This document shows, piece by piece, positions 1-64,000 of a DNA stretch of 64,000 nucleotides (the first letter of the stretch is position 1; every line of letters begins with the position of its first letter). The DNA is from Macrolepiota albuminosa (taxonomy: Eukaryota; Basidiomycota; Agaricomycetes; Agaricales; Agaricaceae). A program made the translations under genes and the position numbers. Below the pieces are notes generated by a model. That model ran no database searches and was not told the origin of the DNA. It saw only the letters and a program-made list of their open reading frames with translations. The stretch covers positions 3,084,947 through 3,148,946 of the forward strand of contig JAMWFC010000049.1 of NCBI GenBank assembly GCA_027475525.1. The letters run 5' to 3'.

Positions 1-5
1 TCGCT

Positions 6-2153
6 GTGGCGCCAAGAGCGCCCGTTACTGTTACTCCTTGCGCTGGGCCTGGAGGGAATACTCTGGCGCGAAATGCGCCTGCCCCTCCGGTGGCTCAGCC
101 ACAACCAGAACCGTCTGCCCTGACCAAGTCGGGGCCGTCTCGTCAGCGTCGCGGCCGCAAGCCGCCCCTCGATGCCTCCAAATTGGAGGTTATACTCTTT
201 CCTGCTGGCATTCCCGCACGAGCGGGAGAAGTCCAGATGTTGTTCATGTTGCCGGTGTTTGTACCGGCCCCTCCAGCAAAGTATCCCGTGGTCGTCTTGA
301 CCCCAGACCCCCATACGCCGGAGCAGTATGATGGTCTGGTGGCGACCTTGAGGGGGAAGACTAGGCCTGATAAAGGCAAAAAACTGGTACCATCCCTGTC
401 CGACGAGAGCGACTATGGAGAGTTGAGCTCGGAGCAGGAGGAGGACGGGGAGGAGGGGGAATCGGCCGCAGACCGATTCCAACGAGCGACTATGGAGAGT
501 TGAGCTCGGAGCAGGAGGAGGACGGGGAGGAGGGGGAATCAGCTGCAGACCGATTCCAACAAGTAGCGCGCAATAAGCGCATTGCAAAGAAGAAGGCGAT
601 TCACGCCAAGGAACTAAAGGCCCAGAAGTCGAGGGCCGAGGACGAATGTTCGGGGAGGATCCCCGATGGCTTGGGGGTGAAGGTGTGGGGTCCGCTCGAT
701 GTCGAGCAAATGAACTCGTGCTTTAGAGGAGCACTCAGCCATTGCACCTATTATTCGTATGCCACGAATACGGTGTTGATGGGAGCTGACGCCAATAGAG
801 CGGCGTCATACGAATATTCCTCTGGCCAGCCTGCCCACATCCCGGGCACAATTGTGTACAAGCACACCCCACGCGGTCTTCCCCGCACTCCTCTAGAGCT
901 GGACTGGCTCTACAAGTATTATGCTAATGTACACGTCCCGCGTCGCGACAGAATCGTCGCCTATATGTTGATCACAGAGCTCCAGATGTTCGCGCAGCGA
1001 ACAGTGGAGGCTCTGCATGATCGAACCATGCAGCTCCTGATGAAGGAGCCTCGGTATCAAGAACTCGTCAACCCGATGCAGGGCCCTGACGACCTCGCTC
1101 TTGTCGAGCGACAACACATTCCGGGGCGCTTTTTGCGCACGAAAGACAATGGCACCACGGCGTTGCGCGTAATGCGCGCTCAGGATCCAGCCACACCGTT
1201 CGACCTTGACCAACTGGCGCAGTACGCGCTGGTCTTTGGCCGACCTGGGCTGGAGAATACCTATCAAGGTATCGCCGTGGATCATGCCTACCGCATGCAC
1301 TGGCGGACCCTCTTTGGGTTCGCCTTATGTCGAGCATTGTGCGCTAACAGCGCAGCCAAGCCGGTGATCGTACGGTGCATGACCCTCGTCGTGGCCCGAC
1401 CAGGGCTTTATCGAGAGGCGATTGCCTCGTATGACGCCATGTTCCCCGAGCAGCCATTTGAGCCAACATGGGCCGCAGCTTGAAATTCACCAAGTTTACG
1501 TGCCCGACGACCATGCACGGAACTTCTCCGACGACGACGCATTACGCGTCCTTTTACACAACTGGATTCCGCTGGAATGGGTGGACCACACGTACACGTA
1601 CGGCGTAGTCTTCCTGGAACAGCAGTTCCATTCCCCCACGATGTCTATGGACATCTTCAAGCAGGTCGACGACGAGCGCATGGAGCGCCTCTCCAAGTAT
1701 GGCACCCCCGCCGCAATCCCGCAATGGGATGGATGGCGGGAGATGACTGAAGACGATCACTATCGTCTGATGTTCAAGCACCACGAGGAGAGCAAGCTCC
1801 CGGAAAATCCTGAGGCCAACGGCCTCTATTACTTGATTGGCATGGACCCGAATCGGGTCAACCTCCTAAAACGCTCGGCAGCGCATGACCTGCCCGCAGC
1901 GGACATGGACCCAGGCCGGGTCAATCTCCTGCCACGCACGGCAGAGCAGGGTACGCTTACCACCACCGCTTCAGCGATTAACGTCGCACTAACAGAGCCT
2001 ATGGTGGTAGACACGCCTGCAGCCGAGGGGCCTATAACCCCACCACGGACGGAATCGGCACCTCCCCCTCCCGCGATTAACGTCGCACTGGAGGAGGAGG
2101 CAATGGTGACTGAGACGGGCGCTGTCATGGGAGCATCGTCATCCGGGTCCTAG
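6..2153 (+). pseudogene. Element A1 ORF3, extra 3' ORF of a Gypsy element, frameshifted
   Basis: This reads in three frames: 6-503, 500-1483 and about 1470-2153. It aligns block by block with the uninterrupted 1079-codon ORF at 60096-63335 (minus) and with 37249-40160. Shared blocks include GRIPD.LGV, a YY/W-rich TNT block, PRG(F/L)PR.P, FDLDQLAQYALVFGRPG, RMHWRTLFGFALCRAL, ARPGLY.EA, a DDALRVLLHN.IP block, DHTYTYGV and YGTP.(S/A)IPQWDGWRE. The first shift is caused exactly by a 77-bp tandem duplication. The second needs a one-base indel near 1470-1485. The 5' end lies outside the window. Function is unknown: I see no signal peptide, membrane span or retroviral catalytic motif. The position, followed by PPT and LTR, shows it belongs to an LTR retrotransposon. 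Confidence 0.8.
407..560 (+). repeat. 77-bp tandem duplication inside A1 ORF3
   Basis: Copies at 407-483 and 484-560 begin GAGCGACTATGGAG. They differ mainly at two transitions in CpG contexts (CGGCCGC against CAGCTGC). Since 77 is not a multiple of three, the second copy shifts the reading frame and produces the stop at about 501-503. Confidence 0.92.
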
Positions 2154-2480
2154 ACCCTTGTATACAATATTTTGTATGTACCTCTGAGTATTTAACTCGA
2201 GCCATTTCAGCTGATACGCACTTTAGAGTCGCGTGTAGATACAGCGGACCCAGAGGAGGGGTCACTCTTTTTGTTTTTTATACTTTTATTATATACACTA
2301 TTTGCTTCTACTGCTGGCGTCCCCTGCACCTGTGTCTGATAAGGACTGCTGTCTCTTGTGTCCGGCCGACACATCCTCAGTGCGCATGAGTACTAACGCC
2401 TTCCAGCCACGCAACACGCGTGCATTCATCCGTTGTTGCACTACCGTGCATCTTTCATCTCGCTCTACCTCCCTTTCTCA
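2154..2480 (+). other. A1 3' untranslated stretch between ORF3 and the polypurine tract
   Basis: No credible ORF. It holds a T-rich run near 2268-2290 and leads into the hairpin and PPT. The matching interval in A2 is 40161-40321 and in A3 is only about 15 nt, so its length is not conserved. Confidence 0.6.
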
Positions 2481-2510
2481 AGACCGAGTATTCGGTCTCA
2501 TTGGGGGGTA
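2481..2510 (+). promoter_or_regulatory. Hairpin plus polypurine tract of A1
   Basis: AGACCGA (2481-2487) pairs with TCGGTCT (2492-2498) around a 4-nt loop. The PPT TTGGGGGG follows directly, then the LTR at 2511. The same arrangement with different but still complementary arms occurs in A2 and A3. The PPT primes plus-strand DNA synthesis in LTR retrotransposons; the role of the hairpin is unknown. Confidence 0.75.
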
Positions 2511-2686
2511 TGTAACGGGGTCATCCGTATTACCATCAGCGTCAACGATGCTATAATCAATTAGTAGAGTATTACGTAAGATAACATCTTGTTTTCGCAC
2601 TAAGTACTAGTCAAATCCGATATTGCGGTCTGATTTAGCACTGTGTGAAATACACAGATAGTTCTAACTAGTAACCCCAGGTTACA
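2511..2686 (+). repeat. 3' LTR of element A1 (176 bp)
   Basis: Begins TGTAAC and ends GTTACA, a perfect 6-bp terminal inverted pair, directly after the PPT. It contains a small hairpin, CTGTGT...ACACAG, at 2641-2656. The 5' LTR is outside the window, so the end at 2686 is set by terminal symmetry only. Confidence 0.7.
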
Positions 2687-2798
2687 GTTTCAATGTTGTA
2701 GTGAATAAACTATACTCCAAAGTAAGTGTTAATTAATTGATTGATGTACAAATATTAATAACCTTTTTATAGCAACACTTTGATGATTACAAAGTAAG

Positions 2799-2833
<35 letters not shown>

Positions 2834-3300
2834 ATTAATAAATGATCAATTTAGCTACAACTTTGAAATTTGATTATAAAGCAAGTATTGACTGATTGAT
2901 TGATTGATAACTATTAACAAACATTCTTATAGCAAAACTTTGTAACTCAACTACAAAGTAAGTAATGATTGATTGATTAATTGATGAATCTTAACAAACA
3001 TTCAATAGCTTGACAACATTCAGCTATTGATTGATCATTGTAAGTGATCTTGAATGTATTTGAGCTTAGAAAATGCTTAAAAAATTCGAAAAAATCACAG
3101 AAAAATCAGGAAAAATTCAATTCAGCTTATAGTAAACTTTGGGCTATTGATACACTATCATTTAAGTGAAATTTGTTCTTTTGAGCTTTATAAATGCTTA
3201 AAAAATTCAAGAAAAATTCAATTCAGCTTATAGCAACACTTTAACAACTTTGAGCTATTGATAAATCATCATGTAAATATCTCTCAATGATTTTGAGCTT
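2687..3300. repeat. AT-rich minisatellite with ATTG microsatellite tracts
   Basis: Imperfect units of roughly 75-90 bp recur, each with a segment like TTATAGCAACACTTTG, a CAAAGTAAGTA segment and a run of ATTG or GATT units (the longest at about 2806-2832). From about 3060 the unit changes to GCTTAAAAAATTC-type repeats. No gene seen. Confidence 0.75.
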
Positions 3301-3409
3301 TGAAAATGCTTAAAACATCTAGGCAATCTTCAACTACTCATTCTAATAATGAATCCAGTACTCCTGAAAGTCAAAGGCTAGGATTTAAAGCAGGCTCCAA
3401 CAGTTACAA

Positions 3410-4440
3410 ATGACTGATCCTGATGAGCATTGTTCAAATAGAAGTAGAAGATCTACTTCAGTGGTTATACCACCTATTTATTTTGAATCTGGGGATATGG
3501 GAACTGGGGATATGAGAACTAGAAGAAATGATCAGATTGCTTCTAGCTCTTTGGGAAGGCCTATTAGACCGACTGTTGCTATAGACTCATTTGCATCTGG
3601 GGATATCAGTCTTGAGACCAGGAGGAATAATCAGATTGCTTCAAGCTCTGATATGGGATCTGGGGACAATACTGAGATGTACAACTTGGAGCTGTTAGAG
3701 GAAATAATCAGATTGCTTCAAGCTCTGATATGGAATCTGGAGAAAATGCTTCTAGTTGAGAAGGCCTACTAGACCACCAATTGTTGCTGAGGATCCATTT
3801 GCTAGGCTATTCCTGAAACTCTTTACCTGAAGGATGGAATGCTTCCTTGCAAATTCCAATTCCTAGAATGATACCACCTCTACCTCTTCCTGCATATGGA
3901 GCTCCTTCTGTGCCATTAATAGTGGCACCTCTACCAGCTGCTGTACATGGAAGAGATAATAGAGTGGGATCAGTCAATCAGCCTGTAGTTGGTAGAACTG
4001 CTATCAGTATACCTGAAACTCATTTGCCTGAAGGATGGGATGCTCCTTTAAGGAATCCTATACCCAGAATGCCTGCTTTGCATAGACCTGCTTTACCAAA
4101 CTTCATAATGCTACCACCAGTGCCACCTGCATTTGAAAATAGAGAGGGACAAATTAATTAGCAGGTTGCTCCTATACAGGAGCAGACATTAGCAGTATTG
4201 CAAGACCAGCAAAAGTTAGAGCATATTGCAGCAGCTGAGGAGCATAATAGACAACAGCAGGCACTAGCAATGTTGCAAGAGCAACAAAGGCAACAACAGG
4301 CATTAGCAGTATTGCATGAGCAACATTAGCTCAGAGAGCAAGGAAGACAACTACAAATATTACACCAGCCAGAGGTGAGACAAAGACAACTGTTAAAGGT
4401 TGCATTGACTAACAAAGATTAACAGCATGTAGATTTCAAT
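3410..4440 (+). pseudogene. Low-complexity N-terminal part of the Helitron protein or an adjoining relic
   Basis: Open stretches at 3410-3772 and 3847-4161 encode repetitive Asn/Ser/Asp-rich then Pro-rich sequence. The segment around 3500-3740 is internally repeated (AATCAGATTGCTTC recurs). From 4160 to 4440 the reading is very Gln-rich and coiled-coil-like, with TAG, TAG and TAA stops. It runs in the same direction into the Helitron protein at 4444. I cannot assign a domain, and it could be a separate captured exon. Confidence 0.4.
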
Positions 4441-4443
4441 CCT

Positions 4444-7400
4444 GAACATAGGCCTTTGAATGAGGCTAGAGCTCAAAGGATCTTACAAGGGTGGGAACAG
4501 GAGCATGCAGCTGATTTGGAGGAGGACTTCAACAATCTAGATGTTCAAGATCTGGATCATTATGTTAACAATGGAAGGCAGCAGAATCTAGCAGCAGAAC
4601 AACTGGAACCTCCTCTTCATCCTCCTATCCTACCAATTGTACAACAACCCATAAATGATCTTCCAAGAGGTAGACACCCTTACTTGATTAAACTTCTACC
4701 ACATTATCTTGGTTCTATGGATGTTATATGTCCACACTATCAGGCTCTACATTGAGATGCTGAAAAGCCCACCAGGTCTACTAGACATCATACAAAATTT
4801 GGCATGTGCTGTCTGCAAGGCCAGATTGATTTGCCCAGACTTGCAGATGCACCCTCAGAACTGCTTGACCTACTCCAAGGGCAACATCTTTTTTCTGATG
4901 CTTTCAAAGTATCTATTTGCCAATACAATGCTGCTTTTGCATTTCCATCTTTGGGAGTCAAAATCAATCACACAATTACTAATGCATCTGGACCATACAG
5001 CTTCAGGATCAATGGAGAGCTCCATCATCTGACAGGTGCTTTGCTTCCTACTGAAGGTGAACATCCTGTATATGCACAACTCTACTTCTATGATCATATT
5101 CAACAATTGGCTTTTTGTCAAGGAAGCAATCCTAGATCAGATCCACAGATGATGGCCTCTTTGCAGGATATGCTTCATAGAGTTAATCCCTTTATTGGCT
5201 TATACAATGATAGGACCCCATACAGGCTAGGCGCATCAACAGCAGGCTCAGCATCGGCTCTGGAGACCTTGCCGCACTTGTTTCAAACTTGGCACACAGG
5301 ATTTATCCTTTCTAGGCCATTCCTGATGGACACACATGGCAACCATCAAGATTGATCAGGAATAGCGCTGGCAGCAGCTGGAATGACAGCTGTCATCATG
5401 CTGTTGGTAAGGTCTTGACAGGTGGCGCTAATTAATCAGCACATGACCTGACTAGCTGGTGACAGCACTTATGGATTAGGGATAATGCCATAACTTGTGA
5501 TGGCTAGACTGGTGTTTCACCATGGCGCATGATAGTGCTTGGTGACCTCGAGACAGGCAGAATGGATAGCGAGCTTGTAATTTCCTTTTGATTTAGTTTA
5601 ATTCACAGCCTTTACTTACATTCTTACCGTTCCACCCTGCCTTGGCACCGGGGAACTTTAACTTACTATAAATACTTATCACTTGTCAATAGTTAGAAGA
5701 ACAGGACAGAGTACCATGTTTACCTTGCTCAGTTCATCTTACAGTTCAGATTTCTTCTGAGCTGACTAAGTTCTTGGTTGCCAATTGTCTGAACACTCTT
5801 AGCCTGCTTGCCACAGTTACGCTTATGGAACATATGTGCCTTACACCTACAGCAGGCAACCTGCAGCTTAGTCATTGCTAAGCCTCCTATCCTCTTACCG
5901 CATCTCTTGCTGCACTTACTTAGACACCCCATCCTTAGCATGCATCTCTTACCGACACTCCTTGCCAACTTACTTTTTACCTTTCTGACTTGTTCTCTGA
6001 GACCTGCCTGAGACTCCCTCAAAACACTTAGCATGCCCAACGCTTACAAGTCAGTAGCCATAAACCATTTCTGCTATTGACCAACTTTTGGACATCATCA
6101 ACAAGCATGCAAAGCAGATTATGACAGAAGTTCCAGAAGGTCAATCCCAAAGGCTTTCTGTTTAACTTAGAGCTGACTTTAGAGATCATCAACGCTATAA
6201 CAACCCTAATGAACAGGAAGGAGTTGCAGCAATTATACCAGGAGATGGCTCTGAAGAATGATCAGATCACCGTGATATAGTCCTGCATCTGCATGGAGGT
6301 CAATTAAAATGAATCAGCCATTTACACCCTTATTATACACCACTACATTACACCATCGTCTTTTCAACTGGAGAACCTGGATTTCACACTGATATTCAAT
6401 CTCAATTGGGACTGGCTGGTGAACAAAGAGCTCAAAAAGTCAGCCAAACTGCATATTATGCATATAGGCTGCAACAAAGGGCTTTGGAGGTTAATGCTGC
6501 ATTGCTTTGGAGTGGCAGACTATTCCAGCAATATGTTGTGGATGCATGGGCATCAACAGAACAGAACAAGCTCAACTGTGTTCAACATAATCAAAAGAAG
6601 ATTAGGGCTGAAGTTTATCAAGGAGTAGTTGATGCCACTGCTGGAGATGAGGAGTTATGCAGACAAAGCTGGTGTGTGGTCCTCCCCTCTTCTCATGTTG
6701 AAAGCGAACAACACATGCAACAACTATTCCAGGATTCTATGGCTATTTGCAGGCATTTTCACAAACCAGATCTTTTCATTACTATGACTGCCAATCCAAA
6801 GTGGCCTGAAATAGAAGAGGCTCTCTTGAAGGAACCTACAGTAAATGGAAAGAGGCAAACAGCTTCTGACTGTCCAGATATTGTTGCCAGAGTATTTGAA
6901 CTCAAGAAAAATGCTCTTTTGAAGGATATAAAGGATGGTCTCTTTACAAAATGTGTTGCTTCTGTTCATACCATTGAATTCCAGAAGAGGGGACTTCCAC
7001 ATATCCATATCTTGATCTTTTTCCATCATCATGACAAGATCAAAGATGCAGCTCATCTGGATACTATTGTTTCTGCTCAAATTCCTGATCCAGTGACTCA
7101 GCCTCAATTATATCAGGTATTGACTTTGCTTGAATTATGAATGCAGTGACTTACCTTTGTTATTAGGTTGTTACTACCAATATGGTCCATGGTCCATGTG
7201 GAGCAGATTTTCCCAATGCCAAGTGCATGGTAGATGGCAAATGTTCCAAGGGATATCCCAAGGAATTTCAAGAGGCTACACAGTATGGTGATGATGGTTA
7301 GAGGATGAAACCAATTATGATGTTGAGCAGCTGAAGCAAAGAGTGGAGGAGAACAAGGCCAAGTTCAATGCAGAACAACTGGAGACTTTCAATGCTGTCA

Positions 7401-8283
7401 TGGACTCTGTGGACAACAGTTTGGGCAAGATGTTATTCATTCACAGTGCTGGAGGATGTGGCAAAACCTTTGTCTGCAATACTCTGGCTGCTGCTGTTCA
7501 TTCCAATGGAGATATAGCATTATGTGTAAAATGCCATTGACTCTGTTGATCGTGGCTTCAGAGACATCTTTGATAATGACATTTCCTTTGGTGGAGTTAC
7601 TGTGATTTTTGGAGGGGACTTTAGACAAACTCTTCCAGTAGTTCCACATGGACTTAGGCAGCAGATGATTGCTGCTTCACTCAAAAGGGGCAGACTTTGG
7701 GATCACATTCAAGTTCACTACTTGGTTCAAAACATGAGGCTGGAGCAGACTCCAGATAATGTTGCTCATGCAGCTTGGTTGTTGGATGTTGGTGCAGGGA
7801 AAAATCTAGGTCCAGGAGAAACAGTCAAACTACCTCAAAGGATGATCTGTGAGGATAATTCTATCACTGAATTGATTTCTTCCACATATCCTTATTAGTC
7901 ATCCTCAAAATGATCAGTATTACCTGGACCAAACTATTCTCTCTGGCAAGAACTCGGATATAGAGGAGATCAATGCAGAAGTTCTAGAGAGGTATCCAGG
8001 AGAAGAAAGGATCTTACAGAGTGCAGATTCTGTTCTGTCTGATAACAGGAATCCTGATGGCCTTGCATTCTATCCTGTGGAATATCTCAACTCTTTGAAA
8101 GCCAGTAGTTTGCCTTTGGCTAAACTGGCTTTAAAGATTAGAGTTTCTGTCATGCTCCTCAGGAATCTGGACACAACCAAAGGACTTTGTAATGGAACAA
8201 GAATGATTGTTACCCATATCAGCACCAGAGTTCTCAGATGTTGTATCATCAGTAGAGATGCCAAATTTGCAAAGGATAGTTGA
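4444..8283 (+). pseudogene. Helitron Rep/helicase (RepHel) pseudogene
   Basis: Helitrons move by rolling-circle replication using an HUH nuclease fused to a Pif1-type helicase. Visible landmarks in order are a Helitron-like N-terminal domain (to 5207 and from 6105), the HUH motif GLPHIHILIFF near 6990-7020, the HGPCG...CM..GKCSKGYPKEF block (7190-7270), a Walker A block SAGGCGKTF (about 7444-7470), the Pif1 block VIFGGDFRQTLPVV (7599-7640) and a C-terminal block LLRNLDTTKGLCNGTR (8155-8204). A GT-AG intron fits 7117-7166. The segment between about 7300 and 7340 has lost the Tyr-motif region, and another helicase piece is missing near 7535. Stops and frame shifts are frequent, so it is inactive. 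A solo LTR interrupts it at 5208-6100. Confidence 0.88.
5208..6100 (+). repeat. Family C solo LTR (893 bp) inside the Helitron
   Basis: Starts TGATAGGACCCC and ends GGACATCATCA, flanked by ACAA on both sides (5204-5207, 6101-6104). Removing the insert and one ACAA restores the Helitron reading NPFIGLYKHAKQIM, so the boundaries are firm. A TATA-like ACTATAAATACTT lies near 5663. A second copy with the same ends is at 54170-55060. Short TG...CA ends, an internal TATA box and lack of coding sequence suggest a solo LTR; the 4-bp duplication is unlike families A and B (5 bp). Confidence 0.8.
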
Positions 8284-8289
8284 AGGAGC

Positions 8290-8499
8290 TGGTAAGATGA
8301 AAGCACTTCTACCTAAGAGATATGCATTAACAGTTGTCCTGTAGACTGACTTGTGGATGATGGTCAGCTAGGTAAAGGATGACAAGAAACTCCTCCTTGA
8401 TGCCAGGAAGAGTTTCATCAATGAAGCCATCCTGATTCTGAAGAGCAAGCTTTCTGACAAGGAGACGACTTGGTGACTAAAGGACAGCACAACTAAATA
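8290..8499 (+). other. Helitron tail or junction, no gene recognised
   Basis: Frame-broken sequence after the last recognisable helicase block. I see neither a CTRR terminus with a preceding hairpin nor an obvious boundary, so the Helitron 3' end is unresolved. Confidence 0.3.
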
Positions 8500-9554
8500 G
8501 GGTCAAAGGAGTGGCAAGGGGGAAGAAAGAAGCAGGGGCAAAGTATGACCTGATCCGTCAGCAGCAGCTGGTCCATCAATGGCACTGGAAGGTTCTATGC
8601 TGGCTGCAGGTGATTCTTCTCATCCATCACCAATTTCCAAGAAGAGAAAATAGCCAGTCCACCAGTGGCAGGAGGTTCATCTGGTCCATCGCCAACCCCC
8701 AAGAAGTGGAAATGGCTGAGTCCACTGCCTGCTCTCTGTCATTGCAAGGTCACTTGGATTGGTTGACATCCATCTGGACTTACCCGTCATCAAACTGAGG
8801 AGGAGGAGCAGGAGGAGGAGGAAGAGCAGGAGGAGGATGAGGAAGAAGAACAAGAGGGAAGGGTACCAAAGGGGGAAATTACTAGGGGGATGTTGTTGTG
8901 CAGGTATCTGAGGACCACACCTTGTCGCGAGGGTCAGCACATCAACCCTCCATGTCAATATTGTGCAAGTAAGTGACTACAGTGTGTCAGGACCAAGGGT
9001 GGCACAGCATGCAATCCTTGTCGGCTCATTCGCAAGCAAACCTGCAGTCTGACAATTGTCAAGAAGACTATCAAGTCTGGGAAGAAGGGAAAGGGGAAAA
9101 AACCACGGACAAAAAAGTCAGTGACCATCATTGAGAGTGATGATGGCATGATCTTTTTTTTATGCTCCTAACCAATAGTCAGTAGATAACCCAGCCAGTC
9201 TGGTCACAGGACCATCCAAACCGTCCGTCTATCCATTGAAGTCATTGACCTTGAACTGCCCAACAGATCCTCTTCCGGTCATGGGCAAGGGCAAGAAGCG
9301 GGCGATGAAGGTGATGGAGGCTGACAACAGTGAGGCCATTGTGGCTGGTGTGATGGCAGGGGTAGAGAGCCGTTTGGACATGATGGAGATTGGATTTCAG
9401 GAAGCTCTGTGGAATGTTGGGGTGCAGGTGTGGGAGGGATTTGCCATGGCCGAGAAAAGCTGGTTCCCACATCTTGAGGACTACTTCCATCACTACCAGA
9501 CTCAGGTGGACACACTTGGTAACCACATAGATAACCTCCAGGCCAATGTGTCTC
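8500..9554 (+). pseudogene. Zn2Cys6-like nuclear protein, 5' part, split by element A2
   Basis: Reading through frame breaks gives a Pro/Ser-rich start with a basic KKRK, an acidic Glu-rich block (about 8800-8860), then a cysteine cluster at 8958-9050: C-x2-C-x6-C-x8-C-x2-C-x7-C, which fits the fungal binuclear zinc cluster spacing. The one stop inside the cluster is TGA (ASK*LQC), as from CGA. A Lys-rich stretch (KKGKGKK) and an acidic IIESDD follow. The segment 9236-9554 reads as a helical domain ending at the A2 insertion. The target duplication GTCTC shows the gene continues at 40543. Architecture resembles the antisense gene of B2, so it may itself be a decayed element-borne gene. Confidence 0.55.
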
Positions 9555-9745
9555 TGTAACATATTGTAGTATAGTTAAATAATTAATAGACAATTATATT
9601 AATTATTTATTATTACTTTACTTACCAGCTGGCTGCCTTACATAAGGCAGCTAATTTTACTGTCATAACTCATAGTACTAGAATCAAATATCGATCTGAT
9701 TCTGTGGTGTGACCGTAAGGCTAAACAATACTTGACTTTGTTTCA
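9555..9745 (+). repeat. 5' LTR of A2
   Basis: TGTAACATATTG to TTGTTTCA. It contains a hairpin at 9631-9652 (GGCTGCCTT pairing with AAGGCAGCT). Differs from the 3' LTR only by five A/G or C/T changes. Confidence 0.95.
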
Positions 9746-10437
9746 CTTTTTTGAACCTTTTGGGTTCAATTCTGATACTACGGACAAAGACTACATGTCT
9801 AGACTGTGATTGCATTGAACAGTGCATCAACTTCTTTGACGCACGCTTCTGGATTAAAAGAGACGTAGCAACAGCTGATTGGATGGAGACCAATCAATCT
9901 GCTGAACCAACACGCAATAGTGAGACCATCAACCAGTTGTTGGTGTACCCTCAATCTGCGGTGACTGACCCGGGTTGTCCCGGGTCAGAATATACTAAGG
10001 CCAAGCCTTCCCGGCAGCCTCAGAAAATGCCAGGAGGGACGCAATGGAGTGAAGTGCAGCCGACAGCTGCACCAAGCGGTGCAGCGAGGCCAGGGGCAGT
10101 TGTGGAAGACCTGGAACAGCAATCCGGCAGGGATCACAAATTTCCCATGCAGACTAGGAGGTCAGGGTGACAGTTCCAGAGCAGGAGTAGTGTTCAGGGA
10201 CCTACTGAAGGTTGCAGACCTTCGTTGTACTTCCTGGGGAAGATGCTGAGGCCAGAGGCGGGCAGTTGGAGAGTGCCAACTGAATCCACTCCACTGACAC
10301 AACGTCAGCAGGGAGTTGGAGTGCTGCAGGAGACAACAATTCCCGAGCAAAGAACACCAGCAGTACATTGGGAAGACAAAACTTCCGATGACAAAGAGAG
10401 TGGACAGAGTGAGTCCACCCTTTAGGTTTAGTGTGCT
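9746..10437 (+). other. A2 leader with primer-site hairpin and weak ORF
   Basis: Immediately inside the LTR lies a perfect 7-bp stem, TTGAACC (9751-9757) and GGTTCAA (9763-9769). The segment 9849-10170 is open but has no recognised domain and may be degraded gag N-terminus. I see no convincing tRNA-complementary PBS. Confidence 0.5.
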
Positions 10438-10836
10438 ATGCTATGGAAAAGATACCCTAGCATTACAAAGGATACCACGCATGCTCGACTAGGACTGTAT
10501 GTACTGAAACACATACAGTTGATACAAGCTAGAGGTGATAATGTACCTCAGTTGAATACCATTGAATATATTACGTTGTATATTCAGATTCTTGAGCTGG
10601 AAGCCCAAGCATATATGTACCACAAGGCTAATCGAGGATCAGCTGCCTTGACCCCAGAGGAAGCAAATTTGATTCCAAATATACCCCCTTTGGCAAAGCC
10701 AGAGTTGTCTCCCCATCTGGAAGAGGCAATGAGCAATATATATGCGCCCCAGCAAGCAGGAGAGTCTGATGAGCAGTTTGCTGCAAGGTTCGCTGCAGCA
10801 CAGAGGCAAAATGTATTCAGAGGTCAATGAAGGAGG
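10438..10836 (+). pseudogene. A2 gag, 5' part
   Basis: Reads without interruption from ATG 10438 to a TGA at 10828. After removing B1 and one GGAGG the same frame continues at 19495, so this is the gag N-terminal half. It has an Ala/Glu-rich helical composition, as in capsid precursors. No specific motif is visible. Confidence 0.6.
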
Positions 10837-11002
10837 TGTCAGGTTCCGCTGAGTCGGGGGCTTTCTGGGAAAGCGATCGCCCTTACAATGCGGACTTGAC
10901 CTACGGATACTCGGGTGTCTGGAACTCCGGGGCTAGGACTCCGGGTTTCAAGACGCAGACAGGGGTGTCCTGGGGTGGATCCGGAGGGGAGGGGTCATGA
11001 CA
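10837..11002 (-). repeat. B1 left (3') LTR, internally deleted
   Basis: The first 129 bp match the first 130 bp of the B2 LTR and the last 37 match its last 37 bp. The join lies in a run of G (about 10962-10965). The expected PPT is missing next to it. Confidence 0.85.
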
Positions 11003-11375
11003 CCTACCATCCATTCAAGACCCTTAGCGGCGCCAGGCGGCAGATCGCGACGCTAAACCATCAATCTATCACCCTTCTGTCTGTCAAAGTACCTAAGCGA
11101 TGTCAGCCACCAAGGTGAAACGCCAAGCTGTCTGTCAGTTTTTGATAGATCATCAATCTTCTTGCTAAGCACTGTTGTCAGTGATGGATGCCATCTGTCA
11201 GTTGTCATTTTTGCTGCTGTCAGCGCTATCATTGATTGGATCTGCTTCTTGCCGTACTCAGCCATCAAATATTGCCAAAATTGGATAATTAGTGCGTGCT
11301 AAAGTATCCCGAGCCAGTGCTGCATTGCTGTAGCCTGCCATTGATGCGCTGATCTTGTATGGAGTCCTATCACCA
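11003..11375 (-). repeat. Family C LTR fragment
   Basis: On the minus strand it starts TGATAGGACTCCATAC at 11375 and runs through blocks shared with 17207-17346 (including AAGAAGCAGAT.C.ATCAATGATAG) and with 5208-6100. Its far end is cut at the B1 LTR. Confidence 0.65.
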
Positions 11376-11713
11376 TGGCTAGCCATCCTGTTGTGAGCTC
11401 TCAGCTTTCCGGGCCTCGCTCTCATTCCTGGGCAGGTCGGTGCTCTGACCTTGGTCTCGAGCCTTGGATCTTGACTAATCCACATTGGATGCTGGCATGT
11501 CCTGAGCATCTGCTGGGTCTCCCCGTAGTTCATGAGCATTTCATCTGCTGTCAGTGGAAACTGCAGGTATAGGATTACTCATCAATCCTCTGTTTGAAAT
11601 TTGCATGGTGTGGCTGTGCAAAAAGCTCAAGAAGCTGATAGATTTTGTCAACAAACTCAGCGACTGACGTTGGATGCTAGGCAATAGATCCTAGCTGGCA
11701 GATTCAAAAAAAT
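11376..11713. other. Unassigned relic
   Basis: No supported gene. A short minus-strand open stretch (11258-11539) crosses the LTR boundary and matches no family I recognise. Confidence 0.3.
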
Positions 11714-11903
11714 ATAACGGAGTTACAGATTTTGAAAGAGCTTAAGTCACACAGAACAGAATCAAACCAGACTGGTCTATTAACTATGTAGTGTATAACA
11801 AAAGTAAGCTGCTTGTTAAGCAGCAGGTATGTACATATTTATAATTATGTAAATATTATTATATTATAATAAATATAATATAATAGTCTATAGTAAGTGT
11901 TCT
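11714..11903 (-). repeat. Decayed solo LTR of family A
   Basis: Aligns with the A3 LTR (59816-60050) over nearly its whole length: TAACG.AGTTAC start, a C.GGTCTATT block, the hairpin GCTGCTTGTTAAGCAGC, then a long ATTATATTATAATAAATAT tract. No target duplication recognised. Confidence 0.7.
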
Positions 11904-12989
11904 AGTAGAACTTAATGCCACTCTTTGTCAAGAACCCCTTCATCTTTTAAATCTAGCCTACTGATAAGTTAGAAATATTTATTGTATTCAAAGTTATTGA
12001 GTTCTAAAATCCTCTTTAGTCATGACTGAAACATAAAACTATTGATTCCCAAAAATGCAAAGGTTGGTTTGGAATACATCAAGCTACCACCTCCCAATAT
12101 CATTTTACTAGCTAGACTTGATATTTCTTTGTCCTCTGTCTCTTTGACAGCTTCAACTCTTCTTTCTCATGATTCAAGCGTTTATTTTAGTTCAGCATAG
12201 AATCCAACTTTACAAACTCCAAATCCATTTTCTGCATTTTGTATGTTTTCTTGAATTTTAATATTTTCATGCGTCTTACAATCTATTAGCAGATTGTGCT
12301 TGGATAGACAACAAAAATTTTATTGGAAAAAGAGTTAAAGTGCAATTATTGCATACGAAATCTGTGCTTAATGATTCAAGTTGGAACTCTGGTAACTATG
12401 AGGGTAGAAGGGAGTTATAGGTTAAAACTGAAGGCTCTTTTGCATTGGTTCAAGTTAATCAGAATAAGCTCTGTGTGCCTCCAAAATATGTCACTTCACT
12501 GCAACTTTCTGTCAAGGGCAAAAAAGTTACGATTTTAGATGGTACACTCATAGGTGTATCAGGTAAAATCTTTGCTCTTGATCCAGCTCAGACAGCTAAC
12601 TGTGTGATTTCACCAGATAGAAAAGGTTCACCTATAACAATGAGTCAAAATATGGTTGTAGTAATTGCTTGAAAATTATATTAATAGTTCTACTGACAAT
12701 ATTATTACAATACATACTGCACAATATCTTATATCTATGCAATATCTTGTCTGTATGCAATATCTTATCTGCATACGCTCTTGATTATAGTTAGTACTAT
12801 CTATTCAGCTCTGTAACAATCATCTATCGATCATCATCTACAGTTAGAACAGTAGACTAATATTGGCTAAAGGATTACATCAACTCTATTTATCCTGATA
12901 CAAAAATTGCTGATTCTTCTAATTTTGAAAATAAAGTTTGGTAGCTGCACTAGGGTTTGAATACCAACTAAAACATATCAACAAATTGC
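11904..12989 (+). other. AT-rich relic with one short ORF of unknown function
   Basis: The 75-codon stretch 12445-12672 reads with beta-strand-like composition (a GKKVTILDGTLIGVSGKIFAL block) and an upstream broken continuation. I do not recognise it. It may be the start of the alpha-kinase relic downstream or an unrelated fragment. The rest has no gene. Confidence 0.3.
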
Positions 12990-15180
12990 CCACAAGTTAT
13001 TCCACTTTTTTCAATAAGTCTTTGCAGGGATTGTGGCATACTTTTTCCCAATCTAGATGCAGAGATATGTAAAAAGTGTCAAGAATTTGCAACTGTGACA
13101 TCCGATGGGAAACACAAAGTGATAGAGATAAGTTTAATGATTATCTTGCATGATATCTTTATAATTAAGCTTAAATCATAATTAAGGCCAAGCCACAATG
13201 TCAAGAATGTTTCATTGTCTACCACTTTTTCAAAACACCAAGATGTGGTGCCTATACCAATATAAAAAAAATGTTAGATATTGAAAGTATATGCTTCAAC
13301 TCTTCAAGCAATCTCTGAAGACCTGAAATTTGGTTATTTAAGTAATGCTATACTTACCAAAAGCCTTTTTGAGCATTCTGTTGAATATTATGAATCAATG
13401 TTACAGTATTGAATCAATCAACCTTCAAGGCAGCCAATAAATTCTGCCCTTCAAGTGGCTCACAGGGCTAAAAAAGTGCTTGCTACTATGAAAACACAAG
13501 TAAAAAGCAATATCTTTACTGTTCAAATGACACTGTCCATCTTCTTTCGGAATAGAACTGCACCAAAAAAGGTGTTGATATTTTTTTGTTTGAATCTCTT
13601 CAGATATTCATTTCCTTACATCAGATCTAAATTCTCCTTCTATTCAAGAAATATAATGGGTCAGAATTGACTGCTAACATGTTTGAATATGCAAAAATTG
13701 AACTTAAGATGGCATTTCTTAAATCACTACCTTTTAATTAATTCAGATCAAGCTAGCTTGATTTTGAGCAGTATATTTTTTTATTGATGTTGTTATTTCA
13801 TCACTCAATAATCCACCCAGACCAACATTTGAAGTTGGAGCAAACAAGGTTCATCAATTTGAATACAAGACCAGAAGTGATGTAAAGACTGTTGAGGTTT
13901 TCTTTAACTCTTTAAAAAGTACAGAGCATTTGAGCAATGCAGATGTTAAATCAAAGACAATTTTTCTTTGAGTATTTGTTTACAATATTGTTTCTGTGAG
14001 TCAATAATCTATTATTTATCATAATTATTTATTAGATAGTACTCTTTAAGATACCAATAATGAAGATGACATAGTTTTGGGATCATATAAGTCCACATGC
14101 CAATTAATGACATTTTCAACTGTGTGCAAGCAAGGACTTGGTGTAAAATGAAAAGCTTTGAAAAATGAATTGCAGATTTAACTTGACCTTTTTTATTTGA
14201 CACATCTTGTTACTGCTAAGGTCTTTTGTTATCAGTACCACAATATACTAGCATATTTTGACTATGAAAAATTGCAATGGCTGATGAATTGATTGATGTA
14301 AAAGTACAGTTTGACCATTATTAGTTCATAGCTACTCCTTTTATTGCAGATATAGAAGAAAATATCAATGAACATATTGATATTGAGAAAAAGACTATCA
14401 AAATTGCTTGTGACCAGCAGTCTCATGTCCAAGGAGACCAATCAAAGAGCAAGTATTTGATAAAGTTTGTATTTTTAGTAAATTGGTTTCTGTAGTACTC
14501 TTTATTTTACCAAGTCTTATATTATATCCTAGGGCCATTTTGACAACAGGCAGTATGCAATTTTCTAGTGCAAGCTCATTGCCATGACAAAGTCTCAAAA
14601 CTTCATTAATTTGACTGCTGAATTACACTTCATGATGTTAAAACAATACTTTGCAGATTCCTTCAAACGCAGAGCAGATGCACATGGAGTCAATATTCAG
14701 AGTAAGTGACTTTGTTTATCAAACTTTATTTAACTGTCTTGATACTTATCAGGCCTTTGATGAAATATTTCTGATGCATTTCTCAGTTCAGTAACAATCA
14801 AACTCCCACCTTCATCTTAAAATAATGAGAAGGATACTAGAAGTCTTGTCTTCAAAAAGTTTTTGGCTGCATCCTTATTCTTTATCAAGGGTCTCTATAT
14901 AAAAAGGAAATTCAGTGGCTGTAACAAAGCAGGTGATAACAGTAATCCTGTTGGCTGTGTTGTTAATGTGTATGCACATCATGTTTTTGTAGACAGTAGT
15001 AGCACTCTTTTAATGACTGATCTTCAGAATATGTGATGCTCATTTTCATATCTTCCTTATTCTCAAGACTTACTTACATTTACAAATATCAGAAGTTGTT
15101 GGTCCTGACAATGAAATTATTCTATATGATTTTCAAGCACATTTGTAAGTTCTATTCCATCCTTGCTTCTTATTTAACAA
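12990..15180 (+). pseudogene. Decayed basidiomycete alpha-type protein kinase
   Basis: A zinc-ribbon-like start CRDCGILFPNLDAEICKKCQ (about 13027-13086) resembles the N-terminus of mushroom alpha-kinase-like proteins. Later exons give YFADSFKRRADAHGV (14650-14695) and a C-terminal segment with FLAASLF, KRKFSG, then HHVFVDSSSTLLMTDLQ (about 14976-15026) and ILYDFQAHL (15117-15143), matching the conserved FSHF...TDLQG and (F/T)DPQAHT blocks of alpha-kinases. The catalytic order is right, but stops, shifts and apparent short introns break it. Assignment rests on motif memory, not on a search. Confidence 0.6.
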
Positions 15181-15982
15181 CTTTATTTTAAGTCTCAGCA
15201 GAATACTGGGTTCTGAGACAAAAGTTTTGTAGCAATGAAGAAATAGCTAAAAGAACATAAGTGCAAGGCTCTCTGCCACAAGCTTAAGTTGGACAACTGT
15301 GCTGTCAAAATCAAAGATGATATTAAGAGCAGCACAGACAACATTCATGGCCCACTGCACCATGGCTTTCCTTTTTCTTCTCTGAAGATGGAAAGTCTTT
15401 AGCTAGTATCCAGTCAGATATTCTTATTCATTATATACATGTTGGTTCAGTTCTATATAATGTAATAACAGCAAATTTTTAGCTAGTACCTAGTCAGATA
15501 TTCTTGTTCATCATATATATGTTATGTATTATAGTTTTCTTTGTGCCTTTCAATTCACTCTCTCTTCTCTCTCTTGATATTTACATCATACACAACATAT
15601 ATTTATAATTTGTATTACATAGAAGTCCTCTCATTCACTTTAGATAAGCCAATTTATTTTTTCAGGCTGCAGCATAATGCTGTGGCTATTTGCACTAATC
15701 TTCTTCCTTATCTTTTCTTTATCGTGCCTCCTTTCAAATAAAAGATTACACATGCCTCATAGATCATTCTATAAATAACCAAGTTAAAAACTGAGCAAGA
15801 AAGGCAAAGCATTATGCAATACAGGTTACACATACTTCACAGATCATTCCATGAATAACCAAGTTGAATATTATAAGGCAAAACATTATGCAATACAAAT
15901 GCAGAACACTCTACTTATAAACAAACCTTTGTCTTGTTGCTGATGAATTTATTTTAGCTATTGTTCACCTCAAAAAATCTGC
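15181..15982. other. AT-rich sequence without a gene
   Basis: Contains two near-identical segments (TAGCTAGTA.C.AGTCAGATATTCTT near 15400 and 15480) and repeated pieces ending AACATTATGCAATACA near 15810 and 15880. No coding potential seen. Confidence 0.5.
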
Positions 15983-16960
15983 TGATACGACGCTGTACCA
16001 GCAGTCAAGGACACACCATGCACCAGAAGTCAAAATAAACATTTAATCATAAGGCTGAAAACTGTAAGCCTCCTGATAGCAGTCTCAACAAATTATATCT
16101 CCAAAAACACCCCAATAAATACACAGACAGTACAGAACAAAGGGCAGGGACCAACTCAAGCTATCCACTCAACAATAGTCCAACCACTGTAATGGGGAGG
16201 GGAAGCATGGGAGCTGGCAGAAGTGACGAAATGGGATCAATTTGTGATGATCTAGATTAAGATCAGATCTGACAATGCCCGATTTGACAGGACTGAAAGG
16301 GGAAAGAAAAAGAAGCATGGAATGCAGGGAAGTGCTAAAAGGGGAAAGAAGGATCTATGAATGGGATCATGCTAAATGGAGCTGAAGCAAATGGGGAAGT
16401 GGCAATCAGAGACATCCAGAGGAATGGTGGAACTGGTGGCACCGAAACATGCCTCCCAAAAGGGAAATTGGACTATCAAATATGTTCTGGAGGCTGGAGA
16501 GTTGACAACAAAGAGTCAGGTGTAGATAGTGGTCTGTGCACCAGAAAAACAGTATAAATAGCCCAAGTTTAGTAGAGAATAGACAGGCAATTGATAGGCA
16601 AAGGCTCAGTGGTTCCCAGGGAGTGAATCACCTAGGCTAGAATTTATTGAGCACCTCTTATTGGAAGGCATTTAATAGGCAAAGGCTCAGTGGTTTCCAG
16701 GGAGTGAATCACCTAGGCTAGAGTTTATTGAACCTCTTCTTGGAAGTCTATTGGAAAACAAAGGCTCGGCAGTTCCCAGGGAGTGAACTGCTTAGGCTGG
16801 AGTTGACTGAGAACCTTCTACTGCCCACCAGAGTATTTAATATTCTGTGAAGCACCTCATTACCTCAAGCAATCAGCAAGCAACAGTGTGGATTAGAGGG
16901 AACTTTCTGAGTTACCAATAAGCCCCAGAACTACAGTAATACTTTCCACCAAGTACTACA
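15983..16960 (+). repeat. Solo copy of the KDZ terminal inverted repeat
   Basis: Begins TGATACGACGCTGTACCAGC and runs to CCAAGTACTACA. It is the same sequence as 43889-44791 and the inverted 47145-48120, including CCTCCCAAAAGGGAAATTGG and AGTATAAATAGCCCAAG. No second inverted copy is nearby, so this is a terminal repeat left without its transposase. Confidence 0.85.
16590..16830 (+). repeat. Three tandem units inside the KDZ terminal repeat
   Basis: A unit of about 80 bp starting around ATAGGCAAAGGCTCAGTGG and including CCAGGGAGTGAA occurs three times here (near 16597, 16675 and 16755). The other two terminal repeats carry one unit each. Confidence 0.85.
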
Positions 16961-17206
16961 CTGCCAATTTGACATTGCCTGTAGGTGTAGAAAAGTCTAC
17001 TTATAACAAGCCTTTTGTTGACAATTTTGCACCTTGTGTTTTAGAAGCATTCTTCAAACTTATCAAGGATGCCTCATTGAGTAAGTGGAGACTTGTCCAG
17101 ATCTTAGATTATGTCGACTAAATAGTATAAAAAGTTACAGTGGAGCTGTCTATAAACCAGCACTTCTCACTACTTTTTATAAACACTCTCTTACTCTTCT
17201 GTTGAT
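16961..17206. other. Short unassigned stretch
   Basis: No gene or repeat recognised. It ends where a family C LTR start begins. Confidence 0.3.
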
Positions 17207-17346
17207 AGGATTCTATACAGAATCAGCACATTAACAGCAGGCTATAGCAATATGGCACTAGCTCAGAATACCTTAGCATATACTAATTAACTAATTTTGG
17301 TGATATTTGATGGCCATGCATGGCAAGAAGCAGATTCGATCAATGA
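17207..17346 (+). repeat. Family C LTR fragment, inverted relative to 11003-11375
   Basis: TGATAGGATTCTATACAGAATC start. Matches the minus strand of 11375-11236 down to ATCAATGATAG, where it joins B1 gag. Confidence 0.65.
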
Positions 17347-18170
17347 TAGCCCTCCCATTGGGTTGAGGAACCATAGTATGGCCAAGGCGTTTTGTCGCTC
17401 TTCCCATTGTTGTTGCTCCAGAGTGGGGACCGCAGAGGCTGCCGGGGCCAGTTCCAGGGGTTCCCGCTGAATGTGAATTGAGCAGCCTGGGTCTGCAGGG
17501 TTGTTGAGGGGTCGAGGGGAGGGAGACGTGTGGACTTCGTCGAGCAGTTGTTGCAATTCTTTGCGGAGAATTGTGTTGCGTCTGTACTTTACCATAGTCT
17601 GCTCTAGGAGTTCTCCTCACGTGAGGCGATCCCCAAATTCGACCAAGCAATGGGCCCAGTTCTCTGGAGTGCCTGCGAAGTCATCGTGTCCAAATTCTGT
17701 GAGTAGCGCCCTTGCCTGTTGCGCGAAGTCCTCCAGCGAGATCCTGAGCGAGCGGAGCACTTTGTCCCATTGCCATTCATAGTCCTTGAGACGTCGTCGT
17801 CCCATTGGCAAGGGAGGAGTCCGAGTGGGTGGGGTGGCAGTCAGGTAGTGTCGAGGGGAATAGTCGTAGTTGAGAGGTCCCCGGGGTTGGGGGGCAGGGC
17901 GCTAGTAACCGTAGTAGAGGGAGGTCCACTGGAAACTGGTGGTGTCTCCGGCAGGCCCCCAGAGATGCTTCGGTATGAGGGGACCTCCACAGGTCGTGCC
18001 ATGGCTAGGTTGGGCAGAGGGGCCCAGTGGTGGTGGAGGTATTGGGGTTTGTACAGGAGAGGTGGATAGGCGGGGCGGGGGGTCTGTGCAGAGTAGTGAT
18101 CGGGGACCAGGTGCCCGTAAGGGTCGGTCTGGTAGCCCGTAGGGTAGTAGGTATGAGTATATGTAGCCAT
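17347..18170 (-). pseudogene. B1 gag N-terminal fragment
   Basis: On the minus strand it starts ATGGCTACATATACTCATAC near 18170 and follows B2 gag (TYTHTYYPTGYQTDPYG, then Pro/Tyr-rich sequence, FAQQARALLTEFGHDDFAGTPENWAHC) down to LNPMGGL, where it is cut. Frame shifts near 17840 and 17620. B2 gag supplies the intact comparison. Confidence 0.85.
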
Positions 18171-18190
18171 CAAGAACGGTGTAAGGAGGG

Positions 18191-18203
18191 AGTCTTGATA
18201 TTA
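18191..18203 (-). promoter_or_regulatory. B1 primer-binding site
   Basis: AGTCTTGATATTA on the + strand, directly next to the LTR start at 18204. Identical to the B2 site and complementary to the TAATATCAAGACT motif inside the LTR. Confidence 0.8.
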
Positions 18204-19489
18204 TGTCAGGTTCCACTGAGTCAGGGGCTTTCCAGGAAAGCAACGCCCTTACAATGCGGACTTGATCTATGGATACTCGGGTGTCTGAAACTCCAGAGCT
18301 AGGACTCCAGGTTTCAAGATGCGGACAGAGGTAATCCTGGGAGAGGGAACTTGGTCCGGGGGTTTTGGGTTGTGGGTAGCTGGGGGTTGGATGGGGGTCA
18401 AGTTGTGAACTGGAGGTTCTAAGACAAGACCAAGTTAGCAAATTACAAGTCACGAAGTACATACCAAACTTTAGAGCACGCAGTTATTCAAGTGTGCCAG
18501 TCAGAGCGTACCAATCAAGCAAAGGGCACGCAACAATTCAAGTTAATATCAAGACTAGCAAATACAACGGGGAACTAAGCTATAAGTACTACGGGACCAG
18601 GTCTTGGGGTTCCAGGGTGTCTGGGATGGGTTCTGGGAGTCATTGAGTAGCGGGCAGGGACTGTATACTTGGATTGCGTGTGTGGGATGCGCAATCAATT
18701 GGCGCAGAGGGAGCTGTGATGCGTGATGCGTGATGTGTGATGGCTGGAAGTGAGTCGCATGATCTGATCGTTGATCGGGGCTGGTGGCAGCTGATGGCGG
18801 CCCTTGATGTGCGTGATGGCGGTGTCGGCAGTTGTGATGGTGGGGTGTGTCCTGTGGGGTCAGAGGGGGAGTCCCAGATGGTGTTCCGGGGGTAATTCCG
18901 GGAGAGGGGCCTTAGTCTGGGGGTTTTGGGTTGTGAGTAGCTGGGGGTAGGGAGGGGGGTCGAGTCGTGAACCGGAGGTTCTAAGACAAGACCAAGTCAG
19001 TAAGTTAAAGTCGCGAAGTGCGTACCGATCTTAGAGCACGTGATTATCCAAGTGTGCCAGTCAAGCATGCCAGTCAATGCATACCAGTCGAGTAGAGGGC
19101 ACGCAACAATCCAAGTAACCAAGTTAAAGCAGTGTAATATCAAGACTAGCGAATACAATGGGGAACTATGCTATAAGTACTACAGGGCCAGGTCTTGGGG
19201 TCCTGGGATGTCTGGGATGGGTTCTGGGAGTCATTGAGTAGCGGGCAGGGACTGTATACTTGGATCACACATGTGGGGTGCGCAATCAATTGGCACGGAG
19301 GGAGCTGTGATGCGTGATGCGTGATGGCCAGGATTGAGCCATGTGATCCGATCATTGATCGGGGCTGGTGGCGGCTGATGGTGGTCCTGATGTGTGTGAT
19401 GGCAGTGTCGGTAGTTGTGATGGCGGGGCATGTCCTGTGGGGTTGGAGGGAGGGTCCCGGGGTGGATCTGGAGGCGAGGGGTTGTGACA
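18204..19489 (-). repeat. B1 right (5') LTR with a 0.58-kb internal duplication
   Basis: 18204-18892 matches LTR positions 1 to about 713 and 18893-19489 restarts at about position 131 and runs to the end. The motif TAATATCAAGACT occurs in both units (near 18546 and 19137). Confidence 0.85.
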
Positions 19490-19494
19490 GGAGG

Positions 19495-21120
19495 CCTCTG
19501 TCGACAGCTGAATCGGTGTCTACCATACCTGTGGTAGACAGCAACCTACCCGAGGCAGAGAAGTCAATGCACCCTCACACAAAACAGGAATCAGTGAAGA
19601 ATATCCCACTGACACATCGAGTGCCGCTGGCAGATAAGTTTGCGGAGAGGGTAGCTTATCAGCGCATGCAGAACCAAGACCTGAAGTGCCAGGGACACTC
19701 CTGGATAGATGACCAGGGAATCTTATCCGATGGGATAATGCCCATCGGCAAGATGAGAAGGCAATATGTCCAACAGACACGACAGCCTGACACCCTGGAA
19801 GACAGGTGACAGAAGAGCTAGGGACAGGAGAGCCCACTGCATTGGAATGATGCAGGGAAAGTGCACTACACAGGTCACTGACCTGTACGCGCATTCTCTG
19901 TGGTACCTCCTGCTGAAGGTAGGAATAAAATGCCTGGAATAACTGAGGCGACAAAGGTGTATACTGAGAATATGCACCAGCACCTCATTAGTATAATTGA
20001 TGATGCAGTAGGCATAGCATTGCGCCTTCCCGAAGGTATCAAACTGTGGAAGGCGGAATCGAAACACATCCACCCGTACAGAGGAGAGTCCAAGTTTAGT
20101 GACTTGGAAAACTGGATGATGGATGTGTGCAACCATCTGGCAGCATGCCAGTATGGGGGGGATTGTCTAGATCGAGAACGTGTATTTGTTCTCCTGGAGT
20201 TCCTAGATGGACCGGCCAAGGCCTGGTTTTGACATCATGTCTTGCACTACAATTGTGCACGACAGCAATGGACGTTCAAGGATGTAATCCTTGAATTGTA
20301 TAACCAGTTTGTGAGTGCATCCACCATGCAGGATGCTCAGGAGGCGTTCGTTGCAACCTCCTACACCGAACGATTGGGTGTGCAAGGTTTCTATGACACC
20401 TTGATAGACCACGCACAGAATATATCTATTTACCCAGACAACTGGGTAATGATTGATACCTTCCTGCGTGGGATACCCGACACAATGAGAGAGTCTCTCA
20501 TTTGTGATGATGGGCTATTGCCTGAAGTGAATACCATTGAGGAGTTTGTAGCGCATGCATTGTGCTACAAACAAGCCCACAAAATAGCACGACACTTTGG
20601 GCTACATAGCTCAAAGAGTCGATTGATGAACAAGACCGAGCCTTGGAAGGTAGGCACCTTCTGGGCCCATCAAAAAAAGATGGTGGGCAATACAAATCCG
20701 AGGTTTGTGGTAAGAACAGCACCTCAGCAGGAACAACACTTCTGGGGCAACCGCCCAGTGGACCGTAGGGATGCACCGGCACAGGATGCTCAGAGGGGTC
20801 CACACCAAGAGGGTGCTCAGCTGCATCAGGCTGCTGGTGAGGCCAAATTGCTGACACCAACTGGGCCACCGAAGTTTGAAGCAACTCGCCCTTTTGTGGC
20901 AAATAAGTGCTTTAAATGTGGCCAACCTGGGCATTTTGCAAATGCATGTCCAGTGGGTGGTGGACGGCTGGTGGCTAAGCCACGTGCATATGTATGGGCG
21001 GCCCACACTGCTATCCCTGATGCTGAAGGGATAGACTCAGGAAATAAACCTGACATGGAAGACGATGAGGTGGAGAACCTCAGTCCTGAAGCACCAGAGG
21101 ATGAAAACACCTCTGGGTAG
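19495..21120 (+). pseudogene. A2 gag, 3' part with zinc knuckle
   Basis: Continues the frame of 10438-10831 after removal of B1. It includes a retrotransposon gag capsid-like region (19900-20600) and one CCHC knuckle, C-F-K-C-x4-H-x4-C, at about 20908-20949, which packages element RNA. Several TGA/TAG stops occur in the linker (19809-19900), plus TGA at about 20230 within AWF*HHVL. Ends TAG 21118-21120; pol follows in another frame. Confidence 0.85.
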
Positions 21121-21125
21121 AAGAG

Positions 21126-23952
21126 TTGTCAGATGACAAATACGTTGAGGTTGACGTATATGACAACAACTATTATGCCTGGGAGTCAGACTCAGAATTC
21201 ATGGGAGCTCTGATGGACTACCCGGCCAGCACATTAGACCGACTAGTTGGAGCAGCCAATGTGAAGGTGTATAAGGTACACCTTTGCAAGGCTCCGGAGA
21301 AGCTGGTAAGACTGGTGTTGAAGCGTGAGGACAAGGAGTGCCTGGCGTTGTACGTTGAGGTGGATGGCCACAAGGCATGGACATTGTGGGATTCAGGTAG
21401 TACAACTACTGGGGTGACACCTCAGTTTTGTCAAGTGCATGATATTTCTGTCAGTGAGTTGAAGGAGCCACTACTCCTTCAACTGGGTACTGTGGGCAGT
21501 CGAGCTGCAGTACAGTTTGGCATGCAGGCAAGTATTGCCTGTACAAAATCAAGGATGAAAGAGTACCTTGATGTGGCAAATTTTGATCGTTACGACATGA
21601 TTATAGGCACACCGTATATGAGAAAGCACAACATTCTGCTTGATTTCAAGAAGAATGAGATAGTGGTGGATGGCACCACCATTCCTGCTGTGCGAGTGAC
21701 CATAGATAATGGCGATGGACATCTCCATTGACACCGCACCACAGAAAAGAAGGTGCTAGTCAGGCAACACTGACTAGACGGGGGCAATAAATCACCTACA
21801 GTGGAGGATGTAGAGGATGAGGAGCAAGCTCATGTGAGCTTGCCAACAGATAGCCCAGCGGTGTTGATGCTGGAAAGCGAGGCTGTAGAGTACAAACGTA
21901 CTCTGAAGAGGGGGGAGAGCCCCAAGATGAAGTACAAAAGGCAGAGTAAGCCTGAGGACAAGTGGCCTCAGCACACGGCAAGCACAGAGTGCCAACTGAC
22001 ATCGTCGCGAGTGAAGGTTGAGGACTTAGTAACGGATGACAAACAAGGACTGATGGAGGACGAGGTGTTCTCCACACATACAAATCGGTCAATCTGGAAT
22101 CGACCGGTACCTCATCCCACGTTTGAATGGGCGTTTGATCCACAAATGCCTGCTGAGTGGAATGAGCTAGTGGCATCAATGTATGCGTGGAATGGACCAC
22201 GATGGACGGCAAAGGAGGAGTTGTATTGTCAGGCTAGTGATGATGAGATCTCGCCACTGAGTGAGGTATTCTTCGATGGACTGTCAGTGACATTGTGGAG
22301 AAGCAAGAAGGAAGTGCCTGTGCAACTACACACACTGGATGACAGTGAGCTGAGGATTACTGCCCTCAGAGAGAAGTATGGCCACCCAGCCATACAAGCA
22401 AAGCTGTCCGGGCATCCACACAAGGATGTGGACCAGAAGGGCAAAGGTAAAACCAGTGGTTTTATGAAGGAGGACATTCCGGACCTACGATTGCAGTGGC
22501 AGCAGGAATTTGGGGATATTCTGAACAGAACCAAGGAGGAGTTACCTCCCTGGCATGAGGTCAACCATGAAATCAACCTTATTGATGAGAATAAGGTGTA
22601 TAAATATCATTTGCCGCGATGTCCAATGGCGCTGCAGCAGCAGCTCCAAGACAAGACCAATCGGTACCTGAGAGCCCACTGGTGGGAGGCCCAACCGGCA
22701 TCCCAAGCTGCTCCACTATTGTGCATTCTGAAGAAAGATGGTACATTGAGGACGGCGTTGGATGCTCGCCAACGCAATGACAACACCGTAAAGGACGTGA
22801 CACCACTTCAAGTGATTCAAGAGGATGTTGCACGAGCGAAGTTCAGGTCAAAAATTGACCTGACGGACGCTTATGAGCAAGTGAGAATTCGCTTGTTGGA
22901 TATTCCAAAGACAGTGTTCTCGTCGATCATGGGAACATATGTGAGCAACATTATGCAGATAGGAGATTGTAATGCTCCCGCAACATTTCAGAGGTTGATG
23001 ACCTCCATCTTCCAGGATGTGATCGGGAGGTTTGTCCATATATATCTGGATGACATATTCATATACTCCGATTCAATCGAAGAACACGAAGAGCATCTTC
23101 GTGTCATTTTTGAGCAACTGAGGTCTAATCTGCTGTACCTCAAGTGGAAGAAATGTGAACTCTATGCCAAGACAGTAGACTGCCTTGGACACAAGATTGA
23201 CAGTCAAGGTATTCACCCTGACCAAGACAAAATTGATCGCATACACGAATGGCATGTGCCTCATAACTATAACGATGTGCAAAGATTTGTGGGACTGGTG
23301 AACTATATCGACAACTGTCTGCCTGATATTACAGCGTATACTGGACCCTTGATGTCCATCACACGGAACGGAGCTCCATTTATATGGAGACCTATACACC
23401 AACGCTGTTTTGAGATGATCAAGAGGATCTCCTCAAAGACACCAGTCATTTGTCCCATAGATCCCTGATGTGATGAGCCAATTTGGCTCATCTGTGATGC
23501 CTCAAAGACCGGAGTAGGTGCAATGTATGGCCAGGGAAGTTCCTGGCAGAATTGTTGGCCCACAGGGTTCATGTCAAGGAAGTTCACCTCGGCCCAACAG
23601 AATTATGCAGTCCATGAACTCGAAACGCTGGCGATACTTGAGGCACTCCTGAAGTGGGAAGACAAATTGATGGGATACAAGATCCACATTATTACAGACC
23701 ATAAAGCACTTGAGTTCTTCAAGACTCAAGCAATGTTGTCCTCCTGGCAATGCCGGTGGATTGACTATATGTCTTGCTACAACTTTGACATCACATATGT
23801 CAAAGGCAAACTGAACAAGGTAGCCGACTGTCTCTTGAGGTATTTCGAGAGCGATAGAGTTGGTGAACACCATGATACGCATGATTATGTCGATGTGGAT
23901 ATTTGTATTGATCCACAGGGCAATGATCTTCCATACCATCGCTACAAAGAGG
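21126..23952 (+). pseudogene. A2 pol, first part: protease, reverse transcriptase, RNase H
   Basis: Retropepsin active site LWDSGSTTTGV near 21385-21415 and the later IIGTPYMRKHN. RT blocks include ALDARQRNDNT, KIDLTDAYEQVRI and the catalytic YLDD at about 23042-23053. RNase H starts LICDASKTGVGAMYG (23490-23530) with HELETLAILEAL and the ITDHKALEFF block. In-frame stops at about 21732, 21768 and 23466 are all TGA and plausibly came from CGA. The frame runs into B2 at 23957 and resumes at 34308. Confidence 0.92.
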
Positions 23953-23957
23953 TGAAG

Positions 23958-24707
23958 TGTCAGGTTCCGCTGAATCGGGGGCTTTCCGGGAAAGCGACGC
24001 CCTTACGATGCGGACTTGATCTACGGATACTCAGGTGTCTGAAACTCCGGGGCTAAGGACTCCGGGGTTCAAGACGAGGACAGGGGGTAGTCCCGGGAGA
24101 GGGGACTAGAGTCCGGGAGTTTTGGGTTGAGGGTGGCTGAGAGTTAGAGGGGGTCGAGTCGTGAACCGGAGGTTCTAAGACGAGACCAAGTTAGTAAGTT
24201 AAGAGTCGCGAAGTGCGTACCAAAGCTTAGAGCACGCAAATACTAAGGCGTGCCAGTCGAAGCGTACCAAACAAGGCGTACCAGTCAAACAGAGGGCACG
24301 CAATATCCAAAGTAACAGTATGCAAAGTATGTAATATCAAGACTACCGAATACAACAGGGAGCTACGCTATAAGTACTACGGGGCCGGGTCTCAGGGTTC
24401 CGGGATGTCTGGGATGGGTTCCGGGGGTCATTGAGTAGCGGCAGGGGCTATATACCGGGATCGTGCGTGTGGGGCGCGCGATCAATTGGCGCGGATGGGG
24501 CCGTGATGCGTGATGCGCGATGTCCGGAGCGCGTCGCATGATCCGATCGTTGATCGGGGCTGGGGTGGCTGATGGTGGTCCCTGATGCGCGTGATGGTGG
24601 TGTCGGCGGTCGTGATGGCGGGGCGTGTCCTGTGGGGTCGGAGGGAGGGTCCCGGAGGGTGTTCCGGGGGTGTCCCGGGGTGGGCCCGGAGGGGAGGGGT
24701 CGTGACA
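23958..24707 (-). repeat. B2 3' LTR (left copy)
   Basis: TGTCAGG...GTGACA on the + strand. Contains TAATATCAAGACT at 24332-24344. Confidence 0.95.
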
Positions 24708-24721
24708 TCACCCCCCCCTCA
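24708..24721 (-). promoter_or_regulatory. B2 polypurine tract
   Basis: TCACCCCCCCCTCA on the + strand, so GAGGGGGGGGTGA in the sense of the element, abutting the 3' LTR. Confidence 0.85.
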
Positions 24722-24835
24722 GCGCCGAGACCCTCCGAGGCGCGCGTAGCCGGTGGTTCGGACCGGGGGTCAACCGTGGGATCCGGCACCTGACCTGCCA
24801 CGTATCGAAAAAAATTTTTACCGTCAAGTTCAACC

Positions 24836-26242
24836 ATGTCGCGTACGCCAACGCATTCCCCGACGCCCCCGCAAACGAACGAGGTCGCGCCCCTCATGGC
24901 GTGGGAAGCCCAGGACGCGCGTTACCGGGCTCGGCTTGACCGGGAGCGTGTGGCGGCGCTCGCCGAGCAACGTGAGTACTCCCGCGCTGCCCCTTTACCC
25001 CACTGACCTTTCCTTTTCAGAACAGCGCAACATTCCGACTCCGGAGGCGGGTCCAAGCCGGCTCCCGGAGCCTGCTCCTGCAGCGGGTTCCGGGGGTCCT
25101 TCGGGGTCAGGCCCCAGTCGTCCCGCGCCCTCCTTTGCGCGGATGACCGTGCGTCCTCCTCGTCCCCAGCCCCCTCCCCGCCCGAGATTGCCCGCCCCTC
25201 GTTTTTGTCGCTCCCGGATGGCAATAGGGACCGTGGCAGAGGTCCCGGAGGATCAACGTGTCGCGTGGGCGGGCGCCACACAGGAGCTGTTCGAGGAGGC
25301 CCTGGAGAGGCCCCGGGGGCTGCCTACTCATGCCTGGTGCGTGAGTAACGGACCGGTGAGTTGTGCCCTACCTATGATCCCCATTGCTGACTTCGGTGCA
25401 GTGCTTGCACTGCGCCCGCCGGGGGGTGCTCTGCACCTTCGAAGTCCTGAGCCCCTCGTCCCGCCGGGACACGGCCGTGTGCGAGGCTTGCCGCCTCAAT
25501 CACGAGCGCTGTTCCGTGTCGGCGCTGTGGAGGGCGCGTTCTGTCGCCCGGGAGCAGGGATGGCCGCTGGGGGGGATTACCCGGAGGATGGGGGTTGAGG
25601 AGCGTGACTGGGTGGCGGAGCCGGCGGGGGAGCCGGTGGAGCCGGTGGGGGAGGGGTCTGCAGCGCCCGCGGAGGTGCCCAGTGGGGGGTCGGGGAGTCG
25701 GGGGGTCGTCCGGGTGGGGGGCCGGGGCCGGCCCATGGTGTTGATCACGCGCCGGGCCCCTCGGTCCGTTGCCCGGGGGCAGGGGGGGCACCTGGACAAG
25801 GGGAAGCGGCGGGCGTCGCCCAGTCCCTCCCCGGGGCCTTCCAAGAGGGCGTGCCTGTCCCTGGGGACCCCTTCCCCGGTATCTCCCCCGCGCCTATCCC
25901 CGGCGGTGTTTTCCCCGCTGTCCGGGCGTCCCTTGAGCGCCGAGGTGAGGGAGCTGCAGGCGCGTTTGGAGCAGGCGGGCCGGGAGAGGGAGGAACGTGA
26001 GGAGGGGGCGAGGGAGGAGGCGGCGCTCCGGCGGAGGTTGGAGGAGGATCGCGAGGCGGCCCTCCGTCCCGGCCCCAGGATCGTGGTTCGAACGGGTTCT
26101 GGACGAGGGGGAGCCACTCCCTTCCTGGGACCAACTGGCCGAGGAGGTGTGGCGAGGACACGGTCCGGAGGGGTTGGGGGAGGAGTTCCGGGGCTGGCCG
26201 AGGGGAGGGGAGGGTGAGGGTAGTTCGGGGCCCCAGCTCTAG
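24836..26242 (+). CDS. Antisense intron-containing gene in B2: Zn2Cys6-like protein with coiled coil
   Basis: This lies on the strand opposite to B2, between the end of pol and the 3' LTR, starting 128 bp from that LTR. ATG 24836, exon 1 to 24971, intron 24972-25020 (GTGAGT...TTTTCAG), exon 2 to 25340, intron 25341-25401 (GTGAGT...GTGCAG), exon 3 from 25402. Splicing joins THAWC to CLHC in frame and completes C-x2-C-x6-C-x15-C-x2-C-x6-C, the spacing of a fungal binuclear zinc cluster with a slightly long loop. Then come a Gly/Pro-rich linker with basic KGKRRA, and a charged coiled coil (EVRELQARLEQ...RRRLEED). A one-step frame change near 26065-26085 gives the natural-looking end WFERVLDEGEPLPSWDQLAE to TAG 26240. 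Without it the frame stops at 26217. The role is unknown; a DNA-binding protein is a guess from the cluster. Confidence 0.7.
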
Positions 26243-26494
26243 GGGCCCCCGTTTTCTTGTTGCTGTCCCGTAGCTGTAGTATAGTGTACTATAGAAAATG
26301 TATATACTTGGCTGTCCCAGGTCAGTTGGAGTAAGGGGCGAAAGAGCCAAAAGAAACCGGAAAGAACATCTTGCCCAGACGCCGGGACATCACTATGAAA
26401 TGGTACTAAAAGAGAGTAAGATCTAGAAAGGAGAAGCAGAAAATATACATGGGAGTTGAATCCCTACTGAACCCAGAGGCGGGGGTTACGCCCA
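26243..26494. other. Spacer between the ends of B2 pol and the antisense gene
   Basis: The two genes converge here. The segment 26270-26320 is AT-richer (TAGTATAGTGTACTATAG, a near-palindrome) and could hold polyadenylation signals for either strand. No ORF supported. Confidence 0.4.
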
Positions 26495-29400
26495 CTACTG
26501 CCGTCTGTGAGTCCTGCGCCCGGGAAGATCGTTCCCCGGGTGCCGTTGTTGGAAGTCCCGGAGTTTGTCGAGGGCGCCTTCGAGGTTTCGGCGCGGTTCC
26601 CAAGTGTCGTCTTCCGGGCCGTATCCCTTCCACCGTACGAGGAAGTGGGGTCGTCCACGAATGTTCCGGGAGTCGAGGATGTCTTCAACCTCGTAGTGGT
26701 ATTCGTCCTCGACCTCGACCGGGGGAGGGGGCTCGGGGCGTCGTTTGGGGAAGGGATCCGGGGGGTGTCATTCCAGGAGGCGGACGTGGAATACCGGGTG
26801 CAGACCTTTTAGTCCCGGGGGGAGCTCGATCTTGTAGGCGTGGGATGAGACCTTCTTCAATATTTTGAACGGGCCGAGGCGCTTGTGATCGAGTTTTGGA
26901 GAGGGCCGGCGGGTGCGGAGGTGTCGTCGATCTAACCATACCTTTGTCCCGGGGGCCCAGTCGGGGGTGTCTTCCCGTTTCTGGTCGGCGTGTTTCACGT
27001 AGGCCCGGTTCGCGGTGTCGATCTCTTCCCGGAGAAACTCGTGAAGGGATTGGAGATCCCGGGCGACCTCATGGGCGGCGTGCGACGGGATGTCCCGGAG
27101 CGAGAGTGTCAGTCGAGGGTGGTATCCCTTGTTGGCAAAGAAGGGTGATACCCCGGTGGCAGAGTGTGGCGTGTTGTTGTAGGTGAACTCGGCCAGGGGG
27201 AGCTCGGCGCGCCAGTCGTCCTGCAAGTAGTTGACGTACAGCCGGAGGTACTGCTTGAGGGACTGGTTGACCCTCTCGGTTTGGCCGTCGGTTTCGGGGT
27301 GGTAGGCGGTAGAGAGGTTAGTCTTTACTTCAAGTGCCTTACACAGGGAAGTCCAAAACTTGGACACGAAGAGAGGGCCACGGTCGGAGACGATGTCGTC
27401 CGGGAGTCCATGTTTGGCGAAGACGTGCTCGAGGAACAGTCGGGCGAAGTCCGGGGCGGTGTCCGTGGTGTGGCAGGGTAGAAAGATGCCCTGTTTGGTT
27501 AGCCTGCACACAACGACGAGAATGGCATCGAACCCTTCAGACTCCGGGAGTTCGACGATGTGGTCCAGGGATATGGAGGACCAGGGGCGTCGTCCGACTG
27601 GCAGGGGTTTCAGGAGTCCGTATGGCCGGTGTCGGGGGACCTTGGCCCGGAGGCAGGGTTCGCATGATCGAATGTAGCGGGTCACGTCCTTCTTCAACCC
27701 TGGCCAAAAGTAAGTCCGGGAGATGAGCTGGAGGGTCTTACGTATTCCAGGATGTCCCCGGAGCTTGTGGTCGTGGTGTTGACGGAGGACGTCGTAGCGA
27801 AGTCGGGTGTGATCTGGGACGTAGATGCGGCCATCCCGGAGGAGGAGTTTTTTGTCGGGGGACAGGGAGAAGGCGGGGTCCCGGTCGGTTCCATCAGGGG
27901 GGTTGCGGGGGTCGTGATCGGTGAAGTACTTGTCTCGGGGGGCGCGGCGAATCTGACTCAGGGTCCCTTCCTCGTTTAAGATCAGTAAGGCATTCAAATG
28001 TTCGGGAGGGATCACCACGCGATGATTGAACGCATTACGTTCCGCCTCGAACGACTTCTTGGGGTAGACGTCCGGACGGCGGGTGAGGGCGTCGGGCTTG
28101 GCGCCAAGTCGTCCCGGGCGGTATTGGATCGTGAAGTCGTACTCCGAGAGGATCTCGGACCATCGGGCCTGCCGTCGACTGAGTTGCTTGGTCGTGGTGA
28201 AGTACTGCAGGTTATTATGATCCGAGTAGACCTGGATCCGGTGCCGGGCTCCCTCGAGATAGGCCCGCCATTGCTTGAAGGCTTCAACGATGGCGAGGAG
28301 TTCCTTGTCGTAAATGTTGTAGTTGAGCTCGGCGTCGATCATGGACCGGGTGTAGAAAGCGACTGGCCAGGGTTCCCCACCGTCAGATTCCATCTGCGAG
28401 AGAATCCCGGCGATGGCGTAGTCGGAGGCGTCGCATTCTAGGATGATCGGGAGGGCCGGGTCGTAGTGCCGGAGTACCGGGGCGACTGTGAAAGCCTCCT
28501 TGAGCAGGTTAAAGACGCTCTGGCACTTACTGTCCCAGTTCCAGGCGACGTCCTTGCGCGTGAGCCGGTTGAGGGGTTTCGTAATCCCGGAGTAGTTGTC
28601 TATAAACCTCCGGTAGAAGTTAGCGAAACCCAGGAAGGACTGTACTTCCTTGACGTTCCGGGGCTGCGGCCAGTTGACGATGGCCTCGACCTTGTGGGGG
28701 TCCATGCGAACGCCGTTCGGGGATACTATGACGCCAAGATACTCAACCTCTTCCGTATGGAATGAACACTTCTCGGGCTTGGCGTGGAGGTTGTGCTCCC
28801 GGAGGCGTTCGAGGACTTGCCGGACATGCTTCTGGTGATCCTCCGGTGAGTCGGAATAAATGAGGATGTCGTCCAGGTAGACGATCACAAAGACGTCGCT
28901 CATGTCGTGGAAGATGTCGTTCATGAAGTATTGGAACGTGGCGGGGGAGTTAGTCATTCCGAAAGGCATCACAAGATACTCAAACAGACCATACCGCGTG
29001 CGGAACGCGGTTTTCCACTCGTGTCCCGGGGCGATGCGGACGTTGTTGTAACCGGAGCGGAGGTCGATTTTCGTGTAGACCTTGGCACTGCGGAGTCGAT
29101 CGACCAGATCGCCGATGAGCGGGAGCGGGTAGCGGTTCTTCTTGGTGATCTTGTTGAGTCCCCGGTAGTCGACACAGAGTCGGAGCGAGCCGTCCTTCTT
29201 CTTGGCGAATAGAACCGGGGCTCCGGCGGCGGAGGCGGAGGGTCGGATGAATCCCTTACCGAGCATTTCGTCGAGGTAGTCCTTGAGAGCCCGGAGTTTG
29301 ACCTCTGACATGTTGTAGACCTTGCCGAAAGGGGGGGTGGCTCCTTCCTCGAGGTCGATGGTGTGATCATAGGGGCGGTGAGGGGGGATCTCCTTGGCGT

Positions 29401-30886
29401 CTCCTTCGGAGAATACGTCAGCGAACTCGTGATATTCCGGGGGAACTACTTCTCGGAGGATCTGCTCCTTGGTCTTTGGTTCCGGGGGAATGGCGTCCCC
29501 TCGTAGGTGTTCTTCCGGGAGAGAAGGCGAGGTGTGCAGCTGAAACGTGGGAGTTCCATCCCTCATGAGGCGGGCGAAGGGGGCAGCCCCAATGATTCTG
29601 ATGTCGAGTGCGCTCGGGTCGATCGGAGTTGCGGAAGCATCGGCCGGAGCGGGTGCGACGCGTGTCTGAGACCGGCAGGGGTAGTTCGGCCCTTTGTACT
29701 TGTTCCGAGGAATGTTTGGGGGTCGATCGGGGGCCTTGCGGTCTCGGACGGGCGTGGGTGGTGCATGCGTGGGGGGCGCGGCAGTCGTCCCGGGGGCGTC
29801 GGGCGCCGGGTCGTCTCCTAGGGCCCGGAGGTGCACGATGGCCGAGGGGTGGTCTTCGGGTCCCGGGAAGGTCATGGTGAGCGTCCTCCAATCGATATCG
29901 GGGTTTGTGTCGCGCAGCCAGGGTAGTCCCAGCACCATCGGGGTCGATTCGTGAAGTCGCGTGACCAGGAAGTCGGAAGTGAACTCGTAGCTGTTGTCCA
30001 GGGTCACGCGTCCCGAGTGAGACCTTCGGATGGGGCCGGATGAGGAGGGGGTGCCGTCGAGGCGTTGCAGGCGGAGGGGCTGGTCGAGGGAGTCGTGGGG
30101 GAGGTCGAGAGCGTCGCTGATGAATACTCCGGTGGCTCCGCTGTCGATGAGGGCCGAGATTGGTCCTGGGGCGCCGTCCAGCCTGGCATTGATGACGAAG
30201 GATCGGGATGAACGGGACTGGAGTCCCGGGGGTGGTGGAGGCCCGTCCTTCGGGGCAGGGTTGGGGGAGTGGGGGATGTCGAAGGGGAGTTGCTGGTCGT
30301 CGGGGGTCGGGTCCCGGGTCAGGCGAAGGGTGAGGTGTCGCCAATCGATGCGGGGGTTAGTGTCTCGGAGCCACGGGAGCCCTAGGACCAGGGGTGCGGA
30401 AGGGTGGAGTTTGGTTATCAACATCCGGAGGGTGTGAGTCTGTCCGTTGGCGAAGGTAACGGGCATACGCACAAAATGAGTGATGTTCCCCGCCGTAGAG
30501 GCGTCGCCGTCGAAGAGGCAGAGCCGTACCGGGACCGGGAGTCGCTGGGCGGGTTCCGGGGCGAAGGTAGACCATGCTTCATCGATGAAGTTGTCGGTGG
30601 CGCCACTGTCGACGAGGGTGTTGAGGGGAGTTCCGGAGGGGGTGAGGCGGGTTTTGAGGAGGAGGGAGTGCGAAGAGTGGGAGGGTAGGTAAGCCGTGAG
30701 GGTGTCCTGTATGAGTACCGTAGAGCGAAGGTGTGAGACCGGGGCGGAGAAGACGTCGGGGTCGATTCCGCGATTTAGGGCGTCTTCCGGGTCTAAATCG
30801 CCGGGTCGTTTTCCGAATACTTGTAGGTGGCGTCCTCCCCTTCGAAGGTCCAGGTGGCACGTCCCATGACCTGTCGTTTGGGGCAC
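26495..30886 (-). CDS. B2 pol polyprotein (two proteases, RT, RNase H, integrase, chromodomain)
   Basis: Open from 30886 to a TGA at 26768 (1372 codons). The same frame continues past it to a TAG at 26495 and encodes a chromodomain ([10 protein letters not shown]...[17 protein letters not shown]), so the TGA probably replaces TGG. Landmarks by residue: retropepsin 1 DSGAT at 93 with [11 protein letters not shown] at 168; retropepsin 2 DSGAT at 248 with [11 protein letters not shown] at 319; [19 protein letters not shown] at 562 and YLDD at 670; RNase [12 protein letters not shown] at 817; integrase H1040, H1045, C1075, C1078 and D1108, D1168, E1204. It overlaps gag by about 90 bp in the -1 frame, so expression probably needs frameshifting or an equivalent. 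Makes and integrates element cDNA; chromodomains steer Gypsy integration to marked chromatin. Confidence 0.95.
29880..30640 (-). other. Tandem duplicated retropepsin domains in B2 pol
   Basis: Two copies about 155 residues apart, each with the LVDSGAT/LIDSGAT catalytic loop, a DG turn, and the flap-distal [16 protein letters not shown](H/T)LT block. Both keep the catalytic Asp. Confidence 0.85.
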
Positions 30887-33522
30887 TCGGAGATGAAATG
30901 GTCTTTCTCACCACAGAGTATGCAGACACCCTCCCTTCTCCGTCGTTCCTGCACATCCGTCGGGACTTCGATCCAGGGTCGTCCCTTCTTCTGAAGCCGG
31001 TTGGCCCGGAGGGCCTCCTCGTCCCGTTCGTCGTCGAAGTCGAAGTTTTCGGGGTCTTCCGGGGGTTCCTCGGGGCTTGGCGCGTCGTCCGGGTCTTGGG
31101 CGGCCACGGCGGCGTTGAGCTGGGCCTGGGGGCGGGTGCCGCTGCCGGGGTTAGCATTGGGCGGGCCGCGACTCACCGGGGGTCGGCCGCCGGGGAACGC
31201 GGGGGGACCGGGGTTTCGACCTTGGGGGTTGAGGGCTTCGCCGGAGGGCCAAGGGGGTCCTCCTCTGGGATTCCAGGGGGGTCGGGAGTTCGAGTACTCG
31301 CTGCGGTCTTCCCAGTAACGTTGGTCGATCTGCATGACGAGGGCCTTGTATCCGTCATAGGAGGGTTGTTTCGGGGCGAGTCGGAGGACGTCCTTGATAC
31401 GTTGTGGGAGGGCGCGGCGGAGGGCGTACTGGAGGGCGCTGTAATTCCAACCTGTCTCGTAAGCTTCCTTTTCAAAACGTACGATGAAGGTAGTGAAGCG
31501 TTCTTCAGAGCGCATCCGGAGGTTGAAGAGGTTGTCCTCGGCCTCGGCCACGGTGTCGTATATCCCGAATTTCCCGGAGAACTCGTCAACGAAGGCTTGC
31601 CAGCGAGCGAGTGCCGGGTTGTTGGGGTCGAACTGGATGAGGGCTGTGTAGTGATCGAAGGCGATCCCCTGGAGGTATGATGCGGCAAAGGCCACCCGGG
31701 AGCTGTCAACCTGAAACGTGAGCGGCTTTGCCTGGAACGTATTGAGACACTGAGTGAGGAAGGTACGCCATTTTCAGGGGTCCCGGCCCGTGAAAGCGTC
31801 GGGCTTTTGGATGTCCAGTCGTCCTTCGCGGGCGAGGGCGTCGCGAGCGTCGTCCGGTCCGGCAGCGTTGCGGGGAGGGGGGCCAGCATTGTAATAGTAG
31901 TAATAGTGATTACCCCCCCCTCCTTGAGGAGGAAAAGCACCAAGGGCGGGGCCCCACCCGCCGGGAGGTCCTCCTCCGGGTGGCTCACCTGGGGGTCCAC
32001 GCCTGGGAGGTCCGTTGTCCCAAGGGGGTTCGTTCCTGCCAGGAGGGGGCCCGGGTCTCCACGCAGGGAGTGGCGGAGGTGGAGGGCCTGGGGGTCGTCC
32101 TCGAGGTTCAGCTGGGGGTGGCGGAGGCGGTCGGGGAGGGTTCGGCGGTGTCGGGTCGGGCGGAAGGGGGTTAGGTGCTGGGTCGGGTGCCGGGTTGCGC
32201 GGGGGACGTTCAATCCGGGAGGGCCGGGCTTGCATCGGGGGTCGCGGGGGGTTCCGTAGGTCGAAGTGGGGTGGCGGATCGCGGCGGAAGTTGCGTTCCG
32301 GAGGGGCCGGGGCGGACGTGGCGGGCGGTGCGGGTGCCGGGGCAGGCGCGGGCGTGGGACGTTGTTCGTTGTTGTCGCGCGTGAGCTCGTCAATGTAGCA
32401 TAGCGTGTCGTCCGTACTAGGAGTATCCACCCGGGCTCTACCGGGGTTCGTCGGGGCCGGGGGTCGGGCATTGTCTGTTCGCGGGAGGGGTTCCAGGGGT
32501 CTTTGAGGCTGTCCCCAGGTTTCAAAGGTACTAGGAACGGAGTTAGCCCTGCGGCGAGTTGACAAGCCTACCGTGCGAGCAGCGGGTTGGTCGAAGAGGC
32601 CTCCCGTGGGGTTGAGGGACCGTAGTATGGCTGAGGCGTTCTGCCGTTCTTCCCGTTGCCGTTGCTCCGGAGTGGGGACCGTGGGGGTTGCCGGGACTGC
32701 TGAGGCCGGTTCCGGGGGTTCCCGTCGAATGTGAATCGAGCGACCTGGGTCCGCGGGGTCGTTGAGGGGCCGAGGGGAGGGGGACGTGTGGACTTCGTCG
32801 AGCAGTTGCTGTAATTCTTCCCGGAGGATCGTATTGCGCCTATACTTTACCATGGTTTGCTCCGGGAGTTCTCCTCGCGTGAGGCGATCCCCGAATTCGA
32901 CCAGGCAGTGAGCCCATTCCTCCGGAGTGCCTTCGAAGTTGTCGTGTCCGAATTCCACGAGCAGCGTCCTTGTCCGTTGCGCAAAGTCCTCCGGTGAGAT
33001 CCTGAGGGAGTGGAGTATCTCGTCCCGTTGCCGTTTGTACTCCTCGAGGCGTCGTCGTCCCATTGGCGAGGGAGGGGTTCGAGCGGGTGGAGCGGCGGCC
33101 GGGTAATGACGAGGGGGGTAGTCGGGGTAGAGGGGTCCTCGGGGTTCTCGGGGTTGGGGGACGGGGCGCTGGTAACCGTAGTAGGGGGTGGGTGCAAAGG
33201 GGCCCTCGCTGGGGGGAATCAGGCGAGGCCCACTGGGTACAGGAGGGGTCTCTGGCAGGCCCCCGGGAATGCTCCGGTACGAGGGGACCTCCACGGGTCG
33301 TGCCATGGCTAGGTTGGGCGGAGGGGCCCAACTGGCTGAGGGCCCCAGATCATAGAGGGATGGGTTGGGGGCCCAGTGGCGGTGGAGGTACTGAGGTTCG
33401 TATGGGAGGGGTGGGTAGACAGGGCGGGGGGTCTGCGCGGAGTAGTGGTCGGGTACCGGGCGTCCGTAAGGGTCGGTCTGGTACCCCGTGGGGTAGTAGG
33501 TGTGAGTATACGTAGCCATCAA
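30793..33522 (-). CDS. B2 gag polyprotein, one nonsense codon
   Basis: ATG 33520-33522 to TAG 30793 is a single frame of 910 codons interrupted only by TGA at 31771-31773 (GRDP*KWRTF), most simply a TGG-to-TGA change because W-K-W reads naturally. Order: Tyr/Pro-rich N-terminus (TYTHTYYPTGYQTDPYG), helical region with FGHDNFEGTPEEWAHC, a long Pro-rich linker, capsid-like region (YLQGIAFDHYTALIQFDPNN) and one zinc knuckle [14 protein letters not shown] near 30890-30930. The start lies 31 bp inside the 5' LTR edge. Forms the virus-like particle. Confidence 0.92.
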
Positions 33523-33539
33523 GAACGGTGTAAGGAAAG

Positions 33540-33552
33540 AGTCTTGATATTA
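33540..33552 (-). promoter_or_regulatory. B2 primer-binding site, complementary to its own LTR
   Basis: TAATATCAAGACT in element sense, touching the 5' LTR with no gap. Its exact complement AGTCTTGATATTA lies in the LTR at 33927-33939. No similarity to a tRNA 3' end (TGG start absent). Confidence 0.85.
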
Positions 33553-34302
33553 TGTCAGGTTCCGCTGAATCGGGGGCTTTCCGGGAAAGCGACGCCCTTA
33601 CGATGCGGACTTGATCTACGGATACTCGGGTGTCTGGAACTCCGGGGCTAAGGACTCCGGGGTTCAAGACGAGGACAGGGGGTAGTCCCGGGAGAGGGGA
33701 CTAGAGTCCGGGAGTTTTGGGTTGAGGGTGGCTGAGAGTTAGAGGGGGTCGAGTCGTGAACCGGAGGTTCTAAGACGAGACCAAGTTAGTAAGTTAAGAG
33801 TCGCGAAGTGCGTACCAAAGCTTAGAGCACGCGAATACTAAGGCGTGCCAGTCGAAGCATACCAAACAAGGCGTACCAGTCAAACAGAGGGCACGCAATA
33901 TCCAAAGTAACAGTATGCAAAGTATGTAATATCAAGACTACCGAATACAACAGGGAGCTACGCTATAAGTACTACGGGGCCGGGTCTCAGGGTTCCGGGA
34001 TGTCTGGGATGGGTTCCGGGGGTCATTGAGTAGCGGCAGGGGCTATATACCGGGATCGTGCGTGTGGGGCGCGCGATCAATTGGCGCGGATGGGGCCGTG
34101 ATGCGTGATGCGCGATGTCCGGAGCGCGTCGCATGATCCGATCGTTGATCGGGGCTGGGGCGGCTGATGGCGGTCCATGATGCACGTGATGGCAGTGTCG
34201 GCGGTCGTGATGGCGGGGCGTGTCCTGTGGGGTTGGAGGGAGGGTCCCGGAGGGTGTTCCGGGGGTGTCCCGGGGTGGGCCCGGAGGGGAGGGGTCATGA
34301 CA
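33553..34302 (-). repeat. B2 5' LTR (right copy)
   Basis: TGTCAGG...ATGACA on the + strand. In element sense a TATA-like CTTATAG (33962-33968) lies about 25 bp before AGTCTTGATATTA (33927-33939), which would place the RNA start at the priming motif. Confidence 0.95.
33927..33939 (-). promoter_or_regulatory. Predicted RNA 5' end / self-priming motif in B2 LTR
   Basis: AGTCTTGATATTA in element sense, perfect 13-nt complement of the PBS. Also present in the 3' LTR at 24332-24344 and in B1, B3 and E. Confidence 0.75.
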
Positions 34303-34307
34303 TGAAG

Positions 34308-37085
34308 GAGCATGTGGTTGAGCTTTGTGCTATGCAAGCAACCGAGCTGTGACGCAGTCGACGGCTGCAGGAGCGGTGATGACGCCAACTGTGGTTGGGT
34401 GCGCTGGACGTATACGCAGTACAACGCCGTCTCCAGCGCCTGGCGTACGGGTTTGTGAGGAGTCCCGGCAGGGTCCCGGTGTGCTCAAGCAGAGGTGTTA
34501 GGGCGATGCGCTAGACGATAGCGCCTCGGATGCTACCTAGCAAGTGGTAAGCGTCGTAGTTTAGGAGAAATTATAGAGAAAGAAACGAATAGCGCAGCGT
34601 AGCGTGCCCGTAGGTGGCACCGTAAACAACGAAGATGTGATAGACGAAGCTAGCGCCGAACTTGGTGGCAAAGTCAGGCAATGCTAGCGCGATTTGAACG
34701 CTAAGTGTAACTGGGTGCTCAAGAGGTTACGATTCGTTGTTATATACATGGCAAGTAGCTAGTTTTTATACTATGCGCTACCTTATTTCCAAAATAAGTC
34801 CATTGGCGGCGCTACCGCTTAGCGCCTCCCTTCGTGACTGTAGCTAACGGCCACCTGTCAACGGCGACCTGCAGCACATGGGTGACGGCGACCAACGGCG
34901 ACTCTAAAACTACTTAGAAGTGGTACGAGTTTGCTCACTTTTCGATGTAATTTAATTGGTCATGCCATCCCGGGGTATGGTCGGAGAATCCTCGACAGAC
35001 GCCGTGAGCGCTAATTCCGGCGCTAAACATTGTACCATATTTTGATAGATTTAAATGTCGGGTCTGCGTGTATCCTGTCTCGTCGTCATTGATTCTTTTA
35101 GACTTCTGATTGAGGTGCCTCGGTGATTGACAGCGCCAATTGCTAACTCCTTCCAGTACTGATCGGGGTTTGGTCAGAGTCCCCTCCCGCCGTTATGCTA
35201 GCGCTATGAGTCCTGAGTCTTCTTGGTCTTCAAAGTAACTGAGTGGAGTGCGCTGAGGGGCTGATACTGGTGATTGAGATGAATGGATAAGTCTTGCCAT
35301 AGAGCGCCCGCGCTAGGGCTGCTCTGTACCCAAGGCTGGTCGCTAGAGCCTTTAGTGTGTCAAGTGTTGGTCGGCCTATAATGTCCCTTGATGCGCTCAG
35401 TCCGAGTAGAAGCCTATCAGCGGCAAGAGGGGCGAGACATAGAAGCTGAGCAATTAGAGCAGGCTCAGCCAAAGAAGGCAACAATGCCACGCCAGGGCAA
35501 AACTGGGAGCAGTCGTGGACCGTATGGCCATGACATTATGCTCGCTGATGCGTTATCACCTACAGTAGAGTATCATGACCCTCCTGTTCCTCAAACCAAT
35601 GAGTACCTATAGAAGGTACTGAGGGGCTATAGCCACGATGCGTTCTACACAGAAATCCAGCAGAACGCAAATGCCCACCCACGCTTCAGCATGGATGAGA
35701 AAGGACTGGTCTGGATAACGAATGTTTGAGGGCACGACGTGGTGTGTTTACCACGCGACCAAACATTGATCACGCAGATTGTCACTCAAGCGCATGAGGT
35801 TGTTGGTCACTTTGGAACCAACAAAACACTGGAATACCTGAGGCAATGGTACTGGTGGCCTCAGATGCAGAAAGAAGTGATGCAGTTCTGCCAGACCTGC
35901 GAGGTCTGCCAGTGGTCAAAGACCAGCAATAGGAAGCCAGCAGGGAAGTTGCATTCCTTGCCCATCCCGACGAAGCCATGGGACTCTATTGGAATGGACT
36001 TTGTTGGTCCATTCCCCGAGTCCAAAGGTTACAACTACCTTTGGGTGGTTATTTGCCGAATGACCAGTATGGTGCACTTGATACCGGTGCACACAACTAT
36101 TACTGCATCCGCATTATCCTGGATCTACTTGAAGGAGATTGTAAGGCTACATGGCCTTCCAAGTTTGATCATGAGCGATTGAGACGCAAAGTTTACATCT
36201 CACTGATGGTGAGAACTTCACAAGCTCCTGGGAGCTAAATTGCTCATGTCTACCTCGTTTCATCCGCAGATGGATGGACAGACAGAGCGAGCAAATAGAA
36301 GTATTGCCCAAATCTTTCGTACGGTGGTCCGACCAGACCAACGTGATTGGGTAGATAGGATACCGCTAACCGAGTTTGCAATCAACGCAAGTGTGTCAGA
36401 GACCACAAAATATGCGCCGTTCGAGCTCAATGGAGGATACATGCCCTCCATGCTGCACAAACTAAGGACAGACAGAGTCATTCACAAGGGAGTGAAGGAT
36501 TTTGCATGGCAAGCATTGGAGAATCTAGCCAGTGCACATGACACTATCATTGCCGCATGTGTTATACAGGCACAACATGCAAATGATAGGTGGAGTGATG
36601 AACCAGACTTAACACCTGGGACGTTAGTATATCTGTCGACAGAAAACTTGAATCTCCCAAAAGGAAGGGCAAGGAAGCTGTGTCCAAAATTCATTGGACC
36701 GTACAAAGTCTTGGTTGCGGAACCAAGCACATCGAACTATGTTCTGGAGCTGCCTGCAGCTCTGCAAGCACGTCAGATTGTGCCTAAGTTTCATGTATTG
36801 TTACTTAGGTGATATAACACAAATGATGATGCTATGTTTCCTAATCGGGTGATGCCCAAGCTGTATGATTTTGGTGCCATTGACAAACAGGAATGGTCTG
36901 TCAAAGACATTCTGGGCCATCGGTGGCAGGAGGAAATGCACCTCAAATTCGAGGTACAATGGAGTGCTGGTGATATGACATGGGAGTCGTATCGCACATG
37001 TGCTAAGTTGGCAGCATTGGATCGATACTTAGAGCTGCAGGGTGTGAAGTGCCCAAATCAGCTTGCTAAGCGCTCACGTGCTTAG
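34308..37085 (+). pseudogene. A2 pol, second part: integrase and chromodomain
   Basis: Continues the A2 frame after B2 (EHVVELCAMQATEL), is broken by a solo LTR at 34377-35419 and resumes with QEGRDIEAEQLEQ. Integrase shows HEVVGHFG, CQTCEVCQ, the first Asp in GMDFVGPF (about 35985-36015), the second in MSD*D (36172-36190) and the Glu in QMDGQTERANRS (36267-36302). A frame shift lies near 36185-36240. A KLCPKFIGPYKV module and a chromodomain (WSVKDILGHRW...FEVQWSAGDMTWESY, 36895-36995) follow. Ends TAG 37083. TGA stops dominate. Confidence 0.9.
34377..35419 (-). repeat. Family C solo LTR (1043 bp), GC-rich young copy
   Basis: Flanked by GCGG at 34373-34376 and 35420-35423. On the minus strand it starts TGATAGGCTTCTACTC and ends GGCGTCATCA. 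Removing it with one GCGG restores the A2 reading RRLQERQEGRDIE. Older copies of the same subtype are 55930-56933 and 49411-50198. Confidence 0.82.
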
Positions 37086-37248
37086 CTTGATGGCGGTGAT
37101 AAGATGTAGGCCGGATCAGTCAGAGCTCAGACCAACTGAGTATCTAATCCGGATTGGATCACGATTGTGTCAGAAAGATAAGATGGAGATTTATTCATCT
37201 GATGGGATAATGTGGATTGTGATGCAGAGTTGATGGCCGGATCAGGTT

Positions 37249-40160
37249 ATGCAACCTGATGATGGGGAATTTAGTGTGTTTTTTCCACCGACACGTCAAC
37301 ATTTTCATAGTACCATGTTGTACCCTTACCAGCATACAACCAGTGAGCAGCAGTCTCAGAACTCACAGGGTTCTGGAGGAGGGAGGGATCACCCCCAGCA
37401 AAGCATTCAGCAACCTGTAACAACACCGACTGTGGCGTCGTATCCAGTGGTGTCCCAGTTTGGACAGAACCCAGCCCAATTTGGACAACCTCCGCAGTTT
37501 TACCCGCCGTTTTTCCAGATGCCATCCTTTCCAGGACCAGCTGGTCCTGGACAGCAGATGGGAGGACAGGTGATGTGGGGTATGCCCATGCTGATGCAGC
37601 AGATGCAGACCCAGAGTGCAAGTACACTCCCTTTGGATGAGAAAGCACTAACTGTGCCATGGGTAGTACCCATGGATGTGGACAACAACACGGGGTGTCA
37701 ACAGCAAGGAAAGAGCGAGGTGGTGCAACCTTGATGACAGTGAGAGAGGACGCCACCCCCACGAGACACGTATAGAAGAGACTGGAGGCAATTGCCTCTG
37801 AGGAGTACCGGGGTGGGCCTTGGGAAATAATAGGGCACAGACGAGATGAGCCAGCAGCGAGAACGCAAAATTGAGGTCAACCCTGACCTTGAACACTGCC
37901 TTGACGAGCATCACCGTCACCTCGTTGTGCACCATCTCCGCGGCGCTTATCGTACGTGGAGAAAGGAAAAGGGAAGGAGATTGAGACACTGTCAGAGGTT
38001 CTGGACCCTCAGACAGAGGCAGTCTGGAGACAGCTCATATCTGCCAGCCAGCAAGTGCCACTGGAGTCCACATTTCTGGTGGATCCAGTGGCTCAGGTGG
38101 TGATTATGGGCCTGCTCGATGAGATTGTTATGCTGCAGCAGCGTAACAACAATACAATTAAAATATTCACAAACGCCATGAAGAAGCATCCGTTGTCGGA
38201 GGAGGAGCAGCCTGAGGCAAAATGCCTCAGAGCATGTGATGCAGTACCGGAGGTTGGGGTGTGGGAAGCTGGAGAATTCACTCCAATTCTGGCTGAGTTA
38301 CATGACGAGCTGGTGGAGGATGACACTAGTTTACAAGGATTGTCCTTGTCAACACATGCACCCTTCCAGCAGTCAGGGATGAAGCGGCAGGATGAGGTGG
38401 TCCTGTCGGAAGTGGAGTTTGGAGCAGATGTCCTGTGAGGAGCAGACAGAGTAGTGATGTGGTTTGGAGCAGTGGTGCAGTTTGAGGCACCACTGAGGGC
38501 GTATGCATCTGCGGTTCCCATAAAGGACACGAGAATGGACGCCAAAGTAGAAGGGCGGCTCCTGACGTTAGCTGCGCTTGGTCTGAATGAACTGAGCAAC
38601 GGGAGTGATTACGGGGAGTCATCAGACAAGACCCCCTCAAAAGGAGAGACCCCCGCTAAATGCTGAGTGCGTTGAGACAAAAAATGCAAGAGAGAGGCTT
38701 GGAGGAAGCACAAGGCCACCTGGCAGGCAAAGGTCGATAAAGACCAGGAGGAGCAGGCCACAGGCTGTATTCCTGATGGCCTAGGTGTGTTCGTCAGCGG
38801 GACGTCGGTGGAGCGGTCAAATTGGTTCTATGGCGGGGCACTCAACCGCTACTTTTATTACTCCTGGCTCACAAATATGGTATTTGTAAGCAATGAAGCC
38901 TTAGCTGTGAAGACATACAAGGAGGAGCAAGGAGAGAGGTATTATCATACCTCAAAGGAGCTGGACCGTGTGGTACCAAGGGGATTCCCGATGAATCCCC
39001 AGCAATTGCAAAAGCTCCATGAGCTTTTGCAGAACAAGTTCAAGTCAGTGTCACTGTGCACTGAAGCCTACTACCTGTTGCGCGAGTTTCAGCGCATCAG
39101 CATTAACTGTTACACTACGCTGAGGGATAGGACGATGACTCTGGTGTGTACATCAGAGTACGAACACATTTTGCCCCCTCTGGATCATTCCTCCCATCAC
39201 ATGAACATCATGGTCATGCCAACCCCAGATGGGTACCTGCAATGGAAGGACCGAGCTGGAAGACCATTTTTTACGCTCACCGGGTTTGATTCTGAAGGTG
39301 TACGTTTCACCTTCGATCTGGACAAACTGGCGCAGAATGTACTCTACTTCTGTTGACCGAGAATGATGAATTCAGTGTACGGCATTGCAGTGGATTGGGT
39401 GTATCGCATTCACTGGTGTACTCTGCTGGGACACGCCCTTACGCGTGGACTGTCTCCCTTGGGAAGAGTGCAGGGACGCTTTGCAAGGCTGTTGGCCTTG
39501 ATTCTCATGTGTTCTGGACTGTATCATGAGGCGGTTGCTGATTACGACGCCGCTAATCCCAGCACCCTGTTCATACCCATGAGCTGGACTAATGTCCAGT
39601 TCTGACCCCCACATTTCGACGTGGCTAATGCCGTCAACATCTCCGATGCTGACGTGCTTCGAGCTATGATAGCCAACTGCATACCCATTGAGTAGGTAGA
39701 CCATGCCTATACCTTCGGCATGGTCTACCTCAAAAATCAGTTTCTTGCAGCCACAGCATCCATCGACCATTTCTGCGAGGTTGATGATGAACGCCATCGT
39801 TGACTGGACATCTATGGAGAGCCTCTGGCCATTACATGGTGGGATGATTGGCAATTGCCCACAGACGACGATATGATTCATCTTCACGCATTACTAGCCC
39901 GCGAGTTCGCTCAAGGTCATGAGTACCTTGAAAGTGGACTGTACTATCCCATGGGGATGAACCCCAACCATCGAGATTTGTGGCAACGCCGTTCTCGACA
40001 TGGGCCATATCTCCCATCTCCTTCGCACACTGCCACGTCAGTTCAGGTTCCTACAGCCTCAACATTGTCAGGCCCCATTGCCTCATCATCCTTGGTTAAC
40101 ATCAACACTGAGATGAGGATCAATATGGCCAGTGAGTTGTCATGTCTGCCGTCTGCGTAA
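37249..40160 (+). pseudogene. A2 ORF3, extra ORF after the chromodomain
   Basis: Gln/Pro-rich N-terminal part (37249-37734: QQSQNSQG, QFGQPPQFYPPFFQMP), middle part (37956-38438) with a conserved helical block (LLDEIVMLQQRNN), and the conserved core at 38787-39990: NWFYGGAL..YFYYSWLTN, PRGFPMNP, FDLDKLAQN, YGIAVDWVYRIHW, YGEPLAITWWD. It matches A3 ORF3 residue blocks in order. Broken by stops and shifts at about 37735, 38436, 39355, 39605 and 39695. Starts about 160 bp after pol. Function unknown. Confidence 0.85.
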
Positions 40161-40321
40161 TTATCATAGGTGGCTCATCTCTTTTTCAATTCATACTGTC
40201 AGTTAACGTCAGCGTTGTATTTTTTGACAGATGACTTGGACATTCTCGAGCCGTGGAGGACCGAAGTGCCTCCACATTAGACTATTTTTTTTGACCCGGA
40301 CGAATTGTTCCTCCTTACATA

Positions 40322-40351
40322 GAGACTGATTACCAGTCTCAAAGGGGGGCA
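40322..40351 (+). promoter_or_regulatory. Hairpin plus polypurine tract of A2
   Basis: GAGACTG (40322-40328) pairs with CAGTCTC (40334-40340), loop 5 nt, followed by AAAGGGGGGCA and the 3' LTR at 40352. Confidence 0.82.
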
Positions 40352-40542
40352 TGTAACATATTGTAGTATAGTTAAATAATTAATAGACAATTATATTAAT
40401 TATTTATTATTACTTTACTTACCAGCTGGCTGCCTTACATAAGGCAGCCAATTTTACTGTCATAACTCGTAGTACTAGAATCGAATATCGATCTGGTTCT
40501 GTGATGTGACCGTAAGGCTAAACAATACTTGACTTTGTTTCA
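40352..40542 (+). repeat. 3' LTR of A2
   Basis: 191 bp, TGTAACATATTG to TTGTTTCA. Hairpin GGCTGCCTT/AAGGCAGCC at 40428-40449 is perfect here. Confidence 0.95.
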
Positions 40543-41085
40543 GTCTCTCACAGGTGACACACACACTTGCCAGCCACGACAGACAGATCCATCAGATGGA
40601 GATGGAGATCTACAACATTTGGGGTGTGGTTGACACTTTGCAGAATTGACTACACATCTCCACCCATTCCTCCAGTCCATCTGCTCAGGATGTTGTGACA
40701 GTGCCTCCAACAGGCTACAGTGGACTTGAACCCATCGTGGAATAGGAAGAAGCACTTGCTGACAAATCCCCTGCCACATCTGACATTTCTGTTCCCACTG
40801 CTGACATATCCATTCCTGCTAGTGACACCTCTGCCCCCAATCCTGATCCCGCTGATTTATCTGCTCTTATTGTTGCTCCATTCCCAAGTCAACAAGCATC
40901 AGCCTCACCTCCCAAATCACCCTCCCCCCCAGCCAACTTCTGTCCCTCTGCCAGTCCCTGCCAAGAACCCTCCCCCTCGCCTCTGGGGATGGGCTCGCAG
41001 CACCTCTTGTAGTTGGCCGCTGATTCAACGCACCCAATTGTCTAGTCAGCTTACTGAGAGACGCAAAGCAATGGAAGACCAATGA
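40543..41085 (+). pseudogene. Right half of the Zn2Cys6-like gene split by A2
   Basis: Begins with the second GTCTC target copy. Reads as a Ser/Pro/Ala-rich tail (40740-41000: AT.DISVPTADISIPASDTS) with frame breaks and ends with a short basic and acidic stretch. Ordinary low-complexity C-terminus; assigned by continuity only. Confidence 0.45.
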
Positions 41086-41323
41086 GATGGACGCTCTTTA
41101 CTGTGGAGGAATTTTTACTGAAGGATGATTTTTTAGTGTGGATGATTTTTTACAGTGGATGATATTTTTTTTATATACCATAGACAATGCTACTTTTTTG
41201 TAAGACTATAAAACTTAGTTTACAAAAATGTAATATAACTTTGCTCTCCTCTCTCAAATCAATGATGGCAGACTGGTCGACTGACTTTAATGCGGTTGCT
41301 ACTCCTTTTTACTGGTGTAGATA

Positions 41324-42442
41324 CAGTGGCTCAAAAAACTGTCCCAATGTTTCATACTTTTTGAAAGATGACATTGGCATGAAGGATGAGAAGTACCTAA
41401 AATCCTAATTAAATCATGTAAAATACTCTGGCATCGTAGATATAAAATGAATGTAGGTTTATGTAATGGAAATCAAAACTGATGGAGTGATGGCCATTTT
41501 AAAATATTCACTCATTGGGACAGTTTTTTGAGCATCTCTAATTTTTCAGGTTTATCCCTATTTTACTCAGAAATAAAGAGTAAGTTGCATGTGAGAATAT
41601 AAACAAAGTCATGTGACCATGTTTAGATATATTTGGGAGTAGTTCAAGCTGGTTGAACCACATCTTGACCTTCAACTACTATCATGAAACCTATTCCTCC
41701 TGCACAACACTCTACTGTTGCTTCTCTTCTTGCTCAAGGGTATTCTCTGTGTCAGATTGGGGCTCAAACTGGTCTATGGAAGTCTACTATTGGGAGGATT
41801 GGTAGAGAGTTGGAGATGGACAAGGAAAACCATCCTGGAGGCTGTCCTGCTAAGCTTACTCCACATGATAAACAGACTATTGTTCAACAAATCTCAACTG
41901 TGAGACTTGATACAGCTGTCCAGGCCACCAATTTTATCAACAACATCATTTTCAACCCTGTCTCTCCCCAGACTGTCCAGAATGTGTTGAAGAAGAAGGG
42001 GTATTGGTTTGCTACCAAGAGAAAAGTTCCTATGCTCAAAGCTAGACATTAACAACTACAGCTTAAATGGGCTCAGGAGCATCAGAACTGGACTATAGAG
42101 GACTGGAAAAGGATGTTGTGGACAGATGAGACAAAGATTAACAGGATTTGGTCAGATGGGAACTAGAAGGATTCAAGCAGTTATCAAGGCAAATGGAGGA
42201 CATACAATGTACTAGATACTAAAATTAGAGATGCTCAAAAAACTGTCCCAATGAGTGAATATCTTAAAATGGCTATTGCTCCATCAGTTTTGATCTTGAT
42301 TACATAAACCTAGATTCATTTTGTAGCTACGATACCATAGTATTTTACATGATTTAATTAGGATTTTAGGTACTTCTCATCCTTCATGCCAATGTCATCT
42401 TTCAAAAGGTATGAAACATTGGGACAGTTTTTTGAGCCACTG
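41324..42442 (+). mobile_element. Truncated Tc1/mariner-like transposon
   Basis: Flanked by TA (41322-41323, 42443-42444). Terminal repeats of about 215-220 bp (41324-41548 and 42225-42442), each starting CAGTGGCTCAAAAAACTG. The inner edge of each repeat carries the inverse of the same motif (TTTTTTGAGCATCTC near 41527 and GAGATGCTCAAAAAAC near 42230). Contains a shortened transposase gene. Confidence 0.88.
41684..42224 (+). pseudogene. Tc1-like transposase, N-terminal half only
   Basis: ATG 41684. Helix-turn-helix start (VASLLAQGYSLCQIGAQTGL), then a second HTH_Tnp_Tc3-type segment (VSPQTVQNVLKKKGYW). A TAA at 42050 is followed in frame by the first catalytic Asp in MLWTDETKINRIWSDG (about 42115-42162). 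The rest of the DDE domain is missing and the right terminal repeat follows, so it cannot be active. Confidence 0.85.
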
Positions 42443-42444
42443 TA

Positions 42445-43200
42445 TATCAATATATCGAGCTGCATCCTCTTGTAACATTTGTGCTTGAGACTTTCGTGGT
42501 CACTTTGAATTTTTTGGCAACTGGGTAGGCCATGCCTTGCACTTCTTTTGGTTTTGTAATGCTGGTCTTCCCTCACCTTCAAACTGGTCATTGCTATGAT
42601 CAAGTTCCTCATCTTGCAAAATGTCGAGCACCCTTCTGAGCACTGTATATCAAGGAGAACCATCACAAGGGCCATTAATTGGAGGATCTAAATGGTTCCA
42701 TCCTCTTTGATGTAAGAGGTGCATGGTAGTAGCATCTACCACCGCTGCATCACCACCACATTTATCCTGAGCAGAAGCTCCAGATTTGTTGTGAGCAGCA
42801 GATATGTTGTAGTGCTGAGCTGTGCCCCGCTGTGGAGTATGTGGTGAGCCTGGGACAGGAGGCAGTGCTGTGTGTGGTGGGCCAGGTGACAAGGCAAGTG
42901 AAGCCCTTAATTGCCCCTCCAAGTTGGCTGTGCATGCGGCGGTTGTAGCGGATCTGTTGTCAGTGGGTTCATCGTTAGTGGATAGTCTACTTGCACATTC
43001 AGGGGTCTCTCTTGAGATGGCACTTCTGTTGTCATTGACTACCACTAATTGTGTTGGCATCTGTTTCCTATTTTTCCATCCCTTTTTCCGTGTAGTCTTC
43101 CATGCTGCCGCTGCTGCTGCATTCTTTTCACGATCAGCTCAGGTTCCATATTCAGCAGCTACAGGCTCTTTGTGATGGTTCAGATAAACTGTCCACCAGA
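42445..43200 (-). pseudogene. Unrecognised minus-strand gene relic
   Basis: 42650-43060 is open on the minus strand. Reading back to about 43130 gives a Lys/Arg-rich start (WKTTRKKGWKNRK), then a Ser/Thr/Pro-rich region. Downstream, across a break near 42645, comes KVREDQHYKTKRSARHGLPS. I recognise no family. The Tc1-like element lies at its 3' side. Confidence 0.35.
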
Positions 43201-43888
43201 AGACGTCACCGCAACCATACTGTCCTTGACAATCTCTCCAGAAATTCAGCAGACGTAATAGCTCTGGCTGACTGAGATTATGGGAATCCTGGAATTTCAG
43301 ACTCTCTGGAAGATACTTTGAATGGAGGAATTATCCATTTTTGTTCTGTCTCCGTCGAGGACAGACAGATTCTACCCTTGTCTGCTCAACAGATTCTCGT
43401 ATCCGCTTGAAGAATTCTATTGTCCGCTGTAATCTGGCCCATCTAAAAATAGGTATTTTGCCGACGATATTGATGAGCAGTCCTTTAAGATCTATTTGAT
43501 CATAAACCTGAACTCTCTCAAGAAATGCAAGCAACCGAAAACAACAGTAATGAGGCAAAGAGACCTCATCCCATTGGCTGAGGAAAGGACAAGACTCACT
43601 CAGAACACACGAGGGTTGCCAGTTCTCATCACAGAACGCCTACCACTGGGTCCTATTCCTAGTGTAACTGATCCACCACCTGTGGCATTTCCAGATGATA
43701 ATAACTTTAGAGGCTTTGACAACAATTCAATGGTAGATGATGTCAATGATACAATCCCAGTATCTATCAGGCATATAAAGGTGATTTACATTTAAGCTAT
43801 CATTGAAACAAATTATTCAAGTTCATACATAGACACAGGCAGATTATCTTAACGACTTCATCAACCATGTTCCACAGTTGCTCAATAG
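43201..43888 (+). pseudogene. Outer KDZ transposase relic, left part
   Basis: 43496-43795 is open and ends in an Asp/Asn-rich linker (FDNNSMVDDVNDTIP) resembling the acidic linker of KDZ transposases. It runs with a break to the inner KDZ element at 43889. The right part at 48121 is unmistakably KDZ C-terminus, so assignment of this side rests mainly on continuity. Confidence 0.4.
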
Positions 43889-44791
43889 TGATACGATGCT
43901 GTACCAGCAGTCAGAGACACACCATGCACCAGAAGTCAAAATAAACATTTAAATATGGGCTAAAAACTGTAAGCCTCCTGGTAGCAGTCTCAACAAATAA
44001 CCATCTCCAAAAACATCCCAACAAATACACAGAAAAGTACAGAACAACAGGCAGGAACCAGTTCAAACTATCAGCTCAACAATTGTCTAACCACTGTAAT
44101 GGGGAGGGAAAGCATGGAAGCTGGCAGAGTGGACAGAATAGGATGAAATTGGGAAATTTTTATTCTCATTCAATATTATAATTTCTCAATTTCATCATCA
44201 AATCAGTCAATGTTCAATTTGACAACTACGAGGGGAAAAGGAAAGAAGTAGGGGATGCAGGGAGGCACCAAAAGAGGAAAGAAGGATCTAGATTATGCTA
44301 AATGGAGATCAAGCAAATGGAGAAGTGGCAAATGAAAAATATTCGGAAGAATGGCAGAACAAGAAGTAGAATGGTGAAATGGGTAGCACTGAAACAGGCC
44401 TCCCAAAAGGGAAATTGGACTATCAAATACATTCTGGAAGTTGGAGAGTTTCTGACAAAGAGTCATATGTAGATAGTGGTCTGTACACCAGAAAAACAGT
44501 ATAAATAGCCCAAGTTTAGTAGAGAATAGACAGGCAATTGATAGGCAAAGGCTTGGTGATTCCCAGGGAGTGAATTGCTTAGGCCAGAGTTTGTTAAGAA
44601 ACCTCAACTTGTGGGAATATTATTATTCTCATTCAATATTATAATTTCTCAAAACCTCGGTGTTTTGCAAAATTATTAAACGCATTCAAAACAATAATTA
44701 TCCCTTTTGTTGTCAGAGTCAGTGTGATTTCAAGGTCATATTCTACACTAGCAAGCTCCAGAACTATCAAGTAATACTTCTACCAAGTACT
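43889..44791 (+). repeat. Left terminal inverted repeat of KDZ element
   Basis: Shares CACCATGCACCAGAAGTC, CCTCCCAAAAGGGAAATTGG, a TATA-like AGTATAAATAGCC and TATCAAGTAATACTTC with the right repeat and with 15983-16960. Confidence 0.85.
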
Positions 44792-47188
44792 ACAATAGAT
44801 TACTTGATCGTGAATCAATGGATGAGGTCACTGATTGCCTTGCTTGTCCAGACCATCACCTTGCATGATCGTGGATGTTTCCACCACATGCATCACTCCA
44901 ACCCACTTCACCGACCTGAAGTGTGGAATGGTAAGTATTTCCAACCAATGACCATGTCAGATGCTAGAGAGTATTTTTATATCCAACACAATTTATTGCA
45001 AGCAAACTGTCATCAAGGGAAGGTCAAAGTCAAGGCTCTTGAGGACTACAAGCGGACAAGGGATATTCAGAAGCAAGAGTTTCTACAACTCCAATATCAG
45101 ACGACAGATGGAACCTCTGATGGATCCCCTGCAAATAAAATAGATGTTGACCTTCTCTCAGTGGGTAGTGTCCTGCGATGGCCATCAAAAGATCCATCTG
45201 TGACTCATCAGGATGCCCACTTTGATCAAATCATTCAAGAAGAAAAAGAGCAACAGGAACTAGAGGATAATATGCCATTGCCATTAGAAGATATATCAGA
45301 AAATCAGCTGGCAAACAGGTTTTATATCCACAAATATGATTGTTTTGGGAATCCAATACAATGGATTGTTTATACAACTGGAGTCTACTATATCACTATC
45401 ATTTCATGTGAGTGTTCTGGGACAAATATATTGGTGGAGGATACTATCCGCTCGCAGCTGGTCCCCAGTACATTTGATTGGACACAAACATATTTTACAA
45501 CGGCTGTGCTGGACAACTTCCATCTCACAAATCTAGAGTGCAAAGCATCTGCCTATCAGTACTTGCAGAAAATTGCAAGAATAACTTCCCCAATTGCATC
45601 TTCTGGTGAAGTGGATAACCTTTACCACGAACTACGATAAATTTCTTGTTCATGGCGGTGGCTAAAAAAGTTGAAGTGGGCAGGCTTTGGACATGATAAA
45701 TTGAGGCACCCCATGTCACCGGACCATGGTGAACTTGCAATATTCTGTCCAACTTGTCCTTAGCCTGGAGTAAATCTTCCATTTAACTGGGAAGAAGATC
45801 CTGTTCAGTGGAAATTCAATCGTTCTTTAATGATAGACAGCAACTTCAAGGCAGATCATGTCTGACATTCTAAATCCATTGGGTTTGCATCTCTCTAGGG
45901 AGCACCTTGTAAAAACACATTCAAAGCTATTGAAAAGGCCCTGATGATGAACAAGTCATGTGACATTACTGGTATTGTTGCAACAGCATGTACATGGCAT
46001 GGCTGCTTTGCTCCTAATAGTGTAACAAATTTGACCTGAGGTGAAGGCCAGGTTTACACAGACTTTTCCATCACACAGGCAGTTAAGACGACAAACATGG
46101 AGGGCATCCAGCATCTTCTACTGATATATGATATAGCATGCCAGCGGTGTGTCAAATTTTCTGAACGGCTTGGTGAAGCTGGAGAAGTCCTGCCAGATAA
46201 TCTACTAGTGGATTTTGCAATAGGCCTTCTTCATGTCCATGGGCACAAAGAAGATTGTTTTTTTTCACTTTGCCCCATCCTTCATTCCTGGAATTGAACA
46301 TGTAGCTAGGGAGATAATTGAAAGTCTCTGGTCTACACTCAATAAAGTTTCACAGATGGCCTGTACAGCTATCCTGGCATATCAGGCAGAAATACTTGAT
46401 GATCACATGTGTAACTCAAACTAGAAGAAGCTGCTTGACATGGTTCCCTTTCTATGTTGAAAGTACAGAATAGCTATTGAGATGAGAGATGTGGCTGTTC
46501 AATATTTCACCGAGCAATCTGTTAGAATACTGATGGATTTACTAGCTAGCTGGGAAGCTGAGATAGCTAAGGCAGAGGAGCTGCAGGAGCAAGGAATCTG
46601 GAAAGCAATGGATGTTCTAAAAGCTTGCACAATGACCTTAAGTAAAGACCAATTGGCAGCAGACAGCAGAAGCCAATCAACAGATGTTGCTGCAACGGAT
46701 ATCAATTCTTTCTGGATTCAACTAGCCCTTGACATTGAGGAGCAGCAGTGAGCTATATTGCTAATGGCACAACCTATCTCACTAATTGGAAGCTCAGGAT
46801 TGCAATTCAGGACCAGGTACGCCGTCTGAATCATCATTCAAGCAATGATGACCGGCAAAAGATTGAAGCAGAAAGAGAACTATTAAGGGTCAGACTCAAT
46901 GTCCTTGCTGCTTCTCAGGAAAGGGGGGGATTTGTTGCTAGTGGCAGGCGAACAGCCCCCCTGGAACCTGATGAGGTTCCCGGAGCCTTTGACAACAATG
47001 AAATTGTGAAAGATGGAGAGCCAGCAGATCTGCTAATACCACTGGCAGACAACCTTGCACCAATGGATGCAGTTGTTCCAGAAGATTTTGAAATCTCCTT
47101 TCCATCTATGACCATGGATAATGCCTCACCATTGTCAATGATGGAGTACTTGGTAGAAGTATTACTTGATAGTTCTGGGGCTTGCTAG
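44792..47188 (+). pseudogene. KDZ (CxC-type) transposase pseudogene
   Basis: Landmarks: a Cys-poor remnant of the CxC domain (ISCECSGTN), the TYFTTAVLDNFHLTNLECKA block (about 45487-45546), WRWLKKLKWAGFGH, the GELAIFCPTCP block followed by GVNLP (45735-45785), DSNFKADHV, TACTWHGCFAPNS (about 45985-46025), YDIACQRCVKF, the HVHGHK block (46230-46250), FIPGIEHV and LWSTLNKVSQMACTA. These are the order and motifs of basidiomycete KDZ transposases. Stops and shifts at about 45640, 45760, 45865, 46040, 46255, 46420, 46750. Catalytic context is recognisable but the gene is dead. Confidence 0.9.
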
Positions 47189-48120
47189 TGTAGAATATGA
47201 CCTTGAATTTACACTGACTTTGACGACGAAATGGACAATTATTATCTTGAATGCATTTAATAATTTTGCAAAACGCCGAGGTTTTGAGGAATTATAATAT
47301 TGAATGAGAATAATAATATTCCCACAAGTCGAGGTTTCTTAACAAACTCCGGCCTAAGTGATTCACTCCCTGGGAATCACCGAGCCTTTGCCTATCAATT
47401 GCCTGTCTATTCTCTACTAAACTTGGGCTATTTATACTGTTTTTCTGGTGCACAGACCACTATCTACATATGACTCTTTGTCGGAAACTCTCCCACTTCC
47501 AGAACGTATTTGATAGTCCAATTTCCCTTTTGGGAGGCCTGTTTCAGTGCCACCCGTTCCACCATTCTTCCGGATGTTTCTGATTGCCGCTTCTCCATTT
47601 GCTTGAGCTCCATTTAGCCTGATCTAATTCATGGATCCTTCTTTCCTCTTTTAGCGCCTCCCTGCATCCCCTACTTCTTTCCTTTTCCCCTCCTTGTTGT
47701 CAAATCGAACATTGACTGATTTGACGATGAAATTGAGAATTATAATATTGAATGAATATAATAATTTCCCAATTTCATCCTATTCCGTCCATTGCCGAAC
47801 ATTGACTGATTTGATGATGAAATTGAGAATTATAATATCGAATGAATATAATAATTTCCCAATTTCATCCTGTTCCGTCCATTACCAGCTTCCATGCTTT
47901 TCCTCTCCATGACAGTAGTTAGACTATTGTTGAGCTAATAGTTTGAGCCAGTCCCTGCCTGTTGTTCTGTACTTTTCTGTGTATTTGTTGGGATATTTTA
48001 GGAGATAGATATTTGTTGAGACTGCTACCAGGAGGCTTACAGTTTTCAGCCTATAATTAAATGTTTATTTTGACTTCTGGTGCATGTTTTGTCACTGACT
48101 GCTGGTACAGCGTCGTATCA
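47145..48120 (-). repeat. Right terminal inverted repeat of KDZ element
   Basis: Inverse of 43889-44791, about 70 bp longer. It contains two tandem units of about 75-80 bp with TTGACGATGAAATTGAGAATTATAAT (47715-47860), which account for the length difference. Confidence 0.85.
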
Positions 48121-48950
48121 ATGATAGAGCGCAATTTGCGCTTGATTCAAATTGAAAGGCTCTTGCAAGCACTCCAGGAATTTATTGCAGAGAAATTGTT
48201 CCTATATTCTCATGTCATCCAGGTCGCCCCAAGCAAGGGTGTAAAAACTCGAGGTCGCACATCTCTTCAAAAAATCCAGGCCTCAATCCTGGTAAAGGCT
48301 CGTGCCTATGCACGATGCTGCAGTGCTCTGCTGCAACTAGGATTGGACCTCAGCATTCAGAGAAAGTATTGGGTTCTACAGAAAGCAGATTTGACTGCAA
48401 GCACAGCTATCTGAGATCCCCACATTTCTGGCTCATCCAGAATCAAGGTATCTTGGATATGGCAATTGAATTCTGATACAGAGAATAAATCTGCAACTAT
48501 CTCTGAATGTGAGTCCTCTTGTTAACATTTCCATTATCAATTCATCCACTGGTGAATGTATCTATTCAGTTGATCATGTTCATTATCTACGAGCTAGAGC
48601 GCAGCGCAATAGATGGACAGAGGAATGTCAGCTTGTTACTAGTGAAATGGAGTGGATGGTTCGGTATTTCTTTAACCAGGCAGAACTTTGGTCAAAGTGT
48701 GGTATTTCAGTCAGAAAAAGAGGTCTCCAGTCATATGCCCACAAAAAGGTGGCCATGTGGCAAGAATTGGCCTCTACAGCAATTGATAAATTTAGGTGGG
48801 TGTTTCCTGACTTTATTCCTCCCCAAACTGCAAGAGATCCAGTGTTATAATGATGGATGTGGAGATGGATTGCATGACGGATGCACTATATTATTTGATG
48901 GATACATACACAGGTTGTATACAGAACAATTTGTCAAATGGATTTGTCAC
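48121..48950 (+). pseudogene. Outer KDZ transposase relic, C-terminal part
   Basis: LRLIQIERLLQALQEF, SFLYSHVI-like and KGVKTRGRTSLQKI, ARAYARCCSALLQLG, KADLTASTA, then HYLRARAQRNRWTEE and MEWMVRYFFNQAELW: the C-terminal signature of KDZ transposases. It directly follows the right repeat of the inner element, so that element jumped into this gene. Frame breaks near 48410 and 48560. Confidence 0.8.
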
Positions 48951-48956
48951 TGCAAT

Positions 48957-49405
48957 GAGCAGATGATGTCATAGAACAAAAGGTGGAACGGATATGTGAC
49001 ATTGTCATTCTATTCTTTCAACACTATCTGTCAGTACCACTCTCAGCCCTTGAGATGCTCTGGTTCTTTAGCCACCATTCAGACAAGTGTGGGCCCACTC
49101 AGCACCGCTTTCAGACCGCTTATATAAGCCAGAGTTTGCCAGAGTTTGCCCCTTATTTGTACAAGTGTTTGTGTAGGCAATTTTCGAGTTTTTAAGGTTT
49201 TGTTGTACTGTACAGTTGTTTCCCACGCTTCAGAGGCCCCAGAAGCGTCCAACCTGGCATAGGGAATCCCCAGACTTGTTCTCTTTGGATCTCCCTCTGC
49301 CAGGTGAGTAGCTACCTTGATATTGTCAGTATATATTCTAATACACTTTGGATCTCCCTCTGCCAGCTGTGTGACTGAGCCACAGCCTCTAGAGGTTGCC
49401 CTTAC
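48957..49405 (-). repeat. Family D solo LTR with GCAAT duplication
   Basis: Flanked by GCAAT at 48952-48956 and 49406-49410. Minus-strand start TGTAAGGGCAACCTC. Contains two direct copies of CTGGCAGAGGGAGATCCAAAG and a TATA box GGCTTATATAAGC (about 49118-49130). A diverged plus-strand copy is at 53429. Solo LTR is inferred from the TATA box and the duplication. Confidence 0.65.
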
Positions 49406-49410
49406 AGCAA

Positions 49411-50198
49411 TGCAATGTGCCTGTAGTGGCACTGTAGATGTTGCTAATGCTGAAACAAATCTAGCATTAAACCCAAACAATGGCTTGTGCTAGAGAAGGC
49501 TCAAGCTGAGTACTTGGGAATGAGAGATTCAAATATGCTCTGTTCTTTCCTTGCTATTTACAAAGTTTATAGCTAACTTCTATACTATACACTACTGTGA
49601 CTCAAGAAAAAGTCCATGTGGAGCACTAGAATTTAGCACTTCATCTTCAGATCATAGCTAATGATGACCTGTCAACGGCAACCACCAGCATGTGAATAAC
49701 AGCAACCAACAGTGTAATAGCCCATTAGCCATGGCTACTGCAAGATAATAGTAAGAATGAAAGTGTCTGCTCACTTTCTGAGTATAATTCCAATTGGCCA
49801 GATGGCCTGGGCTATAGTTGGAAAAACCTAGACAGACATTGTAAGTCAATAGCACTAATGCTGGCGCTACTTATTTCCTTGATTTTCCAGAAGTTCAGGT
49901 GTCAAGCTTTTACACTTTCTGATGGTGTTGTCTCAGCAGGTGTCAGCGCCTAATGATATCTCTTTTTGGGCACTTAGTCAGGCATAGGTTGAGATTTATC
50001 TCCTGTAGCTGTGCTAATAGTGTCTCCTCATAGTGCCTAGATTCCTAGATGGTCATGTGGATATTGTCTGGTAAGATGTGTGGGGTGGTTTGAATGCCTG
50101 ATCCTTCACTATAAACCAGTCAAAAGCCAATAGCTTAGCTTTTTAGTAGCCCTGTAATATTCCTTGATGTGCTCAATCTGAGCAGAAGCCCATCACTA
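49411..50198 (-). repeat. Family C LTR fragment
   Basis: Aligns with 56180-56933 and, more distantly, 34377-35419, ending GAGCAGAAGCCCATCA. The other end is missing at the family D insertion. Confidence 0.75.
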
Positions 50199-51224
50199 TA
50201 TGAATACAAGATCAACCTTGAGGATAGCACCACTCCCTCACTTGGCAAGGTCTACAACATGTCCAAAGTCAAACTCTGGGTGCTCAAGGGCTACCTCAAT
50301 AATATGCTTGGTAAGAGATTTATCTGTGCCTTGATCTCCACTGCCAGAGCACTGGTCCTCTTTGCCAAAAAGAAGGATGGGTCTCTTTGCCTCTGTGTTG
50401 ACTATCAAGGCTTAAACAAGATCACCAAGAAGAACCAGTACCCCTGCCCCTCATTGGAGATCTTGTCAACTGACTCTGCAAGGCCAAGATCTCCTCAAAG
50501 ATTGACCTCTGATCCAGTTACAACAACGTTCGGATTGCTCCAGAATACAAATAGAAAATGGCCTTCCACACCTGTTATGGCCTCTTCAAGTACCTGGTAA
50601 TGCCCTTTGGTATGACTAACTCCCCAGCAACCTTTCAGTATTTCATAAATAACATCTTCCACAACATGAACAACATCTTTGTCATCATTTATCTGGACAA
50701 CATTTTGATCTACTCTGACTCCCTTGATGAACACTGAACCTATGTCTGACAGGTCCTCAAATAGCTCTGGAGTCACAACCTACATGCAAAACTGGAGAAG
50801 TGCTTATTTCACACCATGGAAGTTGAATACCTCTGCATCATTGTCACTCTGGACAGAGTCTACATGGATCCCTAAAAGGTTGAAGCCATTCTCAACTGGT
50901 CCTCCCCAAAGAATGTCAAGGAGATACAGTCCTTCCTTGGCTTTGTCAACTTTTATTGATGCTTTATCAACAACTACTCCAGGATCACTAAACCTCTCAA
51001 CCAGCTCATCTGGAAGGACACTCCATAGAATTGAGACAGTAAGTGCCAGAGCATAGTTGCCTTGCTCAAGGAAGCCTTCACCTCAGCTCCAATCCTCTGA
51101 CACTATGACCTGACCCTTCCAGTTGTTCAGGAACTGGGGAACCAGAAGCTTTGATCCATGGCCTTCTACACCTGATTGATGATCCTGACCAAGCTCAATT
51201 ACAACATCTATGATAAGGAGCTCC
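50199..51224 (+). pseudogene. B4: family B pol relic (RT and start of RNase H)
   Basis: Follows B2 pol from residue about 506: [73 protein letters not shown] (the YLDD second Asp reads as Asn) and [11 protein letters not shown] at 51190-51222. There the LTR of B3 begins. Many stops and strong C-to-T bias. Confidence 0.88.
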
Positions 51225-51973
51225 TGTCATGACCCCTCTCATCTGGAAACCTCCTGGGGCATCTCTGGAATCTCATCTAGAACTCCTTCTCTGACTCCAT
51301 GATACAACCCCCACCACCACAACCACTGACACTGCTATCACACAGTACCCTGACAGCCCTGCATCATGGACCCTGGAACTATCTGACGGCACAACTCCAT
51401 CCTGTGATCAATGATTGGATCAGACCATTCAACCCAGCCATCACACATCATGCATTACAGCCCACCTCCACACCAATTGATCGTGTGCCCAGCATGCACA
51501 ATTTCTGGTATACAGTTCCTCTTCTATTACTCAATGCTTCCCAGAACTTGTCCCAAACACCCCAGAGCCCCATAGTACTTATAGAGTAGACTCTTGTTGT
51601 ATTTTGCTAGTCTTGATATTTACTTTGATTGTTTGTATGCCCTTTGATTAACTAGTATGTGCTGACTAGCACACTTTGACTGGCATGCTTGAATCACCAC
51701 ATACTTTGAGTTTGGTATGCACTTTGCAACTTAAGTTTTACTAACTTGGTCTCATCTTAAAACTCCCAGTTTTTGCCTCAACCCCCTAAAAACCTACAAC
51801 CCATCACTCTTCAAACTCCTGGATCAAGTCCTTTTCTCTGGAAATTACCCCTATTTGCATCTTGAACTCTGGAGTCTAGTCACAGAGTTCCAGACACCTG
51901 ACTACATGTGGGTCAAGTCTGCATTGTAAGGGCATTGCTTTCTGGAAAGCTCCCAAATCAGTGGAACCTGACA
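51225..51973 (+). repeat. B3 5' LTR (749 bp)
   Basis: TGTCATGACCCCTCTC to GGAACCTGACA, the plus-strand orientation of the B2 LTR. Motif AGTCTTGATATT at 51609-51620, with the matching PBS CAATATCAAGACTC at 51974. Confidence 0.88.
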
Positions 51974-53428
51974 CAATATCAAGACTCCCTCCTTACACTG
52001 TTCTTAATGGCTACATATACTCACACCTACTACCCCACAGAGTACCAGACTGATCCTTACAGATGTCCAGTACCTGAGCAATACACCACACAGACTCCCC
52101 ATCCCATCTACCTACCCCTTCCATACAAACACCAACATATCTACTGCTACTGGGCCCCTGACCAGTCCCTCTATGACCTGGAGCCCTCAGTTAGTTGAGC
52201 CTCTCTGCTCAATCTGGCCATGGCATGACCAGTGGACATCTCATTGTACCAGAGCATTTCTGGGGGTCTACTGGAAACTCTCCCCATTCCTGGGAGACCT
52301 TGCCCAGTTCCCCCTAGTGAGGGCCCCTTTGCCCCCACCTCTTACTACAGCTGCCAGCGCCCCACTCCCCAGCCTTGCTGTCAGTTGCCCTACCTGTGTG
52401 GACCCCCTCATTGCCCATGGGACAACAGTGCTTTGAGAAATATGAGTGCCAATGCAATGAGGTACTCTGCTCTCTCAGGATCTTGCCAGAGACCTGTGTG
52501 CAATGAATCAGGGTGCTACTCATGGAATTCAGGCATGACAACTTGGAGGGCACCCTGGAGGACTGGGCATACTGCCTGGTTGAGTTTGGAGAACGACTTG
52601 CCTGGGTGAACTCCCAGAGCTAACCATAGTAAAGTATAGGTGCAACACAATTCTCTGCAAGGAACTGCAACAGCTACTCAAGGAAGTCCATATGTCCCCC
52701 TCTCCCTGACCCCTTAATGACCCTGCAGACCCCAGCCACTTAATTCACATCTGATGAGCACCTCTGGAACCCACTTTGGCAAATCCTGTAGCCCCAACTC
52801 AGGAAGATTGACAGCAGGAGGCACAGCAGAGTGCATCAGCCATACTCCAGTCCCTGAACCTGATGGGTGGATTGTTTGACCAACCCACTACCTGAATAGT
52901 AACTTTGTCAGCTCATTGTAGGGCTAATTATGTCCCCAGCACTTTCAAGACCTGGGCCCAGTCCCAGAGGCCCCTGGGACCACTCCTACAATCAAACAAC
53001 ACCTGACCACCTCCTCAGACAGCTTCCACAAGATCCCAGGCTAACATGACAAGCACAGAGGACACATTGTGCTACATCAACGAAACTGCCCCAGGAAACA
53101 ATGACCAACATGCCATGCCTGCCACAATCCTGATTACATTCCCCCCAGCAGCCCCAGCCCCTCCTAAGCTGACCTTCCAATGCAGCCCCCTGCTCTATTT
53201 TGACTTGCACAACCCCTTATGACCCCCAATGCAAGCCCAATCCTCCTGAATCAGATGTCTCCTGCCTTTTCTGGCATCTGGCCCAGCCCAGCATCCTGAA
53301 CCAACACCTCAAAATCCCCTGCAACCGCCTGCACAGCCCCTGACATAACCCCAAGAACAAGCCATGGGCCCACTCCCTCCTCTCTCTGAGTGGAGATCAG
53401 GACCTTCTCCCCACTGGAACAAACCCCC

Positions 53429-53880
53429 TGTAAGGGTGACCTCTGGAGGCTATGGCTCAGTCACACAGCTGGCAGAGAGAGATCCAAAGTGTATTAGAGT
53501 ATGTACTGACAATATCCTAATAACTACTCACCTGGCAGAGGGAGATCCAAAGAGAACAAGTTTGGGGATTTCCTATGCCTTGTTGGACGCTTCTGGGGCT
53601 TCTGAAGCATGGGAAACAACTGTACAGTACAACAAAACCTTAAAAACTCGAAAATTGACTAACCAAACAACTGTGCAAACAAGGCAGGAAAACTCCGGAC
53701 TTTAGAAGTCAGAAAGGCAAACCGGGAAGCAGTGCTGAAGGGCCCACACCTGTCTGGATGATAGCTAAAGAACTAGAGCACCTCAAAGGTTGAGAATAGT
53801 ACTAACAGATAGTGTTGAGAGAATAGAAACAACACAATAAGAGAATGATGGAAGAAATAAGGAAATGAATGAAAGGAGAG
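53429..53880 (+). repeat. Family D LTR copy in B3 gag
   Basis: TGTAAGGGTGACCTC start, again with two copies of a CTGGCAGAG.GAGATCCAAAG segment. It replaces the gag reading at NKPP and gag resumes with the HYYYYYN-type block near 53906. The right edge is approximate. Confidence 0.6.
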
Positions 53881-54169
53881 TGAAGGAATAAGAAGTGAAA
53901 GAAGAAACACTACTACTACTACAATGCTGGGCCCCCTCTCTGCAACATCACCAGACTGGACAATGCCTGCAATGCCCTCACTCATGAAGGGCACCTGGAT
54001 ATTGAAAAACCTGATGCATTTACAGACTGAGACCCCTGAAAATGGCATACCTTCCTCACTCAATGTCTTAACACATTTCAGGCAAAGCTGCTCACATTTC
54101 ATGTTGACAGCTTCTAGATTGCCTTTGCTGCCTCCTATCTTCAAGAGATTGTCTTTGACCACTATATGG

Positions 54170-55060
54170 TGATATGACCCCACACAGGCTAGCAGCATCA
54201 GTTTCAGATACCTTGCCATACTCATGCCAAACTTGGCACATGTGATATCCTTTTTAGGCCATTTCCAATAGACATACACAGATTGATCAGTGATAGTGCT
54301 GGCAGCAGCTAGAATGACAGCTGGTATCACACCACTGGTAAGATCTTGACAGGTGGTGCTAATTAATCAGCACATGGCCTAGCTAGCCAGTGACAGCACT
54401 TATGAATTAGGAATAATGCAATTACTTGTGGCAGATAGCCTGGCATTTCACCATGGCACATGATAGTGCTTAATGACCTCAAGACAATTGGAATAACAAG
54501 CTAGCTCATAATTTTCTTTTATTTAGTTTGGCTTTTACTTACATTCTTACTATTCCACCCTGCCTTGGTGATGCTTAGTTGCTTGGCAATGGGGAACTTC
54601 AACTTACTATAAATACTTACCACTTGTCAATAGTTACACAGAACAGAGTACCCTGTCTACTTCACTCAGTTCACCTTATGGTTCAGATTTCTTTTGAGCT
54701 GACTAAGTTTATAAGTTGCCATCTGTCTGAACATTCTTAGCCTGCTTGCTGTAGTTATGCTTACAGAACTTACACACCTTGCATCTATAGCAAGCACCTA
54801 GCAGCTTAGTTGATGCTAAGCCTTTTGTCCTCTTACTGCCTCTCTTGCTGCACTTACACCAGTTTAACTTAGTTGCCTAGACACCCAACCTTTAGTGCAC
54901 ATCTCTTACTGACACCCCCCTTGCCGACTTCATCCCTACTTTTCCAGCTTGTTCTCTGAGACCTGCCTGGGACTCCTTCAAAAGCACTTAGTGCACTCAA
55001 CACTTACACGTCAGTAGCTGTAAACTGTATCTGCTATTGATCTACTTTTGGGCATCATCA
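54170..55060 (+). repeat. Family C solo LTR in B3 gag (891 bp)
   Basis: Flanked by ATGG at 54166-54169 and 55061-55064. Same ends and near the same length as 5208-6100; removing it joins the gag reading across FDHY and ALIQFNPNN. Confidence 0.82.
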
Positions 55061-55869
55061 ATGGCCTTAATCCAGTTCAACCCAAACAACTCAGCCCTCT
55101 CCTGTTGGCAAGCCTTCATCAACAAGTTCTCAAGTAAGTTCAGGATCTACAATACTGTGGCCAAGGCCAAGGACAGCCTCTTCAATCTTGGATGCATCCT
55201 GAAAAACATTTCACCACCTTTATTGTACATTTTGAGAAGGAAGCTTATAAAACAAGTTGGAACTATAGCACTCTCCAGTATGCTCTCTGCTATGCACTGC
55301 CACAGTACATCAAAGGGATACAAGGCCCTCATCATGCAGATCAATCAGCACTACTAGGAGGACTGCAGCAAGTACTTGAACTTCCAGAACTTTGGAACCC
55401 TAGAGAAGGACTACCCTGGCCCTTTAGTGAACTTTCCAACCTCCTGAACTGAAACCCCAGCCCCTCCCCATTTTCTGACAACTGCCCCCTAGTAAATTGC
55501 AGCCCACTCAATGCTAATCCCAGCAGCAGCACTCGCTCCTGGACCTAGCTCAATGCCACCATGGCCATCAATAACCTGGGCAATGTGCTGAACCCTGATG
55601 AACTCCTGGAGGACTCTGAAGACCCTGATTTTGCTGACAAATAGGACAAAGAGGCCTTCTGGGCTGACCAGCTTCAGAAAAAGGAACGGCCTTGGATCAA
55701 GGTTCCAAAAGATGTGCAGGAGCAATGGAAAAAAGAAGGTGTCTGCATACTCTGCGGTGAGAAAGACCACTCCATCTCCAAGTGTCCCCAAAAACAGGCT
55801 ATGGAACATGCCACCTGGATCTTCAAAGAGGAGGACACCACCTACAAGTACTCAGAAAATGACCCAGCA

Positions 55870-57238
55870 ATTTAGACTTGGAAGATGCACTAAATCGTGG
55901 AATCAACCCCAACATCTTCTCCACCCTAGTGATGACGCCAACTGTGGTTGGGTGTGCTTTTTGCTATGTCTCAAGATGTCGTCTCCAGTGCTTGGCATAA
56001 GAGTGTGAGAGTTGGGGCAGGGGTCCCGGTGTGCTTGAGTAAGGTAACTAAATTGACATGCTAGAATCTAGTGCCTCTGACACTACTTGGCAAAGCAGTA
56101 AATAATGAAGTGGATGCTGGTCGCAAGGTAAACAAGAAATATTGTAACATATGTGCCCATAGTAGCACCATAGATTTTGCTAATGCTGGAATGAATCTAG
56201 CATTGAGCCCAAATGGTGGCTTGCATTACAGAAGGCCAAGGCTGAATAGCACTTGGGAATGAGAGATCCAAATATGCTGTTCTTTTCTTGCTATTTACAA
56301 AGTTTGTAGCTAGTCTTTATACTATATGCTACTGCAGTTCAAGAAAAAGTCCATATGGAGCACTAGAATTTAGTGCCTTGTCTCCTGATTATAGCTAACA
56401 GTGACCTGTCAATGGCGACCACCAGCACATGGATGACAGCAACCAACAGTATAACAGCCCATTGGCCATGGCTACTGCAAGATAATAGTAAAATTGAAGA
56501 TATCTGCCCCATTTCTGAGTATAATTCCAATTGGCCAGGACAGCCCAGGCTATAGTTGGAAAAACCTAGACAGACATCATAAGTTGACAGTGCTAATGCT
56601 GGCACTACTTATTTCCTTGATTTCCCATAAGTCCAGGTGTCAAGCGTTTATACTTTCTGATGGTGTTGTCTCAGCAGATGTCAGCGCCTAATGATATCCT
56701 TTTTTGGATGCTTAGTCAGGTGTAGGTTGAGAGTTACCCTCTGTAGCTGCACCAATAGTATCTCCTCGTAGTGCCTAGATTCCTAGGTGGTCATGTGGGT
56801 GTTGGCTGATAGGGTATATGTGGTGTTTTGGATGTCTATTCCTTTGTCATCGACCAGTCAGAGGCCAGTAGCTTAGCTTTTCTGTAGCCCTGTAATGTCC
56901 CTTGATGTGCTCAATCTGAGCAGAAGCCCATCACCAAACTACCTAGACCAGTCTCAGACATGTGTTACCCCCATTCTGACCTGTGAACTAACAACTCCAA
57001 TCAACTCAAAAATGCTCAACATTAGGATTATTGGAGCCACCCCCTTTGCCTGCCTTATGTAGGACACCTTGCCATCCCTCCCAGAAGAGCACTTATGAGC
57101 AAACACTATTTCTCTGAAAAGGAAAACCAAGGAACAGATTCTCTGAGAAGTAGTTCCCCTGGAGTACCATGAGTTCACTGACCTATTCTCTGAAGGAGAC
57201 ACTAAGGAGATTCTCTCTCACCAGCTCTATGACCATAC
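55870..57238 (+). pseudogene. B3 pol relic, N-terminal part with deletion
   Basis: [19 protein letters not shown] corresponds to B2 pol residues about 30-50. After the family C LTR the reading resumes near residue 405-430 (IRIIGATPFAC-like) and runs to LYDHT. Both protease domains are missing. Confidence 0.8.
55930..56933 (-). repeat. Family C LTR in B3 pol
   Basis: TGATGACGCCAACTGTGG to GAAGCCCATCA, the same subtype as 34377-35419. Flanks CTAG and CCAA do not match, and pol is missing about 350 residues across it, which suggests recombination between two separate insertions. Confidence 0.78.
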
Positions 57239-58099
57239 TGTCATAAGCCACACCTATGCTACTCTGACCCCCCCTTCCTCAGAACCTGTCCACTATTCCC
57301 CACCCAGCACATCTCTGGGGCACACCAGACCCAGACTAACTAGACCTGATGCCACCCTAACCAAGGCTGATCTGGCAGGACCTGACAACCAGTCCTTCAG
57401 CAAGACCTGAATCCCAGCTAGCACATCATGCACCCCAGATGCCATTCCAAACCCTGATCAATCAAGCCTGGAAGCTGCCCCCATTCAACACCACATTTCT
57501 GGCACCAGGCCCAGGCAATACACTGCAATCCATTTGCACTCCTGGGACCACACAACCGCAGAGGACTCTTACCTAGGCAATACACCACACAAGATGGACT
57601 ACATGGAGGGGGACATGGACCTCACCCAGATGGCCCAGAGCTCACCTGGCATCAGGTATTTAACCTGTAGTTTGTAGTTTGTTACAGTAGTCTTGATATT
57701 GCTAAAACTCTTGTCTCTATGCTTGTCTGTCTATCTACTCTGCAGAATCTATTCTCTTCTCTCTAACTCAGTCTCCTGGTCTATTAGTCTCACTTCCCTT
57801 CTCTTCTGTCTTCTGGTCTCAGTCTCAGTTTCTAGGTCTTGGATCATTTTTGATCCCCTTACTCAGTGTCTCTCCACCTTCCAGCTCCATTTTCCCTTTG
57901 TCATATCTCAGACTTAGCCTGAGACTCCACCTCTGCCTGCTCCAACTCTGGTCCTCTGTATATACTCTGGAGCACTATCGGAGCCCCACCAGCTGCTCTG
58001 GAGTATGCTCTTGGCTCTCTGGAGCTACTGTAGATGTTGAGTCCACCTAGTAAGGACCTCCTCATAGTTGAAAGCTCCCATCATCAGCAGAACCTGATA
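57239..58099 (+). repeat. 5' LTR of element E (861 bp)
   Basis: TGTCATAAGCC to AACCTGATA. Terminal TGTCAT and AACCTGA are shared with family B. Motif AGTCTTGATATT at 57689-57700 lies about 30 bp after a TATTTAA. Confidence 0.72.
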
Positions 58100-58112
58100 T
58101 AATATCAAGACT
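58100..58112 (+). promoter_or_regulatory. Element E primer-binding site
   Basis: TAATATCAAGACT directly after the LTR, identical to B2 although the gag of E is unrelated to gag of B. Complementary to the LTR motif at 57689-57700 over 12 nt. Confidence 0.75.
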
Positions 58113-58128
58113 CCCCCTTACCCCAGCC

Positions 58129-59700
58129 ATGGAAGGTGCAGGGACAGCATCAGTATGGGGCTCACCAGCCTCTAGTGCACCTAACGGATTCGTCAAGAAG
58201 GAGGATCTAGAACAGGCAGTCCATACAGTGGTAGCTAATGCCATGAGCAAATTGGAAATACTAATCTCTACGAGTTTAATGGCACCACAAATGGGTATGG
58301 CTCCTGGATTATGCCACTTCTGTGGTGAACCAGAGCATACAATGATATGAGGATGCTGCAACACTTTGGAACAGTACATATGCCAAAGAAGACTTAGACA
58401 TGGTACTGATGAGAAAATAGTTCTACCTTTGGGCGCTAACATCCTGACTTGTACAGATCAGAAAACCTTCCAAAGTCATATTGATGAGTGGCATAGATGA
58501 AATCTGGGTAACTTAGCAACTGGCAGTTTGGCAAATCCAATGGCAGTGGAGACAAAAGTGAACCCTCAGCAAGCACTTATTCACAAGGTACTACAGTTAA
58601 ATGTGGTCAATGAGCAACTAGCACTCATATAGAAAGAACACATCAAGACTCTTAAACAAGAATTAAAGTTGCTAAAGAATCAGGTATTCAATGGTGTGGA
58701 GATTAGAAAGGGAAAGCAGCTGTTAAAGAATTATAAGCCTGCTAGTGCACCCATAGAGGACAGTAAACTGCCAGCACCTAGCACCAACAATAACACCCCT
58801 GCAGAAGGAAAAACAATGGCTACAGAACCACCCCTCCATCTCTATTCAGTACTACCTGGCAACTATGTACCACCAAACAATCAAAATTATGGGGTGCCAG
58901 ATAAACCTGTGGAAGGATACCAACCCATAGCACCTATTTACAATATAGAAAAGTCTAAAGGGATATTTGACCACATAATGAGGAGTCAAGTAACGATATT
59001 GGTAGGAGAGCTGTGCAGCATAGTGCCTGATGTACAAAACCAGATCCAGATAGTGGTAACTCCTCAAAGAAACGTCGCCAACAACATAACTGCAGTCAAT
59101 GAATGCAATGATGCACTGCCAGAATTCACCTACATCTCAGAAACTATGGTGACAGAAGAGAAGCTGGCAGAAGCACTGCAACCATTAGCTATGTCAATTG
59201 ATCTGATGGAAACTTATTTCAAGATGCTAAGGTCTGACAAAGATCCTGCTATATTAACAGTAGCACAGGACTCGCATGCTATTTGCTCAATTATATTGAC
59301 AGTAGATGGAAAAAGCAAAGTAGAATCTAGTGTGAATAGTGGATCGAAGATCATTTTGATGGCAGCAGACATTGCTAATGAGCTAGGAATTATTTACAAC
59401 CTGGGGATAGTTCTCAATATGCAAAGCACTAATGGTACTATCGATTGGTCCCTCAGATTAGCTTGCAATGTTCCCTGTTCTATTGGTGACTTGACATTTT
59501 ATTTACAAATTCATATTCTATGGTTATCTGCCTACAACCTATTATTGGGAAGGCCTTTACCTTTTGATGTGTTAGCCTGATCAGTCATTAAGACAATGTC
59601 AGAAGAGGAAACGACACTAACTATTAGTGATCCAAACTCGGGAGTTAAAAGGACTGTGCCTATGTTTTCTCATGGGAAATCGCAATGCCCAGGACCTAGG
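58129..59700 (+). pseudogene. Element E gag-protease relic (DUF4100-type)
   Basis: ATG 58129. A Cys/His element C-H-F-C-x4-H (58309-58335) then stops TGA, TAG. The open part 58669-59580 holds Pro/Asn-rich sequence and a retropepsin-like domain: VESSVNSGSKIILMAADIA (about 59320-59375), where the catalytic Asp of DSGS reads Asn, LGIIYN, LACNVPCSIGDLTFYLQ and LLLGRP. Matches the gag-protease of fungal Gypsy elements with a DUF4100 segment, by memory of the family. Inactive. Confidence 0.75.
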
Positions 59701-59815
59701 CAATGACCCTATGTCATGGACAAAGTACATAAGTGTTTTTCAGCACCATCAAGGAGATGAACAAGGAGGATCATGGAGATGAAGTGCTAATTTTAGACTA
59801 TAATCATTGGACTGA

Positions 59816-60050
59816 TGTAACGAAGTTACGAAGTTTAGAGAGCTTAGTGTGCACACACGACACTGAATCAGACCAGACCGGTCTATTGACAATGTAGTAT
59901 ACACAAAAATAAGCTGCTTTGTAAGCAGCTGGTAAACTAAGTTATATAGTAATGTAATTAATATTATATTATAATAAATATAATATAATAATATCTACTG
60001 TAAAGTAAGTAAAGCTATGTGGCCAACGCCACATAGCGGGCTACGCTACA
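59816..60050 (-). repeat. 3' LTR of A3 (235 bp)
   Basis: TGTAACGAAG...GCTACA on the + strand. Contains a palindromic hairpin AGCTGCTT/AAGCAGCT at 59912-59930. A relic of the same LTR is at 11714-11903. Confidence 0.85.
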
Positions 60051-60079
60051 CACCCCCCAATCAGACCGAGCTACGGTCT
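60051..60079 (-). promoter_or_regulatory. Hairpin plus polypurine tract of A3
   Basis: On the + strand CACCCCCCAA (PPT inverse) then AGACCG (60063-60068) and CGGTCT (60074-60079) with a 5-nt loop. It ends 16 nt from the ORF3 stop codon. Confidence 0.8.
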
Positions 60080-60095
60080 TGAGATAATACGACGG

Positions 60096-63000
60096 TCATG
60101 CCGTCGGTAAGTCTGGGACGGGGGCAATGGGAGAGTTCCCAGGCTCCCGGAATGGATCGGCAGTCGCGTCGTCCATGTCATAGTCGAGGAGTTCATCCTC
60201 GGGTGCGGGCGCGTAAGAAGTGCCCGAAGGCCCTGCTACTGGCAGGGAATCGTCATAGTCCCGGAGGGGGGACAGTGTGAGATTGGGGTCGATGGTCGAC
60301 CCCAAGACGGTTGGTTGGGGATCAGGCAGATCCCCGGTGTCGGACGGGTACTGGCGCGTCCAGATTTCGCAGGCATGAATGTCTTGCCCGATGAAGAGGT
60401 ACATCCCCTTGGCGAGCGCGTCGTCGTATGCACGACAACTGTCCTGCTGCTGGAGCATCAGGCGTTGACGATCGCCGATGGTGGCCTCGCGCCACCCATC
60501 CCACTGAGGGATGGACTGGGGTGTACCGTAGTGATCGAGGCGTTGTAGCCTCTCGTCGTCGATAGCAGCCGCCTCGTTGTAGAGCCGGCTGTCGCTGAAG
60601 AATAGATGGGCCAAGTAGGTGACCCCATAAGTGTACGCGTGGTCAGCCCAGCTGACCGGGATTTGATTGTGAAGAAGGACGTGTAACGCGTCCGAAGTGG
60701 AGAACACGGAAGCTGACGCTTCCGGAATGTCCACAGCCCGAACCTCGAAGGTAGGGTCGTCGGCGTGGATGGGCTCAAAGACTCGCCCCGTGGCCGCCTC
60801 GTACTCGGCCATGGCCTCTTTATAGAGGCCTGGCCTGGCAAAGACGTAGGCCAGGTACTTGTGTACCGTGGCCTTAGAGGGGCGGCTGGCGCTGAGGGCG
60901 CGTACAAGCGCAAACCCAAAGAGGCTGCGCCAATGAATGCGCATGGCTCGGTCCATGGCCAGACCGGTCCACACATTGGACGTCCCAGGACGTCCATAGA
61001 GGAGGGCGTATGAGCCCAGGTAGTCCAAAGCAAATGGTTGCTTTGGATCAGGGGGGGTAAGGCCGACAAAGGCAATCTTCCCTCCCTCTTTGCGGCGATA
61101 GAGCCGCGACAGCACAATCATTCGCGGGAAACTCTCCCGCTCCTCTGGACTCGCAAAGGGTACCGCGATAGTCCTATACTCGACCTCGTCGAGTAAATGA
61201 GACATGGCTCTGTCTCGGGCCGTAGGGTGGCAGTTGAGCGCCACCCGCTTGAATTCGTTGAGCAAGAGGTAGCCCAACTGACGCTGACAAAGCGGCGTAA
61301 ACTGGTTGTTGACCAGTGCGTGAAGTCTGCGGACTTCTCGAGGGCTGCGGGGAAACCCGCGAGGTGCAACTTGGTACACCTTACTGTTGTGGGGCGTCGC
61401 GGCGGCGTTGCCCGGTTTGTCGTCCTCGAAGGACCTGGCTGCGTGGGCTTCTTGCCCGACGAAGATGGTATTGGTCATTGGCGACCAATAGAATTGGGGA
61501 GCCAACCCCACGCCAAAGAATGAGTTCTGGCGCTCAATAGTGTGATCACGGTAGATCACCACACCGAGCACATCAGGGATGCGCCCAGTTTCGTCCTCAA
61601 GGAGGGCGGCCCCTCGTTTGGCGCTGTTCTGCGCCCGACGCTCCATCTTGGCTCGTCGATTGCTGTTGCGCCGTTCGTGCGCCATACGTTGTGCCGCCGT
61701 CTCGTGCGGCACTGGGGATTCCATACGAGCCTCTTCAGGCTCCTCATACCAATCGTCGTCGGAGGGAGGGGAAGGCAGCCTCTCCGGCTCCGACTTCTCA
61801 GATCGTGGGTCCATTGCCCACACACACCGCGGGAGTCGGGCTGGCAGGCCCTCTACCAGTATAGCGGGTAAAAAGGGGATGTTAGCCCCTGGGGCCCCTT
61901 TCGGGGCATCCTCGGGGAAGTGCACGTTGACGTAGGCGCGCACTTCCGGTTGCTTACCCCGACGATCCTTTCGGGGTTGTGAGGCCTTGGCCTCAGTGGG
62001 ACGTGTGCTCACACCCCTGGAACTCTGCTCCCCAGAGTACGTGGTGGATACCACGGATACTGGTCGCGAAGACGCGACCTCAGACGCGCCGCTGGCGAGG
62101 CGCTGGATAAGCCGGGGGGCGGCTGGAGCAGGAACATCTTCATAAGGGAGGATGTCCCGTCCTAGACCGGCCTCCTGGCCGGGGGCAGCAACGCTCGACT
62201 TAATCGAGCGGGAGGGCGCGTCCTCCACTCCTTGCCGACGTGCCCTTTTGCTGGAGTCGGTGTCCTGACTTGGGGGTGTAGTCTGCCGCTTACGAGCGGC
62301 CAAGAGGGCAAGGAGATCAGTTTTGCGCTGAGCGCGCATGTGATCCATGTCGTCCATCATCCGGCAGATGAGGACGACTGCCTCCGCATCGCGGAGGAAT
62401 GATGACTCTGCGGGTACATCGTACCCGTTATCTCCCAGTCGTTGGAGAAGGGTAGCCAGGACTAAGTCCTGGCTGTGAGTGGGCTCGACAGCCCGTGCTT
62501 TTCCTTTGTCGCGTTGAGGACGCGACTCTTCTTCCGAGCTGGGCTCGGATTGGTGCGGCATTTCCAGCCGCTGTAGCAAGGAGAGCTTGGCCAGGCTCTC
62601 CGTCGGCGCATCGGACGATGAACCGACGCTTCGTTCTGTATTGAGAGTTTCTGCTCTCTCAATGGCCGCGGTGGCCTGCACGAGGAATGCTCGGCGTCTC
62701 TCTAGGTTATCGGTTGGTACTGTGGTCGACAGGAAAATCGACCGGCCTCCCTTGGCTTGCGACTCATGCGAGTTGCTGTACTGGGGCATTGCGCCCCAAG
62801 CCCCCATCCAAGCCGGGGGGTACGGCATCATTACGGGCACACCACCCATCCCAGGGTAGTGCGCCAGGGCGGTAAACTGGGGAAAAGGATGTGTCCCCAG
62901 TTGCCCTGTTGCCGGTACAGGGGCAAGCTGCCTCCATGCCGACGCTGCTTGGGGGCTGACTAGCCCCCCGTAGGCCTGTTGCTGGAATTGGCCCTCGGTG

Positions 63001-63335
63001 TGATGTGGCGCATAAGCGCCCGGTGCTGGTTGTTGGGGCTGATAGCCGCCCACAGGTGCGTTCTGGGGCATGAAGTTGCCCTGCATGGTTTGAAGTGGCG
63101 GATAGCCACTGATCACCGGCTGCTGCGGCGGGTAGCCCGCCGCTGGTTGTTGCTGCTGCTGTGGGAAGCCCACCGCCTGTTGCGATTGTCCCCACTGGGG
63201 CGCATTTTGGGTCAGCGGGGGAGCCATCTGCCCCCCCCCTTCAGCCGACAGTAAGACCGACGGCGTACTCTCAAATTGCTGCTGCTGTAGCTGCTGCTGC
63301 TGCTGGTCACTCACGTCCACGGGCATGCTGTCCAT
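60096..63335 (-). CDS. A3 ORF3, intact 1079-residue protein of unknown function
   Basis: Single open frame from ATG 63333-63335 to a stop at 60096. N-terminal 200 residues are Gln/Pro/Gly-rich and disordered (QQQQLQQQQ near the start, repeated YPPQQP units). Residues 200-480 hold scattered helices and basic KRARRQ. About 590-960 is the conserved core: RIPDVLGV, NSFFGVGLAPQFYWSPMTNT, PRGFPRSPREV, NEFKRVALNC, PFALDYLGSYALLYGRPG, RAMRIHWRSLFGFALVRAL, ARPGLYKEAMAEYEA, DALHVLLHNQIPVSWADHAY and YGTPQSIPQWDGWREA. A C-terminal acidic tail follows. No signal peptide, membrane span, zinc knuckle or enzyme motif. It follows pol by about 100 bp, so it is probably read from the genomic or a spliced RNA. 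Three diverged elements keep it, which argues for a function in the element. Confidence 0.9.
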   Translation of the reverse strand: MDSMPVDVSDQQQQQLQQQQFESTPSVLLSAEGGGQMAPPLTQNAPQWGQSQQAVGFPQQQQQPAAGYPPQQPVISGYPPLQTMQGNFMPQNAPVGGYQPQQPAPGAYAPHHTEGQFQQQAYGGLVSPQAASAWRQLAPVPATGQLGTHPFPQFTALAHYPGMGGVPVMMPYPPAWMGAWGAMPQYSNSHESQAKGGRSIFLSTTVPTDNLERRRAFLVQATAAIERAETLNTERSVGSSSDAPTESLAKLSLLQRLEMPHQSEPSSEEESRPQRDKGKARAVEPTHSQDLVLATLLQRLGDNGYDVPAESSFLRDAEAVVLICRMMDDMDHMRAQRKTDLLALLAARKRQTTPPSQDTDSSKRARRQGVEDAPSRSIKSSVAAPGQEAGLGRDILPYEDVPAPAAPRLIQRLASGASEVASSRPVSVVSTTYSGEQSSRGVSTRPTEAKASQPRKDRRGKQPEVRAYVNVHFPEDAPKGAPGANIPFLPAILVEGLPARLPRCVWAMDPRSEKSEPERLPSPPSDDDWYEEPEEARMESPVPHETAAQRMAHERRNSNRRAKMERRAQNSAKRGAALLEDETGRIPDVLGVVIYRDHTIERQNSFFGVGLAPQFYWSPMTNTIFVGQEAHAARSFEDDKPGNAAATPHNSKVYQVAPRGFPRSPREVRRLHALVNNQFTPLCQRQLGYLLLNEFKRVALNCHPTARDRAMSHLLDEVEYRTIAVPFASPEERESFPRMIVLSRLYRRKEGGKIAFVGLTPPDPKQPFALDYLGSYALLYGRPGTSNVWTGLAMDRAMRIHWRSLFGFALVRALSASRPSKATVHKYLAYVFARPGLYKEAMAEYEAATGRVFEPIHADDPTFEVRAVDIPEASASVFSTSDALHVLLHNQIPVSWADHAYTYGVTYLAHLFFSDSRLYNEAAAIDDERLQRLDHYGTPQSIPQWDGWREATIGDRQRLMLQQQDSCRAYDDALAKGMYLFIGQDIHACEIWTRQYPSDTGDLPDPQPTVLGSTIDPNLTLSPLRDYDDSLPVAGPSGTSYAPAPEDELLDYDMDDATADPFREPGNSPIAPVPDLPTA

Positions 63336-63438
63336 GGTTGGGGAAAAAAGGCGAAAAAGAAATTTCGCCTTTTAAGACGTGTTTCAGCCACAGCTGCTGA
63401 CCAACTCAGCCAAGCCGCGATCGGCACTGCCGATCAAA
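63336..63438 (-). other. Spacer between A3 pol and ORF3
   Basis: About 100 bp without an ORF. No splice acceptor stands out, though a T-rich run lies just before the ORF3 start. Confidence 0.4.
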
Positions 63439-64000
63439 TTAAGCGCTGGCACGCTTACTTAATTGATGTGGGCGCTTAACGCCCTTCAACTCCAAATAAC
63501 GGTCAAGTGCCGCTAGCTTGGAGCAATGGGAGTGTGGCTCCCATGTTGTGTCCCCCAGGGACCATTGTACCTCAAACTCGAGCGTGTTACGCTCAGTCCA
63601 CCGGTGCCCAATTATGCACTTGACGAACCATTCGTCATCGTCTCGAGCCCCAAAATCATAGGGGCCCGGGGTCGCCCTGTTAGGGAACAGCGCATCGTCA
63701 GACGCGCTATAAGGTCGCAACAGCGACACATGAAACTTAGGAACGATGCGTCATTCCTGTAATGCCAGAGGCAGCTCCAACACGTAGTTGGAGGTACTTG
63801 GCTCCGCGTCTAGGACGCGGTATGGGCCTACCCATTTCGGGCAGAGCTTACTTGCCCGTCCCTTTGGGAGTTTCAGATTACGCATTGATAGGTAGACCAA
63901 CGCTCCTACTGCTATTGGCGGGTCCGCTCGCCTACGGTGATTGGCGTTTTTCGCCTGGAAGACTCGCGCCTCTATGATGGCGTCATGCGCCGCTGCGATG
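63439..64000 (-). pseudogene. A3 pol 3' end: integrase C-terminus and chromodomain
   Basis: Reads KLCPKWVGPYRVLDAEPSTS and LQE*RIVPKFHVSLLRP, where TGA at about 63742-63744 replaces what is plausibly CGA. The chromodomain follows (WFVKCIIGHRW...FEVQWSLGDTTWEPH) and the frame ends TAA at 63439. Collinear with A2 36600-37085. One nonsense codon in the visible part. Confidence 0.88.

Follow-up and report, generated by a model that had tools for sequence, protein, structure and literature searches.

Antisense genes on the 3′ LTR side include, among the deltaretroviruses, HBZ of HTLV-1, which is spliced and encodes a bZIP-type protein, and APH-2 of HTLV-2. In fungi, Boty-like retrotransposons of the ascomycete Botrytis cinerea reportedly carry an additional antisense gene, brtn, which is said to have been described by Zhao et al. 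in 2011. Two accounts of such genes describe a deltaretroviral antisense gene that is read from the 3′ LTR side and has a nuclear product, and present antisense ORFs located between pol and the 3′ LTR (aORF-3R) as established in plant Gypsy elements (PMC7264820, PMC11963269); examples include gene23 of maize Grande, rice RIRE2, and Retand of Silene, and an antisense gene of Boty is also listed (PMC7264820). According to the same accounts, the product of gene23 is nuclear and the gene has its own promoter, while the antisense proteins of Retand contain a TRP28 domain and are predicted to bind DNA (PMC7264820, PMC11963269). Here, we analyzed a window (i.e., the whole stretch of 64,000 nt under study) from Macrolepiota albuminosa, for which a preliminary description had proposed that a retrotransposon encodes an intron-containing gene on the strand opposite to gag-pol.

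The carrier element and the gene copy in the window

The element carrying the antisense gene is a Ty3/Gypsy LTR retrotransposon, with TG..CA LTR ends, a 5-bp target-site duplication, and domains in the order PR-RT-RH-IN. The left target-site duplication (TGAAG, 23953–23957) was read from the sequence, and the right one (34303–34307) is identical to it in every letter. The two LTRs (750 bp each, minus strand) are 98.4% identical by BLAST; the 3′ LTR of gag-pol (23958–24707), which lies on the upstream side of the antisense gene, was trimmed to its TG..CA ends from a BLAST span of 23958–24708, and the 5′ LTR (33553–34302) was placed by BLAST and by reading its ends. On the minus strand, pol (26768–30907, from Pfam and the ORF) encodes an aspartic protease, reverse transcriptase, RNase H, and integrase, with Pfam matches to aspartic protease, RVT_1, RNase H, integrase H2C2, and a Tf2-1-like SH3 domain; rve is below its Pfam cut-off. 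The gag region (30793–33549, minus strand) consists of two abutting stop-to-stop ORFs (33549–31774 and 31773–30793), the second of which contains a stretch of 14 residues that we take to be a zinc-knuckle-like motif. Between the 3′ LTR and the antisense ATG lies a leader of 128 bp (24708–24835, plus strand), which starts with the complement of a purine tract adjoining the LTR, presumably the polypurine tract, and continues with a well-conserved block; the leader is 80–99% identical to 18 other copies, and the mean match to the window is 0.96–0.97 in 24690–24749 (44 sequences). A separate observation concerns an array of GCGTRCCA motifs in a well-conserved part of the LTR (24215–24283, and likewise in the other LTR); the motif occurs four times in the upstream stretch of the window and two to seven times in 41 of 43 other stretches, with no occurrence in L042 and L045. 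The array is a candidate set of binding sites for a host or element regulator.

The sequence strongly supports a genuine intron-bearing gene on the plus strand, opposite to gag-pol and between pol and the 3′ LTR. Its ATG at 24836 follows the LTR end at 24707 at the distance of 128 bp given in the preliminary description, and its orientation is likewise as described there. Exon 1 (136 nt, 24836–24971) was delimited by alignment and sequence, and intron 1 (49 nt, 24972–25020), exon 2 (335 nt, 25021–25355), and intron 2 (46 nt, 25356–25401) by alignment of copies, the second intron also by the junction in a Termitomyces protein (P0001); both introns read GTGAGT..CTGAC..CAG. Of the two GT-AG introns of 49 and 61 bp proposed before, the first thus stands as it was, while the second is shortened to 46 nt. 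Exon 3 begins at 25402, and its first codon is also the first of a cluster with the pattern C-x2-C-x6-C-x15-C-x2-C-x6-C (25402–25512; CLHCARRGVLC-x15-CEACRLNHERC), which is present in the copies and in P0001 and lies directly after intron 2, as had been noted. With a loop of 5–20 residues allowed, the six-cysteine pattern matches elsewhere in the window only at two overlapping places near 4.3 kb, in an unrelated Cys/Ala/Ser-rich stretch, and it did not occur in 60 Markov-shuffled windows.

The copy in the window is incomplete. Match coordinates show that it lacks approximately 290–370 bp at 26065/26066 that L012, L018, L028, and L029 possess; the missing DNA takes in intron 3 together with the adjoining parts of exons 3 and 4, and the full protein is therefore probably no longer made from this copy. 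Exon 3 extends, by ORFs and match coordinates, from 25402 to 26065, where it meets the deletion junction (26065–26066), and its open frame runs on out of register past the junction to a stop at 26215–26217. The remnant of exon 4 (26066–26242), which ends in the conserved C-terminus ..SSGPQL and a stop, was recognized by tblastn (26054–26239; 85% identity to residues 477–538 of the L014 protein). Of the span of 24836 to 26242 first assigned to the gene, the start is retained, but the frame of exon 3 stops at 26217, and 26242 is the stop of exon 4 in another frame.

Gene structure, linkage, and selection among copies

Copies were sought in the genome (100 Mb, 129 contigs), and the alignment comprises the window and 39 loci (40 rows) picked by similarity to the window as the best of 691 candidates. 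Omission of L047, which repeats the window, and of L011 and L043, which are identical to L010 and L042, respectively, left 37 non-redundant copies with the window among them; L023 and L024, which are 99.96% alike, were both retained. L047 (C114, about 3.11 Mb) is identical to window positions 22700–28254 over 5555 bp, of which 1258 bp lie outside the LTR, and the two stretches lie about 350 kb apart on one contig; this is a very recent segmental or assembly duplication.

As predicted from these sequences, the gene of the family has four exons and three short introns, the third of which (44–46 nt) precedes exon 4. Exon 1, an intron of 49–52 nt, exon 2, and an intron of 46–48 nt align across the 37 copies, and open copies run via exon 3 and the third intron into an exon 4 with a conserved end. 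Longer introns in L040 (126 nt) and L041 (123 nt) result from 77-bp duplications; the aligned ATG is absent in L030 and L040, and a gap of two bases occurs at this place in L019. An uninterrupted four-exon frame was found in eight of the 40 rows (L014, L016, L021, L023, L024, L029, L034, and L041), and, outside this alignment, splicing was applied to L048, L049, L050, and L053 (L051, L052, and L054 were left unspliced), which showed open four-exon frames in the first three and the loss of two splice sites in L053. The gene is not open over its full length in 31 of the 40 aligned rows, window included, in keeping with a set of copies that is largely dead; some of the frame breaks may be assembly joins. 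The preliminary description had left it to other copies to show whether stops, lost cysteines, or lost splice sites would expose the gene as spurious; the alignment of copies bore the gene out, in that its frame, cysteines, and splice borders are kept.

Borders derived from the alignment were counted over 39 sequences (the window and 38 loci), with GC accepted as a donor; donor 1 is kept in 38 of these, and the other three borders of introns 1 and 2 in all 39. A finder that required GT..AG located intron 3 in 35 of the 39, so that the borders of this intron are no independent count; the four misses are the window, where it is deleted, L026, L028, and L030. Intron lengths (49, 50, 51, or 52 nt for intron 1; 46, 47, or 48 nt for intron 2; 44, 45, or 46 nt for intron 3) vary by non-multiples of three, yet the open copies remain in frame, and CTRAY-like branch sites were present in 106 of the 107 introns scanned. 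Intron 2 has tandem donors. The downstream one (25356) reads GTGAGT in 34 of the 37 copies, GTAAGT in two, and GCAAGT in one, whereas the upstream one (25341), located 15 nt earlier, reads GTGAGT in 11 copies and has lost its GT in six. P0001 matches 25218–25355 and then 25402–25590, a break that places the junction at the 46-nt intron; because P0001 breaks at 25355/25402, two species agree on the exon 2/3 junction. Donor conservation and the P0001 junction rule out the 61-nt form with donor 25341 as the regular intron, and the 46-nt form is preferred, although both donors may be used. L028, whose donor at intron 3 is GTGAGC, has an open frame of equal length if this intron is left in. The subfamily of L048–L050 has introns of 51, 45, and 45 nt, and its frame is open across two unspliced introns in L048 and across three in L049 and L050; intron retention is therefore possible in this subfamily, where unspliced RNA would remain largely translatable.

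To avoid sampling gene-bearing copies only, places in the genome were also anchored on the last 630 bp of pol (40 places scored of 676 candidates). Of these 40 copies, 39 have the gene next to pol, the window and its duplicate L047 included: coordinate comparison placed an antisense-gene match next to pol on the opposite strand in 30, L055 and L057 added two, and L059–L063, L065, and L066 added seven, while L056 and L058 confirmed two places already counted. The remaining place, L064, has no antisense gene within 1.2 kb of pol. Among 46 loci, which include three repeats of another copy (L011, L043, and L047), all 46 have an LTR on the strand of the gene, and 42 have pol on the other strand; pol is absent from the examined flank in the remaining four. 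A search with exon 4, in which 150 of 773 candidates were scored, matched those 150 at 75–100% identity. The gene thus matches an aORF-3R in its place between pol and the 3′ LTR, in its antisense orientation, and in its presence in most copies.

Substitution patterns indicate that the antisense gene is under purifying selection. Pairwise dN/dS by the Nei-Gojobori method was 0.19–0.33 in all 21 pairs of seven open copies. The 37 copies, broken ones included, were read in the alignment columns of the window for exons 1 and 2 and for exon 3 up to its nucleotide 459. The predicted frame has 0.24 stops per copy and a median dN/dS of 0.25, for which 589 of the 666 pairs fell inside the dS limits; frameshifts were not counted. 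Under pair filters looser than those for the predicted frame, four control frames (two other plus frames and two minus frames) presented a dN/dS of 1.29–1.50; one minus frame had a dN/dS of 0.40 but also 4.0 stops per copy, the behavior one would predict for the mirror frame. The last 160 codons of pol gave 0.12 (360 pairs, 31 copies), so that conservation of the antisense gene is weaker than that of the pol C-terminus, with a median that is clearly below 1; such conservation, resembling that of other proteins of the element, is a further trait shared with an aORF-3R. Codon position 3 varies two to three times more than positions 1 and 2, and variation in the intron cores (0.19 and 0.31) is about equal to that at third positions (0.21–0.28).

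Some features of the copies probably reflect the assembly. We observed 80 tandem duplications with a period of 77 bp in L009–L066 (e.g., L040, L042, L030, and L017), none at periods of 52–76 or 78–139 bp, and three to eight at each period of 20–51 bp; the window has no exact 77-bp duplication and one 77-bp pair of 97% identity, at 407–560. These duplications look like an assembly artefact, i.e., unmerged k-mer overlaps, 77 presumably being the k value of the assembler, and repeat copies in this genome may, given such joins, be chimeric. When five segments of 18 copies were compared with the window, the antisense gene (24836–25900) diverged most in 13 copies, with best matches of 77–94% identity, as against 92–99% for the leader in 16 copies (83% in L034 and 80% in L053) and 94–100% for pol in the 17 copies with a match. 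Of the 13 copies with 77-bp duplications, 12 have their lowest identity in the antisense gene, as does one of the five without; among the latter, L049 shows the contrast, and L014, L016, L023, and L034 do not. Because the contrast is concentrated in copies with 77-bp duplications, chimeric assembly is likely to be the source of much of it. Artefact as a source of the gene itself was rejected, since L014, L016, L023, L034, and L049, which are without any long 77-bp duplication, carry the full open gene.

The predicted protein and its homologue in Termitomyces

Open copies encode predicted proteins of 522–556 aa that consist of a proline-rich N-terminal part, the six-cysteine cluster, a well-conserved SVSALWRA-like stretch, basic patches, a helix-prone stretch, and a C-terminal part. 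All six cysteines are present in 36 of the 37 copies, the exception being a Cys to Tyr change at the fourth, as well as in P0001. The conserved basic patches (DKGKRRAS...PSKRA; 25795–25851 in the window), which we regard as nuclear-localization-like, include GKRRAS and GPSKR, both invariant among L029, L014, and P0001. The charged helix-prone stretch (25936–26067, cut by the deletion in the window) is a probable coiled coil, as judged from its sequence and from the model of P0001, in which a long helix (residues 258–331; block pLDDT 64–86) occupies the same position in an otherwise low-confidence model. By pN/pS, constraint is strongest around the cluster and in the C-terminus (0.16–0.21) and weakest in the coiled coil (0.60).

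P0001 matched with an E value of 3.9e-48 and 38% identity over 72% of the query, and shares the cysteines, the basic patches, and the C-terminal part (WAREHRLLLDG, RRN..APGSW). A homologue search with the cluster region only gave no match at E ≤ 1 among 75 candidates, and a profile search with three sequences gave none at E ≤ 0.01 among 7989 candidates scored; both also missed P0001. As two of three protein searches failed to recover P0001, such searches miss real relatives. Together with the short introns and the type of element, the relative in Termitomyces suits a fungus of the mushroom type.

Assignment of the cluster to a known family is less clear. The pattern CX2CX6C-loop-CX2CX6C of PF00172 is present in 36 of 37 copies and in P0001, but the loop between the halves has 15 residues, whereas that of a classical Zn(II)2Cys6 cluster has about 5–12 by a PROSITE-style rule. 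Four of five proteins matched Zn_clus (PF00172), all below its cut-off of 21 (18.3, 13.0, 15.5, and 10.3 bits), and the best of these matches span only part of the motif; the L029 protein had no Zn_clus match, its sole Pfam match being a weak one to a coiled-coil family. Neither a bZIP nor a fungal transcription factor middle domain was among the Pfam matches up to E 1 of the L014, L029, and P0001 proteins, which therefore do not resemble HBZ in this respect. AlphaFold models of P0001 and of the window cluster are of low confidence (mean pLDDT 52 and 61); Foldseek with the latter model against the PDB gave four matches, none of them significant (best E 6.5), and a PDB sequence search gave ten (best E 0.12), coiled-coil-like or due to chance. 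The DNA-binding regulator suggested in the preliminary description is plausible from the cysteines, basic patches, and probable coiled coil, but the Zn_clus scores stay below the cut-off and the predicted structures are of low confidence.

Possible roles of the product and comparison with known systems

Taking the gene, its intron borders, the selection on it, and its association with the element as read from the sequences, we lean slightly toward the view that it is an accessory gene whose spliced antisense RNA would encode a nuclear, dimeric, nucleic-acid-binding protein that tunes gag-pol through the element's own DNA. Under this reading, a separate antisense RNA would start in or near the 3′ LTR and be spliced and translated in the cell; the product would enter the nucleus via its conserved basic patches and dimerize by the coiled coil, and the six-cysteine cluster would bind nucleic acid in a zinc-dependent manner. 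The most likely target would be the LTR/leader DNA of the element, with an effect on gag-pol transcription similar to that by which deltaretroviral antisense accessory proteins are thought to tune sense transcription; the antisense RNA may also have an effect in addition to that of the protein. Retrotransposition normally removes introns from copied sequence. The introns of this gene would outlast it because of their antisense orientation, since the packaged genomic RNA would hold only their complement and no splice sites, an explanation already offered in the preliminary description and consistent with the strand on which pol is found. The retention of three introns across many copies is strong natural evidence for a separate spliced antisense transcription unit and suggests that the protein matters to the element. 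A narrower claim, that this Gypsy lineage of mushroom-type fungi encodes its own Gal4-like zinc-cluster regulator, acting on its own LTR and made from spliced antisense RNA, is tentative and falls a little short of an even chance. Its extension, in which the gene of such a self-encoded LTR regulator would also pass between otherwise similar elements in the form of divergent allelic cassettes kept up by selection, is improbable; if true, such cassettes would be expected of a self-specific system of copy-number or immunity control.

The protein could instead serve replication, as a zinc-binding nucleic-acid chaperone or as a nuclear-import factor of the pre-integration complex; the cluster, basic patches, and probable coiled coil suit this role equally well, Zn_clus scores below the threshold favor it, and a similar role has been considered for plant antisense ORFs (PMC7264820). 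We nevertheless regard it as unlikely, as coding in the sense direction within the gag-pol RNA would be simpler and the gag region presumably already supplies a knuckle-like motif. Divergence of the antisense gene beyond that of the other segments in 13 of 18 copies, together with the fast evolution of the coiled-coil section, is what one might expect if the protein countered silencing by the host, be it through RNAi, heterochromatin, or DNA methylation, or targeted another host factor. The proteins show, however, no similarity to known suppressors in Pfam or the PDB and are under purifying selection overall, and the presence of the divergence contrast in only one of the five copies without 77-bp duplications lowers the odds both of this reading, which we consider improbable, and of the cassettes. 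Exchange of antisense-gene cassettes would explain the contrast and is unsupported once the copies with 77-bp duplications are set apart.

Two further readings concern where the ORF comes from. Introns and a zinc-cluster-like motif are features of host genes and would fit a captured host transcription factor gene riding along without benefit, or a gene of a nested transposon; the constant position beside pol and an LTR on the gene's strand at every locus rule out a host gene within a nested element, and with purifying selection and a relative in another genus they make this reading very improbable, so that capture without benefit is largely refuted as an explanation of the gene's upkeep, although the gene may have originated by capture. 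Long open frames do occur on both strands of this GC-rich region, as a chance ORF, with any antisense RNA being non-coding, would have it, but we give this almost no credence, in view of frame-specific selection, splice borders conserved despite variable intron length, conserved cysteines, and the homologue in Termitomyces.

Comparison with Gal4-type Zn(II)2Cys6 factors shows the same CX2CX6C..CX2CX6C order of six cysteines and a probable coiled coil further on; the present protein differs in its 15-residue loop, its scores below the Pfam cut-off, the location of the cluster in mid-protein, the lack of a middle domain, and its encoding by a retrotransposon. In annotation, gene models of such architecture can thus be transposon genes and not host transcription factors. 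Like HBZ and APH-2, the gene is antisense and on the 3′ LTR side; unlike these genes of animal viruses, for which expression has been shown and which encode bZIP proteins without a zinc cluster, it is predicted from sequence. Boty, with brtn, is reportedly also an LTR retrotransposon of a fungus that has an accessory gene in antisense. In the best matches from the open-access literature, judged by titles and the starts of abstracts, no spliced or zinc-cluster antisense gene was found in a basidiomycete Gypsy element. The closest systems are the plant aORF-3R, which share the position, the antisense orientation, the presence in most copies, and a suspected nuclear or DNA-binding product, but have TRP28 or SMC where the present gene has a six-cysteine cluster, three introns, and a fungal host; the word "intron" is absent from both accounts of the plant genes (PMC7264820, PMC11963269). 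Antisense accessory genes are established in some plant Gypsy elements, in the deltaretroviruses, and in Boty; the present gene, with its three introns, adds to them a predicted spliced gene that has a zinc-cluster-like domain, and makes the function of these genes testable in a fungus.
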